The position numbers were made by a program, and so were the translations under genes. From positions 74,876 to 138,875 of the forward strand of contig CAIFEG010000001.1 of the NCBI GenBank assembly GCA_903789415.1: a stretch of 64,000 bases of DNA, given 5' to 3'. Of the stretch, positions 1 through 64,000 are shown one piece after another. This DNA comes from an uncultured Eggerthellaceae bacterium (GTDB taxonomy: Bacteria; Actinomycetota; Coriobacteriia; Coriobacteriales; Eggerthellaceae). Each line of letters begins with the position of its first letter. Position 1 is the stretch's first letter. Under the pieces are notes generated by a model. That model had not been told where the DNA came from, made no database searches, and saw only the letters and a list, made by a program, of their open reading frames with translations.

Positions 1-1237
1 AAAAAGATCCGATACCAGTGAACACTGAGAACACACCAAAAGCCGAAGCTCGATGGTCGGTGCTTACGAGATCGGCAACGTACGCACGCATCGTGGATTC
101 CTGAATACCAAGCGAGGCACCCCAGAGCACCGCACCCGTAACGAGCATCCACAGCTGGTCGCCATAGGCAATCAGTGGAATGACCGCGCATACAATAGGC
201 AAAACAAGCAGCACACGCGGCCCCAGCTTGTCGTACAACGTGCCGGTGATAAGGGCGAACACCGCATCCACAGCCATCGCTACTGCATAGATAACCGGAA
301 CGGCTGCATCATTAATAATGCCTGTTGAAACCATGTGATATGAAAGCACTGCGAAGGTCGCTACCCCGGAAAGCACTAAGCCGCAGATAGTAGAATATGC
401 CCAGAATGTCTTTGGCAACAGTGAGACGACGCTTGATTTCTTGTTCTTTTGAGCGACCTGCTTTTGGCGCGCATCCGTTTCATTCCTATTTGCAGCCGCT
501 TTAGCACGATCGCGATCTGCACTTCCATTGTTCGCGCCCGACGTGACATTTTCTAAGTTTTCCTCGTAGACCGATGGATCCGGAACGCGATGGCGCAGAC
601 CCAACAGGACACAGATTGCGGCAACGCCCGGAATGCCGAGGATTCCCAAGGCCGGCGCATAATTGTTCGCCGTCGCCCACAGAATCGCCGCCACAATAAG
701 CGGACCAGCCATGGCTCCGATCTGGTCCATCATCTCGTGCATGGCGAATCCCTTGCCACGCCCCACTGCCGCACTCGCATGCGAAATCATTGCATCGCGC
801 GACGGGGTGCGCACCGATTTGCCGAAGCGCTCGAAGATGATTAAAAATGCCACGCCGCCAACGCTGCCCACGATACCCATCGCAGGGACCGCTATTGCAG
901 TGATCGCGTAACCGATGATGGCAAACAGCCAGTACTTCTTCGTGCGATCGGCCCACGGACCGCTGACTAGACGTCCGGCAAGCGCGGTGGCTTCGCCCAC
1001 ACCAGAAACGATACCTACGATGGCTGCCGATGCGCCCAACGACAGCAGCAGTGGTCCTTGCACACTTAAGGCACCTTCGTAGACGATGTCCATCAGCATG
1101 CTTACGACGCCGAAGCTCAAGATGAACGTCATCGGCTTTGCGCCGGGTTTTAATTTGCTGCCTGATTTTGGCTTGTTTTCCAGGGTATCGTCCGGTTTGT
1201 CCGTTTCAGTATCGGTAGGCGTAAGGTTACTTTTCAA
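1..1237 (-). CDS. MFS transporter, partial (C-terminus off window)
   Basis: Major facilitator superfamily permease; the frame stays open to the left edge, so about 412 N-terminal residues are present. After a polar stretch of about 30 residues come several hydrophobic helices, with MFS loop signatures such as GPWADRTKK between helices 2 and 3 and GTLYDKLGPR in the second half. A charged, Lys/Ala/Asn-rich linker near residues 215-250 separates the two halves. The start is TTG at 1237: an AGGAAG ribosome site lies about 6 bases upstream, an in-frame stop lies further upstream, and there is no ATG between. The substrate cannot be told from sequence. It is transcribed away from the ATPase remnant behind it. 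Confidence 0.85.
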   Translation of the reverse strand, partial: MKSNLTPTDTETDKPDDTLENKPKSGSKLKPGAKPMTFILSFGVVSMLMDIVYEGALSVQGPLLLSLGASAAIVGIVSGVGEATALAGRLVSGPWADRTKKYWLFAIIGYAITAIAVPAMGIVGSVGGVAFLIIFERFGKSVRTPSRDAMISHASAAVGRGKGFAMHEMMDQIGAMAGPLIVAAILWATANNYAPALGILGIPGVAAICVLLGLRHRVPDPSVYEENLENVTSGANNGSADRDRAKAAANRNETDARQKQVAQKNKKSSVVSLLPKTFWAYSTICGLVLSGVATFAVLSYHMVSTGIINDAAVPVIYAVAMAVDAVFALITGTLYDKLGPRVLLVLPIVCAVIPLIAYGDQLWMLVTGAVLWGASLGIQESTMRAYVADLVSTDHRASAFGVFSVFTGIGSF

Positions 1238-1280
1238 GTTTGATCTTCCTATAGCGTAAAAGCGAAATACCTAAAACATG

Positions 1281-2030
1281 CTATCGCAACAGCCAGTCTC
1301 GTACAGTCCAGATCTTCGCTTGTTTCAACGTTGTAGTTTCTGGGAAGCGCATCACAACAAAACGACGATCTGGTGGAACATTGAGCGCTTCACCCACAGA
1401 CGTTACATGTCGCAAATAATTCTGTTGAAATGTGCGTGACGCTTTTACCTCAATGAGCTCCATTTTCGATGGATTCGTACTATCCATCAGGTCAACTTCA
1501 ACTCCGTTACCATCGCGATAGAAAAACAGATGAGGTGTCTCACCTGCATTAAGATGACGTTTCATTGTTTCAACAACAATAAGATTCTCGAGCACCGCTT
1601 CACGAAATGGAGAATAACGCAGATGCTCAGCATCCGTTATTCCCAAGAGGTAGCACAAAAGCCCCGTGTCGTAGAAATAAACTTTAGGCGTTCTTATCAA
1701 ACGTTTCCGCAGATTCGTGTGATAGGGCTGCAGGCGGAATATTCACATCGTATAACCGCGGATATCCTCCTGCGATCGTAAATTCATCTGGCGTTAAATC
1801 AGATTGCGCACGAAGCGCTTCCTTATATGAAAAAGGGAGCAATTTGAGTATTCCGACACGACCGGCAAGCGGCTGTGTGATATTGCTCATCATCAAAAAG
1901 TTTTGCGACCCTGAAAGCACATACTGTCCAGGAGTGCCCTTCTCATCCGAGGCCACTTGTAGGGCATGGAAAAGCTGGGGAACCACTTTAAATAATCAAG
2001 GGCCTTTAGGGAAATATCACGTTCAATCAT
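1281..2030 (-). pseudogene. Decayed AAA_14/DUF4143 ATPase
   Basis: Remnant of an ATPase of the AAA_14 plus DUF4143 type (usually about 400 residues). Three pieces are in order but in different frames: a start with a good GGAG site at 2030 (MIERDISLKALDYLK); a middle piece from about 1986 containing the sensor-like segment YVLSGSQNFLMM and AGRVGILKLLPFSYKEAL; and the DUF4143 C-terminus from about 1700 (KVYFYDTGLLCYLLGI, then FYRDGNGVEVDL and IEVKAS). The Walker A P-loop and roughly 100 residues between the two domains are missing, so at least two deletions and a frameshift have inactivated it. The endonuclease-like residues of the C-terminal domain remain readable. A large palindrome sits upstream. 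Confidence 0.8.
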
Positions 2031-2230
2031 GATTTGCTCCAATTAGCAGTTACTCATTTATTGGGTGATCCCCGTAATTGTATAGTAATCCGTTAAAGAA
2101 TCGCATTATCTAACGCTTTTGCTGTAAGCGGGGAACCTTTACGTATAACAATAATGATTTCTGAACAGCGAAAACACAAGCAGAACGCACATTTGAGACT
2201 TTAGACAGTCGATTGCACTATGACAAAAAT

Positions 2231-2272
2231 TTACTCAGTATATTGAGTAAATTTACTCAATATACTGAGTAA
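2231..2272. promoter_or_regulatory. 20-bp inverted repeat upstream of ATPase remnant
   Basis: Two perfectly inverted 20-base arms (2231-2250 and 2253-2272) are separated by AT. Each arm is itself nearly palindromic (TTACTCA...TGAGTAA with an AT-rich core), so the element is two operator-like dyads 22 bp apart, about two helical turns. It lies about 200 bp upstream of the DUF4143-type ATPase remnant. No T-run follows, so a terminator is unlikely. The remainder of 2041-2326 holds no gene that I can support. An operator role is an inference. Confidence 0.5.
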
Positions 2273-2326
2273 CAAGAACCTTAGAGAGACAAAGCTTCGA
2301 TTGTCCAAGATCACCTATCTAAGACA

Positions 2327-3550
2327 TTACATGCGCGAAACCGCTATACGTGTCTCGAAGATAGGCAGGTGTGCATCATTATTTATTACCCTTGAGTAGC
2401 TCGTTTTGAGCTCATCTTCGATACGCTTCATTTCCACTTCGGCCTGCTGACGCTTCTCGCGACCTTCCTTCTGCACTTGCAGAACTTCATCGAAGGTCTG
2501 AATCAGCTGCTCATTGGTGTGTTTAAGCGTCTCGATATCAACCACGCCACGTTCGGTTTCGCGCGCGATGTCCACCGACGACTGATGCAGCATATCGGCA
2601 TTTTTGCGCAGCAGCTCGTTCGTCATGTTCGTGACTTCGTTCTGGGCCTTGACCGCCTGCGTAGAATTATTAATACCGAGCGCCAGCACCATCTGGCTTT
2701 TCCACAGCGGAATGGTGTTTACGATGGTGGTTTGGATCTTTTCGACCATCACGGTCTCGCCGCTTTGCACCAGGCGAATCTGCGGCGCCGTTTGGATTGC
2801 GATCGTGCGCGTGAGCTGCAGGTCAGAAATCTTTTTCTCCAGACGATCACACTTTGCCGAAAGGTCTTGCGCCGCCTGAGCATCTTCGGTTCTGCCTGTC
2901 TGCTCAGCCTTCGCAACCAGGTCTTTAAGCTCACCTTCGCGAATTTCCTGCAGGCGCTTCTTGCCCGCCAGGATATACATGGTCAACTCTTTGTAATATT
3001 CAAGGTTGAGGTCGTACAGCTTGTCCAGCATTGCGGAATCTTTCATCAGTTTACGCTGATGGGTCTGCAGGACCTTCACGGTTTTGTCCACGTTGCCTTC
3101 GATGGTGTCGTATTTTGCGCGCAAGCTTTCAATCTTGTTCGCACCGCGCTTGAACAGGCCTTTGAAGCCCTTGTCATCTGTGGTGTCGAAACCGCGCAAC
3201 TCCTTGACCACATTAGAAAGCAAATCGCCCACTTCACCGAGGTTTTGCGTGCGAACACTTCCCAGCACGGTTTCCGAAAAATCGGCCATCTTTTTCTGAG
3301 CGCCCGAACCATACTGCAAAATGGCGTTGGTGCTGTTCACATCAATTTGCTTTGAAAAAGAATCCACCTGTGCTTTCTCTTCGGGGGTAAGCATGTTGGC
3401 ACCCGCATCTTGGGGCTCTGTTGCGGGAACGTCCCCAGAAGAAGGAACGTTAATCTCGTTCATCTGGCGCGCGATATCTGCGGCCTTGTTTTCATGTTTA
3501 TCGGAATCTTGGTCATCCGCATCAAACGTGAGCTTGATCTGGTCACTCAT
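2327..3550 (-). CDS. telA: TelA-like toxic anion resistance protein
   Basis: A 407-residue cytoplasmic protein of the TelA/KlaA family (toxic anion resistance, PF05816). The family is linked to tellurite and envelope-stress phenotypes, but its biochemistry is not settled. The chain is largely helical and charged, with probable coiled coil in the second half, and carries the typical family segments DKLYDLNLEYYKELTMYILAGK and IPLWKSQMVLALGI. A variable acidic N-terminus of about 60 residues precedes the conserved body. It starts inside the end of xpaC with an ATGA overlap, so the two are almost certainly translated together, the common arrangement of this pair. Confidence 0.9.
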   Translation of the reverse strand: MSDQIKLTFDADDQDSDKHENKAADIARQMNEINVPSSGDVPATEPQDAGANMLTPEEKAQVDSFSKQIDVNSTNAILQYGSGAQKKMADFSETVLGSVRTQNLGEVGDLLSNVVKELRGFDTTDDKGFKGLFKRGANKIESLRAKYDTIEGNVDKTVKVLQTHQRKLMKDSAMLDKLYDLNLEYYKELTMYILAGKKRLQEIREGELKDLVAKAEQTGRTEDAQAAQDLSAKCDRLEKKISDLQLTRTIAIQTAPQIRLVQSGETVMVEKIQTTIVNTIPLWKSQMVLALGINNSTQAVKAQNEVTNMTNELLRKNADMLHQSSVDIARETERGVVDIETLKHTNEQLIQTFDEVLQVQKEGREKRQQAEVEMKRIEDELKTSYSRVINNDAHLPIFETRIAVSRM

Positions 3551-4749
3551 TTATTTCCTGCTTTCTTGTCGAAGGGGTCATCGGTCAAGCCGTCCTGTGC
3601 CAGCACGGCATTAAGTACGGAAATGTCGGAAGAAACATCAAGGTTCATTTCTTGGAACAGCGAATTGTGCAACTTTGTAAACGCGCGTACGAGCGTGCCG
3701 AGCGTATCCTCAATTTCGTGTCGCGACGTGCTGATACTTTCGCTTTGAAGTGATTGCGCCGCCAATTCGGTATACGTATCAAGCAACTTTTTTGTGAGCG
3801 GCAGATAATAATCGACCATCTGATCCAGGTTCCCAATGACATCCGGGTCTTGTTCGGCGCGATTGAAGATGCTCTCTGCAATAGTGCAGATGGCCTGGGC
3901 TTTCTTTTCAGTATCAGGCGATCCCAACCCTGGTATAACGGCTTTGATCTGCGTTAATACTTGGCGCCCTTGACGCAGCGTTTCCTGTTCTGCATCGGTA
4001 AGAGGACGCTCTTTCTTACTCACCGTTTCCTGGCGAACGCTTTCGCGATACTTCTTCTTGGCTTCTTCTTCAAGATTATTTTGGAATTCCTGATACGCAG
4101 AATCGGTAAGGAATACGGTATTCGCATCGGTATCCACATGAGCCTGCAGAAACAGTCCGTCTTTGATCATTTTTGCGAGGTCTTTGGCAACCCCTTTTAC
4201 CGTGCGGCCTGAACGACCCGCCAGATCAGTAAGCGAAAACGACGGCGAGGCTCCAATAAGGCGACGATACTTAGAGAAACGGCTCACCAGTCCTAAGCGC
4301 TTTCCGCCCGCAACGGTGACGCCGACGCTTACTCCGGTCAATCCCAGCAATATCCAGGACGGAACAACGAGCGCGCTCGCCCCCATGAGTGCACCGATGA
4401 GCATCACAAACCATGTGGCTCCAAAGCCAACCGAGCATAAACCACCAAAGATGGTCATAAGAATCCCAGAAATCTTTTGACTGTGCGGGTTGGCAAAGCG
4501 CGAGGGAGAAACGCGCGCAAGTTCCTGTTGTTCCTGATCAAGCGTCAAACGAGATGCCTGGAACGCCTGGTAATCCTTGTACATCTTGCGGGACGTTTCG
4601 GCGGCCTGAGAAATGCCTTCACCAATACCCTTGGCAGCAGCGTCTACCCCCTGCTGTACCATGCCTTGAATCTTGGTGAAGTCCTGGTGTTCCAGCGCAT
4701 CTTGAATTGCGTCGCCAATTTGATCGGGTATGTTTTTTGACTGAGCCAC
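3547..4749 (-). CDS. xpaC: XpaC-like protein (5-bromo-4-chloroindolyl phosphate hydrolysis family)
   Basis: A 400-residue protein of the XpaC family, which is habitually encoded beside telA. The N-terminal 80 residues are polar and helical. Two or three hydrophobic helices follow (residues about 92-152, ILMTIFGGLCSVGFGATWF onward). Next comes a winged-helix-like segment (SLTDLAGRSGRTVKGVAKDLAKMI, about 185-215) and a helical C-terminal half with KKYRESVRQETVSKKERPL. This suggests a membrane-anchored partner of TelA. The start ATG at 4749 has no strong ribosome site. The enzyme name is historical; actual hydrolase activity is doubtful. Confidence 0.85.
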   Translation of the reverse strand: MAQSKNIPDQIGDAIQDALEHQDFTKIQGMVQQGVDAAAKGIGEGISQAAETSRKMYKDYQAFQASRLTLDQEQQELARVSPSRFANPHSQKISGILMTIFGGLCSVGFGATWFVMLIGALMGASALVVPSWILLGLTGVSVGVTVAGGKRLGLVSRFSKYRRLIGASPSFSLTDLAGRSGRTVKGVAKDLAKMIKDGLFLQAHVDTDANTVFLTDSAYQEFQNNLEEEAKKKYRESVRQETVSKKERPLTDAEQETLRQGRQVLTQIKAVIPGLGSPDTEKKAQAICTIAESIFNRAEQDPDVIGNLDQMVDYYLPLTKKLLDTYTELAAQSLQSESISTSRHEIEDTLGTLVRAFTKLHNSLFQEMNLDVSSDISVLNAVLAQDGLTDDPFDKKAGNK

Positions 4750-4888
4750 GCGCCCTCCGATGGATCATCATTTTCTTCCATATTACCCTAATGCGTTGAA
4801 ATGCAAACAACTGCAGGCAATCCGTAAGAAGTTTCGAAAAGAAGTTCAGGCGCGCCTTTATCTACTCGTTAAACTCTTTATGTACGCG

Positions 4889-5227
4889 TTAAACTGCATC
4901 CGACCCGGTTTCTCTCGTGCGAATGCGAACCACCTGTTCAACTGGCGTGACGAAGACTTTTCCGTCGCCAACTTCACCCGTGGCCGCGGTATCACAAATC
5001 AGGTTTACGAGCCGTTCTACATCTTCATCATTTACCACCAGCATGAATTTAACCTTCGGAAGCATATTAAGCAGAACTTCACTTCCGCGATAGTATTCTT
5101 TCCACCCATGCTGATTTCCACAGCCGTTGACTTGGGAAATTGTCATGCCGGAAACTTTCGCCTTGAATAATGCCTCTTTCAACGGCTCGAGTTTTTCCGG
5201 TCGGACGATTGCAGTAATTACCTTCAT
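4889..5227 (-). CDS. glnK: PII nitrogen regulatory protein (GlnK/GlnB)
   Basis: A 112-residue PII signal protein that would bind ATP/ADP and 2-oxoglutarate and gate the AmtB ammonium channel. The fold signatures are present: MKVITAIVRPEKLEPLKEAL at the N-terminus, GMTISQVNGCG before the T-loop, LLNMLPKVKFMLVV after it, and TGEVGDGKVFVTPVEQVVRIRT in the C-terminal region. Counting from Met1, T-loop position 51, the tyrosine normally uridylylated or adenylylated, is valine (YYRGSEVLL), so covalent control at that site looks lost. It lies 39 nt behind amtB on the same strand, the classic amtB-glnK order. The start has AAAGG upstream. Confidence 0.93.
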   Translation of the reverse strand: MKVITAIVRPEKLEPLKEALFKAKVSGMTISQVNGCGNQHGWKEYYRGSEVLLNMLPKVKFMLVVNDEDVERLVNLICDTAATGEVGDGKVFVTPVEQVVRIRTRETGSDAV

Positions 5228-5266
5228 CTTTTTGACCTTTCTTGCGCGCCTTGGAACTGCAAACCG

Positions 5267-6541
5267 TTAGTCCAAGCCCAGATATGCCGGGTACGCACTT
5301 TCACCGTGTTCTGCGACATCCAGACCACGTGCCTCATCTTCTTCGCTTACACGCAGGCTACCATGGAAGCATGCTTTGACGATAAGACCAATGATCAGAT
5401 CCATCACGCCGACGAAAACGATCGTAACCAAAATGCCTAAGATTTGGCTGATCAGCTGGGTCGGATCGCCGGTATAGAACAATCCGCCAAAACCCGTGGC
5501 AGAAAGCTCCGGAACACAGAACAGGCCGGTCAAGATTCCGCCCGTTACACCACCAACTGCGTGGCAGCCGAATGCATCGAGTGCGTCATCGTAGCCAAAC
5601 TTCTTTTTCAGGAAAGAGATTGCCCAGTAGCAGACGGGAGAAACGATAAGTCCCATGACCAGTGCGGCCCATGGTTCTACAAACCCCGCAGCCGGTGTAA
5701 TCACAACCAGCCCAGCCACGAGTCCGGTGCATGCACCAACCAATGTTGCCTTGCCGTTCTTCACGCGCTCGATAATCATCCACGAAACAAGCGCGGCAGC
5801 CGAAGCCACGACCGTATTTAACACTGCCAGCGCGGCAATTCCATCTGCGGCAAATGCGGATCCACCGTTGAAGCCGAACCACCCAAACCACAGGAGTGTG
5901 GCGCCTAACACCACAAATGGAACATTATGAGGACGATAGCTGACCAGGCCATACCCACGACGCTTCCCCAGAAGGATGCAGAGAATGAGACCCGTCAAGC
6001 CGGAACTGATGTGAACAACATCGCCACCTGCAAAGTCGAGTGCTCCGATCATGTCGCCGATGAAGCTGCCATCGCCACCCCACACCATGTGTGCCAGCGG
6101 AGGGTACACCACAATCGACCAAATAGCGATGAATGCGCACGCGGCGCCAAACTTCATACGACCCGCAATCGAGCCACAGATGATCGCGCAGGTGATCATG
6201 CAGAATGACATCTGAAATCCGATGTTGATAATACTGGGGTACACCGAATCCGCAGGAACATTGGCAGTTTCTTCAAGCATTGTCGATACTGCCGAGAAGC
6301 AGCCGAGCTGGTCGAAGCCACCAAAGAACGGGTTCGAGCCATCGCCACCATACGAGAGCGACCACCCAAGCAGTGTCCATGTGATGCCGACGATGCCGAG
6401 CGTGGCCATCGCCATGATCATCGTGTTCACCACATTCTTCCGTCGCGACAACCCGCCATAGAAAAATGCAATGCCCGGCGTCATGAGCAGCACCAACATG
6501 GTGCAAATAATCATGAATCCGGATGATCCCGTGTCAAACAT
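5267..6541 (-). CDS. amtB: Ammonium transporter AmtB
   Basis: A 424-residue Amt/MEP/Rh ammonium channel with about eleven transmembrane helices. Recognisable pieces include GIAFFYGGLSRRKNVVNTM near the N-terminus, LAHMVWGGDG in the pore-lining region, GGDVVHISSGLTGLI with the first pore histidine, and DAFGCHAVGGVTGGILTG with the second. The acidic C-terminal tail (VSEEDEARGLDVAEHGESAYPAYLGLD) is the region expected to touch GlnK. The start ATG at 6541 has a GGAGG site. The distinctive upstream array at 6729-6808 suggests nitrogen control of this operon. Confidence 0.96.
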   Translation of the reverse strand: MFDTGSSGFMIICTMLVLLMTPGIAFFYGGLSRRKNVVNTMIMAMATLGIVGITWTLLGWSLSYGGDGSNPFFGGFDQLGCFSAVSTMLEETANVPADSVYPSIINIGFQMSFCMITCAIICGSIAGRMKFGAACAFIAIWSIVVYPPLAHMVWGGDGSFIGDMIGALDFAGGDVVHISSGLTGLILCILLGKRRGYGLVSYRPHNVPFVVLGATLLWFGWFGFNGGSAFAADGIAALAVLNTVVASAAALVSWMIIERVKNGKATLVGACTGLVAGLVVITPAAGFVEPWAALVMGLIVSPVCYWAISFLKKKFGYDDALDAFGCHAVGGVTGGILTGLFCVPELSATGFGGLFYTGDPTQLISQILGILVTIVFVGVMDLIIGLIVKACFHGSLRVSEEDEARGLDVAEHGESAYPAYLGLD

Positions 6542-6728
6542 GCCAATCGACCTCCAACTTTTCCGTTGCGTAGAGTCCGTACTCTTCGAGCTCGTTTTCT
6601 TGAGCTCCTTGCTCCCTTGGACCCCTTTTTGATTGTTCTGGAGGTAGTAAATAGCCGCTTGTATCCTCAGCTGGTATTTACCGGAGTTTCTGCCTCTTTG
6701 AATCTAAGAAAAAGTATCGAAAAACAAC

Positions 6729-6808
6729 GTTTCGAAGCCATTTCTCTAATGTTAAGAACCGTTTCTCTCGTGTTAAAAGTACGTTTTGGCAGGTTAACAA
6801 TGTGTTTC
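6729..6808 (-). promoter_or_regulatory. Array of eight GlnR-like half-sites upstream of amtB
   Basis: On the + strand, eight five-base elements start at 6729 (GTTTC), 6740 (ATTTC), 6751 (GTTAA), 6761 (GTTTC), 6772 (GTTAA), 6783 (GTTTT), 6793 (GTTAA) and 6804 (GTTTC). Spacing is 10-11 bp throughout, so all fall on one helix face. Read on the amtB strand they give alternating TTAAC and GAAAC blocks with about 6-bp gaps. That matches the a-site/b-site layout described for actinobacterial GlnR boxes (gTnAc-n6-GaAAc). The array lies 190-265 bp before amtB and also faces the divergent sensor-kinase gene. The rest of 6542-6930 (389 bp) holds no gene; 6580-6630 has weak CTTCGAGCTC-like repetition. 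Confidence 0.65.
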
Positions 6809-6930
6809 TTGAGAAAGCTCCCATGGGAATATACGCATTTGACGAAACGAACTTAGTTGTTAGACGCACTTGCCTCTATGTCACTTGCCTGCAATGATTA
6901 AAGACGTCCAATATAAACGAAGGGGCTGGC

Positions 6931-8541
6931 ATGAAACATCCTGGCAGACAAAGCGGCCAGATAAGCTTCAAGCGACGTATTGCTATTTCGAATGCTGTCA
7001 TGATTATTGTTCCCGCGCTTGCGGCTCTGCTGTGCGCAGCTATTTGCGCCCTTATCGGGTGGAACGTGCTCCTATCTGGGTCAATCGTTGAAGACTCCAG
7101 TGATTTTCAACAAGCCGGCATTTCGGTAGATGCCACAGCAACTGCTGCGCTTTCATCGTCTGGCACAAGCGATAGTGCCGAACGTTTTAATCGTTTGGAT
7201 TCCCTGTTGGACAGACTCGATATGGGACTCATCATCGAACCCGCAAATTCTTCTGCAGACTCCACCGAATCAGATGCGAGCGAATCTGATAGTTCACAAT
7301 CCGATACCGCGGCGTCCTCATCATCTGATGCCACGGGATCTTCATCGTCCGACGCCGCGGGGTCCTCATCGTCAGAGCCACCCGTCTATGAGTACGATGC
7401 GCGCACTTCCACCGATTCAGATCCCTCACTGCTCGCGCAAGCGCACCAATTGGGCGATTCATCATTTATCCAGTCAGGACAGAATGCCGTACGCGTTTCA
7501 ACGATTGAAGCAGGTGGGAGTCAATGGCGCTTATACCTCCAGGGCTCCGTGAGACCCCAAATTTCTGGAAGCGGAATTGTCACCTTCGCAATTATTTCCA
7601 TTGTTGCCCTTTTCTTGGTGGTCGTGATTTCGGCCATCTTGGCAAACCGCTTCGTATCACGTTTTCTCATACGAAAAGTTCAGGAGCGTTTGGGTCTTAT
7701 CCAATCGGGCCTTGAACAGCTGGACAAGGGAAATTTACACTACCGCATAGATACCATCGGCTCAGATGAATTTGCTCCAGCATGCCGCGAATTCAATCGC
7801 ATGGCTGACGCGTTGGAATCTTCTATCACTGCAGTAAAGCAGCAGGATAGTCGCCGTGCTAGATTGGTAGCTGATGTTTCGCATGACCTGCGCACACCGC
7901 TTTCTTCAATAAGAGGATATGCCGAAGGCTTGCGCGACGGTGTGGCGGCAACGCCAAGTGCACGTGCACGCTATTTGGATACGATCATCCGAAAGTCCAA
8001 CGAAATGTCAGCGCTGCTCGAGCGCATGTTGGACTATTCGAAGTTGGAGTTGCAGCAAAGCGAGTACAAGCCTGAATTGACACGCATAGACAAGCTCGTA
8101 TCAGAATGTGCCGATGACTATCGCGATCGGCTTGCCATTACCCTTGAGGCTGCGCCCGCAACCGTATATGTTGACGCTCAGCTTATGCGTCGTGTGATCA
8201 ATAACATTCTTGATAACGCCGTAAAATATGGAACCCAAACACCTGCTCCCGTGCAAATTCATGTAAGTCATGAACAGTCGAACAATCAAACCGCAAATAA
8301 GAAATGCACTATAGAAATAGCTGATCACGGCACCCATGTGTCCGAAAAAGAAGCTTCCTCGTTGTTTGATCTTTTCTATCGCGCCGATACGGCACGCGCT
8401 TCCACGACCAAAGGCAGTGGTATCGGTCTAGCATTTGCAAAACGCGCGATAGAAGGAATGGGCGGCACCATAGTGGCACGTCCGAATGGACAAGCAGGGC
8501 TTATCATCACGATTACGCTTCCGGAAAAGGATTCGAAGTGA
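6931..8541 (+). CDS. Sensor histidine kinase (HAMP/HisKA/HATPase)
   Basis: A 536-residue membrane histidine kinase. TM1 lies at about residues 20-45 and TM2 at about 210-235. Between them is an extracytoplasmic region of about 160 residues with a Ser/Asp low-complexity stretch (three near-copies of a SSSSDA-G heptad around residues 125-150). A HAMP linker follows, then HisKA with the phospho-acceptor in VSHDLRTPLSS (His318), then an HATPase domain with NNILDNAVKYG and the G-box GSGIGLAFAKRA. GAAGGGG precedes the ATG. The response regulator follows 14 nt downstream, and PAP2 and DedA genes after that, which suggests envelope or lipid-carrier stress as the signal (inference). Confidence 0.93.
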   Translation: MKHPGRQSGQISFKRRIAISNAVMIIVPALAALLCAAICALIGWNVLLSGSIVEDSSDFQQAGISVDATATAALSSSGTSDSAERFNRLDSLLDRLDMGLIIEPANSSADSTESDASESDSSQSDTAASSSSDATGSSSSDAAGSSSSEPPVYEYDARTSTDSDPSLLAQAHQLGDSSFIQSGQNAVRVSTIEAGGSQWRLYLQGSVRPQISGSGIVTFAIISIVALFLVVVISAILANRFVSRFLIRKVQERLGLIQSGLEQLDKGNLHYRIDTIGSDEFAPACREFNRMADALESSITAVKQQDSRRARLVADVSHDLRTPLSSIRGYAEGLRDGVAATPSARARYLDTIIRKSNEMSALLERMLDYSKLELQQSEYKPELTRIDKLVSECADDYRDRLAITLEAAPATVYVDAQLMRRVINNILDNAVKYGTQTPAPVQIHVSHEQSNNQTANKKCTIEIADHGTHVSEKEASSLFDLFYRADTARASTTKGSGIGLAFAKRAIEGMGGTIVARPNGQAGLIITITLPEKDSK

Positions 8542-8554
8542 GAAAGGGTTCAGC

Positions 8555-9241
8555 ATGAAAAACATTCTCATTGTTGAAGACGACCCCGATATCGGGGCGC
8601 TCGAGCGCGATTATCTGGAAGCATCGGGGTTTGGAGTTACGGTCGAACAGAACGGCACGACGGGCTTGACCCTTGCCCTTTCTGGACGTTTTGATTTGTT
8701 AGTGCTCGACATTATGCTTCCCGGCACAGACGGAATGACGATCTGCCGCAACGTGCGCGCAGCGTCCGATATTCCCATCATCATGGTTACGGCAAAAGAT
8801 AGCGATATCGATAAAATTCGTGCCTTGGGTTTAGGCGCAGACGATTATGTGGAAAAGCCTTTTTCACCTGGGGTACTGGTGGCGCGGATCAAGGCGCACC
8901 TTGCCCGATATGATCAGCTTAAAGGCACGGTTTCTCATGACATCGTTGAAGTGGGACCCGTGCGCATCGATACTGCGGCACATACCGTAGAAGTAGCAGG
9001 CAAACCCGTAAACCTGCGCAACAAAGAATACGAACTGCTGCTGTACCTAGCGCGCAATGCGGGCGTGGTCATGAGCCGTGATCAGTTATATGAACGCGTA
9101 TGGGGTAGCGATGCCTACGGTGATGCGCAAACAGTGCCTGTTCACATCAAACGCATTCGCCAAAAAATAGAAAAAGATCCTGCAAATCCTACCATTATCG
9201 AAACGGTCCGCGGCGCAGGTTATCGTATTCGCGCGAAATAA
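8555..9241 (+). CDS. OmpR/PhoB-family response regulator
   Basis: A 228-residue response regulator with an N-terminal receiver (acidic pair ED at 8-10, phospho-acceptor Asp52 in LVLDIMLPG, Lys in the VEKPFSP loop) and a C-terminal winged-helix DNA-binding domain (LRNKEYELLLYLARN, VWGSDAYGDAQTVPVHIKRIR). I chose ATG at 8555, after GAAAGGG, rather than an in-frame start at 8486 inside the kinase gene, because the receiver begins directly with MKNILIVEDD. It is the cognate partner of the kinase just upstream. Likely targets are itself and the two envelope genes behind it. Confidence 0.94.
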   Translation: MKNILIVEDDPDIGALERDYLEASGFGVTVEQNGTTGLTLALSGRFDLLVLDIMLPGTDGMTICRNVRAASDIPIIMVTAKDSDIDKIRALGLGADDYVEKPFSPGVLVARIKAHLARYDQLKGTVSHDIVEVGPVRIDTAAHTVEVAGKPVNLRNKEYELLLYLARNAGVVMSRDQLYERVWGSDAYGDAQTVPVHIKRIRQKIEKDPANPTIIETVRGAGYRIRAK

Positions 9242-9334
9242 TTTTTGCACGAGTTCATCGTGCGTTCATCTTCAGTTTATTTTCAGTTCAACTGCACACC
9301 GTATGATTTCCTCACACAAAGAAAGGTGTGCGTT

Positions 9335-9910
9335 ATGAACGAATTGACAATACTGGATTGGATACAAACCTTACATGCTCCCGTGCTTGACCAACTCATG
9401 GTCGCCGTGAGCACCATAGGTAATTTGGGTCTGGTCTGGATTGTACTTGGCTGCGTGCTTTTGTTTTCGAAGCGATATCGCCCCGTGGGAATCGGCGTCA
9501 TAGTCGCGGTTGCTCTTGCCGGTATAGCTACGGAACTCGTACTAAAACCGCTCATCATGCGGCCACGCCCTTGTGACGTGAATACCGCAGTTACCCTACT
9601 CGTCAGCCATCCGCATGGATCATCTTTCCCATCAGGGCATACTTGCGGAGCATTTGCCGCATTCGGCGCACTGTTGTTTGCACGAAAGCCGCAAATTCCC
9701 CATGGTTTGACAATTGCAGCCGGAATTCTCGCGATATGTATCGCCTTTTCAAGACTGTATCTGTATGTACACTACCCAACCGACGTTTTAGGCGGCATCG
9801 TCTTAGGGCTTGTCCTAGGTTGGCTTGCCATCAAGATCGTAACGGCGATTCAACGCAAAACGGGCTGGTGGACCGCGCATTCCACCTGTAAACACGGAAC
9901 CATTTCATAG
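9335..9910 (+). CDS. PAP2-family phosphatase (BcrC-like)
   Basis: A 191-residue integral membrane phosphatase with about six helices and all three PAP2 signatures: K-x6-RP (LKPLIMRPRP), PSGHT, and SR-x5-H-x3-D (SRLYLYVHYPTD). Members of this size commonly act as undecaprenyl-pyrophosphate phosphatases (BcrC type) or phosphatidylglycerophosphate phosphatases. The start is ATG 9335 behind GAAAGGTG; an in-frame start at 9245 would add a poorly conserved leader. It lies 93 nt behind the response regulator and 26 nt before the dedA-like gene. A near-identical paralogue lies at 30988-31578. Confidence 0.9.
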   Translation: MNELTILDWIQTLHAPVLDQLMVAVSTIGNLGLVWIVLGCVLLFSKRYRPVGIGVIVAVALAGIATELVLKPLIMRPRPCDVNTAVTLLVSHPHGSSFPSGHTCGAFAAFGALLFARKPQIPHGLTIAAGILAICIAFSRLYLYVHYPTDVLGGIVLGLVLGWLAIKIVTAIQRKTGWWTAHSTCKHGTIS

Positions 9911-9936
9911 ACAAGAAAGACACGAGAGGAAAAGCC

Positions 9937-10587
9937 ATGGACATTCTACAATCCCTTATTTCATTTACATCAAATCCAACAAATGCCATCCTGTACTGGA
10001 TTTCAGCATTTGGCCCGTTCGCCTACGCACCCCTGTTTTTAGTGATATTTGTAGAAACAGGCGTGGTATTCTTCCCGTTCCTGCCGGGAGACTCGCTGCT
10101 TTTTGCAGCAGGCGTATTCGCGCAGAATGGCGGGTTTAGCCTTCCTGTACTGGTGAGCGTGGCATGCATTGCCGCAATTGTAGGCGATCAATGCAACTTC
10201 GCCATCGGGTCAAAGCTTGGGAAACGTATTGTGCGCTCGGGTAAAATCCGTTTTCTCACGCCGGAACGAATTGAACAGACACAAAACGTGCTTGATCGAT
10301 ACGGCGCATTTGGTGTGTTTGTGGGTCGCTTCATGCCCTTTGTACGCACGTTCGTCCCGTTTCTTGCAAGCAGTGGCGGAATGAAGTGGGGCAAGTTCAC
10401 CCTGTGGAATGTGCTCGGCGGCGTGACGTGGGCAACCCTGTTTACCACTCTTGGCTGCGTGTTCGGAAACATTCCCTTCGTGCAAAGTCACTTTGAGCTG
10501 TGTGCCATCGCAATTATTGCCATATCGGTTGTGCCCGTTATCGTTGGTGTTATCCGCGCACGCATGCACACCGTGGCAGCGGAATAA
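9937..10587 (+). CDS. DedA-family membrane protein
   Basis: A 216-residue DedA/SNARE-associated (VTT) protein. Typical segments are FVETGVVFFPFLPGDSLLFAAG, GDQCNFAIGSKLGK, GRFMPFVRTFVPFLAS and WNVLGGVTWATLFTTLGC. Members of this superfamily include UptA-type undecaprenyl-phosphate flippases, so the PAP2 plus DedA pairing would recycle the C55 lipid carrier: dephosphorylation outside, then return across the membrane. That pairing is inferred from adjacency. The start ATG has GAGAGGAAAAGCC upstream. Confidence 0.92.
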   Translation: MDILQSLISFTSNPTNAILYWISAFGPFAYAPLFLVIFVETGVVFFPFLPGDSLLFAAGVFAQNGGFSLPVLVSVACIAAIVGDQCNFAIGSKLGKRIVRSGKIRFLTPERIEQTQNVLDRYGAFGVFVGRFMPFVRTFVPFLASSGGMKWGKFTLWNVLGGVTWATLFTTLGCVFGNIPFVQSHFELCAIAIIAISVVPVIVGVIRARMHTVAAE

Positions 10588-10687
10588 ACCGCGCACAACC
10601 GAGTAGCTGATCAGGTGAATGACCGTGACTCATTTCTGAAATAGCAATTTTTAAAATAGATATTTCCCTTTTCTTCTCCCCTTAGAT

Positions 10688-10725
10688 GCACGAGCGTTCG
10701 GACATTACCGTCTGGGCGCTCGTGC
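10688..10725. terminator. Hairpin between convergent dedA-like and phoR genes
   Basis: Perfect 9-bp stem GCACGAGCG (10688-10696) with CGCTCGTGC (10717-10725), followed on the + strand by a T-rich stretch that overlaps the phoR stop. It lies where two convergent transcription units meet and most likely ends the + strand operon; on the - strand no clear U-run follows. Confidence 0.55.
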
Positions 10726-10726
10726 G

Positions 10727-12028
10727 TTATTGTTGTTTCATTTTGGGAAGATAGATAGTAAACGTTGAACCCTTGCCCAGTTCACTCTGAAGATTGATTG
10801 AACCATGCACACGTTCAACAACGTGTTTGACCAGAGATAATCCCAGCCCTGTGCCCCCAGCCTCACGTGAGCGCGCTTTGTCAGCTCGGAAGAAGCGCTC
10901 AAAAATGCGCTTTTGATCAGCTGCAGAAATACCAATTCCCGTATCATGAACGATAAGAATCGCATGCTTTTGGTCGCTGCGAAGGCAGACCGTGACCGTT
11001 CCCTTTTCCGTATAGTTGATAGCATTTTCTACGAGGTTATCTACCAACAACATTGCGTCGGCAGGTGACATTTCAACCAGGCACTTTTGACCATCGGGAA
11101 CCTCATCATGCAACTGAAATTCGAGCCCTTTTTTGCGTGCCACATCACGATGAGCATCAAAACTCGCTACCACAACTGAGCACATATTGACAGTTTCTGT
11201 TTCCTTGGCGCCGGAATTGTTACCCTCAACGCCCTCAAGACGAGAAAGATCCAAAAGATCGGTAACCAGCTTTTGCAGACGCGCAGATTCCTTGTCTAAC
11301 CGATCATTGAAAACGGGGATCATCTGGGTATCCCCATCCTCATACGCTGTTTTTATCGATTCAGAAAGAAGCCGAATGCCCGCTACCGGCGTTTTCAACT
11401 CATGGCTTGCATTGGCAACAAAATCGGTACGAACGCGTTCAAGCTGATCCACCGGCCTTGAGGTATGCCGAAACACCTGCCATGCAACTACGAGCGTTAG
11501 GGCAACCGCCACAATAAGCAAAATCATTCCGGTGTTGCGGAAATTCTGCGCCAGCGATTCAACTTCAGATAACGGCATCGAGGTGCGAAGTGCGCCCATT
11601 TGACCTTCGTATTCTACAGGAACGGCAACATATACATATTCCGCCTGTTCGGTATCGGAATAGCGCCGATCACGACCAGTATTTCCGGATAAAGCCGCCT
11701 GGATTTCAGGACGTTGGGAATGGTCCCCCATAGCCGCAGCATCGGTCGTATTGTCAGCAACAACGGAACCGTCGGCTGCCACTATGGTCACACGGATTTG
11801 CCCATTGTCTGACAACGTTGAAACAACATCTTGAGGATCGAGCGAACTGTTTTCCATCAATGCGGTGCCCGCATGTGCCACGGTTTCAAGATTATTGTAT
11901 TCTTGTTCTTGTTCTGCCTGATCAATTGGAGAAAATAAGGAGTAGCCCCACAGAGCCACCATCGCAACGATGATGATCGCAAACCCTCCTATCAACCAGG
12001 CGCGCCATCCGTGTGTATGCTCTTTCAT
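10727..12028 (-). CDS. phoR: PhoR-like sensor histidine kinase
   Basis: A 433-residue membrane kinase. TM1 is at about residues 10-30, followed by an extracytoplasmic region of about 130 residues (with VTIVAADGSVVADNTTDAA), TM2 at about 168-185, and no obvious HAMP. HisKA carries His209 in ANASHELKTPVAGI, and the HATPase domain has VDNLVENAINYTEKG, HDTGIGIS and GGTGLGLSLVKHVVE. It sits directly behind the response regulator (5 nt apart), and the pair is divergent from the pst genes. The phosphate-starvation role therefore rests on context. The architecture (two TMs, no PAS) is simpler than E. coli PhoR. Confidence 0.85.
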   Translation of the reverse strand: MKEHTHGWRAWLIGGFAIIIVAMVALWGYSLFSPIDQAEQEQEYNNLETVAHAGTALMENSSLDPQDVVSTLSDNGQIRVTIVAADGSVVADNTTDAAAMGDHSQRPEIQAALSGNTGRDRRYSDTEQAEYVYVAVPVEYEGQMGALRTSMPLSEVESLAQNFRNTGMILLIVAVALTLVVAWQVFRHTSRPVDQLERVRTDFVANASHELKTPVAGIRLLSESIKTAYEDGDTQMIPVFNDRLDKESARLQKLVTDLLDLSRLEGVEGNNSGAKETETVNMCSVVVASFDAHRDVARKKGLEFQLHDEVPDGQKCLVEMSPADAMLLVDNLVENAINYTEKGTVTVCLRSDQKHAILIVHDTGIGISAADQKRIFERFFRADKARSREAGGTGLGLSLVKHVVERVHGSINLQSELGKGSTFTIYLPKMKQQ

Positions 12029-12033
12029 GGTTA

Positions 12034-12723
12034 TTAGTCCTTATGAACGGCAGAAAAACGATACCCCATGCCATGAGCTGTTTGAATGTATGTCCATCCA
12101 TTGCGCTCAATTGCCTTGCGAATACGGCGCACATGCGTATCAATAGTGCGCGATGTTGACAGGAAGTCTTCGCCCCATACTTCCTGCGCAAGCCACTGTC
12201 GGGTGCAAAGCGCATCGGGGCGCGAAGCCATGGCTACCAACAGCGCATATTCTTTCGAACGAAGAAACACTTCCTCGCCATTGACAAAAACACGCGCCGC
12301 ATCAACATCAATCTTAAGCTGACCAGCCTCAATAATACCCGTATGAGTGGTTGTGCCCATGGTGGCACGCCGCATATTTGCGCGAATGCGCGCGAGTAGT
12401 TCTTTGGTAGAAAAGGGTTTCGTAATGTAATCATCTGCGCCTGCATCGAGACCCTTTACCTTATCTTCTTCGCGGTCGAGGGCGGTAAGCATGATCACGG
12501 GCACTTCATCGTTGTGTTCACGCAGATCACGAACTACTTCGAAACCGGATTTTTTCGGCAGCATTACATCAAGCAGTATCAGATCGGGATCGATCGCATA
12601 TGCACATCGAAGTGCCTGTTCACCGTCGCCCACACTGGTGACTTCATAACCCGCCTTTGTGAGAGAAAACTCGACCGTCAGTCGAATTGTTTGGTCATCT
12701 TCAACAAGCAAGATACTTGACAT
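12034..12723 (-). CDS. phoP: PhoP/PhoB-like response regulator
   Basis: A 229-residue OmpR-class regulator: receiver with acidic EDD at 8-10, Asp52 in LILLDVMLPKKSGF, and Lys in YITKPFST; then a winged helix with LRSKEYALLVAMA and DFLSTSRTIDTHVRRIRKAIE. The start is ATG 12723 with a strong GGAGGAG site; the longer in-frame start at 12750 would place eight extra residues before the receiver. It is expected to bind the repeated TTCACATC elements in the shared upstream region and activate the pst operon under phosphate limitation. Confidence 0.88.
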   Translation of the reverse strand: MSSILLVEDDQTIRLTVEFSLTKAGYEVTSVGDGEQALRCAYAIDPDLILLDVMLPKKSGFEVVRDLREHNDEVPVIMLTALDREEDKVKGLDAGADDYITKPFSTKELLARIRANMRRATMGTTTHTGIIEAGQLKIDVDAARVFVNGEEVFLRSKEYALLVAMASRPDALCTRQWLAQEVWGEDFLSTSRTIDTHVRRIRKAIERNGWTYIQTAHGMGYRFSAVHKD

Positions 12724-12881
12724 GGTGTCTCCTCCAAGAAGCTTCGCCATAGCTGCATGGTGCGTCCACGCAATTGCGCTTTTGTGTCGCTGTGTTTTTA
12801 CGCCGCTGTGTTTTTCGCATCCGCAGATGACACGTTCAGTTTATCATCACCCACCTGGCATATTTATTTATGGCACCGGTT

Positions 12882-12920
12882 TTCACATCTATGCAACGTT
12901 AGTTCACATCAATTTGACCA
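12882..12920 (+). promoter_or_regulatory. Candidate PHO box between phoP and pst genes
   Basis: TTCACATC occurs at 12882-12889 and again at 12903-12910, exactly 21 bp apart. Weaker copies fall at the intermediate helical positions (GCAACGTT near 12893, TTGACCAT near 12914). Direct repeats of about 10.5-11 bp with a TTCAC core resemble the PHO boxes described for actinobacterial PhoP. The site lies 65-100 bp before the first pst gene and in the phoP/pst divergent spacer. Nearby, 12785-12825 holds a short tandem repeat with a CGCTGTGTTTTT core. Confidence 0.5.
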
Positions 12921-12984
12921 TCGAAAATTCCAACTTTTTTACCATTTGAAATGTATCAACTACTCAGGAGAAAGGGTAAAACCC

Positions 12985-13977
12985 ATGAGGGTTCAAAGCG
13001 ATAGGTCGAGCACCCGCCCGCGGGTCGAAAACCATGCACACATCGCCATAAACGGGAATCTTGCATTAGCGGAAAACATTGCATCAGCCGGAACAATTGC
13101 ATCAGCCGGGACAAGCGTTCTGACACCACATCTCCCCGCGCCCATCGTTCACTTGGCAGGCGAGAGAGTTAAGGATCCTGTGTTCGACCAGGCAGCAAGC
13201 AAAGAGCAAGGTCGTTTTGATGTGCAGAATGTTTCGGTTGCCTACAACGGTGTTCCTGCCGTAAGTGACGTTAATTGCGCGATCGCATCTCATCAGGTGA
13301 CATCACTTATTGGCCCTTCAGGCTGCGGAAAATCAACCCTTCTCCGATCATTTAATCGTATGAATGACATGCTGGGTAATGTCACGGTCACCGGTTCTAT
13401 CAAGCTGGATGGACACGACATCAACAGCCCTGCGACCAACGTGGTTGCGCTGCGTACCCGTGTGGGAATGGTATTCCAGCAGCCTTCAGTTTTCCCTCTG
13501 TCAATCTATGACAATGTGGCTTACGGACCGCGCCTCCGTGGACGTGTTTCCGCATCCGACCTGGATGCGCTTGTCGAAGACAACCTTCGCAAGGCAGCCA
13601 TCTGGGATGAAGTGAAAGACATCTTGCACAAATCGGCGCTCGGTCTTTCGGGCGGCCAGCAGCAACGCCTTTGCATTGCGCGTGCCCTTGCCATTAGCCC
13701 TGAAGTGTTGCTGATGGACGAGCCATGCTCGGCGCTCGACCCAATTTCAACAAGCCAAATTGAGCAGACCATCCAACAACTAAAAGAGCAGATGACCATC
13801 ATCATCGTTACCCACAACATGCAACAAGCTCAGCGTGTCTCTGACACCACGATGTTCATGTTGCGCGAATCGATGAGCGAACCTGCGCATCTTGTCGAAA
13901 TGGGACCCACCAAAGAAATCTTCGATAATCCCCACGATCAGCGTACACGCGATTATATTTCGGGCCGTTTTGGCTGA
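12985..13977 (+). CDS. pstB: Phosphate ABC transporter ATP-binding protein, N-terminally extended
   Basis: A 330-residue ABC ATPase of the PstB family. The ATPase core begins near residue 75 (FDVQNVSVAYNGVPAVSDVN): Walker A GPSGCGKST, Q-loop VGMVFQQPSVFP, signature LSGGQQQRLCIARALA, Walker B VLLMDEPCSALDP, H-loop IIIVTHNMQQ. About 75 residues precede this core, which most PstB proteins lack; they include a small duplication (IASAGT twice). I used ATG 12985 because AGGAGAAAGGGT lies just upstream; an upstream in-frame start at 12757 lies inside the promoter region. It is the first gene of the pst cluster; a second pstB closes the cluster. If the extension is not translated, a later start would give about 255 residues. 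Confidence 0.85.
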   Translation: MRVQSDRSSTRPRVENHAHIAINGNLALAENIASAGTIASAGTSVLTPHLPAPIVHLAGERVKDPVFDQAASKEQGRFDVQNVSVAYNGVPAVSDVNCAIASHQVTSLIGPSGCGKSTLLRSFNRMNDMLGNVTVTGSIKLDGHDINSPATNVVALRTRVGMVFQQPSVFPLSIYDNVAYGPRLRGRVSASDLDALVEDNLRKAAIWDEVKDILHKSALGLSGGQQQRLCIARALAISPEVLLMDEPCSALDPISTSQIEQTIQQLKEQMTIIIVTHNMQQAQRVSDTTMFMLRESMSEPAHLVEMGPTKEIFDNPHDQRTRDYISGRFG

Positions 13978-14025
13978 TGGCTGATGAAACGCTATTGCTT
14001 ATATATTGCCCAAGGTATTGCATCA

Positions 14026-14130
14026 CCTTTGAGCATTCCAAGCATACGTATATCGATCCTGTACATTTCAATCACACACATTTCAGCCCTGCACATGTCG
14101 ACTTTACGTCTATCAACTTTATACAGAAAC
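14026..14130. repeat. Seven degenerate 15-nt tandem units before pstS
   Basis: Units of exactly 15 nt start at 14026, 14041, 14056, 14071, 14086, 14101 and 14116. The best-conserved ones are 14056 (ATCCTGTACATTTCA), 14071 (ATCACACACATTTCA) and 14086 (GCCCTGCACATGTCG). The array fills the 182-bp spacer between pstB and pstS. The + strand can be read as a 50-codon frame from ATG 13984 to TAA 14136 with pentapeptide periodicity, but no ribosome site precedes it, so I do not call a gene. Confidence 0.6.
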
Positions 14131-14159
14131 CTATAAAACCCTTATGAGAAAGGATTTGT

Positions 14160-15116
14160 ATGCGACCCATCGCATCATCACCTCAGCGTGCGACACGTAA
14201 ACTTGCCAAAAGCGTTCTCGGTGGTGTTCTCGCGCTAAGCCTTACGGCTGGATTCGGCCTTGCCGGCTGTTCGCCCTCAAATTCTTCGGGCAGTTCAAAT
14301 GGCTCTTCTGACTCACTTTCGGGATCCATCACTGCGGTAGGCTCAACAGCCTTACAGCCACTCGTTGAAGCATCTGCCGAACAGTTCATGACAGAAAATC
14401 CCAATGTGCAAATCACAATTCAGGGTGGAGGGTCTGGTCAGGGAATCACCCAAATTGCACAAGGTTCCGTCCAAATTGGCAATTCTGACGTATTTGCCGA
14501 AACAAAGCTTGCCAATCCATCTGATGCAGAAAATCTTACCGACAATCGTGTTGCCGTTGTAGGCATGGCTCCGGTCGTAAATAAGGATGTACCGCTTGAC
14601 AATATTTCCATGGATGATTTGCGCGGCATTTTCACTGGTCAAATAACCAATTGGAGCCAGATTGGCGGACCTGATGAAGATATTGTCGTCATCAACCGCG
14701 CATCGGGATCTGGCACACGTTCAACGTTTGAGGACGCCGTGCTTGCCGGTGCACAAGCGCCTGCAGACTTTAATCCACAAGAGCAAGATTCTTCGGGCAC
14801 GGTCGCACGAATGGTCGCCGAAACACCAGGTTCCATTTCTTATCTCGCATTTTCCTACTTTAATGACAATTTCAAAGTTTTAAATGTCGATGGAGTCGAA
14901 CCAACTGCAGATAATGTGACCACCAACGAATGGAAAATCTGGTCATACGAGCACATGTACACCTCAAATTCCCCCGATGATACAACACAGGCCTTCATCA
15001 ACTACATGACAAGCAATGAAGTGCAAAGCTCACTCGTTGCTGATAACGGATATGTGCCCATCAGTAGCATGAAAGTTGAACGTGATGCTGCGGGAAACGT
15101 CACGCAGCTTTCCTAG
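14160..15116 (+). CDS. pstS: Phosphate-binding lipoprotein PstS
   Basis: A 318-residue extracytoplasmic phosphate-binding protein. It has a lipoprotein signal with lipobox LAGC (Cys37), then a Ser/Asn-rich linker, then the PstS fold. Ligand-binding landmarks are AVGSTALQPLVEA, GGGSGQGITQIAQGSVQIGNSD and INRASGSGTRSTFEDAV. The start ATG has GAGAAAGGA upstream. It feeds the PstCA permease encoded directly downstream. The gene order pstB-S-C-A-B, with an ATPase gene ahead of the binding protein, is unusual, as noted under findings. Confidence 0.95.
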   Translation: MRPIASSPQRATRKLAKSVLGGVLALSLTAGFGLAGCSPSNSSGSSNGSSDSLSGSITAVGSTALQPLVEASAEQFMTENPNVQITIQGGGSGQGITQIAQGSVQIGNSDVFAETKLANPSDAENLTDNRVAVVGMAPVVNKDVPLDNISMDDLRGIFTGQITNWSQIGGPDEDIVVINRASGSGTRSTFEDAVLAGAQAPADFNPQEQDSSGTVARMVAETPGSISYLAFSYFNDNFKVLNVDGVEPTADNVTTNEWKIWSYEHMYTSNSPDDTTQAFINYMTSNEVQSSLVADNGYVPISSMKVERDAAGNVTQLS

Positions 15117-15129
15117 GTGCGACCAAACC

Positions 15130-16128
15130 ATGAACGACAGTACTTTGGTTAACAACATGCCGAACAGGAGCGCCACAAGCAGTGGCACATTGCACAATCG
15201 TGCGAACGGCACACGCCCGCAGGATTCGACTCGCCTGACCAAAGGTCAGATCGAGAGAGGTGGGAAAACACTCACCGGTATATGTGTCGGCATCGTGCTC
15301 ATCACGCTCGCGTCTCTCATTGTGATGGTTACGGCAAAAGGGCTCAGCACTTTCATAAGCGACGGCATTAGCCCCATCGCTTTTCTCACGGGACAAGTTT
15401 GGGATCCGCACACCCTTGACGCTTCAGGTTTGCCCACCGTCGGCGCCCTCCCAATGATCGTCGGATCCTTTGCGGTTACCCTGCTGTCTTGCGCGATTGT
15501 GATTCCTTTTGCGGTGGGATCAGCAATCTATGCGGTCGAAGTGAATCCTCGTTTTGGACGTCGATTCTTTCGTCCAGCTCTTGAACTGCTGGTGGGCATT
15601 CCGTCAGTCGTATTTGGACTCGTAGGATTAACAATTCTGGTTCCATTGATCAGGAATATTTCAGGCGGAACGGGCTACGGAATTCTTGCCGGTTCTCTGG
15701 TTCTTGCCGTGATGGTGCTTCCCACGGTGACATCCCTGGTCATCGATGCACTTGAATCGGTTCCCGCGCCATATCGTCAATCATCGGCGGCATTGGGTGG
15801 TACACGTTGGCAAACCATATGGCATATTGTTTTGCGTTCAGCTACTCCGGGCATTCTAACTGCCGTTGTGCTTGGAATGGCACGCGCATTTGGTGAAGCG
15901 CTAGCCGTACAGATGGTGATCGGAAATGCACCCGCGATGCCTACCTCACTTACGCAACCAGCCTCAACGTTGACTTCAATCTTGACGATGAACATGGGAA
16001 ACGAAGCTATGAATACGGTTTATAACGACGTTCTGTGGTCGCTAGCATTAATTCTTTTAGTAATGTCTTTGATCTTCATTTTGATTGTCCACTTCATTGG
16101 GAGAAAATCGGAGGTCAAACATGACTAA
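15130..16128 (+). CDS. pstC: Phosphate ABC permease PstC
   Basis: A 332-residue ABC permease. A variable polar leader of about 45 residues precedes TM1. Six helices follow, with the PstC-type sequence ELLVGIPSVVFGLVGLTILVPL and the permease EAA loop (SSAALGGTRWQTIWHIVLRSATPGI). The chosen ATG 15130 lies 14 nt after the pstS stop; a start at 15076 would overlap pstS by 41 nt and is less likely. It overlaps pstA by 8 nt at its end, which implies coupled translation. Confidence 0.92.
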   Translation: MNDSTLVNNMPNRSATSSGTLHNRANGTRPQDSTRLTKGQIERGGKTLTGICVGIVLITLASLIVMVTAKGLSTFISDGISPIAFLTGQVWDPHTLDASGLPTVGALPMIVGSFAVTLLSCAIVIPFAVGSAIYAVEVNPRFGRRFFRPALELLVGIPSVVFGLVGLTILVPLIRNISGGTGYGILAGSLVLAVMVLPTVTSLVIDALESVPAPYRQSSAALGGTRWQTIWHIVLRSATPGILTAVVLGMARAFGEALAVQMVIGNAPAMPTSLTQPASTLTSILTMNMGNEAMNTVYNDVLWSLALILLVMSLIFILIVHFIGRKSEVKHD

Positions 16129-17059
16129 GTCCAATGGTGCAGAAACAATGAAGTATTCACAGCGCAGCATCCGGCATGCACAACGCAATGACAAAATTGC
16201 GACCGGAGTCCTCACTGCGATCGTGGCAGCCATCTTTGTTTTGCTGATTTCCCTTATTGTCTACATCATCGCTTCGGGTGCAAACAAGGCATTCGACCTG
16301 CAGTTTTTAACGTCTAAACCCGAACAATTTAAAGAGGGCGGCGGAATTGGTCCCGAATTATTCAATTCGTTCTATCTACTCGTTCTCACGCTTCTTATCT
16401 CTTTGCCCCTTTCGTTAGGGGCTGCCATTTTTCTGGTTGAATATGCACCAGATAATGAAGTGACTCACGCGGTTAAAACCGCCATTGAAGTGCTGGCTTC
16501 CCTTCCGTCGATCGTCGTTGGCCTGTTTGGTTTTCTGCTTTTTGTCATCTCGTTTGGCTGGGGATTTTCGATTCTTTCCGGTGCGCTCGCGCTTACCATT
16601 TTCAACATTCCCCTGCTCGTTCGCGTGATTCAGCAAGCGCTCGAGTCAGTTCCCCAATCTCAACGCGATGCGGGACTGGCTTTAGGCCTTTCACGATGGG
16701 AAACAACGGTTCACATTTTGCTTCCCTGCGCTATGCCGGCCATCATCACCGGCGTGATTTTATCTGCGGGACGCGTGTTTGGCGAAGCTGCCGCGCTTAT
16801 TTACACCGCAGGTCAATCTGCACCTGCACTCGATTTTACTAACTTCAATCTTTCAAGTTATGCCTGTCCATGGAACATTTGGCGCCCCGCAGAAACGCTC
16901 GCGGTGCACATCTGGAAAATAAATTCCGAAGGTGTGGTGCCGGACCTTGCCGCGGTATCAAATGGATCGGCCGCCGTACTGATGATTTGTGTTCTCTTAT
17001 TCAACCTGCTCGCACGGTGGTTTGGACGTCACGCCGAAAGGAAGCTGATGAGCGAATGA
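16121..17059 (+). CDS. pstA: Phosphate ABC permease PstA
   Basis: A 312-residue ABC permease partner of PstC, with six transmembrane helices. Landmarks are VEYAPDNEVTHAVKTAIEVL, ASLPSIVVGLFGFLLFV and the EAA loop (DAGLALGLSRWETTVHILLPCAMPAI). The start is ATG 16121 directly behind a perfect GGAGG, and the pstC stop lies inside its first codons. It ends with an ATGA overlap into the second pstB. Confidence 0.94.
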   Translation: MTKSNGAETMKYSQRSIRHAQRNDKIATGVLTAIVAAIFVLLISLIVYIIASGANKAFDLQFLTSKPEQFKEGGGIGPELFNSFYLLVLTLLISLPLSLGAAIFLVEYAPDNEVTHAVKTAIEVLASLPSIVVGLFGFLLFVISFGWGFSILSGALALTIFNIPLLVRVIQQALESVPQSQRDAGLALGLSRWETTVHILLPCAMPAIITGVILSAGRVFGEAAALIYTAGQSAPALDFTNFNLSSYACPWNIWRPAETLAVHIWKINSEGVVPDLAAVSNGSAAVLMICVLLFNLLARWFGRHAERKLMSE

Positions 17060-17823
17060 GCGAAAATGCTCTCCTTGAAACCCATGATGTGAGAGTGCGC
17101 TACCATGACACGCACGACGCGCTTCGCAACATTAATCTGACGTTTTGTCCAGGCGAAGTAACCGCGCTCATCGGTCCTTCTGGATGCGGAAAGTCAACGT
17201 TTTTGCGTTGCTTAAACCTGATGAATCGCGAAATTCCGCATTGTCACATCGACGGAGAAATCGATTATCATGGTCAAAATATCAATACGAAAAAACAGAA
17301 CCTCTACGATGTGCGGCGGAATATCGGAATGGTTTTTCAGTCTCCGAATCCGTTTCGAAAATCGATCTATGACAACATCGCATTCGCGCCGAGGCAACAT
17401 GGCATAAAAGATCGCGCACGCCTCGACGAAATTGTTGAGCAATCGCTTCGCCGCGCTGCGCTATGGGACGAGGTTAAAGATGTCCTAAACAAGAGCGCGT
17501 ATGCACTTTCCGGTGGGCAGCGCCAACGCCTTTGCATTGCACGCACATTGGCAATGAATCCCGAAGTCGTGTTAATGGACGAACCGTGTTCGGCGTTGGA
17601 TCCTATTTCTACCCATGCCATCGAAGAAACAATTGGGGCAATTAAAGCCGAGGGTATTTGCGTGATTATCGTGACACACAATATCGAGCAAGCCGCGCGT
17701 ATCTCAGATAAAACGGCATTCTTCTTATTGGGTGATTGCATTGAATGGAACACCACCGAAGTTATTTTCAATAACCCGCACGACCAACGAACGAAAGACT
17801 ATCTAACAGGCAGATTCGGATAA
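17056..17823 (+). CDS. pstB: Phosphate ABC transporter ATP-binding protein
   Basis: A 255-residue PstB of ordinary length. Walker A is GPSGCGKST, Q-loop IGMVFQSPNPF, signature LSGGQRQRLCIARTLA, Walker B VVLMDEPCSALDP, H-loop VIIVTHNIEQA. It overlaps pstA by ATGA. It is related to but clearly different from the longer pstB at 12985, so the duplication is old. No phoU follows; the next gene is an unrelated alcohol dehydrogenase. Confidence 0.95.
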   Translation: MSENALLETHDVRVRYHDTHDALRNINLTFCPGEVTALIGPSGCGKSTFLRCLNLMNREIPHCHIDGEIDYHGQNINTKKQNLYDVRRNIGMVFQSPNPFRKSIYDNIAFAPRQHGIKDRARLDEIVEQSLRRAALWDEVKDVLNKSAYALSGGQRQRLCIARTLAMNPEVVLMDEPCSALDPISTHAIEETIGAIKAEGICVIIVTHNIEQAARISDKTAFFLLGDCIEWNTTEVIFNNPHDQRTKDYLTGRFG

Positions 17824-17921
17824 CGCTTGCTTCTTTTTCTTTAAAGATATGTTCATTAGATTCTCTTCTTACGTAATGTTTTCCATTCTGTGTACATCTT
17901 GTTGACGCTTCAAAAAAGCGT

Positions 17922-17952
17922 TTGACCGATAGTAACTATCGGTAACTAGAAT
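17922..17952 (+). promoter_or_regulatory. MerR-type promoter/operator of the alcohol dehydrogenase
   Basis: TTGACC (17922-17927) and TAGAAT (17947-17952) are separated by 19 bp instead of 17. A perfect dyad with 9-bp arms, ACCGATAGT and ACTATCGGT around one central base (17925-17943), fills this spacer. A long spacer holding a dyad is the hallmark of promoters activated by MerR-family regulators. AdhR/NmlR-type members control alcohol and aldehyde detoxification genes. The regulator gene is not adjacent. Confidence 0.5.
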
Positions 17953-17999
17953 TTTCCGCAGACAAGAACACAAGAACACAGGATGTATAGGAGAAACCA

Positions 18000-19160
18000 A
18001 TGAACGCATTTGATTATTCATACCCCGTACGTATTCACTTTGGTGCCGGCTGTGCCGACAAGGCGCTCGCTGATGAGTTTGCCAACATCGATGGTAAAAC
18101 CGTCATGATCGCCTATGGTGGCGGATCTGTAAAACGCACCGGTTTGTTTGATCGGATCGCAAAGCTGCTCAAAGATGCAGGTAAAACGATCGTGGAATTC
18201 GGTGGCATTATGCCAAACCCCACCTACGCGAAAGTACAGGAAGGCGCCGAACTCGCTCGCCAGAACAACGTTGACTTTATCTTGGCCGTAGGCGGCGGAT
18301 CCGTAATTGACTGCTGCAAGATTGTGTCTGCGCAAGCGCGCCTTGATAAGGATATTTGGGACTACGAGTACAAAGAGGGCAAACACCCTACCGAGTTTGT
18401 TCCCATGGGTGCCGTCGTAACGGTGTCCGGCACTGGGGCCGAGAACAACAATGGTGCGGTGATCACCAACGAAGAGTTGCAAGAGAAAGCACCCCTGGGC
18501 GGTTCGTTCGCACAGTTTGCCGTGCTCGATCCAGAAATCACACGCACCGTTCCGATGCCCCAGGTCATTTCTGGTGCATTCGATACGCTGTCCCATTGCA
18601 TGGAAACCTATATGGGAGCTCCACGCACCGTCAACGTGTCTGACGAGATGAACGAAGCGGTGCAGCGCAATGTTATTCGCAATATGCGCGCCCTGTCTGC
18701 AAACCCCGACGATATGAATGCTCGCAGCGAGCTGATGTGGGATTCTGCGATGGCCGAAAATGGCATCCTGAAGCTGGGAAAACAGACCGACTTCCAGGCG
18801 CACATGATCGAGCACCAGTTAGGTGCGTACACCGATTGCAACCATGGGCGCGGCTTGGCCGTTATTCATCCATCGTTGTATCGCCATTTAGTAGACGATG
18901 CGACCCCTCAGCTTGCCCGTCTCGCACGTGAGGTTTGGGACGTGAAAGAGACTGATGATCGCAAAGCTGCGCTTGCGGGCATCGATGCGCTTGAGTCGTT
19001 CATCAAAGATATGGGACTTCCTACGCGCTTCTCCCAGATGGGCATCACCGATGCTGATGAGATTTTCCACAAGGTAGCAGATACGTGCATCTTAACCGGG
19101 GGTTGCGCGCGCAAACTTCCTCGCGAGGAAATCTACCAGCTGCTTCACGAAGTGGCTTAG
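18000..19160 (+). CDS. Iron-containing alcohol dehydrogenase
   Basis: A 386-residue group III (Fe-dependent) alcohol dehydrogenase, closest in appearance to NAD(P)H-dependent butanol dehydrogenase/YqhD types. The nucleotide-binding loop is AVGGGSVIDCCK, and metal-ligand regions are GAFDTLSHCMETYM and TDCNHGRGLAVIHP. Predicted role: reversible reduction of aldehydes to alcohols for redox balance or aldehyde detoxification. The start has GGAGAAACC. The MerR-like promoter directly upstream fits an aldehyde-inducible gene. A strong terminator follows, so it is probably monocistronic. Confidence 0.93.
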   Translation: MNAFDYSYPVRIHFGAGCADKALADEFANIDGKTVMIAYGGGSVKRTGLFDRIAKLLKDAGKTIVEFGGIMPNPTYAKVQEGAELARQNNVDFILAVGGGSVIDCCKIVSAQARLDKDIWDYEYKEGKHPTEFVPMGAVVTVSGTGAENNNGAVITNEELQEKAPLGGSFAQFAVLDPEITRTVPMPQVISGAFDTLSHCMETYMGAPRTVNVSDEMNEAVQRNVIRNMRALSANPDDMNARSELMWDSAMAENGILKLGKQTDFQAHMIEHQLGAYTDCNHGRGLAVIHPSLYRHLVDDATPQLARLAREVWDVKETDDRKAALAGIDALESFIKDMGLPTRFSQMGITDADEIFHKVADTCILTGGCARKLPREEIYQLLHEVA

Positions 19161-19245
19161 CGTAAGCTGCCCATAAGGTTACGCTACCTTTGGTTTTACA
19201 ACGAATCGTTACGCCAACAGCATGGCATAGGAACAGCATGGCATA

Positions 19246-19281
19246 GGGGTGGAGAACCTGCAGTTCTCTGCCCCATTTTTT
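19246..19281 (+). terminator. Rho-independent terminator after alcohol dehydrogenase
   Basis: A 12-bp stem (19246-19257 with 19263-19274, GGGGTGGAGAAC against GTTCTCTGCCCC with two G-T pairs) is followed by six T residues. A 16-nt tandem duplication (AACAGCATGGCATAGG) lies immediately upstream. Confidence 0.85.
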
Positions 19282-19425
19282 ACGGCGATTTCCTCACCGC
19301 CATCAATTGCACTGAAGTTAAAAATCTAGCGATTTCGCTCTAGCATCTGAACATTTCGTTTGTTTGTCTCATAAGATGACCGGTATGACGCACCCAAATC
19401 GGCCGAATGAGATTATCATTAAGAA

Positions 19426-20616
19426 ATGAAGTTGCTATCGAAAGATTCAGAGACCTACAGTGCAGTACATCGCGCGGCTGCCTTAGCGCGCCATGCAGAA
19501 CACATGGCCGAGCATGCGTTTGCCGCCAATCCTATGCTGGTTGTTTCGGCTATTGCGGCTTTGATCACCATGGCGTTTGTTCCGCCTTCCCCCGATTATC
19601 TGGGGTATATCGATTGGCACACCATCATCTGCTTGTTCTGCATCCTGGCTGTTCTGGCTGCCATCGACGCATCGGGGTTCATGGACTTTCTGGCTCATTC
19701 CATCGTTCAGCACGTTACCAATACACGCACGATGGTTTATGTTCTCGTGCTCATCACGCTGGGCTGCTCGATGATCTTATCGAACGATATGGCCCTGGTA
19801 ACGGTGTTGCCGCTGGCGTTAGTCCTGCTGAAATCGGTGCATCGCGAAAAGCGCATACCGTTTGCGTTCATTATGATTACCCTTACCGCAAATCTGGGCG
19901 GCATGCTGCTTCCATTCGGAAACCCACACAACCTGTACCTGTATTCCATCTTCAATGTGGACTTCGGCCAATTTGTGCTGACAATGGCACCACCGCTGAT
20001 CTTTTCCATGGTGCTGATATTTGCCTGCTGCACCACGATACATCCGGGGACCATCCATTATCACAAACCTGAAGATATTGATATTCCGCGCCATCACGTC
20101 GAGCTCTATCTGGTGCTTTTCGGCGTGTGCATTGCAATGACCGTAAACGCCATCCCTTATTTAGCAGGTGCTCTTGTTGTCATCATCGCCCTGGTTATCG
20201 TGAACCGCGACGTGTTTGTACGAACCGATTATTCTCTTATCGTGACGTTTCTCTGTTTCTTTGTCATGAGTGGAAACATCGCACAAATTCCCGCCGTCGC
20301 CGACTTTTTGGAAGCGCTCCTGCAAACATTCGGTGTATTCCCCACATCCCTGATCAGCAGCCAGATCATTAGCAACGTGCCTTCGGCCATTTTGCTTTCG
20401 CACTTCACCAACGATTGGGCGGCCGTGGCACTCGGCACCAACATCGGCGCCGTCGGCACGCCTATTTCGTCTATGGCTACGCTGATCACGCTGCGCCAAT
20501 ATCAAAAGAGCGGGCTGGGATCGAATGGAAAGTTCGTGGGGAAGTTCGAGGCGTATAATTTTGCCTTTTTAGCTGCGGTTTCTGCATTTCAGATGTTTGT
20601 GGTGGGGATCGGCTAA
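19426..20616 (+). CDS. SLC13/CitMHS-type anion permease
   Basis: A 396-residue integral membrane protein with about ten to eleven helices, of the ion-transporter superfamily that includes SLC13, CitMHS and ArsB/NhaD. Characteristic re-entrant loop sequences are ILSNDMALVTVLPLALVLL and TLTANLGGMLLPFGNPHNLYLY in the first half, and IISNVPSAILLSHFTNDW and GTNIGAVGTPISSMATLI in the second. The paired SND and SN-x-P motifs are typical substrate/ion-binding hairpins. The substrate is probably a di- or tricarboxylate or another anion, not determinable here. No strong ribosome site precedes ATG 19426. Confidence 0.8.
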   Translation: MKLLSKDSETYSAVHRAAALARHAEHMAEHAFAANPMLVVSAIAALITMAFVPPSPDYLGYIDWHTIICLFCILAVLAAIDASGFMDFLAHSIVQHVTNTRTMVYVLVLITLGCSMILSNDMALVTVLPLALVLLKSVHREKRIPFAFIMITLTANLGGMLLPFGNPHNLYLYSIFNVDFGQFVLTMAPPLIFSMVLIFACCTTIHPGTIHYHKPEDIDIPRHHVELYLVLFGVCIAMTVNAIPYLAGALVVIIALVIVNRDVFVRTDYSLIVTFLCFFVMSGNIAQIPAVADFLEALLQTFGVFPTSLISSQIISNVPSAILLSHFTNDWAAVALGTNIGAVGTPISSMATLITLRQYQKSGLGSNGKFVGKFEAYNFAFLAAVSAFQMFVVGIG

Positions 20617-20700
20617 GGTTTGCCAGACAGATAAGATTTACTCAACCAATACGGTTTGCACAACCGAAAAAGATTTATTCACAAAAGATTGTCCCAAATA

Positions 20701-20737
20701 AAAAAAGAGCAGCGCCCATGTGGATGAGCGTCGCTCT
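20701..20737 (-). terminator. Rho-independent terminator for the MFS-CBS gene
   Basis: On the - strand the stem (20728-20737 with 20706-20715, AGAGCGACGC against GCGCTGCTCT) is followed by seven T residues. It lies about 90 bp beyond the stop of the MFS-CBS gene. Confidence 0.8.
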
Positions 20738-20825
20738 TCTGTGCTTGCTGCGTTTTATTCGTCTTCTGCGTCTTCTGCAACTTCAACGAATACTACAAAT
20801 ACTGTGAGAACCTCGACGATTTTCT

Positions 20826-22803
20826 CTACGCGGTGACCTTATTGCGATAGGTATCCACAGAGTACTTGGTGATATTCGAACGGTTCAAAATACCTACCAT
20901 CTGGCCATTCTTGAGCACTGGCGCCTTCTTCAGGTGGCGCGTTACCAACAGTTCACATGCCTTGGACAGGCTTTCGTCCGCGTCAACAGACAGAACGTTC
21001 TTTGTAGCAATGTCTTCAACATTGGTGCTCATGACATCCTGCATGCGGGATGCAAAGCTGGAATTGTTGCGCTCGATAACCACCATAGAGTACGGGTTCG
21101 TAAATGTCGGTACCTGGTCAGCAAGCAGACCCATGACATCGCCGTCCGACACGAAGCCCGTCAACTTGCCTTCCGCATTTACCACCGGTGCACCAGAAAT
21201 TCCCTTTTCAGAGAACAAACGAAGTGCATCATAGGCCGTCTGTCCTTCGTGCAGGGTGTATACGTCTGGTCTCATGAGGTCGCGGACCGTGACATCACCA
21301 GCTGCTGCAGGTGCTGCGACCGCTTCGGCGTTTCCTGCAGCCTGAGGAGCAGCAGATTCGGCCCGCTGGGGAGCCTTCAAGCGTGTTGCAAACGCAAAGC
21401 CCAAAACAGCCAAAATCAGCGCGAAGATAAAGCCCCAATGGGAACCATTCGCAAATGCTTCTTGAGCGCCCGCGTTTGCCGCCGCAGAACGACCCGCGAT
21501 CAGCAAGCTTGTCGCAAGTGCGGTGCAAACTGCGCCAACTACCTGCTGCAGCGTATTCATGATGGTGCTTCCGTCGGTGGAAAGCTCATGAGGCAGCGAC
21601 GAAAGAGCATGCGTCTGAACTGGTGACATAGCCAACGGAACGCCGACCATCAAAATAATGTTGCACAGCACCACGTAAGCAACAGGCGTGTTGACGCCCG
21701 CGAACAGCAACATCGCGCCACCAATGATTGAGAATCCAAAGCCCAGGAGCGCGGGAACACGTGCGCCGATGCGGTCATAGATGCGGCCGGAAACCATGCT
21801 GACGATAGCGTTCACAATTCCGCCAGGAAGAAGAAGTAGACCAGTCATCGCGACCGGTACCATCATGGCACTTTGATAGAACTGTGGCAGTAAGTACATA
21901 ACCGTCAAGGTAATGCCGAAGTTCAGCATCATCATCAGAGTGCCCAGACGAAAGCCCGAAATGCTCAGCGCGTGGAGATTAAGCACCGGCGCCTTAAGGC
22001 TGAACTGGCGGCGTGCATATACAACCAGGCAGATAATGCCGACTGCGAGTGCAATCAACACCGGAGCGGACACCCATCCATATAAACTTGCCATGCCCAC
22101 GCCAAGGACGATACCGCCGAATGCCAAGGTAGAAAGCAGAATGGAAAGTCCGTCAATGTGTGGCTTGGTAATTTGGTAGGGGTTCACGCAATACCGCGCC
22201 AAGAAAAAGATTGCAAAAATCAGAATGACCGCGAAGCTGAAGAAAATCAGGCGCCACGAACCGACTGCGCACAGAATACCTGCAAGCGTTGGGCCGATTG
22301 CTGGTGCGAACATGATAACCAGGCCAACGGTACCCATTGCCGCACCGATTCTATTCGGTGGAACAACTTCCATAACCATGGAAAACATAAGCGGCAACAC
22401 CAAACCGGTACCAATACCTTGGATGCAACGACCAATTAGAACAACGGAAAATGTTGTTCCGAATCCACTGATCAGCGATCCAACAAAAAAATGCTCCAAC
22501 GGCGAACATGGCGATTTTGCGTGCCTGGAACCACTTGGTGAGCAAGCTTGAGAGCGGCAAAACAATGCTGATAACCAGCATGTATCCGATAACGAGCCAC
22601 TGAGTGATGCTCGTGTCGATGCTGAACGCTTCGCTTAACTGCGGAAGTGCAATGTTCAGTGCGGTTTCACTGTACATTCCCGTAAAACCACCCAGAAGCA
22701 ATCCCATCATGGCTAGCATCGGGCTTTTGACTTTTATACGTGCAGCAGGTGCTCCGTTCTGTGGAACCTGCTTGTTTTGCTGGGTTTGAGCTTCAGTACT
22801 CAA
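20826..22803 (-). pseudogene. MFS (DHA2-like) transporter fused to two CBS domains, frameshifted
   Basis: A multidrug-type MFS permease, with CBS-pair domains at the C-terminus, split by one frameshift. The N-terminal frame (TTG start 22803, GGAAGGGAG upstream) runs through helices 1-3 to KWFQARKIAMFAVGAFF. The rest (VGSLISGFGTTFSVVLIGRC onward) is in another frame ending at 20826. The switch maps to a run of seven A on the + strand at 22485-22491; removing one base restores a continuous protein of about 658 residues. The CBS part carries VRDLMRPDVYTLHEGQ, GISGAPVVNAEG, ISGA- and KKAPVLKNGQMVGI-type segments, which usually bind adenine nucleotides. The defect may be a sequencing error, a phase-variable tract or real decay. 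Confidence 0.85.
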
Positions 22804-22849
22804 GAGTCTCCCTTCCTTTTTTCGAAGTGAGACCTGCCCTGCATTATGG

Positions 22850-22917
22850 GCGTAAAAAAGAAGGGGCTACAACTTGCTCGTTGCAACCCCTTCTGCTTTA
22901 CGCATACTTGGTCTCAC
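22850..22917 (-). promoter_or_regulatory. Leader peptide and intrinsic attenuator before MFS-CBS gene
   Basis: On the - strand a hairpin (22881-22893 with 22860-22872, core GAAGGGG/CCCCTTC) is followed by six T residues, about 45 bp before the transporter start. Outer arms GCGTAAA/TTTACGC (22897-22903 with 22850-22856) extend it. A short frame, MRKAEGVATSKL then stop (22905-22867; possible GTG start at 22917), ends inside the hairpin's second arm, so a translating or stalled ribosome would disrupt the terminator. This is the layout of ribosome-mediated attenuation seen before drug-resistance genes. The ribosome site for the peptide is weak. Confidence 0.5.
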
Positions 22918-23049
22918 TGCGCTTTTCTTTTTTTGACCTTACAAAAACTAGCACAGACGCCGCGGCCTTCGTAAGCGACGAAATTATGGAGTCATAATTC
23001 CTCCATCGTTCGCGACATAAATTCGCTATTTTGCCCCTACCTGCATAAA

Positions 23050-23345
23050 TCACAAAAAATGGGGCAATAATTGCATATTCATCACAAAACATGAGGCAAT
23101 AATCGATGATTCATCACAGGAACTGAGGTAATAGAGGGCGTTCTCTCACAAAAATCGAGACATTCCTGATGCTCCGATCACAAAATCCGGAATTCCTTTG
23201 TACTAGTCAAACTTTGTAGACAGTTTTTTCACTTTCTCATTATTGACGGTAGACATAAGAGTCAGATTTAGATTTGTACTCGTAGACATTTGAGCCGCAT
23301 TTCTTTTAGATCCGTAGACACTGCGCTCAAGGTATCTGCGCGTTC
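23050..23345. repeat. Nine repeat units in 32-33-nt register, two motif classes
   Basis: TCACAAAA-like cores start at 23050, 23082, 23114, 23146 and 23178, exactly 32 nt apart; the first two units also share ATGnGGCAATAAT. After a 38-nt step a second motif, GTAGACA, recurs at 23216, 23249, 23282 and 23314 (33, 33, 32 nt). The units are too divergent between cores to be CRISPR repeats and spacers. They lie beside and partly inside a transposase remnant, so they may be terminal binding repeats of a decayed element. The 22804-23612 gap holds this array, the attenuator, the transposase fragment, another array and a GCA-rich microsatellite (about 23491-23530), but no intact gene. Confidence 0.7.
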
Positions 23346-23402
23346 AATTGTTCCTGCCATATACGCCTTATAAGCCTCATCAGGAGTCTTATAGCCTATT
23401 TT
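23268..23402 (-). pseudogene. C-terminal fragment of an integrase-core transposase
   Basis: An open stretch of 44 codons reads KIGYKTPDEAYKAYMAGTIE and continues to a stop at 23268-23270. The GYKTPDEAY motif is typical of the end of DDE integrase-core (rve) transposases of IS3/IS30/IS481-like elements. The upstream part of the gene is gone: stop codons and a 23-nt repeat array replace it. The GTAGACA repeats run through the fragment. I cannot assign the IS family. Confidence 0.5.
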
Positions 23403-23403
23403 C

Positions 23404-23472
23404 TATTACCGATTTTCCGGACTTTATATTACCGATTTCCCGAATTTCCTATTACCGTTTTTCCGAATTTCT
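23404..23472. repeat. Three 23-nt tandem units with TATTACCG core
   Basis: TATTACC begins at 23404, 23427 and 23450, exactly 23 nt apart, each followed by GnTTTnCCG and an AATTT-like end. A TGTCTAC, the inverse of the GTAGACA core of the neighbouring array, follows at 23473. It could mark the other side of the same decayed mobile element. Confidence 0.6.
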
Positions 23473-23612
23473 GTGTCTACTTAGACGTTAGCAGCAGCAG
23501 CAAAGCAGCAAGCAGCAAGCAGCAAAGCAATGTGACCTTGTCACAGAAAAACAAAACCCTGAATCGTAATCTGAAGCTGAAGAAAAAAGAATCCCATAGA
23601 AAAAGGCGAAAA

Positions 23613-23846
23613 ATGAGTTTCATCAGCAAGATTCACGCTTCAAAACATGACAAAGTCGCACACATTGTGCACGTCAACCGGGCCCGATGTCCGGGTGGGC
23701 ATCCGTGTCCATCGCTGCGTGTATGTCCCACCGGCGCGCTTCATCAAACCGGGATGAACGTTCCCGAAGTTAACCCCGATACATGTATCGGTTGCGCCAG
23801 ATGCACGAGTTTCTGTCCCCGCGGCGCACTCACCTTTTCGCGCTAG
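23613..23846 (+). CDS. Small ferredoxin-like 4Fe-4S protein
   Basis: A 77-residue iron-sulfur protein. The second half has a canonical cluster motif CIGCARCTSFCP. The first half has a non-standard C-x5-C-x5-CP pattern (CPGGHPCPSLRVCPTGAL) in place of CxxCxxCxxxCP, so its cluster content may be one or two. The start is taken at ATG 23613 (MSFISKIHASKHDK); a frame extends back to 23532 through a lysine-rich stretch that looks untranslated. Thioredoxin follows 39 nt downstream and the large FAD/FeS protein after that, so it probably donates or accepts electrons in the same redox chain. Confidence 0.8.
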   Translation: MSFISKIHASKHDKVAHIVHVNRARCPGGHPCPSLRVCPTGALHQTGMNVPEVNPDTCIGCARCTSFCPRGALTFSR

Positions 23847-23885
23847 ACATTTACCTTATTCAATCGATCTAAAAGGAGAAACATT

Positions 23886-24191
23886 ATGCCAACCATGACA
23901 ATCACAAAAGACAATTTCAGCCAAGAAGTCCTTCAGTCCAAAGAACCGGTGCTGCTTGATTTTTTGGCACCATGGTGCGGTCCGTGCAGAATGCTTGGCC
24001 CCATCATCGAGCAGGTCTCCGAAGAGCGCCCCGACGTGAAGGTAGGCAAAGTCAACGTCGATGAGCAGCCGCAACTCGCTGCCCAATTCGGCATTGCAAG
24101 TATTCCTACCACCATCGTTTTTAAGGATGGAAACATCATCAACCACTCAGTAGGAGCCATGCCAAAGAATTCAATTCTCGCGATGTTGTAA
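23886..24191 (+). CDS. trxA: Thioredoxin
   Basis: A 101-residue thioredoxin with active site WCGPC (Cys31 and Cys34), the conserved LLDFLAPW before it and a cis-Pro loop in IASIPTTIVFKDG. It is a cytoplasmic dithiol reductant. The ribosome site is AAAGGAGAAAC. It is sandwiched between a ferredoxin-like protein and a large FAD/FeS oxidoreductase with cysteine-rich CCG domains, which suggests a shared electron or thiol/disulfide pathway rather than the general housekeeping thioredoxin. No thioredoxin reductase is present in the window. Confidence 0.95.
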   Translation: MPTMTITKDNFSQEVLQSKEPVLLDFLAPWCGPCRMLGPIIEQVSEERPDVKVGKVNVDEQPQLAAQFGIASIPTTIVFKDGNIINHSVGAMPKNSILAML

Positions 24192-24289
24192 GGGTTGCAA
24201 GGGGAGCAACAAAGCGAGGGGAACCATTAGGGAGTCGTTACATGCGATGCCACGATTCGTTTCACGTGGCAGCACAAAAGGAGGAGAAC

Positions 24290-27200
24290 ATGACATTCGT
24301 TGAACATATCAAAAAGATCGTCGGACCTGATAATGTGCGCGACGACATCCGTGAACGCACCGTGAATGCGGTGGATGTGGGCGTCATGCCCAAATTGGTG
24401 AAGCCGTTCATTCCTGCAGGTCTTCCCGGTGCTGTCGTGCGTCCCGAAAACGAAGAACAGCTTGCGCAGCTGGTAATAGCGTCGCGCGAAGCTGGCGTGC
24501 CACTGGTTGTGCGCGCCGCTGCGACCAGCGGATATGGCGGCGTTTTGCCGGCGAAGGGCGCGACGGTGGTCGACCTCACCGGTTGGGATAAGGTCATCTC
24601 CGTCGATACACAAACCAACATTGTGCGCTGCCAGGCAAGCGCTATCTGGGAAGAAATCGACGTCGAATTACTCAAATACGGTCTTGAGCTGTGTCTATAT
24701 CCATCCAGCTACCCTTCGTCGACGGTTGCCGGATGGCTTGCACAAGGTGGTGGCGGCTTTGGATCGTACGAATATGGCACGTTCAAAGACAATGTTGTTT
24801 CTGCCCGCGTAATTACACCTGAAGGCGAAATTCAAGAACTCAACGCTGATCAGGTGCTTAGCCGTATCGCAGATGCCGAAGGTATCACGGGCATCATAAC
24901 CGAAGTGTCCTTCCGCGTGCGGCCGTTTGAACAAACCAATGTAAAGCTTGCGTCATTCCCCACCGCCCAGGCGCTCGGAAACGCAATCGAAGATATGGTT
25001 GCCCAAAATCTTCCGCTGTGGTCGGTCACATTTTTTAACCCCACATCGGTAAAGCTCAAGAAAAAGTTGCCTTCGCGCAAGTCTCATCTGTATCTGCAAG
25101 AGGAAATCGATCGCGAAGTTTCCATGCTGAAGGCTATGCCCGAAACATATCTCGCGCTTCTGGCCTACCCCGCCTCACGCGCTGGTCAGATTACAGAAAA
25201 GCTTGAAGCTGACGTTTTGAGACAGGGAGGCACGTTCCTCTCCGATGCAGAAGCCAAGATGGAATGGGATGATCGCACCAACGCGATGCGCCTAAAGCGT
25301 ATTGGACCGAGCATCATCCCCACCGAAGTCATTGTTCCTGCAGATCAAATGGCCACCGTGCTCGATGAAATCGACGAGAAAATCAAGCAGCCGTTTGTCC
25401 TTGAGGGCATGGTTGCAAGCAAGCCGCCCTCAGATGATGAAACGCGTTCCGCACAAGTCGTGCTTCTGGGATATATTCCACACGATGAGCGTTCGTTTAC
25501 GTTCAATATGGCATTTGCCTTGGCGCTTTCGGTTATGCGCATCGCAAACGAACATGGTGGCAGTTGCTATTCCACCGGTCTTTACTTCCGTGATCAGGCG
25601 GAAAACCTGCTTGGCAAACAAAAATGCGACACCTTGCGCGCGTACAAGCACGAACATGATCCTGAAAACGTGATGAATCCAGGAAAGGTGCTGATGCTCC
25701 CGGGCGAACATGGCGGCGTTCTTGGCTGGCTCATGCGCACTGCGATGCGACTCGAAAGCATGATTCGCCCGATCGCAAACTCGGCAACCCCAGGTCATCA
25801 CGATATCGGCGCCGAGCGCAATGGCGTTACGGGCGAAATGGGGCTTGAAGCTATCACCTGCGCCCGTTGCGGCTATTGCGTGCACACCTGCGAACAATAT
25901 TCAGGCCGCGGCTGGGAGTCAAACAGTCCGCGCGGCAAGTACACCTGGTTGCGTGAAATCTATTCCGGCAGGCAAAAGTGGGGCAAAGACGCGGCAAACA
26001 CCGTACTTCTGTGCACCACCTGCGAACGCTGTGATTTCCGTTGCCAGCTGCAGTTGCCTGTCGAAGAGGATGGCATGTCGCTTCGTCCGAAAGTCGTACA
26101 AGACCAAAAGATGGGCACGTTCCCGCCGTTTGAGATGATGGCTGCATCGCTTCAAGGCGAAGGGGACATTTGGGCGGGCCGCCGCATTCACCGTGATGCG
26201 TGGCTGCCTGATGACCTGCGCGAACGCCTGTCTGATAAGGCTGATGTCATGTACTTCGCCGGATGCACCGCAAGCTTTGTGGAAAACGACATCGCCGAAA
26301 GCACGCTTCGCCTTCTGCTGGACAGCGGTATCAAGGTCACCTATTTGGCGCAGGATGAAAACTGCTGCGGCATCCCCATGAAAATGGCAGGTAAATGGGA
26401 TGTCTTTACCGAAATGTACCATCGCAACACCGCCGCTGCACGTGCCCGTGGCGTCAAAACTATCGTGACGTCGTGCCCTGCGTGCGCCCTGGTCTGGAAG
26501 GAAATGTACGCCGCGGAAGCTGCACGTTTAGGCGAACCATATGAGTTTGAAGTCAAACAATATAGTGAGGTCATCGCGCCGGCTATCAAAAATGGCACGA
26601 TCAAACTGAAGCGCAATTCGCTCGAAGGTCACAAGGTTACCTTCCACGATTCTTGCCATGCGGGACGTGCGCAAGGAATCTACGAGCCACCGCGCGACAT
26701 GCTGAAAGCAATCCCCAATATTGATTACACCGAGATGGAACACAATCGCCAGAACGCAATCTGCTGCGGCTCGGTGGCAACCCTAGTTGGCGAAGTCGAT
26801 GTGGCGCCGAAACTCGGATGCGCTCGTCTGCAGGAAGCAGTCGACGCAGGCGCCGATACGGTGATTACGCTGTGCCCATGCTGCCAGGTGCAATTACGCG
26901 ATTCCGCCAAGAAGAACAACATTAACGTGACCATCGACGACCTCGCGCGCGTGGTTGCCGAAGCAGCGGGATACGATATCCCCTCGTCATCGGCGTATAC
27001 CAGCTATGCGTGGGGCTGGTTCGAGAAATTCATCTATTTGATGAAACCCGAAAACATGGCGGCCTTTATGGAAAACCTGTTCCCCGCGATGCTGAACGCG
27101 ATGTCGCCCACCATGCAAACGATGATGCGCTCAATGGCGAAAAGCGAACGCGGTCTGGCGCTGGTCAGTAGAATGATGCCGAAGATGTTCCCGAAAATGG

Positions 27201-27454
27201 CACCCGGCATCATGGATAAGGTTATGCCTCAGATGATTGACCTGATCCTGCAGAAGTTTGGCGGCATGCCCGAAGACATGGAGCACATCATGCCTGATCT
27301 GCTGCCGAAGACCATGCAAGCACTCATGCCGTCCTACATTCCGCAGCTTGTGCCTTACGTGGTTCCACGTTTTGTTGATTGGCTGCGCCGCGAATATGCC
27401 CCACGTGCAATCCCTGCAGGTGACGCGGCAAGTGCGAAAGCAGGAATAAAGTAA
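24290..27454 (+). CDS. FAD-linked oxidase / 4Fe-4S / CCG-domain fusion with Met-rich tail
   Basis: A 1054-residue fusion. Residues about 25-250 form a PCMH-type FAD-binding domain (VVRAAATSGYGGVLPAKGA, WLAQGGGGFGSYEYG), followed by an FAD-linked oxidase C-domain. Two 4Fe-4S motifs follow near 523 (CARCGYCVHTCEQY) and 575 (CTTCERCDFRCQL). Two CCG domains follow (ENCCGIPMKMAG near 690, and SCHAGRAQG with AICCGS near 815), as in GlcF/LutA/HdrB-type subunits. The last 130 residues are unusual: a Met/Pro-rich helical tail with repeated MPxM-like steps and no cysteines. Overall it resembles GlcD plus GlcF in one chain, so oxidation of a 2-hydroxy acid is plausible but unproven. GGAGGAGAAC fixes the start. 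Confidence 0.88.
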   Translation: MTFVEHIKKIVGPDNVRDDIRERTVNAVDVGVMPKLVKPFIPAGLPGAVVRPENEEQLAQLVIASREAGVPLVVRAAATSGYGGVLPAKGATVVDLTGWDKVISVDTQTNIVRCQASAIWEEIDVELLKYGLELCLYPSSYPSSTVAGWLAQGGGGFGSYEYGTFKDNVVSARVITPEGEIQELNADQVLSRIADAEGITGIITEVSFRVRPFEQTNVKLASFPTAQALGNAIEDMVAQNLPLWSVTFFNPTSVKLKKKLPSRKSHLYLQEEIDREVSMLKAMPETYLALLAYPASRAGQITEKLEADVLRQGGTFLSDAEAKMEWDDRTNAMRLKRIGPSIIPTEVIVPADQMATVLDEIDEKIKQPFVLEGMVASKPPSDDETRSAQVVLLGYIPHDERSFTFNMAFALALSVMRIANEHGGSCYSTGLYFRDQAENLLGKQKCDTLRAYKHEHDPENVMNPGKVLMLPGEHGGVLGWLMRTAMRLESMIRPIANSATPGHHDIGAERNGVTGEMGLEAITCARCGYCVHTCEQYSGRGWESNSPRGKYTWLREIYSGRQKWGKDAANTVLLCTTCERCDFRCQLQLPVEEDGMSLRPKVVQDQKMGTFPPFEMMAASLQGEGDIWAGRRIHRDAWLPDDLRERLSDKADVMYFAGCTASFVENDIAESTLRLLLDSGIKVTYLAQDENCCGIPMKMAGKWDVFTEMYHRNTAAARARGVKTIVTSCPACALVWKEMYAAEAARLGEPYEFEVKQYSEVIAPAIKNGTIKLKRNSLEGHKVTFHDSCHAGRAQGIYEPPRDMLKAIPNIDYTEMEHNRQNAICCGSVATLVGEVDVAPKLGCARLQEAVDAGADTVITLCPCCQVQLRDSAKKNNINVTIDDLARVVAEAAGYDIPSSSAYTSYAWGWFEKFIYLMKPENMAAFMENLFPAMLNAMSPTMQTMMRSMAKSERGLALVSRMMPKMFPKMAPGIMDKVMPQMIDLILQKFGGMPEDMEHIMPDLLPKTMQALMPSYIPQLVPYVVPRFVDWLRREYAPRAIPAGDAASAKAGIK

Positions 27455-27524
27455 GGTGGTCCTATATAGGCTTTTATATACGGTTTTTGCCTAGACTTCC
27501 TAAGCTCCACATAGGCATTAAAAA

Positions 27525-27600
27525 AAATTCGGCGTGGCGCAAAAACTTCAAAGTAGCGCAAAGATTCAGCCGATAAAATTTCGCCAGCAAAAATCAGCCG
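27525..27600. repeat. Degenerate 14-17-nt tandem units after the FAD/FeS gene
   Basis: Successive units begin GGCGCAAAAACTTCA, TAGCGCAAAGATTCA, GCCGATAAAATTTC, GCCAGCAAAAATCA and GCCGACAAAAACA, with a GC-rich head and A-rich body, running into the terminator for the opposite-strand Crp/Fnr gene. Confidence 0.45.
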
Positions 27601-27602
27601 AC

Positions 27603-27645
27603 AAAAACAGCCCGGATTGGTGGTTTAAAACTCCATCCGGGCTGT
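27603..27645 (-). terminator. Rho-independent terminator for the Crp/Fnr gene
   Basis: A perfect 11-bp stem (ACAGCCCGGAT at 27607-27617 with ATCCGGGCTGT at 27635-27645) is followed by a T-run on the - strand. It lies between two convergent genes. Confidence 0.8.
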
Positions 27646-27690
27646 TGTATGAGGCGGTCGTATTATTACGAAACGTTCCTGAGGCTAAAT

Positions 27691-28431
27691 TTATTCAACC
27701 CTGTCTGCAAGATCGGAAAGCCCCGCTTCATCCGCAAGCGTGATCGAGCCCCGAGACAACGTCACCAAACCCTCTTGCTCGAAATACTTCAACATGCGCG
27801 AGACAACCTCACGCGCGCTGCCAAGGTCCTTTGCGACCTGCTCGTGCGTACGCCGCAACACCCGTTGCCCATTTTTATCATCGGCTTCTTCAAGCAAATA
27901 TTTCGCGAGACGCTTGTCGAAGCTTACGAACAGCACCTGGTAAAACACCCACATCACATCCGAAAAACGCTCGGTGGAAGTCTTGTAGGTAAACGCTTCA
28001 ACCCATGGATTTTCCTCCATCAGTTTCTTGAGCACATCAGAAGGGACAATGAGCATCGTCACATCGGTTTGCGCGTCGATAAAAATATCAAACGTGATTG
28101 ACACGAGAGCGCATGACGCCGAGAGCACGCATGTCTCACCTTCAAAGATGCGAAACAGAGAGATGGAACGGCCATTTTCCGCGAGCATCGAAGCGTTCAG
28201 CTCACCCGAAAGAACGATAAGAACGCCGATGCAATCATTGCTGCCGTTGTGGATCTGCTCACCCTTTTTGTATGTCTTGAACTGGGCCGATTGAATCATT
28301 CGTTTACGCTCGGGCTCACTGAGGCGATTCCAAACGGGAAATTTCGTCCTCAAGATTTCTTCGACAGATTCCTTGTTGGCGGATTCTTTTTCGGCAGATC
28401 CATTCTTAGGAAATTCCTTTTCGCTGACCAT
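27691..28431 (-). CDS. Crp/Fnr-family transcriptional regulator
   Basis: A 246-residue regulator. An acidic, Glu/Asn-rich N-terminus of about 25 residues precedes a cyclic-nucleotide-binding-like barrel (FKTYKKGEQIHNGSNDCIGVLIVLSGELNASML). A Crp-type helix-turn-helix near the C-terminus carries RVLRRTHEQVAKDLGSAREVVSRMLKYFEQEG. I see no Fnr-type cysteine quartet, so oxygen sensing by an FeS cluster is unlikely. GAGGATGCT before ATG 28431 favours this start over 28479. It is divergent from otsAB by about 170 bp and could control it. Confidence 0.9.
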   Translation of the reverse strand: MVSEKEFPKNGSAEKESANKESVEEILRTKFPVWNRLSEPERKRMIQSAQFKTYKKGEQIHNGSNDCIGVLIVLSGELNASMLAENGRSISLFRIFEGETCVLSASCALVSITFDIFIDAQTDVTMLIVPSDVLKKLMEENPWVEAFTYKTSTERFSDVMWVFYQVLFVSFDKRLAKYLLEEADDKNGQRVLRRTHEQVAKDLGSAREVVSRMLKYFEQEGLVTLSRGSITLADEAGLSDLADRVE

Positions 28432-28571
28432 AGCATCCTCATTCATGCAGACAATCAAAACAAATGCGGTTTCATACATACTGTTTTATCTCATCATATA
28501 AGAATGCGCCGCCGTTTTCTTCATACGGGTTTCAAACGTTATCGGTTTTCAAACAAACCCTATGCGGTTCT

Positions 28572-28577
28572 TATAAT
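28572..28577 (+). promoter_or_regulatory. Probable -10 element of otsAB
   Basis: A perfect TATAAT lies 23 bp before the otsAB start codon. A weak TTCAAA lies 18 bp further upstream. The resulting leader would be very short, just covering the GGAGGG ribosome site. Confidence 0.45.
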
Positions 28578-28600
28578 GAGAATCATGGAGGGATGAAGCC

Positions 28601-30793
28601 ATGTCGATTATTTTCGTTTCGAACCGACTTCCATTTAAGGGAAACGCAACCACGGGCGCCGTCGAAAGAAGCGCCGGTGGTCTGGCAACTGCACTCGGCC
28701 CACTCTCGGATCGGATGGATAGTTCCTGGGTTGGCATGTGGGATCCCGACGGCGCAAGCAAAGAAGAATACAAACATATTCTGAAGAAACACCATTGTGT
28801 ACCCGTGCATCTAACTTCAAAAGAGCGCAAGGGCTACTACGATGGCTTTAGCAACTCCACCATTTGGCCGCTTTTTCATGGATTTTCACAATACGTCACA
28901 TTCGACGATGGTACGTGGGAAGCATACCAGAAGGTAAATCGCAAATTCTGCAAAGCGGTGCTCTCAATCGCGAAACCGAACGATACCATCTGGGTGCAGG
29001 ATTATCAGCTCTTGCTTCTACCTGGGATGTTACGCAAAGAACTTCCCGACGCATCGATCGGATTTTTCCTGCATATCCCCTTTCCCACCTACGAAATGTT
29101 CCGCATTTTGCCGCAACGTCGCGGCATCCTCGAAGGCATGCTCGGCGCTGACCTGATTGGCTTTCACACCTATGATTATGTGCGACATTTTCTTTCAAGC
29201 ATCTCGCGCATTCTTGGCGTCGAAAATCACGCGGGAACCATTTGGGCAGATGCACGAATGGTGCGGGCAGACGTATTTCCTTTGGGCATCAACTACCAAA
29301 GGTTTGCGGAAGCAGGCGCAAGTGGAAAAACGAAGCAGCTGATTAAAACGATGCTTACCGCAAATCGCCCCGCCGGCACGAAATCGATGCTGTCTGTAGA
29401 GCGTCTTGATTACACGAAGGGCATTTCAAACCGATTGCGCGCATACGAAACGTTCCTGGAACGCTATCCCGAATGGCGCGAGCACGTCATATTGAACGTC
29501 ATCACGGTTCCTTCCCGCGAGCACGTTCCCTCATACAAGAGGCTCAAAGATCGCATAGAACAGCTGGTCGGACACATAAATGGACGCTTTTCGACGCCAT
29601 CATGGCAGCCTATCTATTATTACTATCAATCCATGCCTTTTGAAAAGTTGGTTGCGTTTTATCGCGACAGCGATGTGATGTTAGTTACCCCGCTGCGCGA
29701 CGGCATGAATCTGGTCGCAAAGGAATATCTGGCGACGCACGATGGCACCACAGGAGTTCTGATCTTATCCGAAATGGCAGGCGCCGCGCGTGAGTTGAAC
29801 GACGCACTGATCGTAAATCCATACGACCAAAACCAAATGGTGCGCGCTATGTATCGTGCACTCACCATGCCAGAAGACAAGCAACGACGCCGCAACGCCA
29901 CAATGCAAGATCGTCTGCGCCGCTTCACCTCTGCACGATGGGCTGAAATATTCTTGCGATCACTTTCCCAGGTCAAAGAGCAACAAGGCGAATCGAAAGT
30001 GCGCACAATCAACGACGGCACCCGCGATGATATCGTGCATGCCTATGGCGCCGTAAGCAAACGTGCCATCTTCTTAGACTACGACGGAACGCTCGTTCCA
30101 TTCGTGGATGATCCTGCGACAGCCATTCCGGATAAAAAGCTATGTAAGCTTCTTTCGCGTTTGGCAGCAAATCAAAATACTTCCGTGGTCATTATTTCGG
30201 GACGCGACCGCGACACCATGGATCGCTGGTTTGGTGAGTTGGGCGTCGAAATGATTGCAGAACATGGCGCATGGGTAAAAATCGCAGGTGACACCGAGTG
30301 GCGCGCACGTATTGCCGTTAACAACTCATGGAAAGAGCGCATCCGCCCTATTCTTCAGGAGTATGTTGACTCGACTCCAGGGTCGCTTTTGGAAGAAAAA
30401 GATTATGCACTAGTGTGGCATTACCGTGGCGTCGAGCACGAACTCGCGCAAAAACGCATTGCCGAAATGCGCTCTTCACTTTCAAGTGTGGTAGAAAATA
30501 CCGCTTTGGAATTATCTGAAGGCAACAAGATCATGGAAGTGAAAGTCACCGGCGTCGACAAAGGATCAGCCGTATCGTATTGGCTGAGCAACAACGATGC
30601 TCCGTACGACTTCGTGCTTACCGCAGGTGACGACACCACAGACGAAGACATGTTCCGCTCGGTAGGATCCGAAACCTTCACCGTAAAAGTGGGCAGCGGT
30701 CCTACGAGTGCATCATATCGGGTAAAAGATTGCTACGCGATGCGCGATTTACTGCAGCGGTTCGCGGATGCAGACGAGACGGCGAACCATTAA
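28601..30793 (+). CDS. otsAB: Bifunctional trehalose-6-phosphate synthase/phosphatase
   Basis: A 730-residue fusion making trehalose from UDP-glucose (or another NDP-glucose) and glucose-6-phosphate. Residues 1-465 are a GT20 synthase: FVSNRLPF at the start, IWVQDYQLLLLPGMLR, IGFFLHIPFP, SVERLDYTKGISNRL and DGMNLVAKEYLA. From about 485 on is a HAD-type phosphatase: FLDYDGTLVPF with the nucleophilic Asp, VVIISGRDRDTMDRW, IAEHGAW and LTAGDDTTDEDMF. Trehalose would serve as osmoprotectant or reserve. The fused order matches that in several bacteria and in eukaryotes. The start is well supported by GGAGGG. Confidence 0.96.
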   Translation: MSIIFVSNRLPFKGNATTGAVERSAGGLATALGPLSDRMDSSWVGMWDPDGASKEEYKHILKKHHCVPVHLTSKERKGYYDGFSNSTIWPLFHGFSQYVTFDDGTWEAYQKVNRKFCKAVLSIAKPNDTIWVQDYQLLLLPGMLRKELPDASIGFFLHIPFPTYEMFRILPQRRGILEGMLGADLIGFHTYDYVRHFLSSISRILGVENHAGTIWADARMVRADVFPLGINYQRFAEAGASGKTKQLIKTMLTANRPAGTKSMLSVERLDYTKGISNRLRAYETFLERYPEWREHVILNVITVPSREHVPSYKRLKDRIEQLVGHINGRFSTPSWQPIYYYYQSMPFEKLVAFYRDSDVMLVTPLRDGMNLVAKEYLATHDGTTGVLILSEMAGAARELNDALIVNPYDQNQMVRAMYRALTMPEDKQRRRNATMQDRLRRFTSARWAEIFLRSLSQVKEQQGESKVRTINDGTRDDIVHAYGAVSKRAIFLDYDGTLVPFVDDPATAIPDKKLCKLLSRLAANQNTSVVIISGRDRDTMDRWFGELGVEMIAEHGAWVKIAGDTEWRARIAVNNSWKERIRPILQEYVDSTPGSLLEEKDYALVWHYRGVEHELAQKRIAEMRSSLSSVVENTALELSEGNKIMEVKVTGVDKGSAVSYWLSNNDAPYDFVLTAGDDTTDEDMFRSVGSETFTVKVGSGPTSASYRVKDCYAMRDLLQRFADADETANH

Positions 30794-30806
30794 CACGCGA
30801 AACGTA

Positions 30807-30911
30807 AATTTGTTGCACGGACTCGCCAATTCGTTGCGCGAGCCCATTATTTCGCCGCGCGGGCTCATCAATTCATTGCGCAGCTTCATTGATTCTTTGT
30901 GAGAGTTCATC
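30807..30911. repeat. Five 21-nt tandem units downstream of otsAB
   Basis: Units of exactly 21 nt start at 30807, 30828, 30849, 30870 and 30891. All have the pattern (A/G)ATTC-like head, TTGCGCG-like centre and CTCATC/CCCATT-like end; for example unit 2 is AATTCGTTGCGCGAGCCCAT plus T. They occupy most of the otsAB to PAP2 spacer. No hairpin with a T-run is seen, and no frame with a ribosome site covers them. Confidence 0.65.
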
Positions 30912-30987
30912 GGGTATTGCCGTCCTCATATCATTCATTCAATTGTGCGTGATACAATTCAGCCTTCCGAGGCGGAAAGGTATTTAA

Positions 30988-31578
30988 ATGAATGAACTGG
31001 CAATACTCGATTGGATTCAAACCCTGCACGCGCCTGACTTAAACCAGCTGATGATCGGCGTGAGCACCATCGGTGATATGGGTCTGATCTGGGTCGTTAT
31101 TGGAATTGTTCTGCTGTTCTCAAAGAAATATCGCCCGCTTGGCATCGCCATGATCGTTGCCGTAGCGATTGCAGGCGTCGTTGCTGAATTTATCTTAAAA
31201 CCGCTGGTCGTCAGGCCACGACCATGCGACGTCAATACGTCCATTACGCTGTTGGTAAACCATCCAAGCGGATCTTCATTCCCATCAGGACATACATGTG
31301 GCGCATTTGCCGCATTTGGCGCCATTCTTTTTTCGCGCAGACCGCGGAGCCCTCGATGGTTCACCATCGTCGCTGGCATTCTTGCGATATTGATTGCCTT
31401 CTCGCGGCTGTATCTGTACGTACACTATCCCACCGACGTTCTCGCAGGCATCGTGATTGGCCTGGTCGCAGGCTGGCTCGCCGTTAAACTTGTCAGATAC
31501 ATCCAAGATAAAACTGGTCGCGGAAATCCGAATCAACAGATTTCAAATCACACGCCCCGTCATGCTAAAGTTTCCTAA
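30988..31578 (+). CDS. PAP2-family phosphatase (second copy)
   Basis: A 196-residue membrane phosphatase, strongly similar along its length to the one at 9335 (both begin MNEL-ILDWIQTLHAP). Catalytic motifs are LKPLVVRPRP, PSGHT and SRLYLYVHYPTD. It has about six transmembrane helices. The ribosome site is GGAAAGG. Here it lies between otsAB and a Ppx/GppA gene rather than beside a two-component system, so the two copies are probably regulated differently. Confidence 0.9.
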   Translation: MNELAILDWIQTLHAPDLNQLMIGVSTIGDMGLIWVVIGIVLLFSKKYRPLGIAMIVAVAIAGVVAEFILKPLVVRPRPCDVNTSITLLVNHPSGSSFPSGHTCGAFAAFGAILFSRRPRSPRWFTIVAGILAILIAFSRLYLYVHYPTDVLAGIVIGLVAGWLAVKLVRYIQDKTGRGNPNQQISNHTPRHAKVS

Positions 31579-31609
31579 GAGGAAGAAAAAATAGCAGAAG
31601 GAGCGGCGT

Positions 31610-32575
31610 ATGAGCGACAGCACATCCGATCGTCATCAGGTAGGAGATATCGTCACCGTCATCGATATCGGCAGTAACAGCATTCGCCTTTCCGCATACG
31701 GCGTTGATGATACAACGAGCAAGTCTGATAGCGCGTCCAGTGAAACCGTTCCCAAACGACTATTCGGCAAGAAAGAAATGGCCGGACTCGCTTCCTATGT
31801 GGGAAAAGATGGCGCCCTAACAGATAAAGGTATCGCACGAGCCATCGCAGCTATCAGCCAGCTTCACGCCTTAAGTGTTGGGGTCGGCGCCACAAAAGAA
31901 TTCGCATTCGCCACCGCGAGTTTGCGCAACGTAAGTAACACCGAAGATGCCGTTGAGAAAATCCAGAACGCTACGGGTGTTCCTATTACGGTGCTATCTG
32001 GCGAACAAGAAGCATTGCTTGGCTACGAAAGCCTGAAACTTGTAGCGAAACCAAACAGCGGCTTGATGGCAGACATCGGTGGCGGATCAACCGAACTTGC
32101 CGAGTTCGACAACAAACAGCTCGAAAAACTTACCAGTCTTTCCATGGGTTCCCTAAAGCTGTATAGCGAAAACGTCAAGGGAATCTTGCCCACCGCAAAA
32201 GAAGCCAAGTGCATGAATAAAAGCATGAAGCGCCTGCTCAACAGTGATTTAATCAAAGACTGGACGCCCTCTCAAACACTCTATGCCATGGGCGGCAGTG
32301 CACGCGCGTTCCAAAAGCTCATGAATATACACGGGCACGAAGGAACTACCTTTGCCGTTTCGGATATGAAGCCGATTATTCGCGACCTTTGCAGCGGTGA
32401 CCAGGAAGGGTTCAAACCTGTGCTTCAAGCCTGCCCCGATCGCATTCACACGCTCGTTCCCGGAATGATCATCATTCGTTCGGTGTGCAAGCACTTCGGC
32501 ATAAAAACCGTCGTCGTTACCAGCACCAGTGTGCGCGATAGCTATGTGACTATGGCGTTGCAAGGTAAAATATAG
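31610..32575 (+). CDS. Ppx/GppA-family phosphatase
   Basis: A 321-residue protein of the actin-like Ppx/GppA fold, which hydrolyses polyphosphate or pppGpp. Phosphate-binding loops are VIDIGSNSIRLSAYG at the N-terminus and ADIGGGSTELAEF near residue 150; FAFATASLRNVSN and VLSGEQEALLGYESL are further family blocks. It lacks the C-terminal HD-type extension of E. coli Ppx, giving the short form common in actinobacteria. Which substrate it uses cannot be told. GGAGCGGCGT precedes the start; it follows PAP2 by 31 nt. Confidence 0.88.
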   Translation: MSDSTSDRHQVGDIVTVIDIGSNSIRLSAYGVDDTTSKSDSASSETVPKRLFGKKEMAGLASYVGKDGALTDKGIARAIAAISQLHALSVGVGATKEFAFATASLRNVSNTEDAVEKIQNATGVPITVLSGEQEALLGYESLKLVAKPNSGLMADIGGGSTELAEFDNKQLEKLTSLSMGSLKLYSENVKGILPTAKEAKCMNKSMKRLLNSDLIKDWTPSQTLYAMGGSARAFQKLMNIHGHEGTTFAVSDMKPIIRDLCSGDQEGFKPVLQACPDRIHTLVPGMIIIRSVCKHFGIKTVVVTSTSVRDSYVTMALQGKI

Positions 32576-32623
32576 TAAATAGAAATATACCAAAGGTAAT
32601 TGCGTACAGAGAAGGCGACCAAT

Positions 32624-33163
32624 ATGCCTAAAGCCCTACGAGTGATTTTTCCTATTTTGCTTCTTGCTGCCGTTTATTGTGGTTGGTATCTATCAGATGC
32701 CCTTTTTCCTGATTCAACAAATGGTGCTTTAGGCGTATGGACTGCCGCGGTGTTTATCACAGGAGCGCTCAACGTCGCAAGCGCATGTATGACGCGTGGG
32801 AACGGAAGCCCTCGAAAACTCGCATTTTGGGACATGCTGCTCAAACTTTGTTTTATTCCCTTTTATGTGGTTGTATTTTCATTTGCACTTGGGTCGACGC
32901 TCGCCTTCATGGTCGTACCGGGAACGATCTTTTTCGCCCCCGTTGTCATGGTCGCCCTGGTTGTTGTCGATTATGTGCTGCTCCTGTTCACCTCGTCATA
33001 CGGTATTGCCGGAGCAATTCGCGGCCAAAAACAAGGAATGCTTACGGTCGGTATGACGGTCGTCCTCTGCGTACTTCACTTCATCTTCGTGACCGACGTG
33101 ATCGCGTCAATTGTTCTGTATGTGCAGATACGTAAGGCGTCCAAGAGAATGACGACATTTTAG
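32624..33163 (+). CDS. Hypothetical membrane protein
   Basis: A 179-residue protein with four to five predicted transmembrane helices (FPILLLAAVYCGWYL, WTAAVFITGALNV, LCFIPFYVVVFSFALG, FFAPVVMVALVVVDYVLLLF, VVLCVLHFIFVTDVIASIVL) and a short basic C-terminus. I do not recognise the family. GAGAAGGCGACC supports ATG 32624. It lies 48 nt after the Ppx/GppA gene and may be co-transcribed. It is followed by a degenerate repeat array where transcription converges with the DUF2252 gene. Confidence 0.7.
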   Translation: MPKALRVIFPILLLAAVYCGWYLSDALFPDSTNGALGVWTAAVFITGALNVASACMTRGNGSPRKLAFWDMLLKLCFIPFYVVVFSFALGSTLAFMVVPGTIFFAPVVMVALVVVDYVLLLFTSSYGIAGAIRGQKQGMLTVGMTVVLCVLHFIFVTDVIASIVLYVQIRKASKRMTTF

Positions 33164-33292
33164 TTAGTGGCTGCGGCCCCGTAGTTTGCTATGACCGCGC
33201 AACGCAATTTCCTCTCGGCTTTCGAATTTTCTGCTGAAGCAGCCTACTGAAGCTTTACCGAAATTTTCTAATGAAGCTCCTGCTGAACTCCC

Positions 33293-33356
33293 TTGCTGGA
33301 GAGGCTCCTTACTAGAGAAACCTCTTACTGGATAAATTCTCTACTGGAGCAATCCG
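33293..33356. repeat. Four 16-nt tandem units at the end of the DUF2252 gene
   Basis: Units of exactly 16 nt start at 33293 (TTGCTGGAGAGGCTCC), 33309 (TTACTAGAGAAACCTC), 33325 (TTACTGGATAAATTCT) and 33341 (CTACTGGAGCAATCCG). The last unit contains the stop codon and final codons of the DUF2252 gene, and looser copies extend back to about 33228. The array therefore looks as if it grew outward from the gene end. Confidence 0.6.
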
Positions 33357-35062
33357 TTCTTGCGGGCATTAAGAAAGCGCTGGTAATCCGCTTCATTTTG
33401 GTCGGCATAGGCGTTGGAAAACTTTTCGATTGCATCGACAAATGTATCACCTTTGCCCAGGTAACCTGCAATCGCAAAACGATCACCCGTGCGCGCATGA
33501 GCATGCGCAAGCACCCACCCGCAAACACGCGCAAGATTCGTGAGTCCTTCGGGAGTAATCGTGGCCAGGTCGACAGACCCTTTGCCGTTCCACAACTGGC
33601 GAACGTAATAATCAGCAAACACACCCGACGCATCCATTTGGCGCGTCCAACCTAAGAAGATGTCGCTGGTGGTCTGCATCGCACGTTGGCCTTCTACCAC
33701 GCGGCGCCCGTGTTCGGCATAGCGACTCTTACCCACATAGCGCTCGAGCACCGAAGCCTGCGCTTCCTTGGCCTGCAGCACCAGAGGGTCAGACATGTTG
33801 GCACCTTCCATCACGATGATCCATGCACGCAGACCAACACTGCCAACACCCACGACTTTGTGCGCCATATCGACGCCGCGATACTGGTCGATCAGCCATT
33901 GACGATCATGCGGAAGCGACGCACGATATCCTTGAATAACATGACTGATCACCTTCGTCACTTGGTCGACATCGTCGATGCCCACTTGCCCCGCGGACCG
34001 AAAATCTCGCAACGGAACAACCAGCGGCGGATCGCTTTTTATACGAAGCTTGCCATCAACCACTTCGGTGAATTTTTTGACTGCACGTGCACTGTTCTTC
34101 GAGCGCGCTTTGGTAAGCGTTTTCGTAAGCTGCTTTTCAACCGCCTGCTCGCCCTCTTTGAGCTTCGCACCAGGAACATGCTCGAGCACCCAGTCAATAT
34201 CGGCATGGGCATACCACACATCTAACGTGCCCATCTGCGAAAACTGCTGCATTGCATCACGATATTCCGCCGCCGATGCACGGACCGCTGCGCTTTGCTG
34301 TGCTTCAGAAAATCCCCGTTCACGGGCGCAAACTTCGATGCTCGCCGCAAGACGCTTGATATCCCACTCCCACGGCCCGGGAAGCGTTTCATCAAAGTCA
34401 TTGATGTCAAACACGATGCGCTGCTCGGGGGAGGCAAACAGGCCGAAGTTTGCAATATGGGCGTCGCCGCAGGCCTGCACCGTAATTCCCGTTGTCGGCG
34501 TATGCGAAAGATCGGACGCCATGGGAAGTGCCGCGCCGCGATAATACGAAAACGGCGATGCCGCCATACGCTCGTGGCGAATCGGCACCAGACCAGGAAC
34601 ACGCGTTTTTGCCTGACTTGCAAGGAGCGCGACGGGATCTTCGCGATTTTCCGGAGCTATCCATACCGCATGAGAGGAACGCGGCACGCGTTTGCGCAAA
34701 GACTTGCCCCACGCGCGGCTCTCTTCTGGCGTGCGGCGATTTTCAATATACAAACTATCACGCACGGCATTGCGAATACGTCGTGCCGCCTCGATAAGAT
34801 TCGCTCCATGCTCAAGTGCAATATCGCGACGAGGAGCCATCAGGTCATTTGCGGTCTTTTTTTCTGCCGCTCTTTTTTCCAACAGAGCATGTTCTTGTGA
34901 CTTAAGCTTTTCAGCAATGCCATCTTCCACCACATGGAGCGGGCCTTCGGATACTTTGGGAAGGCGATCAGCTTTTCTCCCTCGTATCGAGCTCTTCGCC
35001 TGGTTTTCGTTGCCCTGGTTCTCGTTGCTCACGGCATTTTGAGTAGTATGCTTGTCAGCCAT
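33341..35062 (-). CDS. DUF2252 family protein
   Basis: A 573-residue DUF2252 protein, a family of unknown biochemistry with a kinase-like (aminoglycoside-phosphotransferase-like) fold. Conserved blocks are PFSYYRGAALPMASDL, ACGDAHIANFGLFASPE followed by VFDINDFDETLPGPWEWDIKRL, and VGVGSVGLRAWIIVMEG; the Asp-rich DINDFDET segment is the family's best-conserved part. About 100 polar N-terminal residues precede the domain. AGGAGG sits before ATG 35062. The window offers no functional context beyond the neighbouring small protein on the same strand. Confidence 0.88.
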   Translation of the reverse strand: MADKHTTQNAVSNENQGNENQAKSSIRGRKADRLPKVSEGPLHVVEDGIAEKLKSQEHALLEKRAAEKKTANDLMAPRRDIALEHGANLIEAARRIRNAVRDSLYIENRRTPEESRAWGKSLRKRVPRSSHAVWIAPENREDPVALLASQAKTRVPGLVPIRHERMAASPFSYYRGAALPMASDLSHTPTTGITVQACGDAHIANFGLFASPEQRIVFDINDFDETLPGPWEWDIKRLAASIEVCARERGFSEAQQSAAVRASAAEYRDAMQQFSQMGTLDVWYAHADIDWVLEHVPGAKLKEGEQAVEKQLTKTLTKARSKNSARAVKKFTEVVDGKLRIKSDPPLVVPLRDFRSAGQVGIDDVDQVTKVISHVIQGYRASLPHDRQWLIDQYRGVDMAHKVVGVGSVGLRAWIIVMEGANMSDPLVLQAKEAQASVLERYVGKSRYAEHGRRVVEGQRAMQTTSDIFLGWTRQMDASGVFADYYVRQLWNGKGSVDLATITPEGLTNLARVCGWVLAHAHARTGDRFAIAGYLGKGDTFVDAIEKFSNAYADQNEADYQRFLNARKNGLLQ

Positions 35063-35078
35063 GCCATCCTCCTGCTCG

Positions 35079-35194
35079 ATGCGCTTTTGCTCGTAGACGC
35101 ACTCTTGTGGCGCACTTTTAGTCGTCGACGCACTCTTATAATGCACTTTTGCCCAGCGGTGCACTCTGGTGCACCCTTATGACGCACGCTTATA
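35079..35194. repeat. Degenerate 14-18-nt repeats upstream of the DUF2252 gene
   Basis: GACGCACTCTT and close variants (GCGCACTTTT, ATGCACTTTT, GTGCACTCTG, GTGCACCCTT, ACGCACGCTT) recur about every 14-18 nt across the whole 136-bp spacer between the 124-residue protein gene and the DUF2252 start. No fixed register, unlike the 15, 16 and 21-nt arrays. Confidence 0.5.
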
Positions 35195-35198
35195 AATC

Positions 35199-35573
35199 TT
35201 AAAGGTACACGTCAGGTTCTTCGCGACCAAACTTTGCCAAAAGCTCATGGCACGGACGGCATGCTCCGCAATCGCAGAACTTCGCACCGGCAGCCTTGCG
35301 TTTCTTGGCATGTTCCAGCTTTTTCTGCGCCTCTTCTGCACCAAAAACCTTTGCGCCAGCATCGGAACCCACAAAACCGATAAGGCTATCGATGGTTGTC
35401 TGGTGCTCGCTAATCGCATCCATCAAGGTATTTGTTGCCGCATCCGCATCTTCACCTGCTGCGATCGCGTCTTTCCACGCTTGCGCCGCTTTCTTCGTGC
35501 TTTCGGCAGCCGAAGGAGCAGCTTGCATCTGGTTCACCTTTTCAGTAGTGAACTCAAGTAGTTCCTTATCCAT
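35199..35573 (-). CDS. Small helical protein with C-terminal Cys cluster
   Basis: A 124-residue protein of unknown family. Residues 1-85 are helical and Ala/Glu-rich. The C-terminus carries a dense metal-binding-like motif CDCGACRPCHELLAKFG, with four cysteines and a histidine, including CxxCH. There is no signal peptide, so covalent haem attachment is unlikely and a Zn or Fe site more plausible. AAGGGAG supports ATG 35573. It is followed by the DUF2252 gene on the same strand, so an operon is possible. Confidence 0.75.
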   Translation of the reverse strand: MDKELLEFTTEKVNQMQAAPSAAESTKKAAQAWKDAIAAGEDADAATNTLMDAISEHQTTIDSLIGFVGSDAGAKVFGAEEAQKKLEHAKKRKAAGAKFCDCGACRPCHELLAKFGREEPDVYL

Positions 35574-35804
35574 GAACGCTCCCTTCTTTTCATGAGAAGA
35601 CATACCCATGACACGCACAAGTCATGTATTCATTCTGTGCTCAATTATAGACAGAGTTGAAAGCATATTCCCAAAAGGGCTAGCGCTCTATGACCTTTAT
35701 GTGAGCAGGCAAAAGATAACTGTCACCCATTTTTCTTCTACAATACATACGGGGTTTATGGAACAATTACGGAACAAAAACAAGAGAAAGATTTGCCATC
35801 AATT

Positions 35805-36356
35805 ATGAGTGAAAAATCAAAGATGATAGCCGGTCAGCCGCACTTCCCCATGGATGAAGAGCTCACAAACGACCGAAACGCATGCAAAGATTTGTGCTTC
35901 AAGCTCAACCACACCCTGCCCTCTGACACCGAAGCTATTCAGGCGATTTTGCAGCAGATATTCCAAAAAGACGAGCTCACGGGCACCGTTACGCCTCCGT
36001 TTTTCTGTGACTATGGCTATAACATCACCTTCGGCGAGATTTTCTTTGCCAACTACAATTGCGTGATTTTAGATTCGGCTCCGGTGACATTTGGAGACCG
36101 CGTGTTCATCGGGCCTGATTGTGGCTTTTATACGGCAACCCACCCCATCGATGCCAAAGAGCGCGGCAAAGGGGTCGAACTCGCAAAACCTATTACCGTG
36201 GGCAGTGATGTTTGGTTCGGTGGCGGCGTTCATGTTATGCCCGGAGTCACCATCGGAGACGACGTGGTCATTGGTGCCGGAAGCATCGTTACGAAAGACA
36301 TCCCTTCGCATGTGGTTGCGGTGGGAAATCCTTGCAAAGTTATTCGTCACCTTTAG
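35805..36356 (+). CDS. Sugar O-acetyltransferase (hexapeptide family, Maa/LacA-like)
   Basis: A 183-residue left-handed beta-helix acetyltransferase of the maltose/galactoside type. It begins with the family N-terminus MSEKSKMIAGQPHF. It then shows hexapeptide coils with FFCDYGYNITFGEIFFANYN and GPDCGFYTATHPID (the catalytic His), then VWFGGGVHVMPGVTIGDDVVIGAGSIVTKDIP. It uses acetyl-CoA. The start is uncertain: ATG 35805 fits the family, but the AGAGAAAG box is 14 bases away; TTG 35793 is the alternative. Confidence 0.9.
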   Translation: MSEKSKMIAGQPHFPMDEELTNDRNACKDLCFKLNHTLPSDTEAIQAILQQIFQKDELTGTVTPPFFCDYGYNITFGEIFFANYNCVILDSAPVTFGDRVFIGPDCGFYTATHPIDAKERGKGVELAKPITVGSDVWFGGGVHVMPGVTIGDDVVIGAGSIVTKDIPSHVVAVGNPCKVIRHL

Positions 36357-36500
36357 CGCGTAATTGCGCAGAGACAAATTCTAAAGCTTGTTTGCGCACA
36401 CATGCTGGTCGGCAACATAGTTGGTAATGCCGACAGCCTAGCCAACGCCGCAGACGCGAAGCCGCAACGGGATGCAACTTCCGTGATCACCTAACAAATT

Positions 36501-36517
36501 AATATTTCTGAAATATT
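36501..36517. promoter_or_regulatory. Perfect palindrome upstream of aroF
   Basis: AATATTTC and GAAATATT around one base form a perfect dyad, extended imperfectly outward by AT-rich sequence, about 170 bp before aroF. It may be an operator for the aromatic operon. The 36357-36686 gap (330 bp) has no gene; it also holds a 10-bp hairpin without a T-run (36404-36413 with 36428-36437). I see no T-box or Trp/Phe-rich leader peptide. Confidence 0.4.
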
Positions 36518-36686
36518 TAATTGTTATTACAATTCAAAATTGTTGATACCACATTGATTGAAACATTTTGTATGCCACAATACATGCCAAACTTTTCAGC
36601 GCAACACAGCAGGTGGCATTTCAGATCTTTTGGCACGTGTATGCAGGTAAACGCACGGAACCGAAGGTCTTTAAAGGAGGAAGCAT

Positions 36687-37784
36687 ATGATCGCAGTCGT
36701 CAAAGAGTCCGCAACTCCAGAACAGCTTGATCATCTTATTAAGTGGATCGAAGGGCGCGGGTTTAAGACCAACGTCTCCAAGGGCGAAAACGAAACAATT
36801 GTCGGCATTATCGGCGACACGACGAAGATTGACCCTTTCTTGCTTGAAAGCATGGACATTGTCGAACGTGTGCAGCGCGTTTCCGAGCCCTTCAAAAAAG
36901 CCAACCGAAAGTTCCACCCCGAAGATACCGTCGTCGACTGCGGGCACGGTATAAAAATCGGCGGTGGAAACTTTCAGGTGATCGCGGGACCATGTTCGGT
37001 TGAAGGCGACAATCTCTTCCGCATCGCTCGCGCGGTGAAAAAGGCCGGCGCCACCATGCTTCGTGGCGGTGCATTCAAGCCTCGCACCAGCCCGTATTCG
37101 TTCCAGGGTATGGGTGCGAAAGGTTTGGACATTTTGATGGAAGCAGGCAAAGAGCTCGATATGCCGGTGGTCACCGAGATTATGGATCCGCGCGACGTGG
37201 AGCTCTTCATGGATAAAGGTGTCGATGTCATGCAAATTGGCGCGCGCAATTTCCAGAATTTCCCGCTGCTCAAAGAAGTTGGTAAAACTCGCAAACCTGT
37301 CCTGATCAAACGCGGTATGTCGGGCACCATCGACGAGCTGCTGATGGCCGCCGAATACGTGATGAGCGAGGGAAATCCGAACGTGATTCTGTGCGAACGT
37401 GGCATTCGTACCTTTGAAACGCGCACGAGAAATACCCTTGACGTAAATGCCATTGCCGTCGTTCACTACCTTTCTCACCTGCCTATAGTCGGAGACCCCA
37501 GCCATTCCACGGGATACACGCGCTACGTGCGCCCGGCCGCCTACGCAGCATGTGCCGCAGGTGCCGACGGATTGGAGATCGAAGTTCATGATCATCCGTC
37601 CGAAGCCTGGTCAGACGGTGCACAGGCGCTCACTCCTACGCAGTTCGCCGATGCCATGAAACGTATTGCCCTCATCCGTAAAGCAATCACCGCCGACTTG
37701 GGCGATGGCGAAACCTCGGGCGCGGGCACTCCAACTGCTGACCAGCCTTCTGATGTTGCATCAGACACCAAGGCGGGCGCATAG
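36687..37784 (+). CDS. aroF: DAHP synthase (3-deoxy-7-phosphoheptulonate synthase, type I-beta)
   Basis: A 365-residue first enzyme of the shikimate pathway, condensing PEP and erythrose-4-phosphate. Residues 1-70 form the regulatory ferredoxin-like domain of the AroF/AroG(I-beta) type. The barrel follows: VIAGPCSVEGDNL, LRGGAFKPRTSPYSFQG, QIGARNFQNFPLLKEVG, VLIKRGMSGTIDE and LPIVGDPSHSTG. A low-complexity tail of about 30 residues ends the chain. AAAGGAGGAAGC supports ATG 36687. It is followed directly by tyrA and pheA, so the whole route to Phe and Tyr prefers this operon. Confidence 0.95.
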   Translation: MIAVVKESATPEQLDHLIKWIEGRGFKTNVSKGENETIVGIIGDTTKIDPFLLESMDIVERVQRVSEPFKKANRKFHPEDTVVDCGHGIKIGGGNFQVIAGPCSVEGDNLFRIARAVKKAGATMLRGGAFKPRTSPYSFQGMGAKGLDILMEAGKELDMPVVTEIMDPRDVELFMDKGVDVMQIGARNFQNFPLLKEVGKTRKPVLIKRGMSGTIDELLMAAEYVMSEGNPNVILCERGIRTFETRTRNTLDVNAIAVVHYLSHLPIVGDPSHSTGYTRYVRPAAYAACAAGADGLEIEVHDHPSEAWSDGAQALTPTQFADAMKRIALIRKAITADLGDGETSGAGTPTADQPSDVASDTKAGA

Positions 37785-37785
37785 T

Positions 37786-38772
37786 ATGGCCGAAAAACGC
37801 GCGCAGCAGAAAAATCAGTCGCAAGCGAAACACCAGGCGAAAAGCCCGCAGCAGGAAATTTCGCAGCAGCTCAAGGGGCAGCAGCACAATGAGCAGCAAG
37901 AAAATCCACAGAAGCCAACCTTCGTTCCCGGACGCGTAGGCATTTTGGGCCTGGGACTGATGGGCGGCTCCTTCGCAAAAGCGCTCGCCGCGGCGGGGCG
38001 AGAAGTCTATGGATGGAATCGCACCCATTCGGTGACCGAGATGGCCATGATCGAGACCATCAAAGGCGAGCTCACCGACAAGACCATCTCCACCTGCGAA
38101 CTTATCATTTTGGCAGGCTATCCAAAAGTTTCCATTAAATGGCTTACCGAAATGGCGCCAATCATCTCACCAGGCGCGATCGTCATCGACACGGTGGGCG
38201 TGAAGCGCGTGATTTGCAAGCAATGCTCCAAAATCGCGAATGGGCATCCGTGGACATTCGTCGGCTGTCACCCTATGGCAGGTACCCAGTACTCCGGATT
38301 TGCGCACGCGCGCGCAAACATGTTCCACAACGCACCGCTTGTTGTGGTCCCACCCAAAATGAGCGACGACATCGAACGCGCCGAGCTCCTCGAACGCCTG
38401 CGTGATCTGCTTAAACCTTGTGGCTTCGGCAGTTTTACGCTTTCCACGGCAGAAAACCATGACCGCATGATCGCCTACACATCGCAGCTGGCGCACGTGG
38501 TTTCTAACGCGTATGTGAAAAGCCCCACCGCGCAGGAACACAAGGGATTTTCAGCGGGATCTTACAAAGACCTCACGCGCGTGGCGCGCTTGAATGCGCC
38601 CATGTGGACCGAACTTTTCTTAGACAATGCCGACAACCTTTCCTACGAGGTGGGCTTGTTGATCAAGAACCTGACCGCATATAAGGAAGCGATTGATGCG
38701 CACGATGCTGATCGCCTGGAAAAGCTGCTTGCCGAAGGTGATCGGTTGAAACGCAAAGCGGAAGGCAGATAA
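37786..38772 (+). CDS. tyrA: Prephenate dehydrogenase
   Basis: A 328-residue NAD(P)-dependent prephenate or arogenate dehydrogenase for tyrosine synthesis. The Rossmann motif GILGLGLMGGSFAKAL starts near residue 48; later blocks are GCHPMAGTQYSGF and AYTSQLAHVVSNAY. The first 45 residues are an odd Gln/Lys-rich low-complexity leader, about one third glutamine. I took ATG 37786, one base after the aroF stop; a start in the overlapping frame within aroF at 37666 is less likely. The 3' part has a Lys/Arg-rich helical end and no ACT domain. Confidence 0.92.
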   Translation: MAEKRAQQKNQSQAKHQAKSPQQEISQQLKGQQHNEQQENPQKPTFVPGRVGILGLGLMGGSFAKALAAAGREVYGWNRTHSVTEMAMIETIKGELTDKTISTCELIILAGYPKVSIKWLTEMAPIISPGAIVIDTVGVKRVICKQCSKIANGHPWTFVGCHPMAGTQYSGFAHARANMFHNAPLVVVPPKMSDDIERAELLERLRDLLKPCGFGSFTLSTAENHDRMIAYTSQLAHVVSNAYVKSPTAQEHKGFSAGSYKDLTRVARLNAPMWTELFLDNADNLSYEVGLLIKNLTAYKEAIDAHDADRLEKLLAEGDRLKRKAEGR

Positions 38773-38868
38773 AACCACAAAGAGCCACAAAGAGCCACGA
38801 ATATACCCTGGCAATTACGCAAAGGGTTTACGGAAATGTAAGGGCCTACGAGTAGCCGAAGGAACACC

Positions 38869-40017
38869 ATGGAAGATTTAAACCAGCTACGCACGCAAAT
38901 CGACGACATCGACAATAAGATTGTTCAACTTTTCCAAGACCGCATGAAATGTGCAGACGAAATTGGTGAATATAAGGCACACCACGGCTTACCCGTGCTT
39001 GATCGCGCGCGTGAACGTCAGCACCTCGCCGACATTGCCAATGCTGTCCCCTCGAACATGCGCACCTACACCGAAGTGCTCTTTCAGCTGCTCATGGAAA
39101 CCTCGCGGCAGCACGAATCCGAGCGCCAGCCAAATCCCGAAGGCGTCGCAAATCTTTCCGCCATTGATGCGGCACTGACTTCTACCCCGCAGGTTTTCCC
39201 TCGCGATGCTTACGTTGCGTGTCAAGGTGTGGAGGGTGCGTTCTCCCAGTTCGCTGCCGAGCGTATCTTCAAGCACCCCAACATCAGTTACTTCGAATCA
39301 TTCGAGGCAGTCTTCCGCGCGGTGGAAACAGATTTTTCCCGTTACGGAATTTTGCCCATCGAAAACTCCACCGCGGGGTCGGTGAACAAAGTGTATGACC
39401 TCATGATGCAGCACGACTTCCACATCGTGCGCACCACCCGCGTAAAGATCGACCATAATTTACTCGCAAAGCCGGGAACGCGTCTTGAAGATATTCATGA
39501 AGTGTACAGCCATGAACAGGCAATTACTCAGTGCGCAAACTTCTTAGAGGCCCACGGGATCACCGCGCATGTTTGCGAGAACACTGCCATGGCGGCTCAG
39601 CTTGTCGCCCAGAGTGATCGTACCGACGTCGGCGCACTTTCCAGCCGTGCATGTGCGGCGTTATACGGGCTTGACGTGCTGCAACGCGATGTGCAGGATC
39701 GCGATGATAACTTCACGCGCTTCGCCTGCATTTCGAAAGATCTTGAAATCTACCCTGGCGCCAACCGCACGTCGCTCATGATTATCGTGAACCATGAACC
39801 GGGCGCGCTGTATCAGGTACTTGCAAAGTTCTATGCGCTCGACATCAACATCATCAAGTTGGAAAGTCGTCCCATCCCTGGTCGAGACTTTGAGTTCATG
39901 TTCTACTTCGATATCGATTGTCCCGTTGCCGCACCTGAATTCAGAACCTTGATCTCCAGCATTGGCGATTCGTGCGAAGAGTATCGCTACCTGGGAAGTT
40001 ATACCGAAGTAGTGTAG
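38869..40017 (+). CDS. pheA: Bifunctional chorismate mutase / prephenate dehydratase
   Basis: A 382-residue P-protein. Residues 1-85 are an AroQ-type chorismate mutase (LRTQIDDIDNKIVQLFQDRM, IGEYKAHHGLPVLDRARE). Prephenate dehydratase runs from about 105 to 285, with CQGVEGAFSQFAAE, GILPIENSTAGSV and the catalytic TRF in DDNFTRFACIS. A C-terminal ACT domain carries the Phe-binding motifs GALYQVL and ESRPIPG. Feedback inhibition by Phe is expected. It closes the aroF-tyrA-pheA cluster. Confidence 0.96.
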   Translation: MEDLNQLRTQIDDIDNKIVQLFQDRMKCADEIGEYKAHHGLPVLDRARERQHLADIANAVPSNMRTYTEVLFQLLMETSRQHESERQPNPEGVANLSAIDAALTSTPQVFPRDAYVACQGVEGAFSQFAAERIFKHPNISYFESFEAVFRAVETDFSRYGILPIENSTAGSVNKVYDLMMQHDFHIVRTTRVKIDHNLLAKPGTRLEDIHEVYSHEQAITQCANFLEAHGITAHVCENTAMAAQLVAQSDRTDVGALSSRACAALYGLDVLQRDVQDRDDNFTRFACISKDLEIYPGANRTSLMIIVNHEPGALYQVLAKFYALDINIIKLESRPIPGRDFEFMFYFDIDCPVAAPEFRTLISSIGDSCEEYRYLGSYTEVV

Positions 40018-40033
40018 CTGTTGTCTACAAAAC

Positions 40034-40069
40034 ATTCCGAACTTTTAAAAATTTTTAAAAGTTCGGAAT
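40034..40069. terminator. 36-bp perfect palindrome between convergent genes
   Basis: Arms of 18 bp (40034-40051 and 40052-40069) are exactly complementary; the outer part is ATTCCGAACTTTTAAAAA. The central A5T5 supplies a T-run for both directions, so it can act as a bidirectional terminator for pheA (+) and the aldo/keto reductase (-). Confidence 0.75.
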
Positions 40070-40117
40070 TCAAGGCTTTGAAATAACGATTTACCTGCAG
40101 AGATGCTGCTATAAAAA

Positions 40118-41260
40118 CTATGCGAACAGTTGTGCCGTTTCCTGCATGCGCTCGGCAATGTGCACACCGAACGGGCAGTTCGGCTCACAAGTGCGGCATC
40201 CAATGCAGTCAGAGGCATTCTTATCCAACGCAAAGTAATGTTCGCGCACCGATTCAGGAACGGGGTCATGCATCTTTGCTAAGTCGGCGAACTTATTGAC
40301 TTCAGCGATATTGATACCGACTACACAAGGCTGGCAATGTCCGCAATAAATGCACTGCCCGTAATATGAATGCACCGGCGCATTCGCCAAAATCGGTCCG
40401 TAGTTTCTCTCTTCTTCGGTTGCATCGGCATAGGCAATCGCCGCTTTGGCTTCCGCGACATTCTTCACACCAGCCATCACCGCTGCCACCGCCGGACGTG
40501 TCAGACAATAATGGATGCACTGCACAGGTGTCATAGCCTTGCCGAATGGGGACTTGCTCGCATCAAGTAAACGACCGCCTGCAAAAGGCTTCATCACCGT
40601 AATGCCGATGCCGCGACTCTCGCAATCTGCATACAAACGCTCGCGCTTGGGATCAATGCCCGACCCGCCTTCATGAAAGTCGCCAAAGAGCGTATTGATA
40701 TCGTCGGATGCGGGCATGGTATCAAACGCGGGGTTGATTGACAGCATCATCATTTCGATTTTCCCTGTTTTCGCAGCAGCAATTGCCACATCAGGATTAT
40801 GTGTGGAAAGACCCACATGTTGAATGGTGCCCGCGTCTTTCAGCTTGCAGACATACTCATAGAAGGGGCCATTCATAATTTGGTTGAATTCGTCAACCGA
40901 ATCGACGTAATGGATCATCCCAAGTTCGGCACTTTCGCTTTGGAGTAGCCGCATTTCCTCTTCGAACGCAGGAACAACTTTGTCCATTTCACGCGTGCGC
41001 ACATACTGACCATTCTGCCAGGTAGAGCCAATATGCGCCTGCACGATCCACCGGTCACGATGCGGCGCAATCGCTGCACCAAGGCGACGGCGAATTTCAG
41101 GATCAGCCATCCAGCAATCCACGATGTTGACGCCCGCCTCTTCCAGGCATGCCACCACATCGGCAAGTTCCGCGTCACTCATCTCGCCGATCCATTCGGC
41201 ACCAAACCCGACTTCGCTAACCTCAAGCCCGGTGTTTCCTAATGCACGCTTTCTTAACAT
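40118..41260 (-). CDS. Aldo/keto reductase with ferredoxin-like C-terminus
   Basis: A 380-residue fusion of an aldo/keto reductase barrel and a 4Fe-4S domain, a class common in anaerobes. The barrel has the family start LRKRALGNTGLEVSEVGFGAEW and blocks IHYVDSVDEFNQI and HVGLSTHNPDVA. The C-terminal 90 residues carry CIYCGHCQPC and CIGCRTCEPNCPFGV, two cluster motifs. The substrate is unknown; electrons probably come from reduced FeS proteins as well as or instead of NADPH. AGAAGGGAG supports ATG 41260. Confidence 0.9.
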   Translation of the reverse strand: MLRKRALGNTGLEVSEVGFGAEWIGEMSDAELADVVACLEEAGVNIVDCWMADPEIRRRLGAAIAPHRDRWIVQAHIGSTWQNGQYVRTREMDKVVPAFEEEMRLLQSESAELGMIHYVDSVDEFNQIMNGPFYEYVCKLKDAGTIQHVGLSTHNPDVAIAAAKTGKIEMMMLSINPAFDTMPASDDINTLFGDFHEGGSGIDPKRERLYADCESRGIGITVMKPFAGGRLLDASKSPFGKAMTPVQCIHYCLTRPAVAAVMAGVKNVAEAKAAIAYADATEEERNYGPILANAPVHSYYGQCIYCGHCQPCVVGINIAEVNKFADLAKMHDPVPESVREHYFALDKNASDCIGCRTCEPNCPFGVHIAERMQETAQLFA

Positions 41261-41384
41261 GGGATTCTCCCTTCTCATGTTGCGCTTCTATCTGCGGTTT
41301 TTACTGTCATTTGCTATCCATAGTCATGACGATACATCCATTATCGCAAATTCGCGTGCCGTTGTTTAACGCGCTTAGGCGCAC

Positions 41385-41424
41385 AAAAAGGGTGCCTGCT
41401 CTTGCCTTGTGAGCAGGCACCCTT
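41385..41424 (-). terminator. Rho-independent terminator of the Tat flavoprotein gene
   Basis: A perfect 14-bp stem (AAGGGTGCCTGCTC at 41388-41401 with GAGCAGGCACCCTT at 41411-41424) is followed by a T-run on the - strand. Confidence 0.88.
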
Positions 41425-41483
41425 CGTAAGGTTTATGCGATTCCACCGCGAGGGAGGAGGCGTGGCGAAATCGCCGGTCTACC

Positions 41484-43205
41484 TTATCTACCCAGGTATT
41501 GCACCGCGTTCTTGATCGCCATACGGCCGGAGTTTACTGCCCAGCCCGCTTGTGAACCAGGAGCAAAACGTACGTCGTAAGAGTCGCCGTATAATCCGCC
41601 GGCGTCAGATCCGCCTGCGTACAAGCCCGGGATAACGTTTCCGTCAGTGTCGAGCACCTGAGTATTTTCATTTACTCTAATTCCGCCGCATGTGGTGTAG
41701 TAACCATCTGCAACTTCGCACAGCCAATAAGGGCCAGATGTAAGAGCGTGCATGTATCTTGCGCGTTTGCCATACGTGGTGTCTGCGCTGGTGTCATCAC
41801 CATCAAGACTTGCTGCCGCAGCACATTGCGCATTGTATTGATCAACCGTTGCTTGAACAGCGCTTGCATCAAGGCCAACTTCCTGGCAAAGATCAGCGAG
41901 GTTGTCACCCACATGGCAGCCAGAAGCATTCTGTAACTGCTCGCGCGCCTGGCTTAACGGTGTACCCGGCTGGCCGAAGGAGAATACCTGTCCATCAGGG
42001 CCGTTCTGTTCCCAACGTTGCATATCTGCATCGGTGAACAGCTCGAATGTACGTTTTTGGTTACGGATGCACATACCCGCACCAGAGAAGTCGTCAATCC
42101 AAAGGTCTTCCTTACAGAAACGCTGACCGTCCTGATTGATCCACAGATTTGGCTGAACGCCAACTGAATATGCATCGGTTGTCCATGTAGTTGAAACAGC
42201 ACCCAAGGTAACCGGGCCGCACCACATAACGGTGCCCAAACCTTCAGCCATATCAGCTCCGGCTTCGTGCGCCATCTTGATGCCGTCACCTTCGCGGCAG
42301 TTCATACCCAACGCCTGAATGCTTTGGTTTCTCGTCTCAGAAACGCCATACAGGAAATCGGTGTTGTTTGCATATCCGCCGGTGCCGATAACGACAACAG
42401 GAGCATTTACTCTGAGGACATCGCCATTTTCATTTTCTGCAAGAAGACCAGCAACTTTGCCATCTTCCATAACCAGATGACGACCGTAATATCCGAAGTG
42501 CGCTTCGACACCCAGACGATTCGCTTCATCGCCGAAGCACTGCATGAAGTATCCGCCAGGGCTCGATTGACCGCCCTTATCGTATACATGCCAAACTCTT
42601 GGACCAGAGCCGATGGAAATGTTGCCTTGGAATTTAATTCCGTGGCTTTCAAGCCAGTCGATAGTTTCTGCAGTCTGACCAAAGTAGTTGAGGTAGAGCT
42701 GATGTTGTGGAATCCAGTGGTGATAGTTCAAGCAGGTGTTGGTTGCATTCTCAACACCATATGGTTGGTTGGGGTCGTATGCGCCAGAGAACCGAACGCC
42801 ACCATTTTGCTCGGTGTATTTCGTGTTGAAACCTGCCATGCCCTCGGTGCCGATGAACGATCCACCGTAGCCGTTTAAACGCTCAATAACGACGGGCTTC
42901 AGTCCGCTGTCAATTGCCTGAATTGCAGCAGCGGTGCCCGTGCCACCTGCACCTACGATGCATACATCAGCATCAATCGTTTGGCTTGGCTCGCCAAGTT
43001 CACGGATTTCCCAAATGGAGCTGTCGGCAGACGATCCGTTGCTGTTTGTTGATCCTGAAGTGGTGCTTCCGCTTGATGAACTTGAAGATGAACTGCTCGT
43101 GCGAGATTTTGGTCCGCAACCCGTAAGTGTTCCTGCTAATGCGCCTGCCGCGAGAATACCCGATCCGGTAAGAAATGATCGACGCGTTAAACCCTTGCCT
43201 TCCAT
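41484..43205 (-). CDS. Tat-exported FAD flavoprotein (fumarate reductase-like)
   Basis: A 573-residue FAD_binding_2 oxidoreductase of the fumarate/urocanate reductase class. It begins with a Tat signal (RRSFLTGSGILAAGALAG) that ends in a lipobox-like LTGCG, so it is exported and perhaps lipid-anchored. After a Ser/Gly-rich linker comes the Rossmann motif CIVGAGGTGTAAAIQA. The C-terminal FAD-binding end is GLYAGGSDAGGLYGDSYDV, with an HALTSGPYW block. No haem CxxCH domain is present, so the electron donor is separate. AGGAGGAG supports ATG 43205. It is divergent from a LysR gene, its likely regulator. The natural acceptor is unknown. Confidence 0.9.
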   Translation of the reverse strand: MEGKGLTRRSFLTGSGILAAGALAGTLTGCGPKSRTSSSSSSSSSGSTTSGSTNSNGSSADSSIWEIRELGEPSQTIDADVCIVGAGGTGTAAAIQAIDSGLKPVVIERLNGYGGSFIGTEGMAGFNTKYTEQNGGVRFSGAYDPNQPYGVENATNTCLNYHHWIPQHQLYLNYFGQTAETIDWLESHGIKFQGNISIGSGPRVWHVYDKGGQSSPGGYFMQCFGDEANRLGVEAHFGYYGRHLVMEDGKVAGLLAENENGDVLRVNAPVVVIGTGGYANNTDFLYGVSETRNQSIQALGMNCREGDGIKMAHEAGADMAEGLGTVMWCGPVTLGAVSTTWTTDAYSVGVQPNLWINQDGQRFCKEDLWIDDFSGAGMCIRNQKRTFELFTDADMQRWEQNGPDGQVFSFGQPGTPLSQAREQLQNASGCHVGDNLADLCQEVGLDASAVQATVDQYNAQCAAAASLDGDDTSADTTYGKRARYMHALTSGPYWLCEVADGYYTTCGGIRVNENTQVLDTDGNVIPGLYAGGSDAGGLYGDSYDVRFAPGSQAGWAVNSGRMAIKNAVQYLGR

Positions 43206-43291
43206 GGCTCCTCCTAATTCCATGAGATGCAGGTGAATTCAATGAAGTACTATTCACCTTGCGTGATATCATGAATATTATTCGGATTTTT

Positions 43292-43373
43292 CCTGTTCAG
43301 ATAGTCAAAAACGTGTATCCGTTGGTTGGGGGATGTATCTATCAGTTACATGCCGCATTTCACCTGTTCAGAT
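43292..43373. promoter_or_regulatory. Repeated CCTGTTCAGAT sites in flavoprotein/LysR spacer
   Basis: The 11-mer CCTGTTCAGAT occurs at 43292-43302 and 43363-43373 in the same orientation, 71 bp apart, within the 222-bp divergent spacer. Two spaced identical sites are consistent with binding by the adjacent LysR regulator, though no T-n11-A core was confirmed. Confidence 0.45.
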
Positions 43374-43427
43374 GCATCTTTATATAGCTGATATGCGACA
43401 TTATCAGAACACAGAAAAGGGGCAGCG

Positions 43428-44342
43428 ATGATCGAAGATCGAGTGGATTATTTCATTTTTGCGTATGACTCGCCCAACTTCAGTGCTGCCGCCGCAAAAG
43501 TTCCCATGTCACCTCAGGGATTCACCAAGATGATTCACAATCTGGAACGCGACCTGGGCGTGAAACTGTTCGAGTCCGATGCGCGGGGGGTTCGTCATCC
43601 CACGCGTTATGCCGATGTGTTCTATAAGTACGCAAAGAACATGCAGGATCAGCGGCGCATACTGAACAATAGATTTACCCAGATAGAGCACGAGAACGCA
43701 ACCGAAATCCGCGTCGCATGCGCGGTGGGAATTCCCGGATTTCTCGGGATAGAAAAAATTACTGATTACCACGACAAAAACAATAATGTGACGGTGAAAT
43801 TTACCGAACTGCCAGACACCTTGTGCGATTCCCTCGTTAAAGAGGGTCGCTATGACCTAGCGATTACCCTGCAACCGGTTGATCCTGCGCTCACCACGCG
43901 AAATTTATATTCAGCGAAGTACATGATGTGGGTGAAAAAAGATAGTTCTCTTGCAAGTTCCCTTACGCAACGCAAATCACTCGGCATTGACGATATCGCA
44001 CCATATACGATCGCCATGCCGGGAAAAGATTTCCGTTGCTACCACAACTTAGTTGCACAATTTGCAGAACGGAATAAACCGATCCCGCATATCGTGGAGT
44101 GTTCCGAAATATTCTGGATTTATCAGTTCGTAAAATCAGGAAGAGGTATTGGATTTACGTTGCCCCATCTGGCCGCGCTTGACATCTTTTCGAAAGATGA
44201 AACTATTGTTGCCATTCCTTTTGTGAGCTTGGATTGGCAGGTTTGTTTGGCCTGGCCAAAGACGCGTGTGCTTACGGAACCGGAAGAGAAGTTCTTCGAC
44301 TATTTGGATTCCATTTGCAAGCACATCAAGCGGAGGTATTAA
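43428..44342 (+). CDS. LysR-family transcriptional regulator
   Basis: A 304-residue LysR-type regulator. The N-terminal winged HTH is VDYFIFAYDSPNFSAAAAKV and SPQGFTKMIHNLERDLGVKLFES; the C-terminal effector domain resembles a periplasmic binding fold (IRVACAVGIPGFLGIEKI, FRCYHNLVAQFAE, VKSGRGIGFTLPHLAALD). It is divergent from the Tat flavoprotein gene, a layout repeated at 62-64 kb. It probably induces the flavoprotein in the presence of its electron acceptor. The downstream membrane-protein gene starts one base after its stop and may be co-transcribed. Confidence 0.9.
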   Translation: MIEDRVDYFIFAYDSPNFSAAAAKVPMSPQGFTKMIHNLERDLGVKLFESDARGVRHPTRYADVFYKYAKNMQDQRRILNNRFTQIEHENATEIRVACAVGIPGFLGIEKITDYHDKNNNVTVKFTELPDTLCDSLVKEGRYDLAITLQPVDPALTTRNLYSAKYMMWVKKDSSLASSLTQRKSLGIDDIAPYTIAMPGKDFRCYHNLVAQFAERNKPIPHIVECSEIFWIYQFVKSGRGIGFTLPHLAALDIFSKDETIVAIPFVSLDWQVCLAWPKTRVLTEPEEKFFDYLDSICKHIKRRY

Positions 44343-44343
44343 C

Positions 44344-46065
44344 ATGGAACAGTTCACGGATACCATCAGGCGTTTTTCGCCCGTGATGGCATACCTCGTT
44401 ATCTTCTTTATTGCGTCTTGCATTGGCAGCGGCGACCCCGGCACGACACTTCTCTACCGCACGCTCATCACGTCAGACCCGCTTCCCGTACGAATAACCG
44501 ATGGAATAGTCCTCGGGAGCCTTGCGGCAATTCCGCCCGCAGTCATGTTGCAACTGCTTTGCGAGCGCTCTCTTACACGCTCCTGGAAAACTGCACTTCT
44601 TCCTTGGCTTTCTCTTATTGTGGGAATTGCATGCGCAATTTGGTTTGCCATGATAGGAGGATTCGGCGTCTTTTTCAGCATTATATTCATTGGCATTGAC
44701 CTGACCTGCATTTTTATGTCGCTATGGCTGCTGACCACAAAAGACAATGACCGCGAATTGTTCGGATGGCTCTTCAAAAACGGCATCATCATTGCCTGCG
44801 CACAATTTGTTGTCCTCGCTGTCGTTGGACTTATTGTGGCAGGGTTTTATGCGTTGATGCTCGACGGATCATCTCCCGGGATTAATCAGGGCGCAGTTAT
44901 CTTCATTTCGCTGGTCATTGTCGCGGGGATTTGCCTTTTTTGCATGAATATTCCGCGCTATTCCGACGAAATAACGACCACCCGCGCTTACCAAATCGTA
45001 ATGGCATATGTTCTCTTGCCGCTCTGGGTGCTGAACTTGATTGCGCTGTACCTTACCCTCGCGCAATATGCCTCGTCACCTACACATGACATGCACGTAG
45101 TGAATATGAATTGGAACGCACTGTTCGCACTTTTGGGCTATGTCGTTTTGTGGCTTGGCCTGCGCATGCACCACAACCACTTCGTTCGTCAGCTCATGCG
45201 CTGGCTGTGGATCGCATTCGTTCCCTTCCTTGTCGTACAAATCTATGAAATCTGGATTCAATTTCAACCATACGGAATTACCACCCTGCGCTATTACGGC
45301 TACGTCTGTCTGGCGCTCGGAATTGTTGCGTTTGTGTATGCGGCAATAGACAAAAGCCCACGATCGTTGTTCCTCGTGGCGGCGATTGTTTCGCTCGCGG
45401 TAACGGTGACCCCGCTCAACGGCATTGACGTTGCGAATGCCTATCAGGCGCATCGTCTCGAGACGGCACTGGAATCGTTCGGAGCGATCAACGATGATGG
45501 TTCTCTTTCGCCAACAGATACTGATATAAGCGACGAAACGGCCGAGACAATCAATTCAAGTTGGAAATACCTTTCGGATTCCGAAACGGTCTATCTGCAT
45601 CCGAAAATCGTCAACCAGATCAACGAGCAGGTTGGCGGCGATGTAGGCTCCTTATATGGGAAACGTGTATCCCCGCCACGGGATAGTTCCGATCCGGGAA
45701 TTCACTTCACCGATTATTATCACTTCGAACTTCAGGATAATCAGCTGGACGTCCCCGCGGATTCGACTATTGTTCCCATCAGCGGCTCTGACCTCATAGA
45801 CAATTCAAAAGTCACGCTTGATGATTCCACAGGATTCACGCTGGCGCATACGTTCCGCGGCGCCACAACGACAATTGACTTTTCTGGTCCCATTGAGCAG
45901 CTCGTAAATACGTACGGGAAGTCCACGACCACGCTGAGCGCTGATCAGTTAACTTTCGACGGTCCTAATGGAGTAACAATCTTACTTACCAACGTGGATG
46001 TGACATACTATGACTACGAACTTCAATCGGTAGTCTTTTCGGGATATTATATCTATCCGCGCTGA
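44344..46065 (+). CDS. DUF4153 family membrane protein
   Basis: A 573-residue protein with about twelve transmembrane helices in the first 400 residues, followed by a soluble C-terminal region of about 170 residues with beta-rich character. The pattern matches DUF4153 proteins of unknown function. GGAGG in the last codons of the LysR gene supports ATG 44344. No catalytic motif is recognised. Confidence 0.75.
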   Translation: MEQFTDTIRRFSPVMAYLVIFFIASCIGSGDPGTTLLYRTLITSDPLPVRITDGIVLGSLAAIPPAVMLQLLCERSLTRSWKTALLPWLSLIVGIACAIWFAMIGGFGVFFSIIFIGIDLTCIFMSLWLLTTKDNDRELFGWLFKNGIIIACAQFVVLAVVGLIVAGFYALMLDGSSPGINQGAVIFISLVIVAGICLFCMNIPRYSDEITTTRAYQIVMAYVLLPLWVLNLIALYLTLAQYASSPTHDMHVVNMNWNALFALLGYVVLWLGLRMHHNHFVRQLMRWLWIAFVPFLVVQIYEIWIQFQPYGITTLRYYGYVCLALGIVAFVYAAIDKSPRSLFLVAAIVSLAVTVTPLNGIDVANAYQAHRLETALESFGAINDDGSLSPTDTDISDETAETINSSWKYLSDSETVYLHPKIVNQINEQVGGDVGSLYGKRVSPPRDSSDPGIHFTDYYHFELQDNQLDVPADSTIVPISGSDLIDNSKVTLDDSTGFTLAHTFRGATTTIDFSGPIEQLVNTYGKSTTTLSADQLTFDGPNGVTILLTNVDVTYYDYELQSVVFSGYYIYPR

Positions 46066-46088
46066 TAAGATAGGACAACATAAATCAC

Positions 46089-46880
46089 ATGAAGCCTGAT
46101 TACAAAAACTGGGTTCCCGGCGGCATGAGAAAATCACTTATTGCGGTAAGCATCGTGCTGCTGATTCTCTTGGTAATTTTCCTGATCGCTGCACCCCTGC
46201 CTTCGCTGGCAACCAATATCGTGGTTGACGTAATTTTGCTCATCGCCTTTGTGGTGTGCGCATGGTTTGCCCACTGGTGCGTGATTGCAACACGGGCATT
46301 TGATTGGAACGCAGCCGATTCGCTTGCCCGACGCATCATCGAGGGCATCGCATTTTACGTAAACGTGCCTGATGGTGGCACGTGTTTAGATGTCGGCTGT
46401 GGCAGCGGCGCGCTTACCATCGCCGTCGCAAAGCGTAATCCCCATGCCCGCGTGATGGGCGTGGATCGTTGGGGCAAGGAATACGCCTCATTTAATAAAG
46501 AGGTTTGCGAGAAAAATGCTCAAGCGGAAGGCGTGACAAACGTTACGTTCCAGCAGGGCGATGCCACCAAGCTTCCCTTCGCTGACGAAACCTTCGACGC
46601 CGTGACCAGCAACTATGTCTATCACAACGTGGCCGGGGCGAACAAACAGGAACTCCTGCTTGAAACGTTGCGCACGCTGAAAAAAGGCGGCACTTTTGCC
46701 ATTCACGACCTCATGACACAGCACCACTACGGCGACATGAAATCATTCGTTAAGAAGCTTCGCGATATGGGCTATCAGGAAGTACGCTTAATCCCAACCG
46801 GGAGCGACTTCATTATGTCCGACCGCGAAGAAAAGAAGTATATGCTTTCGGGATCAACCCTGCTCGTCGGCAAGAAATAG
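46089..46880 (+). CDS. SAM-dependent methyltransferase with N-terminal membrane anchor
   Basis: A 263-residue class I methyltransferase. Two hydrophobic helices (about 17-38 and 42-65) precede the catalytic domain, which has motif I LDVGCGSGALTIAVAK, then VMGVDRWG, FQQGDATKLPFADETFDAVTSNYVYHN and LKKGGTFAIHDLM. The substrate is not predictable; lipids or quinones are possible given the anchor. It follows the DUF4153 gene by 23 nt. It ends toward the convergent DUF438 gene; the 158-bp spacer has 11-12-nt repeats around 46886-46943 (GTAGACAGGCC, GTAGGCAGGCC and relatives). Confidence 0.88.
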   Translation: MKPDYKNWVPGGMRKSLIAVSIVLLILLVIFLIAAPLPSLATNIVVDVILLIAFVVCAWFAHWCVIATRAFDWNAADSLARRIIEGIAFYVNVPDGGTCLDVGCGSGALTIAVAKRNPHARVMGVDRWGKEYASFNKEVCEKNAQAEGVTNVTFQQGDATKLPFADETFDAVTSNYVYHNVAGANKQELLLETLRTLKKGGTFAIHDLMTQHHYGDMKSFVKKLRDMGYQEVRLIPTGSDFIMSDREEKKYMLSGSTLLVGKK

Positions 46881-47038
46881 TCCGAGTAGACAGGCCGTAG
46901 GCAGGCCCTGGGTCAGAAAGTAGGCCAGAACGTAAGCCGGCAGAAATTGTCACTGGAAAATAATTTCCGCAGAGCGTCTACTTTTTAGCGCGCCCACTTA
47001 ACGCACCCATTTGTTAATGTACTCGCGTATTGACGCAA

Positions 47039-48625
47039 TTACTTGTTAAAATGCTCTTTCGCAAACCCCATGTGTTGTACCACTTCCATGGTGCCCAGAT
47101 AGGACCCCTCGCGATCGCGAACTGCCATGTAGCGCACGAGCACTGGCTGCCCTTCCTTTTCCAGCCACACATCAACCGACTTCTGGCCATTCTTAAGTGC
47201 CGTGATCACTTGACGCACGATGGGCTGAACCTTAGGCGGATGACAATCCCAAACCTTACGACCTAGAGCCGCCGCGGGACGCTTAAAGAATTTCTTTTCG
47301 CCGTTATCATTCCAATAGCGATTCGTCTCATTGGCATCAATGAAGGTGATCTCAAACGGAAGCGTGTTGAGCATCGCATCGAGCTGTGATTCAGTCATAT
47401 TTCCTGATGGCAGCTGAATATTGCCCGCAACGGCGCCATTTGCAAACGCAGCCGAATTCTCGGAATCTGCGCTGCTGCCACTTACGCCACTCAGCTGCGC
47501 CGCCAGCGGAATAACACCAGATGCTTTTTGGGCGTTCGCCAGGTGCTTCTTGCAATATGCTTCACCTTGATCCCAGGTTCCCGCATCATCGATGAAGCAC
47601 AGATCATAGCCCTTCATGTCCTCATATATCTGAAGCCATTCATCCTTGTTAAAGGTGCGCGCGCAAAGCGGCAAAAGAATATTGGATTCCTTGTACACCA
47701 TTTCATCTGCGCGGGTGAGAACCTTATCTACACGCGCATGCCACTCATCATCATGCGTATCCGCCTTGATCAGCGCGCCAAGCTCGGCACGGATTTCGTC
47801 GTCAACGCCCCACATCACATCATAGGGACCCCCGAAATCGTGGTTGAGTTTGAGCACGGGATACAGAAGGTCACCCTTCTTTGAATAATGAATGCCCAGT
47901 GTCGAAAGAGTGCGCAGCTCACCCGTTATGTTCGCGGCGTTGGGAGTGTTTGCAGCAGGGCCAGACGTTGCCGAACCCGCGGCGCCCTCATCAGCATCGA
48001 GCGCTTTGCGAGTGCGTGCAATCTGACGCTCGATAGCTTCATTTTCCAGAGCAAAAACACGCAACGGATGGCCAGGGGTTTTAAAAGGTGTTGAATCGAA
48101 CTTCAGATCTTCACTTTGTTCCACTTCCCCCGAATCCGAGGTAGTTTCAACCTGTATCGCATGCGTTGCGCCATGGAATAGCGCGGAGTGCACATCGCAA
48201 AGACGCTGGACATCCGAGATTTTCGCACCAGCTTCGATGAGATTCTGCTCGGCGCGAGCAATTTCGGCGGCATCCACATCGCTGAAGTTTGCCACGAAAT
48301 CCTTGCGTACTGATTCGAGCGGTTCGCCTGCCGAAAGACGGCTCACATAGCTCTCCAAGAGTTTTGCTCGTTTTTCCTTATCGGAAACTTCGCCCGACGC
48401 ATTAATCACCGTAAATCCTGCATCTTCGAATGCCTTTATCGCATCTTCGAGTTTGACGTCATGCATCGCGCAGCCCTTTGGCACAGTCATCATGCGTCCC
48501 ACCGAATTGCGCATATCGGGATTTGCGAGAGGGGTGAATCCAAGACCTACCATCACATCGATGAATTCTGGATATTCTTCTCCGAGGTCATGAACGGTTT
48601 TGCTGAGATCGAGGGTTTTGCTCAT
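47039..48625 (-). CDS. DUF1858/DUF438/hemerythrin-like/PAS protein
   Basis: A 528-residue soluble multidomain protein: DUF1858 at 1-70 (LDLSKTVHDLGEEYPEFIDVM), DUF438 at about 75-150, and a hemerythrin-like helical bundle at about 185-360 (GHPLRVFALENEAIERQI, LGIHYSKKGDLLYPVL, VMWGVDDEIRAEL). A PAS domain spans about 415-528 (FEITFIDANETNRYWNDNGE, FKRPAAALGRKVWDCHPP). Such proteins are frequent in anaerobes and are thought to sense oxygen, NO or redox state. GGAAAGGGA supports ATG 48625; an in-frame start at 48826 is not conserved. Confidence 0.87.
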   Translation of the reverse strand: MSKTLDLSKTVHDLGEEYPEFIDVMVGLGFTPLANPDMRNSVGRMMTVPKGCAMHDVKLEDAIKAFEDAGFTVINASGEVSDKEKRAKLLESYVSRLSAGEPLESVRKDFVANFSDVDAAEIARAEQNLIEAGAKISDVQRLCDVHSALFHGATHAIQVETTSDSGEVEQSEDLKFDSTPFKTPGHPLRVFALENEAIERQIARTRKALDADEGAAGSATSGPAANTPNAANITGELRTLSTLGIHYSKKGDLLYPVLKLNHDFGGPYDVMWGVDDEIRAELGALIKADTHDDEWHARVDKVLTRADEMVYKESNILLPLCARTFNKDEWLQIYEDMKGYDLCFIDDAGTWDQGEAYCKKHLANAQKASGVIPLAAQLSGVSGSSADSENSAAFANGAVAGNIQLPSGNMTESQLDAMLNTLPFEITFIDANETNRYWNDNGEKKFFKRPAAALGRKVWDCHPPKVQPIVRQVITALKNGQKSVDVWLEKEGQPVLVRYMAVRDREGSYLGTMEVVQHMGFAKEHFNK

Positions 48626-48792
48626 TGTTAATCCCTTTCCTTCTGCGATATGCGAGCGCCTGCGGAAACGCAAATTCAATGCTCCATCTGCATATCGACT
48701 TCTGTTTTTCAGCCTCAGTATAGGAAAGAAATTTTTGAAGAATGTTGCAAAAGCAACGAAACGGGAAAATTTACCTTTTTGGAGCTTTCTCG

Positions 48793-48883
48793 CGATGAAG
48801 CTTTCCTCGATCGGGCTCCCTTTCAATGGAACTTTCCGCGATGCAGCCTCTCTCGACGTAGCCTGCTTCGATGGAACTCCCTC
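48793..48883. repeat. Six degenerate 15-16-nt units upstream of the DUF438 gene
   Basis: Units with a CGATGnAnC head start at 48793, 48808, 48824, 48839, 48854 and 48869; for example CGATGCAGCCTCTCT and CGATGGAACTCCCTC. The rest of 48626-49131 (506 bp) contains the DUF438 ribosome site, a promoter for the XRE gene and a GC-rich stretch with GGCCCAGGCC, but no gene that I can support. Confidence 0.55.
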
Positions 48884-49076
48884 TTGGGGAATTTTCGCAA
48901 AGCAGCAACTTGAAACGGACCTGCCCGTCGACTGTTTGATCGACAGTCCTTTCAGCTCGCGGTAATTTACGCCGGAAATCTGAGAGTGGAGCTCTTTTAC
49001 TCAGACCAATTTGCGAGCGAGGCCCAGGCCAGGCCTCCTGTGGGATTGCATATAAGAATCCTTGTCGTTCGAAAAC

Positions 49077-49104
49077 TTGACAAAATAATAATAATCATTA
49101 TAGT
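49077..49104 (+). promoter_or_regulatory. Promoter of the XRE/ImmA operon
   Basis: A perfect TTGACA (49077-49082) and TATAGT (49099-49104) are 16 bp apart, 28 bp before the XRE start codon, which has GGAGGAG. This is a strong consensus-like promoter, likely repressed by the XRE protein itself. Confidence 0.75.
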
Positions 49105-49131
49105 ATCGTAATATCGAAGGACGGAGGAGTC

Positions 49132-49467
49132 ATGGACAGAAAGCAAGAGATGGGTGCGAGAATCGCAAATTTGCTCAAAGAGCGGGGCATGACGCAGAAG
49201 GAGCTGGCTGCCAATGTCGGTGCGACTGAAGCCGCGATCTCCAAGTACGTCAAGGGGGAACGCGAGCCGCGCGCGGAAATTCTTGCCAACATCGCCACTG
49301 TACTCCACACAACTTCCGAGGCCCTTCTCGGCATGGAGGACGGGACGGAGACTCCGTTCGGCACCGTGAAGGCGCTATGCGCTCGCGCAGCGGTCGATAT
49401 GACTCAAGACGAGCGAAACGAGCTCATTCTTACCATTCTCCAGGCGACCAAAGAAAAGGGGCTTTAA
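49132..49467 (+). CDS. XRE-family helix-turn-helix regulator (ImmR-like)
   Basis: A 111-residue regulator. The N-terminal Cro/C1-type HTH spans residues 5-65 (MGARIANLLKERGMTQKELA, ATEAAISKYVKGEREPRAEIL). The remaining 45 residues are helical and may dimerise. It overlaps the downstream metallopeptidase gene by one base (TAATG). An XRE repressor next to an ImmA-type protease is the ImmR/ImmA control pair of mobile elements: the protease cleaves the repressor on signal. This island looks richer in G+C than its surroundings by eye. Confidence 0.92.
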   Translation: MDRKQEMGARIANLLKERGMTQKELAANVGATEAAISKYVKGEREPRAEILANIATVLHTTSEALLGMEDGTETPFGTVKALCARAAVDMTQDERNELILTILQATKEKGL

Positions 49468-50069
49468 TGCTTTTGCCCGGCTATCGTTACGAGGAGATCA
49501 AGCGAAAGGCCGTTGAGACGATCGCGAAGACGGATGAGAGGGCTATTCCGGTCGATCCGATTGCCATGGCAGGAGGACTTGGCATTCATGTCGTCGCATA
49601 CCAAGATCTCTTTGCGGTTGGGATGAACGCCTGCTTCAAGAAGAGTAAAAACGGCTTCAAGTTTCTTCTCGATGACGGTGAGGGCAACGAAACTTGGTAT
49701 ATCTATTACAACAAGGATATGCCGCGTGGCCGCGTTCGCTTCACCATTCTGCACGAGATTGGGCACATTGTTCTCGGTCACTTGCAAGAGAGCGATGTGG
49801 CCGAGGCGGAGGCAAACTTTTTCGCCAAATTCGCCATCGCCCCGCCGTCGTTGGTCCATCTTATTCGCCCGAGCGATTATATTGACGTTGCCCTCGCCTT
49901 CGACCTTAGCGGCGAGGGTGCGTTTTACTCTTGGATTTACTACCAGAAATGGTTGAACGTCACCGGGTCCGCCGATTATGAGCGAGCCCTCGAATCCATG
50001 TTTACTGTCAGAGTTGGAGCAGGGGGTGAGTCTATGGAACGCATTCTGCGCATGAAAAAAGGCGCCTAG
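49467..50069 (+). CDS. ImmA/IrrE-family metallopeptidase
   Basis: A 200-residue zinc peptidase with the catalytic LHEIGHIVLGH motif near residue 94 (HExxH plus a third ligand downstream in EAEANFFAKFA). In the ImmA model it would cleave the XRE repressor encoded just upstream. The start ATG 49467 overlaps the XRE stop; a longer frame from 49377 lies inside the XRE gene. The remaining part (PRGRVRFTIL before the motif; FAIAPPSLVHLIRPSDYIDV after) is family-typical. Confidence 0.9.
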   Translation: MLLPGYRYEEIKRKAVETIAKTDERAIPVDPIAMAGGLGIHVVAYQDLFAVGMNACFKKSKNGFKFLLDDGEGNETWYIYYNKDMPRGRVRFTILHEIGHIVLGHLQESDVAEAEANFFAKFAIAPPSLVHLIRPSDYIDVALAFDLSGEGAFYSWIYYQKWLNVTGSADYERALESMFTVRVGAGGESMERILRMKKGA

Positions 50070-50192
50070 TGGTCCCAGCCACCAAACGCCCTCTCGAAAG
50101 GCTGTAGTGCCTCCCTAGACAAGACGCATTATGGCCTCTCGAGGATTTTCCTGCAAGTACGTATGGAGACAAATCTCCGAAAGGACAAACAT

Positions 50193-50255
50193 ATGAATGT
50201 TCAAGTCTCAGAGCTCCTCGACGATGGGAGGCTCCACTGTGAAGCGCAATGCTAG
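50193..50255 (+). other. Possible 20-codon leader frame before the DUF4417 gene
   Basis: ATG 50193, preceded by CGAAAGGAC, opens a frame MNVQVSELLDDGRLHCEAQC ending at TAG 50253-50255. The stop lies 14 bases inside the DUF4417 gene if that starts at GTG 50239, so translational coupling is possible. It could be chance. Confidence 0.25.
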
Positions 50256-51039
50256 GGTAGCCCAGTCCGATGGTAACATCGTCAGTGTTCCAATTGACCT
50301 GCGCCGAAAGCTAAATCTCAGCTACCTTGAATACACCAACAAAACCCGTGCCGCAGGCGCGCACGACCTGCCAGCGCTCGCCTGCGATACCAGGGTCCTG
50401 CCCGATTTCATCGCCTTGCACGGCCAGCCATCCACTTACCATACCACGCCACTCACGGCGGTCGGGTACTGGCAGTATGACAACGAGTTTGACGGCATCC
50501 ATGGCTTGTATAACGCAATCTACTACAACGACGAGAGGCTTCTGCGCAGGTACCGCAAGCGCTACGAAGGCGTCAGGTTCTTCTTCACGCCTGACTACTC
50601 CCAGTTCGGCGATGTAGACGACATCGAGGAGCACTATCGCCTCAAAAAGGCTCGCGTTGTGGGTCTGTGGCTCGCGCTCGATCTTGGGGCGATAGTCATC
50701 CCTTTCATCACGATGCCCACCCCCGCCAGCGTCAGTTTCGCACTTGATGGATTGGAAGACTGCCACGTGGTCGCCTTCTCAACCAAGGGCTATGTCAAGG
50801 ATTCTGTAGAGCGCGATGTGCTCAAACAGATGGTGCGGCTCACGGTAGACACGCTCGACCTTCGCGCAATCGTCGTCTACGACGTGTGCAAGGACGAAGT
50901 GGCCGTGGACGATATATTTGCGTACGCCCACGAGCGCAATGTCGAGGTGGTCGTTCCGATGAATGTGCTGAAGGAACGCAATATCGCTAAATCACTGGCG
51001 GACGGCAAGTCCAAAGGAGGACGCATCCATGAGAGGTAG
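50239..51039 (+). CDS. DUF4417 family protein
   Basis: A 266-residue protein of the DUF4417 family, which occurs mainly in mobile elements of Gram-positive bacteria. Recognisable parts are LPALACDTRVLPDFIALHGQ, AVGYWQYDNEFDGIHGLYN and LDLGAIVIPFITMPTPAS, plus a nucleotidyl-hydrolase-like C-terminal alternation of strands and helices. Its function is unknown. I chose GTG 50239 because GGGAGG lies 7 bases upstream; ATG 50197 is in the same frame and would add 14 residues. The end overlaps the next start (ATG 51029, strong GGAGG) by 11 nt, tying it to the putative nuclease. Confidence 0.75.
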   Translation: MKRNARVAQSDGNIVSVPIDLRRKLNLSYLEYTNKTRAAGAHDLPALACDTRVLPDFIALHGQPSTYHTTPLTAVGYWQYDNEFDGIHGLYNAIYYNDERLLRRYRKRYEGVRFFFTPDYSQFGDVDDIEEHYRLKKARVVGLWLALDLGAIVIPFITMPTPASVSFALDGLEDCHVVAFSTKGYVKDSVERDVLKQMVRLTVDTLDLRAIVVYDVCKDEVAVDDIFAYAHERNVEVVVPMNVLKERNIAKSLADGKSKGGRIHER

Positions 51040-51129
51040 CGACTCGGGTTACGCCCACGGTACCACGGGATCTCCGCAGACAAGGCTCGAGCAGACCGAG
51101 TATGCTGCTAGGTCGCAGAGAACGAGGCA

Positions 51130-51534
51130 ATGCTCAAAGCCGAGGCCGATGCCGCCCCACTTGTCGATCAAACTCACATCTCGGAGATGGAGAAGCGGGG
51201 CGTCAAATTCAACCGTACTGACGTGGTTTTTACCGCACGCGACGCTACGGGCCAGGTGGTGTGGCTCGAGAAAGGTAACAAGGCTGCGGGACTTGTCCAT
51301 TTGAAGACGCGGGGACATCTCAAGCAGCTATCCAAATACCTCGGCGTGAGTGAATCGGAAATCCCGAGGACACTGAGGAACATCATTCGGGACGGGCGCG
51401 TCGTTTCCGACCGGACCGTAAAACGCGGCGGCGGCGTCGGCTATGAGAGGAAGTACGAATACAGTGGCAAACGCATAATCCTAGCCGGCATAGGTACGAA
51501 TGGGTACCTCGTCACTGCGTATCCGGACGACTAG
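51130..51534 (+). CDS. Putative BECR-like nuclease/toxin domain, start disturbed
   Basis: A 134-residue protein whose C-terminal 90 residues look like a small RNase-toxin domain of the barnase/EndoU/colicin E5/RelE (BECR) type: DVVFTARDATGQVVWLEKG, LVHLKTRGHLKQLSKYLG with a conserved-looking His-x3-Arg-x-His, and a final GTNGYLVTAYPDD, an ending common in such domains. The natural start seems to be ATG 51029 (perfect GGAGG, 11-nt overlap with DUF4417), giving MRGSDSGYAHGTTGSPQTRL, but that frame is one base off from this one; a frameshift lies between about 51100 and 51129. From ATG 51130 the domain is intact, although GAGG is too close to be a good site. Family assignment is tentative. Confidence 0.55.
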   Translation: MLKAEADAAPLVDQTHISEMEKRGVKFNRTDVVFTARDATGQVVWLEKGNKAAGLVHLKTRGHLKQLSKYLGVSESEIPRTLRNIIRDGRVVSDRTVKRGGGVGYERKYEYSGKRIILAGIGTNGYLVTAYPDD

Positions 51535-51551
51535 ACCTAAAGGAGAACACA

Positions 51552-51878
51552 ATGAAGCAAGTAAAGCTGATGCTCGACTACCTGCAGGGACCCATTTGGA
51601 CGAGCGATGTCGAGACCGGCAGGCCCAAAACCGGCATCCCCTCGGTGGACAACGATGAACAGCTAAGGAAGCTGAACAAGAAAATCTCGGAGTTGTATTC
51701 GTCCTATTACGAATTCGACTCCCACGGTCAAGCGTGCTGGTTCGACGAGAAGCAGGAGAAGGCAGACAAAGGCAAAATGCTCGGGCTCCTCGGTAAGCTC
51801 AACGCGCGCCTCGCCGAGCTCAACGACGGCTCGTTCGAAGTGAAGGACCTCGAGACGCCGAGGGTCGAGGCGCTCTAG
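51552..51878 (+). CDS. Hypothetical protein, possible immunity partner
   Basis: A 108-residue soluble, charged, mostly helical protein (acidic and lysine-rich; KLNKKISELYSSYYEFDSHG in the middle, ending DLETPRVEAL). I do not recognise a family. The ribosome site AAAGGAGAAC is strong, and the start is 17 nt after the putative nuclease stop. Position and size fit an immunity protein or antitoxin, which is inference from arrangement only. It is the last gene of the island. Confidence 0.6.
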   Translation: MKQVKLMLDYLQGPIWTSDVETGRPKTGIPSVDNDEQLRKLNKKISELYSSYYEFDSHGQACWFDEKQEKADKGKMLGLLGKLNARLAELNDGSFEVKDLETPRVEAL

Positions 51879-51987
51879 GCGGGAGTATCCCGTTGGCGCA
51901 GGATTATTCCGCTCGCTGCAGGCAGCTTGGAGCTAACTTCGGAAACGCGTGCTTCTGAAAAGTCGTTTCCGCATGTGAGAGGTGTTG

Positions 51988-52141
51988 TCAGACAGTACTG
52001 GCAACCACTGCAGGCGCGGGATGGTACTGCTGAGGGCACCCTTTTTCATTATCGAGAGAAAAGAATTTGCAGAGTCTGAGATCTGTATCGGCAGTTATTG
52101 CACGCTTACCAGCCACAATCTCTTCAATTCGAGTTTTATGC
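51988..52141 (-). pseudogene. HigA-type antitoxin fragment
   Basis: On the - strand an open stretch reads KTRIEEIVAGKRAITADTDL followed by RLCKFF, matching the HTH core of HigA antitoxins (R-I-x-EIV-x-GKR-x-ITADTALRL-x-x-FF). What follows (SLDNEKGCPQQYH) is unlike the family, and the N-terminal helix and any higB are absent, truncated beside the adhesin gene end. The rest of 51879-52141 shows no other feature. Confidence 0.55.
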
Positions 52142-55100
52142 CTATTTCTTCGACGCTTTGATCTTCTTCTTTCGCGCGGCGCATGCAACTAAGCCAGAAA
52201 GTGAACCAAGCATGATAGCGATATAGGTCGCTGTTCCCGAATTATCCGCAGTAGCTGGTGTTTCCTCAGCTTGAGACGTGACGGCAGCAGGCGTTGTGGC
52301 TGGTGCTTGCGGTGTCTCTGCCGCTTCAGGCGCGGACGGCGTTACAGGCGCAGCAGGTGTCTCTGGAGTCGCCGGCTCCTCTGGCGACACTGGTTCAGCA
52401 ACCTTTACCCATTTTGCGTAAACAACATTGGCACTTTCATTTGTGCTGTCTACTTGGACCGTCGTATACGGACCGTCCTGACATGCGGGATCCAGATACC
52501 AGCCACCGAAGGTATAGCCTGCAGGAGCAGCGCGAAGTGAACTTATATCCGCCAGCGTGACACGATCGTTTTCATTGAGCTGAGTTGCCGTCTTCGATTG
52601 CTCTCCATCCGCTTGAATTCCGAACGTATCGAAATTGAAGTTGTACGTAAGCTGCGTCGTCTGTTGCGCATCTGCCCATTGCGCAGTTAATGTCATGCCA
52701 TTGAAGGTGCCTGGATCAAGCGCCTTTGGCCTGCCCTCAGAGTCATATGCCGCTGGCTCCATAGGAACAGAAGCACCGGGATAGTAAATCTTTCCATCCC
52801 CATCAGACTTCCATCCGATAAAGTTCTTGCCGTTTGGCCCCTGTACATCTCCAATTCCCAAAGCGGTGGCTTCGGTATCCAGATAATACAGGTGGTTGTC
52901 TTGCGGCGCGGTGCCGACTCCCCCGTTCAGATCGTATTTCACGGGGTACGCATCAATGCTTCGCCACTGTGCAACAAGCGTCATATCACTGGAAACGCCA
53001 CTGTCGAAACCGTACGGGCTTCCGTTATACGTCCACCCCAAAAAGATATATCCGTCGCGCGTGGGGTCGGCAGGCCTGGTTACTTGGTCTCCATATGCGA
53101 TACCATCTGCCGGGTCAATCGCGCTCCCGCCATTAGAATCAAACGTCACTGTGTATGCTGGGCTTTCCCATTTAGCATACAGTGCGAGATTTTGTGCGGG
53201 CATTGTCTGAGCAGAAGCATCAAAAAGATCGCCATCTTCACAGTCGGGAGATGTATACCATCCCTTAAAGATGTACTGCCTTCCATTCGCGTCTGTCCTG
53301 GTGGTTTTGTTGGCTACATAGTTCGCTGGCATATGTTTGCTCATCGAATCGCCATACAGAACAGTCTGGGAATCAACCGAATCTCCGCCGTTTGTTATAA
53401 ACGAAAGGTTATAGCTGTTACGCGTTAAGTAGACATCCAAATAGCCATCCCCATCGTCAGAATAGTTATAAAGATTGACATCTTTCGTATTATTTAAACC
53501 ATACGTTCCTACAACCTGATTGAAGTAAAGCAAATAGGGATAATCAATATAATAATTTCCATCAGACCATTCAGGATGGATCGTAAACCCGGGAGACATC
53601 GATGGTGACATATAAATTGAGCCAAGCCAATCGACATTTGTTTGAGATGTTCCTCCGTCATAATATGTACGATTCTCATCATCATACTGACTACGTTGTG
53701 AAATATTTTTAGACCCTTTGGAACCGTCTGGAGCCTTTCCGTCCAAGGTCTCATACCAATACCGAGCCTTTTTTAGATGCGAGCCAAGCCACTGATAAGT
53801 TAAATTATCCAGATTATGGTCAACCATATACGAAAGATCATTTTTAGCTTCAATGCTTAGAGGATAGCCGGAATCGTCGTTCAGAAATCGATATGGCCCG
53901 CCGAACAGATGACCGTTGTACGATTCAACTTTGTCCCAAATTGGTTTCATGCTAGCCGTGTACTTAATCTTTGGGAAATGGTTTTCACCGGTTCCACCGT
54001 CCCACGAAAGGGTTATTTGCGTTCCATCTTCAGCAGGGAGACGATAAAAAATAACACTGAACGCGTTTGCATCATAGTAAACATCGTAGATGGTTGATCC
54101 ATCAGCCTTGATGTCTACATTCTCGGTTTTATCTGTGTTCAGGGAATAGCCATCTCGAGAAAGACTGTAGGGGCTGTTGTACACCAAGTCCGGCTCATAT
54201 TGAGCTGGCGTTCCAGGTGTTCCCTCGCGAACTTCTGTTGTGATCTTTCTATAACCCCACGTATCTGTTGCAACATCGCTTTGATACTCGGCCCAATAAC
54301 GAACGGTATATCTAGCAGTATGAACAGATCGATACCCTGCATACAGAGTGAGGTTGCTAGCGACCTCTTCAGTATCGAAATCATATGGAATTGTGCAGTC
54401 ACTATCGGTAAACCACCCGGTAAAGGTATATCCATCCTTTACTGGTGCGCCTGGATTTGTAATATGCGTATCTGGCGCATCAATCGCTACAAAGACATCT
54501 CTGAAAACCGACCCTCCATTACTTTCGAAGTGGACCCAATGTCCATATTTGATAATTGGGTACAAGGTGACATCACTGTTCACCGTCATTTCCCCAGATA
54601 CTGCTTTAGGAAAGAGTGCGTCATCAGGAGTTGATGGCATTAAGGCCCAGCCTACTTGCGCAAGCGCCCATCCAACATGGCTTGTGGTAAGATTATTTGT
54701 CCGAATAAAGGGATAGTTATTCTGGATGTTGATCTTTGTGCCAGGACTGACATTTTGCGTGCTCACTACATACCCAGATTGATCAAGATATCGAACCGTG
54801 TAATGGCTCGCAACATAATGTGCGTACAGATCAACAGTTTTACCCTCTACTGCTCCACTCACTTCGCCAAATCCTGAAAAAGCAGTATCAGAACCCTTTT
54901 CGAACCAGCCAATAAAAGCATTTCCGCCTTTGCTCTGCGGAATCTCGGGCATTTTCAGCGTGTCGCCGTCTTTAACCTTCTGGACCGAAACAGGAGTTGT
55001 GGCATCCGTGCTGTCAAAGAAACGATAGGTCATTGTTGCAGGAAATGGCTTTGTACCGATAACGGTATAGATAGAGAATGAATCCGCATTGAATGTGGCA

Positions 55101-55825
55101 CCTTCTGCTGATGCTGCCGCCACGTTGTCTTGTGAAAGCGCGCTGGCGTTACCGTTATCTTGAATGTGGACAACGTTATAATCGTCGCCATCAAGTGCCT
55201 GCGCGGGATGAATCGCGACGTGAACATTCTTACCATTAGCAGGTTCAACTTCTGCACCTTCTGCATTGATAAACGTAATGTCTACCGCAGCAGCATCGAC
55301 TACATCGTCATCGGTTGCGTTTTTCGCAGCTGCCACCGCAGATGCGGCGTCAACATCCTTTACGGAAACCGTCGTTCCCGCTGGGAATGTGCCTGCATCC
55401 GCCGCAATGCTCACGGCGACGCCCGCGTCGGTGGTTTCTGCACATGTCAACGCAGGCATTTCAACATTTGTGGATGCAGATTGATCAGAGGCTTGATCCG
55501 CGGCTTGGTAAGCGACCGATGGAGAAGGCGATGCGGAAGGTTCACTTTCATTATTGTCTGCGGGAGGAAGCAGGGAAACTTCGTTATCCGCTTCTTCCGC
55601 CTGAGTTACAACATCAGGTGAAATATTTTCTTCTGCCATGGCTGTGGCGTCTGGCGAACTAGTTTTCTCTGCCTGGTGGCTTGCATCAACGTTTGATGCT
55701 GCTTGCGCATCCGCAGAAACCGAAGTCTCGTTTACGGAGGCCGCATTTACGGGAAGAGGAAGCATTCCCACGACGAGCGCCATTGTTGAGAGAAGCGCTA
55801 TGAATTTACCTGCACGTTTCTTCAT
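52142..55825 (-). CDS. Large surface protein with InlB/Listeria-Bacteroides repeats
   Basis: A 1227-residue exported protein. The signal peptide is MKKRAGKFIALLSTMALVVG followed by MLPLPVNA. Residues about 30-230 are Ala/Asp/Ser-rich, low complexity. From about 265 on there are several beta-grasp repeats of the Flg_new/List_Bact_rpt type, each with a G-W-x2-x-G-like turn: AFIGWFEKGSD, FTGWFTDSDC, FKGWYTSPDC, FLGWTYNGSP, FIGWKSDGDG, FGGWYLDPAC. A Pro/Ala/Thr-rich spacer precedes TPATADNSG, a hydrophobic helix and a KKKIKASKK tail. This is the cell-wall-sorting layout, but without a canonical LPxTG. Adhesion to host surfaces is inferred. The upstream 95-bp repeat may hold its promoter. Confidence 0.88.
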   Translation of the reverse strand: MKKRAGKFIALLSTMALVVGMLPLPVNAASVNETSVSADAQAASNVDASHQAEKTSSPDATAMAEENISPDVVTQAEEADNEVSLLPPADNNESEPSASPSPSVAYQAADQASDQSASTNVEMPALTCAETTDAGVAVSIAADAGTFPAGTTVSVKDVDAASAVAAAKNATDDDVVDAAAVDITFINAEGAEVEPANGKNVHVAIHPAQALDGDDYNVVHIQDNGNASALSQDNVAAASAEGATFNADSFSIYTVIGTKPFPATMTYRFFDSTDATTPVSVQKVKDGDTLKMPEIPQSKGGNAFIGWFEKGSDTAFSGFGEVSGAVEGKTVDLYAHYVASHYTVRYLDQSGYVVSTQNVSPGTKINIQNNYPFIRTNNLTTSHVGWALAQVGWALMPSTPDDALFPKAVSGEMTVNSDVTLYPIIKYGHWVHFESNGGSVFRDVFVAIDAPDTHITNPGAPVKDGYTFTGWFTDSDCTIPYDFDTEEVASNLTLYAGYRSVHTARYTVRYWAEYQSDVATDTWGYRKITTEVREGTPGTPAQYEPDLVYNSPYSLSRDGYSLNTDKTENVDIKADGSTIYDVYYDANAFSVIFYRLPAEDGTQITLSWDGGTGENHFPKIKYTASMKPIWDKVESYNGHLFGGPYRFLNDDSGYPLSIEAKNDLSYMVDHNLDNLTYQWLGSHLKKARYWYETLDGKAPDGSKGSKNISQRSQYDDENRTYYDGGTSQTNVDWLGSIYMSPSMSPGFTIHPEWSDGNYYIDYPYLLYFNQVVGTYGLNNTKDVNLYNYSDDGDGYLDVYLTRNSYNLSFITNGGDSVDSQTVLYGDSMSKHMPANYVANKTTRTDANGRQYIFKGWYTSPDCEDGDLFDASAQTMPAQNLALYAKWESPAYTVTFDSNGGSAIDPADGIAYGDQVTRPADPTRDGYIFLGWTYNGSPYGFDSGVSSDMTLVAQWRSIDAYPVKYDLNGGVGTAPQDNHLYYLDTEATALGIGDVQGPNGKNFIGWKSDGDGKIYYPGASVPMEPAAYDSEGRPKALDPGTFNGMTLTAQWADAQQTTQLTYNFNFDTFGIQADGEQSKTATQLNENDRVTLADISSLRAAPAGYTFGGWYLDPACQDGPYTTVQVDSTNESANVVYAKWVKVAEPVSPEEPATPETPAAPVTPSAPEAAETPQAPATTPAAVTSQAEETPATADNSGTATYIAIMLGSLSGLVACAARKKKIKASKK

Positions 55826-55852
55826 TTTTCCGTTCCCTTTCCCGCTTACTTA

Positions 55853-55947
55853 ATAAGGAATCGCTATGGTTAATACTAGAGCACATGACTGCCGTTCAAA
55901 TGTAGACAATACGGTAAAAGGTACAAAATTACACAGGTATCTTTTAT
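55853..55947 (+). repeat. Imperfect ~95-bp direct repeat, copy A
   Basis: Matches 58323-58418 in the same orientation at about 75 of 96 positions by hand alignment, with a shared 18-nt core TCAAATGTAGACAATACG. The two copies bracket the ATPase and Panacea-Doc genes. Each also lies just upstream of a leftward gene, so a shared regulatory element is an alternative. The 55826-56159 gap otherwise holds the ATPase operator. Confidence 0.6.
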
Positions 55948-56069
55948 AAGGCTAGGAATTAAGTCTGATAGCAGGAATTCCCTCGCATTGGAATTCCGAA
56001 GGCGAACTCGACCGATATGACTCACTCCCTTTATATCGCCTTCAGAGTATTTATGGAGCAAATCTTGCA

Positions 56070-56152
56070 TTGACAAAAACAGTAAACGACAGTAAAAATA
56101 ATTAAAAACAGTAAACGACAGTAAAAATTTCCGAAAACAGTAAAACAGTGAG
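56070..56152 (+). promoter_or_regulatory. Promoter with six ACAGTAAA operator repeats
   Basis: TTGACA (56070-56075), 17 bp, then TAAAAA gives a promoter. ACAGTAAA or a close variant starts at 56079, 56089, 56108, 56118, 56137 and 56145, with spacings 10, 19, 10, 19 and 8. They form two larger tandem units covering the promoter and leader up to the ATPase start. This strongly suggests cooperative binding of a repressor, perhaps the ATPase itself through its C-terminal winged helix. Confidence 0.6.
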
Positions 56153-56159
56153 TAGCATC

Positions 56160-57206
56160 ATGAAAGCACGGAACCCTTACACATTAACCTTTGGTAAAGA
56201 ACCTACCCAGCTTATTGCACGCATGGAGCAATCCCAACAGGTTATCGATTCCTTCCTCAGCCAGCCCAGTACGCAACAAGTTTATATGGTCACCGGCATA
56301 CGTGGCTCAGGGAAAACAGTCTTCATGACCGACATTGCGCGTCAAATCGCTCGACAGAAAGATTGGATCAGCATAGAGCTTAATCCCGAAAGAGATTTGC
56401 TTGAAAGCCTGGCTGCCAAGCTCTCAAGCGAAAATGAGCTTGCTCATATTTTCCAAACAGCCAAGATCAATCTGTCATTATTCGGATTTGGACTCGAAGT
56501 TAAAGGCGCTGCTCCAATAGCAGAAATCGAAACCGCTCTCCAAAAAATGCTGCAAAGCCTTAAGAACAAGGGGAAGCGGCTGCTTATATGCATCGACGAA
56601 GTTACCAATACACCGCAGATGAGAGCTTTTGCTGCCGCATTCCAAATATTTTTGCGCCAGGAACTTCCCGTCTACTTACTTATGACGGGCTTATACGAAA
56701 ATATCAACGCACTTCAGAATGCAAAAAGTCTGACCTTTCTTTATCGCGCGCCGAAGATTTATCTCGGTCCTCTAAATATCGGGACCATAGCTGAGGATTA
56801 TCACTCAGTTCTTAAATTAAACGACGCCGATTCTCTTATGTTGGCAAAGATGACGAAGGGTTATTCTTTTGCATTCCAAGTACTGGGTTATTTTACCTGG
56901 GAACATCCTGACAACCCGCAAGAAAGCCAACAACTTGCGCGTCAATATCTCGACGAATATTCCTATGACAAGGTATGGTCTGAGCTTTCTCGAAAAGACC
57001 GCGAGGTGCTTTACCGTATCGCCCAAGTAAAATCCGGGCGCATAAAAGAGATCCGTGACGCTCTAGGTATGACCACAAATGAATTTAATCCGTATCGTCA
57101 ACGTTTGATTCGTAAGGGGATCATTTCAGGAGAGGAACGAGGATACGTGCGCATACTTTTACCATTCTTCGACCAGTATGCCCTCGCCCATTACGATATT
57201 ATTTAA
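56160..57206 (+). CDS. AAA-type ATPase with C-terminal winged helix
   Basis: A 348-residue P-loop ATPase of the archaeal-ATPase/AAA_16-like group found in many gut anaerobes. It begins with the family N-terminus MKARNPYTLTFGKEP. Walker A is TGIRGSGKTVF, Walker B LLICIDEVTN, with sensor-like YLLMTGLYENI. The last 70 residues resemble a winged helix (DREVLYRIAQVKSGRIKEIRDAL, RLIRKGIISGEERGYV). I prefer ATG 56160; GTG 56148 is in frame, and neither has a clear ribosome site. Its stop overlaps the convergent Doc gene by 8 nt. Function is unknown; a regulatory or defence role is possible. Confidence 0.8.
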   Translation: MKARNPYTLTFGKEPTQLIARMEQSQQVIDSFLSQPSTQQVYMVTGIRGSGKTVFMTDIARQIARQKDWISIELNPERDLLESLAAKLSSENELAHIFQTAKINLSLFGFGLEVKGAAPIAEIETALQKMLQSLKNKGKRLLICIDEVTNTPQMRAFAAAFQIFLRQELPVYLLMTGLYENINALQNAKSLTFLYRAPKIYLGPLNIGTIAEDYHSVLKLNDADSLMLAKMTKGYSFAFQVLGYFTWEHPDNPQESQQLARQYLDEYSYDKVWSELSRKDREVLYRIAQVKSGRIKEIRDALGMTTNEFNPYRQRLIRKGIISGEERGYVRILLPFFDQYALAHYDII

Positions 57207-57678
57207 TTTTTATCTTGTGATCACGCAGGAATTCTGCCAGTTCACTGATATCTTTTTCATTGGTTACAACGTCTTGAATCCATTGGTATAGCAAGTTTTT
57301 TTCTGGATCTGCAGAATCATTGATATTAAGTGTATATCCCGCACTGTGAAGAATAGCAAAGGAAATAATGACAGTCGTTCTCTTGTTTCCATCAGGGAAA
57401 ATGTGATCTTTAGCAAGATGCGAGGCGAATTCCGCAAGTTGGACAAATAGATCTTCATACCTCTGAGCGGGTGTTATACCAAAGTGGCTGCTAAAAGACG
57501 ACGAAACAGCGGATATGACTCTGCCTAATATTTCGTCGTCTTGTCTTTCCGTTGTAATTGGGTTAAATCCCCGAGAAGACACAACCTGATCGTGAATTTC
57601 AACAATCGTGACGGCAAGGTCTTCTTCTAAACCGTCGAAGCAAAAAGGAGCAAGCCTATCTTTAGGGCTATTAGTCAT
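57199..57678 (-). CDS. Doc-type Fic-domain toxin
   Basis: A 159-residue death-on-curing family protein. The active-site motif is HIFPDGNKRTT (H-x-F-x-D/N-x-N-K-R), set after FASHLAKD and an N-terminal helix bundle. Doc enzymes phosphorylate EF-Tu, while canonical Fic enzymes AMPylate targets; the D-G-NKR spacing here leaves either possible. The start overlaps the antitoxin stop (TGATG; GTG 57681 is an alternative), typical for a toxin encoded second. Confidence 0.88.
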   Translation of the reverse strand: MTNSPKDRLAPFCFDGLEEDLAVTIVEIHDQVVSSRGFNPITTERQDDEILGRVISAVSSSFSSHFGITPAQRYEDLFVQLAEFASHLAKDHIFPDGNKRTTVIISFAILHSAGYTLNINDSADPEKNLLYQWIQDVVTNEKDISELAEFLRDHKIKIK

Positions 57679-58202
57679 CACGCGTCTTCTAGCAAATGCA
57701 GCGTATTAGGCCACTTTTCTCGAACGTTTTGAATACCAGCAGAGAGTGTCGATTCCATATTGAAATCAGAGGAAAAATCAATCGAATTGCGAATATCGTT
57801 TACCGTAATTTCTACATTTTTGCCAGGCACATACGAATTTTTCCAGGCACTACCATCGCGATGGGTAAGTTCAACCAAGTCAAAGGCAGTCAGTTGTCCG
57901 TACTTTTCAGCCGTTTTATCAATAATCTTAACCTGCTTAGATGGTACATCATTCATATCGTTACTGATAGGCGCAGGAGTTTTGATTTCCGACCGTCCAA
58001 AGCTTTTAAAGGCATGATAAACAAGAGGCTCTACGGGGCCGTAATCCCAAGCTTGGATTTGATCCGAAAAGAGTGGTTTTCCAGTGCTGCGTAGAGATTC
58101 AACTTGTGCGAAATACACTAATTTATTCAGGCTTAAATTAGTTAACCTTAAAGAATTCCCGTGGCGCACAATGAGACAATTTGCGACATCAATCGAACGC
58201 AT
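57678..58202 (-). CDS. Panacea-domain (DUF4065) antitoxin
   Basis: A 174-residue protein with the DUF4065/Panacea fold also found in SocA. Typical blocks are LTNLSLNKLVYFAQVESLRS, GKPLFSDQIQAWDYGPVEPL and LTAFDLVELTHRDGSAWKNS. Panacea proteins are promiscuous antitoxin scaffolds paired with many unrelated toxins, and here the partner is a Doc toxin encoded with a short overlap. AAGGAGGG gives a strong start. Neutralisation by direct binding is the expected mechanism. Confidence 0.88.
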   Translation of the reverse strand: MRSIDVANCLIVRHGNSLRLTNLSLNKLVYFAQVESLRSTGKPLFSDQIQAWDYGPVEPLVYHAFKSFGRSEIKTPAPISNDMNDVPSKQVKIIDKTAEKYGQLTAFDLVELTHRDGSAWKNSYVPGKNVEITVNDIRNSIDFSSDFNMESTLSAGIQNVREKWPNTLHLLEDA

Positions 58203-58322
58203 GGCACCCTCCTTTCGTTGACATTCCGTACTGCTTTTTAGTCTTTTTAGTTTAGCTTCGAATTAGAATAAGAACAATGGTTGCAGGTGAACACTTGAAA
58301 AACATCTGGATTACGTACGACG

Positions 58323-58418
58323 ATAAGGAACCACTATGGTTCATTGCTACAACACATGACCACCTATCAAATGTAGACAATACGATAAAGAGCGCGAAAT
58401 TGCACAATTATCGTTTAT
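58323..58418 (+). repeat. Imperfect ~95-bp direct repeat, copy B
   Basis: Second copy of the 55853-55947 repeat, about 120 bp upstream of the Panacea-Doc operon. The rest of the 58203-58487 spacer holds nothing else that I can support. Confidence 0.6.
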
Positions 58419-58487
58419 TCTGCAATTGAGCTCATTTTCTGGACCGTATCCACCACTAAAATCGGAATCCTGCCACAGAAACTCGCG

Positions 58488-59069
58488 CTATTTAACATAG
58501 AAATATTGCGTAGGGCCACTATCACGTACCAGCAAATCATTACGCCCGCGATAGCGAACAGCAAGGATATACGCGACCCAGAGGTCCCCGATACAGCCGG
58601 CAATATGTGCACTCAAGATAAACGACCAAACAATCTTCCACGATGGGGACGCGCTCAAAACCAGCGCCACGGAAAAGACGACAGTGAAAACAACAAACGG
58701 TGCGAGCGTCGCGATTAAGGCAGGCTTGCGATACACGTAGGCATTCGGCAACCCGCAATATGCGATGGAATTACCCAGCCCAAAAGTCAGCCGCTGGCGC
58801 GTCAACAGCCAGTAGGCAGCCCCATGGGTAAGTTCATGCGCAAAAACATAGGCGGTATAGATGACAATCAGGCCGATCAATGGCCCGAGCCCAATAAGAA
58901 ACGGATGGTCGAGCGAAAAGCAGTAAAACAGTAGGGGAAGAAAGATAACGATGAACACAACAATTCCTGCTATGTTGAGCTTTACAATCGTGCCTTTATC
59001 TTTAGCATCAATAATGAATGCCTCCCGATATCCTTCAGGCAGGTTATGTTCAAATGTCTTCGCACGCAT
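58488..59069 (-). CDS. DUF3267 family membrane protein (putative zincin)
   Basis: A 193-residue protein with four to five transmembrane helices and a metalloprotease-like motif within a helix, YVFAHELTHGAAYW (HExxH), plus a later CIGDLWVAYIL segment with an Asp that could be the third ligand. This matches DUF3267, putative membrane-embedded zinc peptidases. The substrate is unknown. It is the last gene of the leftward cluster; 13 nt separate it from the GNAT gene. Confidence 0.82.
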   Translation of the reverse strand: MRAKTFEHNLPEGYREAFIIDAKDKGTIVKLNIAGIVVFIVIFLPLLFYCFSLDHPFLIGLGPLIGLIVIYTAYVFAHELTHGAAYWLLTRQRLTFGLGNSIAYCGLPNAYVYRKPALIATLAPFVVFTVVFSVALVLSASPSWKIVWSFILSAHIAGCIGDLWVAYILAVRYRGRNDLLVRDSGPTQYFYVK

Positions 59070-59082
59070 TGATCTTTTGCTT

Positions 59083-59565
59083 TTACTTTTTTACATCGTC
59101 AAACGGCAGTTTCATCATATCAGGCAGATCGACAAATCCGAGCTTGCGATACAGCGGGCGACCATCTTCAGAAGTCTCCAGGTAGATCTTCGGGATGTTT
59201 CTACTTTTTGCCTGATCAATCAGCCAACTTACGATCGTTTTTCCCACACCACGACGACGAACCTGCGGGCGCGCATAGATGTTCATGATGTAGGCGCATT
59301 GACCGTTGGGATTGTCGGGCGACGGCATCTCCTGATACAGACACATTCCCCCGCACCCCACGATTTCACCATCAGCAACGGCGAAACATGCGATATGCGA
59401 GCCGTTAGGGATAGCTTCCTGATAATACCGACGATTTTCTTCTTCCAGCTCTTTAACGTCCTGATCAGCGGGAATAGTAAACACCTCATGCAGCACTTCC
59501 ACGCGCCATTGCACGAGCAAATCAAGGTCGCGAATGTCCGCCTGTCGGATTTCTACGCCCATCAC
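59083..59565 (-). CDS. GNAT-family N-acetyltransferase
   Basis: A 160-residue GNAT enzyme. The acetyl-CoA loop is RPQVRRRGVGKTIVSWLIDQA (R-x2-G-x-G), preceded by the beta strands GEIVGCGGMCL and AYIMNIYARP, and ending with YLETSEDGRPLYRKLGF. Its start overlaps the adenylation-enzyme stop by ATGA, so it is translationally coupled and probably acts on the same product or substrate. Confidence 0.9.
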   Translation of the reverse strand: MMGVEIRQADIRDLDLLVQWRVEVLHEVFTIPADQDVKELEEENRRYYQEAIPNGSHIACFAVADGEIVGCGGMCLYQEMPSPDNPNGQCAYIMNIYARPQVRRRGVGKTIVSWLIDQAKSRNIPKIYLETSEDGRPLYRKLGFVDLPDMMKLPFDDVKK

Positions 59566-61037
59566 ATCTTCCCCGCTTTCATCACAACAGGAAGGCGCGA
59601 ATCATCCGGCTTGCCGTTTGCGTTGTGGGGGATCTGCTTCATCTCAACGAAATAATCCGGAATCATGAAGGACGTAAGATTTTCGGACAGTTCTTTGCGA
59701 ATCTTGGACACCTTCAAATTCGAATCCTCGGGCACCACGTAGGCGATCATGTACGCAAGACCATCTTCGTCCTTATATGCCCTGACCACGGCTTGTTGCA
59801 CATCGTCGCACTGATACAGGCGCGACTCCACTTCCGCGACCTCGACGCGCTTGCCATAGATCATAATCTGCGTATCTTTTCGATGCAGAAACGCAATATT
59901 CCCATCCGGAAGCACATACCCCAGATCACCGCTGCGATACATCAAACTGCCATCGGACTGGCGCTCAAACGCCTTGTTCTCTTCGGCGTGATCACCGATA
60001 TAGCCTTTGGATACGCCATCTCCATAAATACAAATTTCGCCCGTTTGACCTTGGGGAACTTCATTTCCCTGCTGGTCCAAAATGCGAATCGAGGTTCCTT
60101 TGACCGGATGTCCCACAGGGTAGGTGCCATCATCCAAAACTTTACCCTTGTTGCAGCAATAATACGCAGCGCACACCGTGGTCTCGGACGGGCCATACGT
60201 GTTGTAAACCGTCGCCTTGTCCAGCAGATGATCCACATACACCCCGCGCAGCACATCACCCCCGCTGATAAGCAGCCGCAGCGATGACGGGATTTGAGGC
60301 AGGTGATTGATCTCAGCCAAAAGATACGGAAAGCCGCTCAGCATGGTCACATGGTGGCGATCCACAAAGTTCATGAGCGTGTGAATATCGGCTTTGTCTT
60401 CATCCGATGGAATCGCCAAAGCCGCCCCGTTCAGAAGGCTCGCGAACACTTCTTCTACGAAGATATCGAACGAGCACACGGAATACTGCAGCATGATATC
60501 CCCAGGTGCGGGGTGGAATTCATCGGCAAACGCCCGAACATAATGGCAGACGTTGTGGTTGGTCACGCACACGCCCTTGGGCCGTCCCGTCGTGCCCGAC
60601 GTATACAGCACATATGCCGGACGATCAGGATCATCTACAGCGTCTCGCTTCCAGGAAGGTGTTTCGACACTACAAATTTCGCAGTCGGTGTTGCGCGTAG
60701 GAAAACCTTCCAACTTATTGGCAAACGCGCGCTCGGTCAGGACGAAATCCACATCGGATTCTTTCATCATGTCGTGAATGCGCCCCGTGGGGAACGTGGG
60801 CTCCGCGGGGATGTAGCGCCCGCCGCATTTCAGAATCGCCAGAAGCGACGCAATCATTTCTGCGCGATGGCGCATGACAACGCCCACACTATGAATCTCT
60901 TTTGGGAAACTGCAGGCAATCCTGTCGACCATGCTTGAGAGTTCTTCAAAGGTCAGCGTGCGATTGTCTTCGATAATCGCAGGTTCTTGCCCGTGTTCTT
61001 TGACTATTTCCTGAAAGAGTCCATAGATTGTGTCCAT
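59562..61037 (-). CDS. Stand-alone amino-acid adenylation enzyme
   Basis: A 491-residue ANL-superfamily adenylation domain without a carrier-protein domain. Core motifs are A3 LYTSGTTGRPKGV, A4 CSFDIFVEEVF, A5 NTYGPSETTV, A7 YRSGDLGYV, A8 near KRVEVAEVES, and A10 NANGKPD with the catalytic Lys near residue 469. The Asp of A4 (the amino-group-binding residue in amino-acid-activating domains) is present, so an amino acid is the likely substrate. It resembles DltA and single NRPS modules, but no dltB/C/D or PCP gene is nearby. AAGGAGAA supports ATG 61037 over GTG 61043. Confidence 0.88.
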   Translation of the reverse strand: MDTIYGLFQEIVKEHGQEPAIIEDNRTLTFEELSSMVDRIACSFPKEIHSVGVVMRHRAEMIASLLAILKCGGRYIPAEPTFPTGRIHDMMKESDVDFVLTERAFANKLEGFPTRNTDCEICSVETPSWKRDAVDDPDRPAYVLYTSGTTGRPKGVCVTNHNVCHYVRAFADEFHPAPGDIMLQYSVCSFDIFVEEVFASLLNGAALAIPSDEDKADIHTLMNFVDRHHVTMLSGFPYLLAEINHLPQIPSSLRLLISGGDVLRGVYVDHLLDKATVYNTYGPSETTVCAAYYCCNKGKVLDDGTYPVGHPVKGTSIRILDQQGNEVPQGQTGEICIYGDGVSKGYIGDHAEENKAFERQSDGSLMYRSGDLGYVLPDGNIAFLHRKDTQIMIYGKRVEVAEVESRLYQCDDVQQAVVRAYKDEDGLAYMIAYVVPEDSNLKVSKIRKELSENLTSFMIPDYFVEMKQIPHNANGKPDDSRLPVVMKAGKM

Positions 61038-61057
61038 TATCACTTCTCCTTGTGGTG

Positions 61058-61732
61058 CTATCGGTCTAATATCCAGCGAATTCCCGCCGCCGTGCGTTCC
61101 ACACCATCTCTATAATGATTGCCCGGATTCAGGTGAAACGTCGTATCGATTCCCTGTTGTTGATAAAATGCTTCAATCTCTTCGGTATTCGACTGAACAC
61201 ATTGTAAAAATTTATTCCGCGTTTTGCATTCCCGGTCGCCCAAAGAAAAGTACGCGCACACAGGATTCTTCACGGGCGTATGTGAAAAAACATAATCTTT
61301 GATCCCCGGAAACCAAAGCGATCCGGACATGCTGGCGATGCGAGAAAAGACATCCGTTTGATAGATCGCATATACGGCGAAAAGCCCGGCCAGCGAGTAC
61401 CCCGTAAGACCACGCCAGGATGGCGTACCCGGCAGCTCTGCTTCGGCTTTCGGCATAATTTCGTCCAACAGCAGCGTTAAGTAGTCGTCCGCCCCGCCCG
61501 TGCACGGCGTATCGAGCTTTGAAATGGGCGGAATATCCCACGGTGCCATGTCGTGATCCCACTCCAAGCTACTGATTTCCACAAGCGAGAAATCCGGACA
61601 TCCCATTTTCTGCAAATACCGATGCACCTTCTTCCCTTCATGGCCAAAGGTATTCAGGTAGATCACCGGCTTGTTGGGCTGGGCGCTGGGAAACACATCT
61701 ATGTTCTTTTCGCCAACCGAAAACGAAGGCAT
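61058..61732 (-). CDS. Alpha/beta-hydrolase esterase (IroE/Fes-like)
   Basis: A 224-residue serine esterase of the Esterase/enterochelin-esterase superfamily. The nucleophile elbow is LTGYSLAGLFAVYA, followed by IASMSGSLWFPG, and the histidine region is FHLNPGNHYRDG. No signal peptide is seen. The start ATG 61732 has GTGGAG 6-7 bases upstream; GTG 61744 is in frame. It lies 20 nt before the adenylation gene on the same strand. Together they could make and hydrolyse a small ester or thioester-linked compound. Confidence 0.82.
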   Translation of the reverse strand: MPSFSVGEKNIDVFPSAQPNKPVIYLNTFGHEGKKVHRYLQKMGCPDFSLVEISSLEWDHDMAPWDIPPISKLDTPCTGGADDYLTLLLDEIMPKAEAELPGTPSWRGLTGYSLAGLFAVYAIYQTDVFSRIASMSGSLWFPGIKDYVFSHTPVKNPVCAYFSLGDRECKTRNKFLQCVQSNTEEIEAFYQQQGIDTTFHLNPGNHYRDGVERTAAGIRWILDR

Positions 61733-61746
61733 TGCTGGCTCCACTT

Positions 61747-62196
61747 CTATTTCGCCGGACGACCGTTGCGCTTCACGACAATCGGCAGCTCAGCGAGCGC
61801 AGCTATCGTTTGCTGAGCCACGTCTGCCGCCGTCGTGCGCTCGATATCGTTTAAACCCGCCATATCAAACGCGCACTCGGCCGCCGCCGCATAATCACGC
61901 TTATATTCTTTATTAAGTTTATTCCAATCGATATCGGCAAGTTTGCCCGCAAAATCGGGAACATCGGGAAGCTTCCCCTGCTCGATAAGCACGGCGATCA
62001 CCGGATAACCTGCATAGCCCTGCCAATAACTCGCGCTGTCGTTTGACTTATAGACGTCGCCATCCCATTTCACTTCGTAAGTCTTCGCGCCGTTGGAAGA
62101 GCCCACATGAGCTACGCCGGCTCCCATTTCGACGCGTCCGCCCGCAAGCGCACTCCACGCCTCATATGCCTTCTGAACTGGAGGAAGTTTCTCCAT
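61747..62196 (-). CDS. Hypothetical protein in adenylation cluster
   Basis: A 149-residue soluble protein that I do not recognise. An N-terminal half with YEAWSALAGGRVEM and YEVKWDGDVYKSND is followed by YWQGYAGYPVIAVLIEQGKL and a helical C-terminus. AAGGAGAAAACG supports ATG 62196, which lies inside the end of the LysR gene (35-nt overlap), so the cluster is probably co-transcribed from the LysR promoter. It might be a cluster-specific binding or tailoring protein; that is a guess from position. Confidence 0.75.
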   Translation of the reverse strand: MEKLPPVQKAYEAWSALAGGRVEMGAGVAHVGSSNGAKTYEVKWDGDVYKSNDSASYWQGYAGYPVIAVLIEQGKLPDVPDFAGKLADIDWNKLNKEYKRDYAAAAECAFDMAGLNDIERTTAADVAQQTIAALAELPIVVKRNGRPAK

Positions 62197-63100
62197 TCGT
62201 TTTCTCCTTTTCCTTGTTCCATTCCCATGATTCACACAAGCTGCGGAATGGTTCCAGCGCCGCATTCTTGCTGTCGGTGCGCCATACCAGCCCCATGTTC
62301 ACAGACTTTATGCCCGATTCGATATCTACGAATGTAACATCGGTCAGATTTTGCTTGAAGCTGCGCGGCATGATCGCAATGCCATATCCCGCAGACGCAA
62401 GCATAAGCGTTGCTTCAGAAATATTGCCGATCCCTGTTTCATGAATATTTACCCCCACGGAGCGGAAGTGCATAACCAAATCACGGAAATACCGCGGCCC
62501 AACCGCTGAATTAGGAAGAAATAGCTCAGACTGAAACAGCTGGTCAGGTGTGATCGACGCCTTTTGAGCAAGCGGATTATCCTTCCGCATAGCAGCACAA
62601 AGCGCCTCTTTATACAGCGGGCGAACGGACAGCGCGCTTAGATCTTCTGCATCTGAAAGCTCGATAAACGCCGCATCGAGCGTGCCGTCTTCTACACATG
62701 AGGCAAGCACATTCCACGGTAGCTGCGAGATTTCCATTTCAACCTGGGGATAATCCTCCCGAAACTTGGCCAGAAGTCGCCCTAAATTCATCCACTCGGC
62801 AGGACCATGAAAGCCAATCCGCAGGCGACTTTGCCTCCGGAGATCAATTCGCCGCACTTCTGCGCCCAGGTCATCCAGCTGGGCAACGACTTTTTTAAAC
62901 GTCTCAAAAACCTGCTTGCCCGCTGGAGTAAGACGCGTGCCCTTCTTATCGCGCAGAAGAAGCGTTGCACCCATTTCTGATTCAAGCGCATTCATCTGAG
63001 CTGTCATCGCGGGTCGCGTGATGAGCATCTTGCGCGCCGCTTCTGACATGCTTTGCGATTCAGCAACGCAGATGAAGCATTTCATCCTGAAAACATCCAT
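62162..63100 (-). CDS. LysR-family transcriptional regulator
   Basis: A 312-residue LysR regulator: HTH MDVFRMKCFICVAESQSMSE with AARKMLITRPAMTAQMNALE, and an effector domain with LRIGFHGPAEWMNLGRLLAKF and GYGIAIMPRSF. The ATG 63100 has GAGAAGAGGG; an in-frame start at 63157 is less likely. It is divergent from the second Tat flavoprotein and heads the leftward adenylation cluster, so it could control both. A Glu/Lys/Ser-rich tail ends the chain. Confidence 0.9.
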   Translation of the reverse strand: MDVFRMKCFICVAESQSMSEAARKMLITRPAMTAQMNALESEMGATLLLRDKKGTRLTPAGKQVFETFKKVVAQLDDLGAEVRRIDLRRQSRLRIGFHGPAEWMNLGRLLAKFREDYPQVEMEISQLPWNVLASCVEDGTLDAAFIELSDAEDLSALSVRPLYKEALCAAMRKDNPLAQKASITPDQLFQSELFLPNSAVGPRYFRDLVMHFRSVGVNIHETGIGNISEATLMLASAGYGIAIMPRSFKQNLTDVTFVDIESGIKSVNMGLVWRTDSKNAALEPFRSLCESWEWNKEKEKTNGETSSSSEGI

Positions 63101-63254
63101 GGCGGCCCTCTTCTCGCTCCAACGTTTACCCAGTTCAAATGGGGTTGTAAGAATCATTTTACGTTATGTTAAGTAATTTGAAAATTCCCAGATCATACGC
63201 GCCTTTTTACAATTCAGATAGAGGCATATACCCATGAAGGCAAAGGGGGAGCAC

Positions 63255-64000
63255 ATGACAAAGGGAATTTCACGCAGATCATTCCTGAACGGAGCCGCAT
63301 TAGTAGGTGCAGCCGCGGCCCTGGGAAGCGCCGGGCTTACACTGAGCGGATGCTCGTCCAATTCCAACGCCGAAGCCGAAGAGCAGCATAATCCCGTATC
63401 CACCGAACAAGCCGACGTGGTAGTCGTGGGATCCGGCACGGCGGGAATCTGTGCCACCGTACGCGCAGCTCAGCTGGGCGCACACGTAATCCTTCTGGAA
63501 AAGAATGGCGCCACCGGCGGCTCATCGGCATTTGCCGAAGGTGTGGGCGCGGTCAATTCGTATATGCACGACGCGCAAAACGAACATTTCGATTGCGCCG
63601 AAGTGCTTTCCGCTACCGAAAGCTATCATCACTGGGCAGCCGATGCCAACATACTCGACCACTACATTCGTGAATCGGGCAACACCATTAATTGGTTGCA
63701 CGATCAATGTGGTATCAACTTTTACGAAACATCAATTACCTCTCCCACGAGTTATCCAAGTTGGCATCTGGCTGCAGACGCGGATGGCAACCTCACGCGT
63801 ATTGGCAAGGGCCTCATCGAACCAATGACTGACCTGGCGCAACGATTGGGCGCCGATATCCGTACACTCTGCCCTGCTACAGGACTTATGACCGACGGCG
63901 ATCGCGTGACGGGTGTGTACTATCAAAATGACAACAGTTGGCAAAGGGAAGAACACGCCATCGAAGCACCGGTCGTTTTCCTGGCAACAGGTGGCTATGC
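63255..64000 (+). CDS. Tat-exported FAD flavoprotein, partial (C-terminus off window)
   Basis: The first 248 residues of a second fumarate-reductase-like flavoprotein. The Tat signal is RRSFLNGAALVGAAAALGSA followed by GLTLSGC (lipobox-like). The Rossmann motif is VVVVGSGTAGICATVRAA, then LLEKNGATGGSSAFAEGVG. It lacks an N-terminal haem domain. The ribosome site is GGGGGAG before ATG 63255. Related to the protein at 41484-43205 and arranged the same way against a LysR gene, but not closely similar in the visible part. Confidence 0.9.
   Translation, partial: MTKGISRRSFLNGAALVGAAAALGSAGLTLSGCSSNSNAEAEEQHNPVSTEQADVVVVGSGTAGICATVRAAQLGAHVILLEKNGATGGSSAFAEGVGAVNSYMHDAQNEHFDCAEVLSATESYHHWAADANILDHYIRESGNTINWLHDQCGINFYETSITSPTSYPSWHLAADADGNLTRIGKGLIEPMTDLAQRLGADIRTLCPATGLMTDGDRVTGVYYQNDNSWQREEHAIEAPVVFLATGGY

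What the first reader, a model, noticed from the sequence alone, without database searches (positions are those of the whole stretch)
23050..23345. Nine-unit array in strict 32-33-nt register with a motif switch
Five TCACAAAA-type cores (23050, 23082, 23114, 23146, 23178) are exactly 32 nt apart, then four GTAGACA cores (23216, 23249, 23282, 23314) are 32-33 nt apart, overlapping a transposase C-terminal remnant. Conserved cores with diverged remainder in fixed register suggest multiple protein-binding repeats (for example transposon-end sites) rather than CRISPR.
Basis: partly seen in the sequence, partly recalled or inferred. Interest (0 to 1): 0.62.

Follow-up and report, generated by a model that had tools for sequence, protein, structure and literature searches.

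The report
Orphan promoter arrays beside an IS3 remnant
The repeat stretch is a small graveyard: the repeat-bearing end of a broken jumping gene has cut into repeat arrays of a kind that, across many bacteria, sit directly in front of a very common but uncharacterised family of candidate anti-virus ATPases, an association I found in no paper I could search.

Summary
The repeats are real, but they are not one nine-unit array. (1) 23049-23198: 4.7 units of 32 nt with TCACAAAA cores (one is TCACAGGA). (2) 23199-23496: a deleted IS3-family insertion sequence, whose 3' end carries the four GTAGACA cores; an intact copy in Adlercreutzia hattorii has the same four sites 33 nt apart. (3) 23400-23472, inside the remnant: three 23-nt units (TTCGGAAAATCGGTAAT). 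Array 3 matches arrays lying directly upstream of AAA_14/DUF4143 ATPase genes (PADLOC candidate PDC-S01) in relatives. This led to a wider rule. 146 of 267 such ATPase genes, against 6 of 284 control genes, have an upstream direct-repeat array with period 22-24 or 32-34 nt (P = 8e-50). Unit sequence differs between paralogues. Period follows ATPase clade (4 changes on a tree, against about 31 shuffled) and recurs in five other phyla. So array 3 is an orphan of such a gene; array 1 is probably another (period only, no shared unit). Best mechanism, inferred: operator arrays bound by the encoded ATPase for autoregulation. I found no description of the association in the papers searched.

The parts
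23049..23198 (-). Array 1: direct repeats of 32 nt, units at 23049, 23081, 23113, 23145 and 23177 (the last cut after 22 nt by the IS end). Minus-strand core TTTTGTGAT...GCAATTATTGCC. Probable orphan promoter array of the 32/33-nt class; strand inferred.
   Evidence: Units 1-2 are 26/32 identical, later units decay to 12-16/32. The ATPase partner is inferred from period and neighbourhood, not from a shared unit.
23199..23496 (-). IS3-family element remnant of 298 bp (intact copy about 1.6 kb): both ends present, interior replaced. No target-site duplication (CTT / GCA flanks).
   Evidence: ends TGCTGCTAAnGTCTAAGTAGACA and TGYACTAGTCAA... shared with G005/A. hattorii, G018, G041, G042, G048.
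23216..23320 (+). Four GTAGACA cores (23216, 23249, 23282, 23314): repeated sites in the IS 3' end, overlapping the transposase C-terminus; presumed transposase-binding sites
   Evidence: intact copy L026 has GTAGACA/GTGGACA/GTAGACA/GTAGACA at 2578, 2611, 2644, 2677 (33/33/33); L122 has three.
23268..23399 (-). C-terminal remnant of the IS3 transposase OrfB: IGYKTPDEAYKAYMAGTIERADTLSAVSTDLKEMRLKCLRVQI-stop
   Evidence: aligns by eye with SLGYMTPNDFYDAFMAGEVERRDTFAG of the intact OrfB in L026 (NCBIfam NF033516, E 4e-58).
23400..23472 (-). Array 3: three 23-nt units TTCGGAAAAACGGTAATAGGAAATTCGGGAAATCGGTAATATAAAGTCCGGAAAATCGGTAATAG; orphan promoter array of a KWCGKTW-type DUF4143 ATPase
   Evidence: same unit directly upstream of DUF4143 ATPases in G088 (L016), G049 (L013), G006 (L018); subfamily survey; window P 0.001.
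23474..23496 (-). Other (5') end of the IS: TGCTGCTAACGTCTAAGTAGACA on the minus strand
   Evidence: identical or near-identical ends at L010, L011, L012, L014, L022, L026.
22975..23005 (-). GGAGGAATTATGACTCCATAA (approximate place): Shine-Dalgarno-like site plus ATG, stop after 3 codons, downstream of array 1 on the minus strand; possible start of the lost ATPase gene
   Evidence: read directly; inference only.

Best explanation
The locus is debris. A copy of an IS3-family element, whose 3' end carries four 33-nt-spaced GTAGACA sites (presumed transposase-binding sites), lies in what was a cluster of AAA_14/DUF4143 ATPase genes (PADLOC candidate PDC-S01). The ATPase genes are gone and their promoter arrays remain: a 23-nt array inside the IS remnant and a 32-nt array that the IS end cuts in its fifth unit. 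Shown: IS identity and ends; identity of the 23-nt unit with ATPase arrays of relatives; the general rule that KWCGKTW-type ATPases have 23-nt arrays and a second type 32/33-nt arrays at their promoters, with unit sequence specific to the paralogue. Inferred: that the 32-nt TCACAAAA array is of the second type. Proposed mechanism (inferred): the encoded ATPase, a STAND/Orc-like protein with a PD-(D/E)XK-like C-terminal domain, oligomerises on 2-6 evenly spaced sites overlapping its own promoter and represses it. The arrays would be cognate autoregulatory operators that release expression when the ATPase is drawn away or activated, for example by invading DNA.
For: IS. 23-nt unit in front of ATPases in three other genera. 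Rule: 146/267 ATPase genes against 6/284 controls, Fisher 8e-50; KWCGKTW subfamily 71/78 with a significant array; 63 of those at P<=0.01 have lag exactly 23. Period bound to clade: 4 changes on the tree of 149, shuffled mean 31, minimum 26. Unit similarity tracks protein similarity in the 23-nt class: rho 0.40, permutation maximum 0.16. Other phyla: 7 of 7 KWCGKTW-type at lag 23 (six at P 0.003, one at 0.013) and 5 of 7 of the second type at lag 32/33 (a further Collinsella one). Last unit overlaps or abuts a -10-like box in several loci. Invariant Walker motifs and E353-x-D355...E369-x-K371. Fold nearest SSO1545, PAB2304 and DNA-bound Cdc6/Orc1. PADLOC PDC-S01 matches E 3e-55 and 5e-175.
Against: The TCACAAAA unit itself was found in front of no ATPase, so its assignment rests on period, neighbourhood and a weak strand bias. 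No binding data exist. About 40% of sampled ATPases show no significant array by this ungapped test. More distant DUF4143 proteins (Thermus, Emticicia, Rhodoferax) show none or weak ones. In the 32-nt class the unit-protein correlation barely exceeds permutations (0.338 against 0.311). The -10-like box is not at one fixed distance from the last core. How the 23-nt array came to lie between the two IS ends is unexplained.
Confidence: 0.6

Rival explanations
1. All nine units are transposase-binding sites of one or two transposons.
For: GTAGACA sites are IS-end repeats; array 1 abuts the IS end.
Against: Array 1 lies outside the element; none of the other copies of this IS end has such units beside it. 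Its period and AT-rich unit match the ATPase-promoter class.
Confidence: 0.1
2. Array 1 is a multi-site operator for a neighbouring gene (the MFS/CBS transporter at 20826-22803 or the Fe-S/thioredoxin/FAD oxidase genes from 23532), bound by an unrelated regulator.
For: It lies between divergent genes; control genes occasionally have such arrays (6/284).
Against: Background of such arrays is about 2% in control genes against 55% for ATPases; an IS end separates the array from the + strand genes; a terminator-like hairpin at 22894-22859 separates it from the MFS gene.
Confidence: 0.25
3. The ATPase arrays are not self-operators but sites for another factor, for example a host silencer or activator, or a self-address that the nuclease domain reads.
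For: No binding data; 32/33 nt is close to three helical turns, which suits many DNA-binding proteins (inference).
Against: Unit sequence differs between paralogues in one genome (L033, L034, L036) and tracks the protein, which favours cognate recognition.
Confidence: 0.3
4. Degenerate CRISPR array.
For: Regular 32-nt spacing.
Against: Similarity spans most of the unit in copies 1-3 (16-20 of the first 22 nt) with no repeat-spacer alternation; no cas genes were seen near it; such arrays lie in front of ATPase promoters.
Confidence: 0.02

Closest known systems
IS3-family insertion sequences
   Same: orfA/orfB with rve core, NF033516 equivalog match, TG...CA ends
   Different: Four repeated sites spaced 33 nt at one end, overlapping the orfB C-terminus; from general knowledge IS3 members have single terminal inverted repeats. 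The window copy is a 298-bp deletion remnant.
PDC-S01 (PADLOC defence candidate; AAA_14 + DUF4143, PD-(D/E)XK) genes
   Same: The 23-nt array in the window has the same unit as arrays in front of these genes in three other genera
   Different: The gene itself is missing here. The literature I could search describes the proteins (PMC12988326: fourth most common defence in prokaryotes, experimental validation pending for most such candidates) but no promoter arrays.
Iterons / Orc1-Cdc6 origin boxes / MalT boxes (repeated sites for AAA+ or STAND proteins)
   Same: Evenly spaced direct repeats next to a gene for a STAND/Orc-like ATPase; fold matches to DNA-bound Cdc6/Orc1 and to SSO1545
   Different: Arrays sit at the gene's own promoter, in many paralogous single-gene loci, with paralogue-specific units; not tied to a replication origin.

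Membership tests
IS3 family (GTAGACA element) | OrfB with integrase (rve) core of the IS3 type | tested here: met
   Intact copy L026: NF033516 E 3.9e-58; rve_3, rve_2, HTH_21. Window keeps only the C-terminal 43 codons.
IS3 family (GTAGACA element) | Two overlapping frames orfA/orfB | tested here: met
   L026 143-aa ORF 3678-4109 and overlapping OrfB frame
IS3 family (GTAGACA element) | Terminal inverted repeats with TG...CA and target duplication of 3-4 bp | tested here: inconclusive
   TG...CA ends shared by several copies; no clean duplication in the window (CTT/GCA) or in L026.
DUF4143/PDC-S01 promoter array, 23-nt class (array 3) | Period 23 nt and TTCGG(A/T)-type core unit | tested here: met
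DUF4143/PDC-S01 promoter array, 23-nt class (array 3) | Lies directly upstream of a DUF4143 ATPase gene | tested here: not met
   Gene absent; array runs into the OrfB remnant. Filed as an orphan, not as a functional member.
DUF4143/PDC-S01 promoter array, 32/33-nt class (array 1) | Period 32-33 nt | tested here: met
DUF4143/PDC-S01 promoter array, 32/33-nt class (array 1) | Same unit in front of an ATPase in a relative | tested here: not met
   Pattern search of 137 family genomes found only one chance match.
DUF4143/PDC-S01 promoter array | Bound by the encoded ATPase | not testable with these tools
   Needs protein-DNA assays.
CRISPR | Near-identical repeats with unrelated spacers and cas genes | tested here: not met
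   units decay along their whole length; no cas genes seen near it.

The most novel reading that the evidence does not exclude
One of the commonest candidate defence families in prokaryotes (PDC-S01, AAA_14-DUF4143) is a two-part system: a STAND/Orc-like ATPase-nuclease plus a cognate cis array of evenly spaced 23-nt or 32/33-nt sites with a paralogue-specific code. The protein oligomerises on its array, so that the array sets its expression and possibly its resting state or self/non-self sensing. Arrays outlive the genes as fossils, as in this window.
Probability: 0.35. Interest if true: 0.85.

Novelty: new variant of a known kind. Interest (0 to 1): 0.7.

Why it matters
PDC-S01-type ATPases are reported as the fourth most common defence candidate in prokaryotes (PMC12988326), with mechanism unknown. 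A conserved, clade-specific promoter array with paralogue-specific units gives a direct experimental handle: likely DNA ligand, regulation and oligomer geometry (23 or 32/33 nt per step). It also gives a DNA signature for finding such genes, and their fossils, where the protein has been lost.

Tried and rejected
Search of plasmid and phage records with the region's DNA: no match. TCACAAAA pair pattern in 137 family genomes: only a chance match in L128, beside coding sequence with no ATPase. IS end and array patterns in viral contigs: none. Rfam: nothing. Sigma-70 consensus scan of the region: nothing. The first control set of non-ATPase genes (25/188) was contaminated by divergent ORFs sharing the same arrays and was replaced. 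OrfB search at E 1e-40 found only the A. hattorii copy, so the other IS end copies are probably remnants or truncated. Idea that the IS seeks out ATPase loci: ATPases lie within about 1.5 kb of some IS-end copies (L012, L026, L032, L122) but not of others (L010, L011, L014, L022), and L122 was fetched as an ATPase locus, so this is not claimed. PDB sequence search with the ATPase: no relative.

Full report
Observation. The region was read and tested. Five units of 32 nt start at 23049, 23081, 23113, 23145 and 23177. Four have TCACAAAA and the third has TCACAGGA. Units 1 and 2 are 26/32 identical; later units decay. GTAGACA occurs at 23216, 23249, 23282 and 23314. The step between the two series is 38 nt, so they are not one register. 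Autocorrelation of the first part is far above shuffles; that of the second is marginal, because only its 7-nt core repeats. None of this recurs in the 1.88-Mb genome.

The GTAGACA part is an insertion-sequence end. A DNA search of 138 genomes of the same family hit G005, identified through as Adlercreutzia hattorii, at two places 1.6 kb apart. Between them (locus L026) lie two overlapping frames whose products match HTH and rve domains and the NCBIfam IS3-family transposase. Its 3' end carries GTAGACA, GTGGACA, GTAGACA, GTAGACA exactly 33 nt apart, overlapping the C-terminus of OrfB. Its other end, TGCTGCTAAnGTCTAAGTAGACA, is shared by copies in further loci, and in the window lies at 23474-23496. 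The window copy therefore runs from 23199 to 23496, keeps both ends and 43 codons of OrfB, and lacks the rest. There is no target-site duplication. The terminal TGTACTAGTC of the IS cuts the fifth TCACAAAA unit after 22 nt.

The 23-nt part belongs to ATPase promoters. Three hits (G088, G049, G006) matched only the 23-nt part. In all three the repeats (for example CGGAAAATCGGTAACGAATTATTCGGAAAATCGGTAATGACTTGCTCGGAAAATCGGTAATGGCTACAAT) lie directly upstream of a gene for an ATPase of the AAA_14/DUF4143 type; the domains were typed on the A. hattorii homologue. The A. hattorii locus itself has arrays in front of both ATPases flanking the IS.

The rule. I fetched about 90 family-level loci, 68 class-level loci, 80 named loci of the KWCGKTW subfamily chosen by protein alone and phylum-level loci. 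I scored the best ungapped self-match at lags 17-45 upstream of each gene against 200 shuffles. With controls that do not share an ATPase's upstream region, 146 of 267 ATPase genes and 6 of 284 other genes have a significant array at lag 22-24 or 32-34 (Fisher P 8e-50; genes are not independent, so the P value is nominal). In the KWCGKTW subfamily 71 of 78 are significant, nearly all at 23 nt, in Coriobacteriia, Bifidobacterium, Mobiluncus, Clostridia and a Synergistaceae bin. The unit differs between paralogues, also within the window's own genome (L033 33 nt; L034 and L036 23 nt). On a tree of 149 array-bearing ATPases the period class changes 4 times, against a shuffled mean of 31 and minimum of 26. 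Similarity of arrays tracks similarity of proteins, clearly in the 23-nt class and marginally in the 32-nt class. As an out-of-sample test I took both A. hattorii ATPases to plasmid and phage records. Seven KWCGKTW-type genes (Bacteroides x2, Prosthecochloris, Lentilactobacillus, two phage scaffolds from faeces, Collinsella) all gave lag 23, six at P 0.003 and one at 0.013. Of seven second-type genes, five (Segatella, Acinetobacter, Vibrio, Fusobacterium, Agathobacter) gave lag 32 or 33. More distant DUF4143 proteins mostly did not show it, so the rule is one of subfamilies.

What the ATPases are. They match PADLOC's PDC-S01, described as the fourth most common defence in prokaryotes, an ATPase fused to a PD-(D/E)XK-type domain, with experimental validation pending for most candidates of this kind (PMC12988326). 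Walker A/B and ExD...ExK residues are invariant in 31 homologues. The AlphaFold model (pLDDT 91) is closest to archaeal ATPases SSO1545 and PAB2304 and to Cdc6/Orc1 on origin DNA. Whole-length TM-scores of these are modest (0.21-0.53), so this shows class, not function.

Back to the window. The 23-nt array is therefore an orphan promoter array of a lost KWCGKTW-type ATPase. The 32-nt TCACAAAA array has the period of the second class. It is T-rich on the minus strand, as most arrays of that class are on the gene's strand (25 of 36; a weak bias). It points at a GGAGG-ATG on the minus strand followed by a stop and then a terminator-like hairpin. I read it as the orphan array of a second lost ATPase. 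This is inference: no relative has the unit. The Fusobacterium array (TGTGAGTATAATCACA units) shows that such half-sites occur in the class.

Mechanism. Two to six evenly spaced units overlap or abut the promoter, and in many loci a -10-like box lies in or after the last unit. Paralogue-specific units and conserved period per clade suggest that the encoded protein itself binds, one protomer per unit, and controls its own promoter. This step is inferred and untested.

Literature. DUF4143 occurs in one paper of the library and the search with repeats found none. Papers naming PDC-S01 do not, in the passages found, mention arrays. Searches for related wording found nothing relevant. Subscription papers and preprints were not searchable, so novelty is provisional.

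Noticed in passing
window 56074-56144 and gene 56148-57206: A 29-nt direct repeat array (AAAAACAGTAAACGACAGTAAAAATAA) directly in front of an ATPase_2/AAA_16 (STAND-like) ATPase gene. A gene with a similar N-terminus in Adlercreutzia muris (L198, ARNPFTPTFG...) also has a short array (19 nt) upstream, so the array habit may extend to a second ATPase family.
   Followed up: partly
window 22351-22803 and 20826-22565 (minus): The MFS/CBS transporter is split in two overlapping frames near a run of seven A at about 22486: frameshift or assembly error (Pfam).
   Followed up: no
window 22859-22894 (minus), 22823-22834 / 22910-22921: Strong terminator-like hairpin with a flanking inverted repeat upstream of the MFS gene; attenuator, or terminator of the lost gene.
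   Followed up: no
L027 about 2064-2130 (G041): A perfect palindrome of about 64 bp made of two inverted IS left ends (TGCTGCTAACGTCTAAGTAGACATGGAATTCCGGAATTCCATGTCTACTTAGACGTTAGCAGCA): a minimal IS-derived element.
   Followed up: no
L037, upstream of the ATPase at 844-2133: Near-perfect 36-nt repeats (GTGGCTAGAACATACCTGCCGGACATCTGAATGCTC) in front of another DUF4143 ATPase of the own genome, a period outside the two classes.
   Followed up: no
window 35084-35152: 31-nt direct repeat (CTTTTGCTCGTAGACGCACTCTTATAACGCA), context not studied.
   Followed up: no
L026 2569-2710: In the intact IS the 33-nt spacing equals 11 codons, so the GTAGACA sites repeat in frame as V-Y/V-H in the OrfB tail.
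   Followed up: partly
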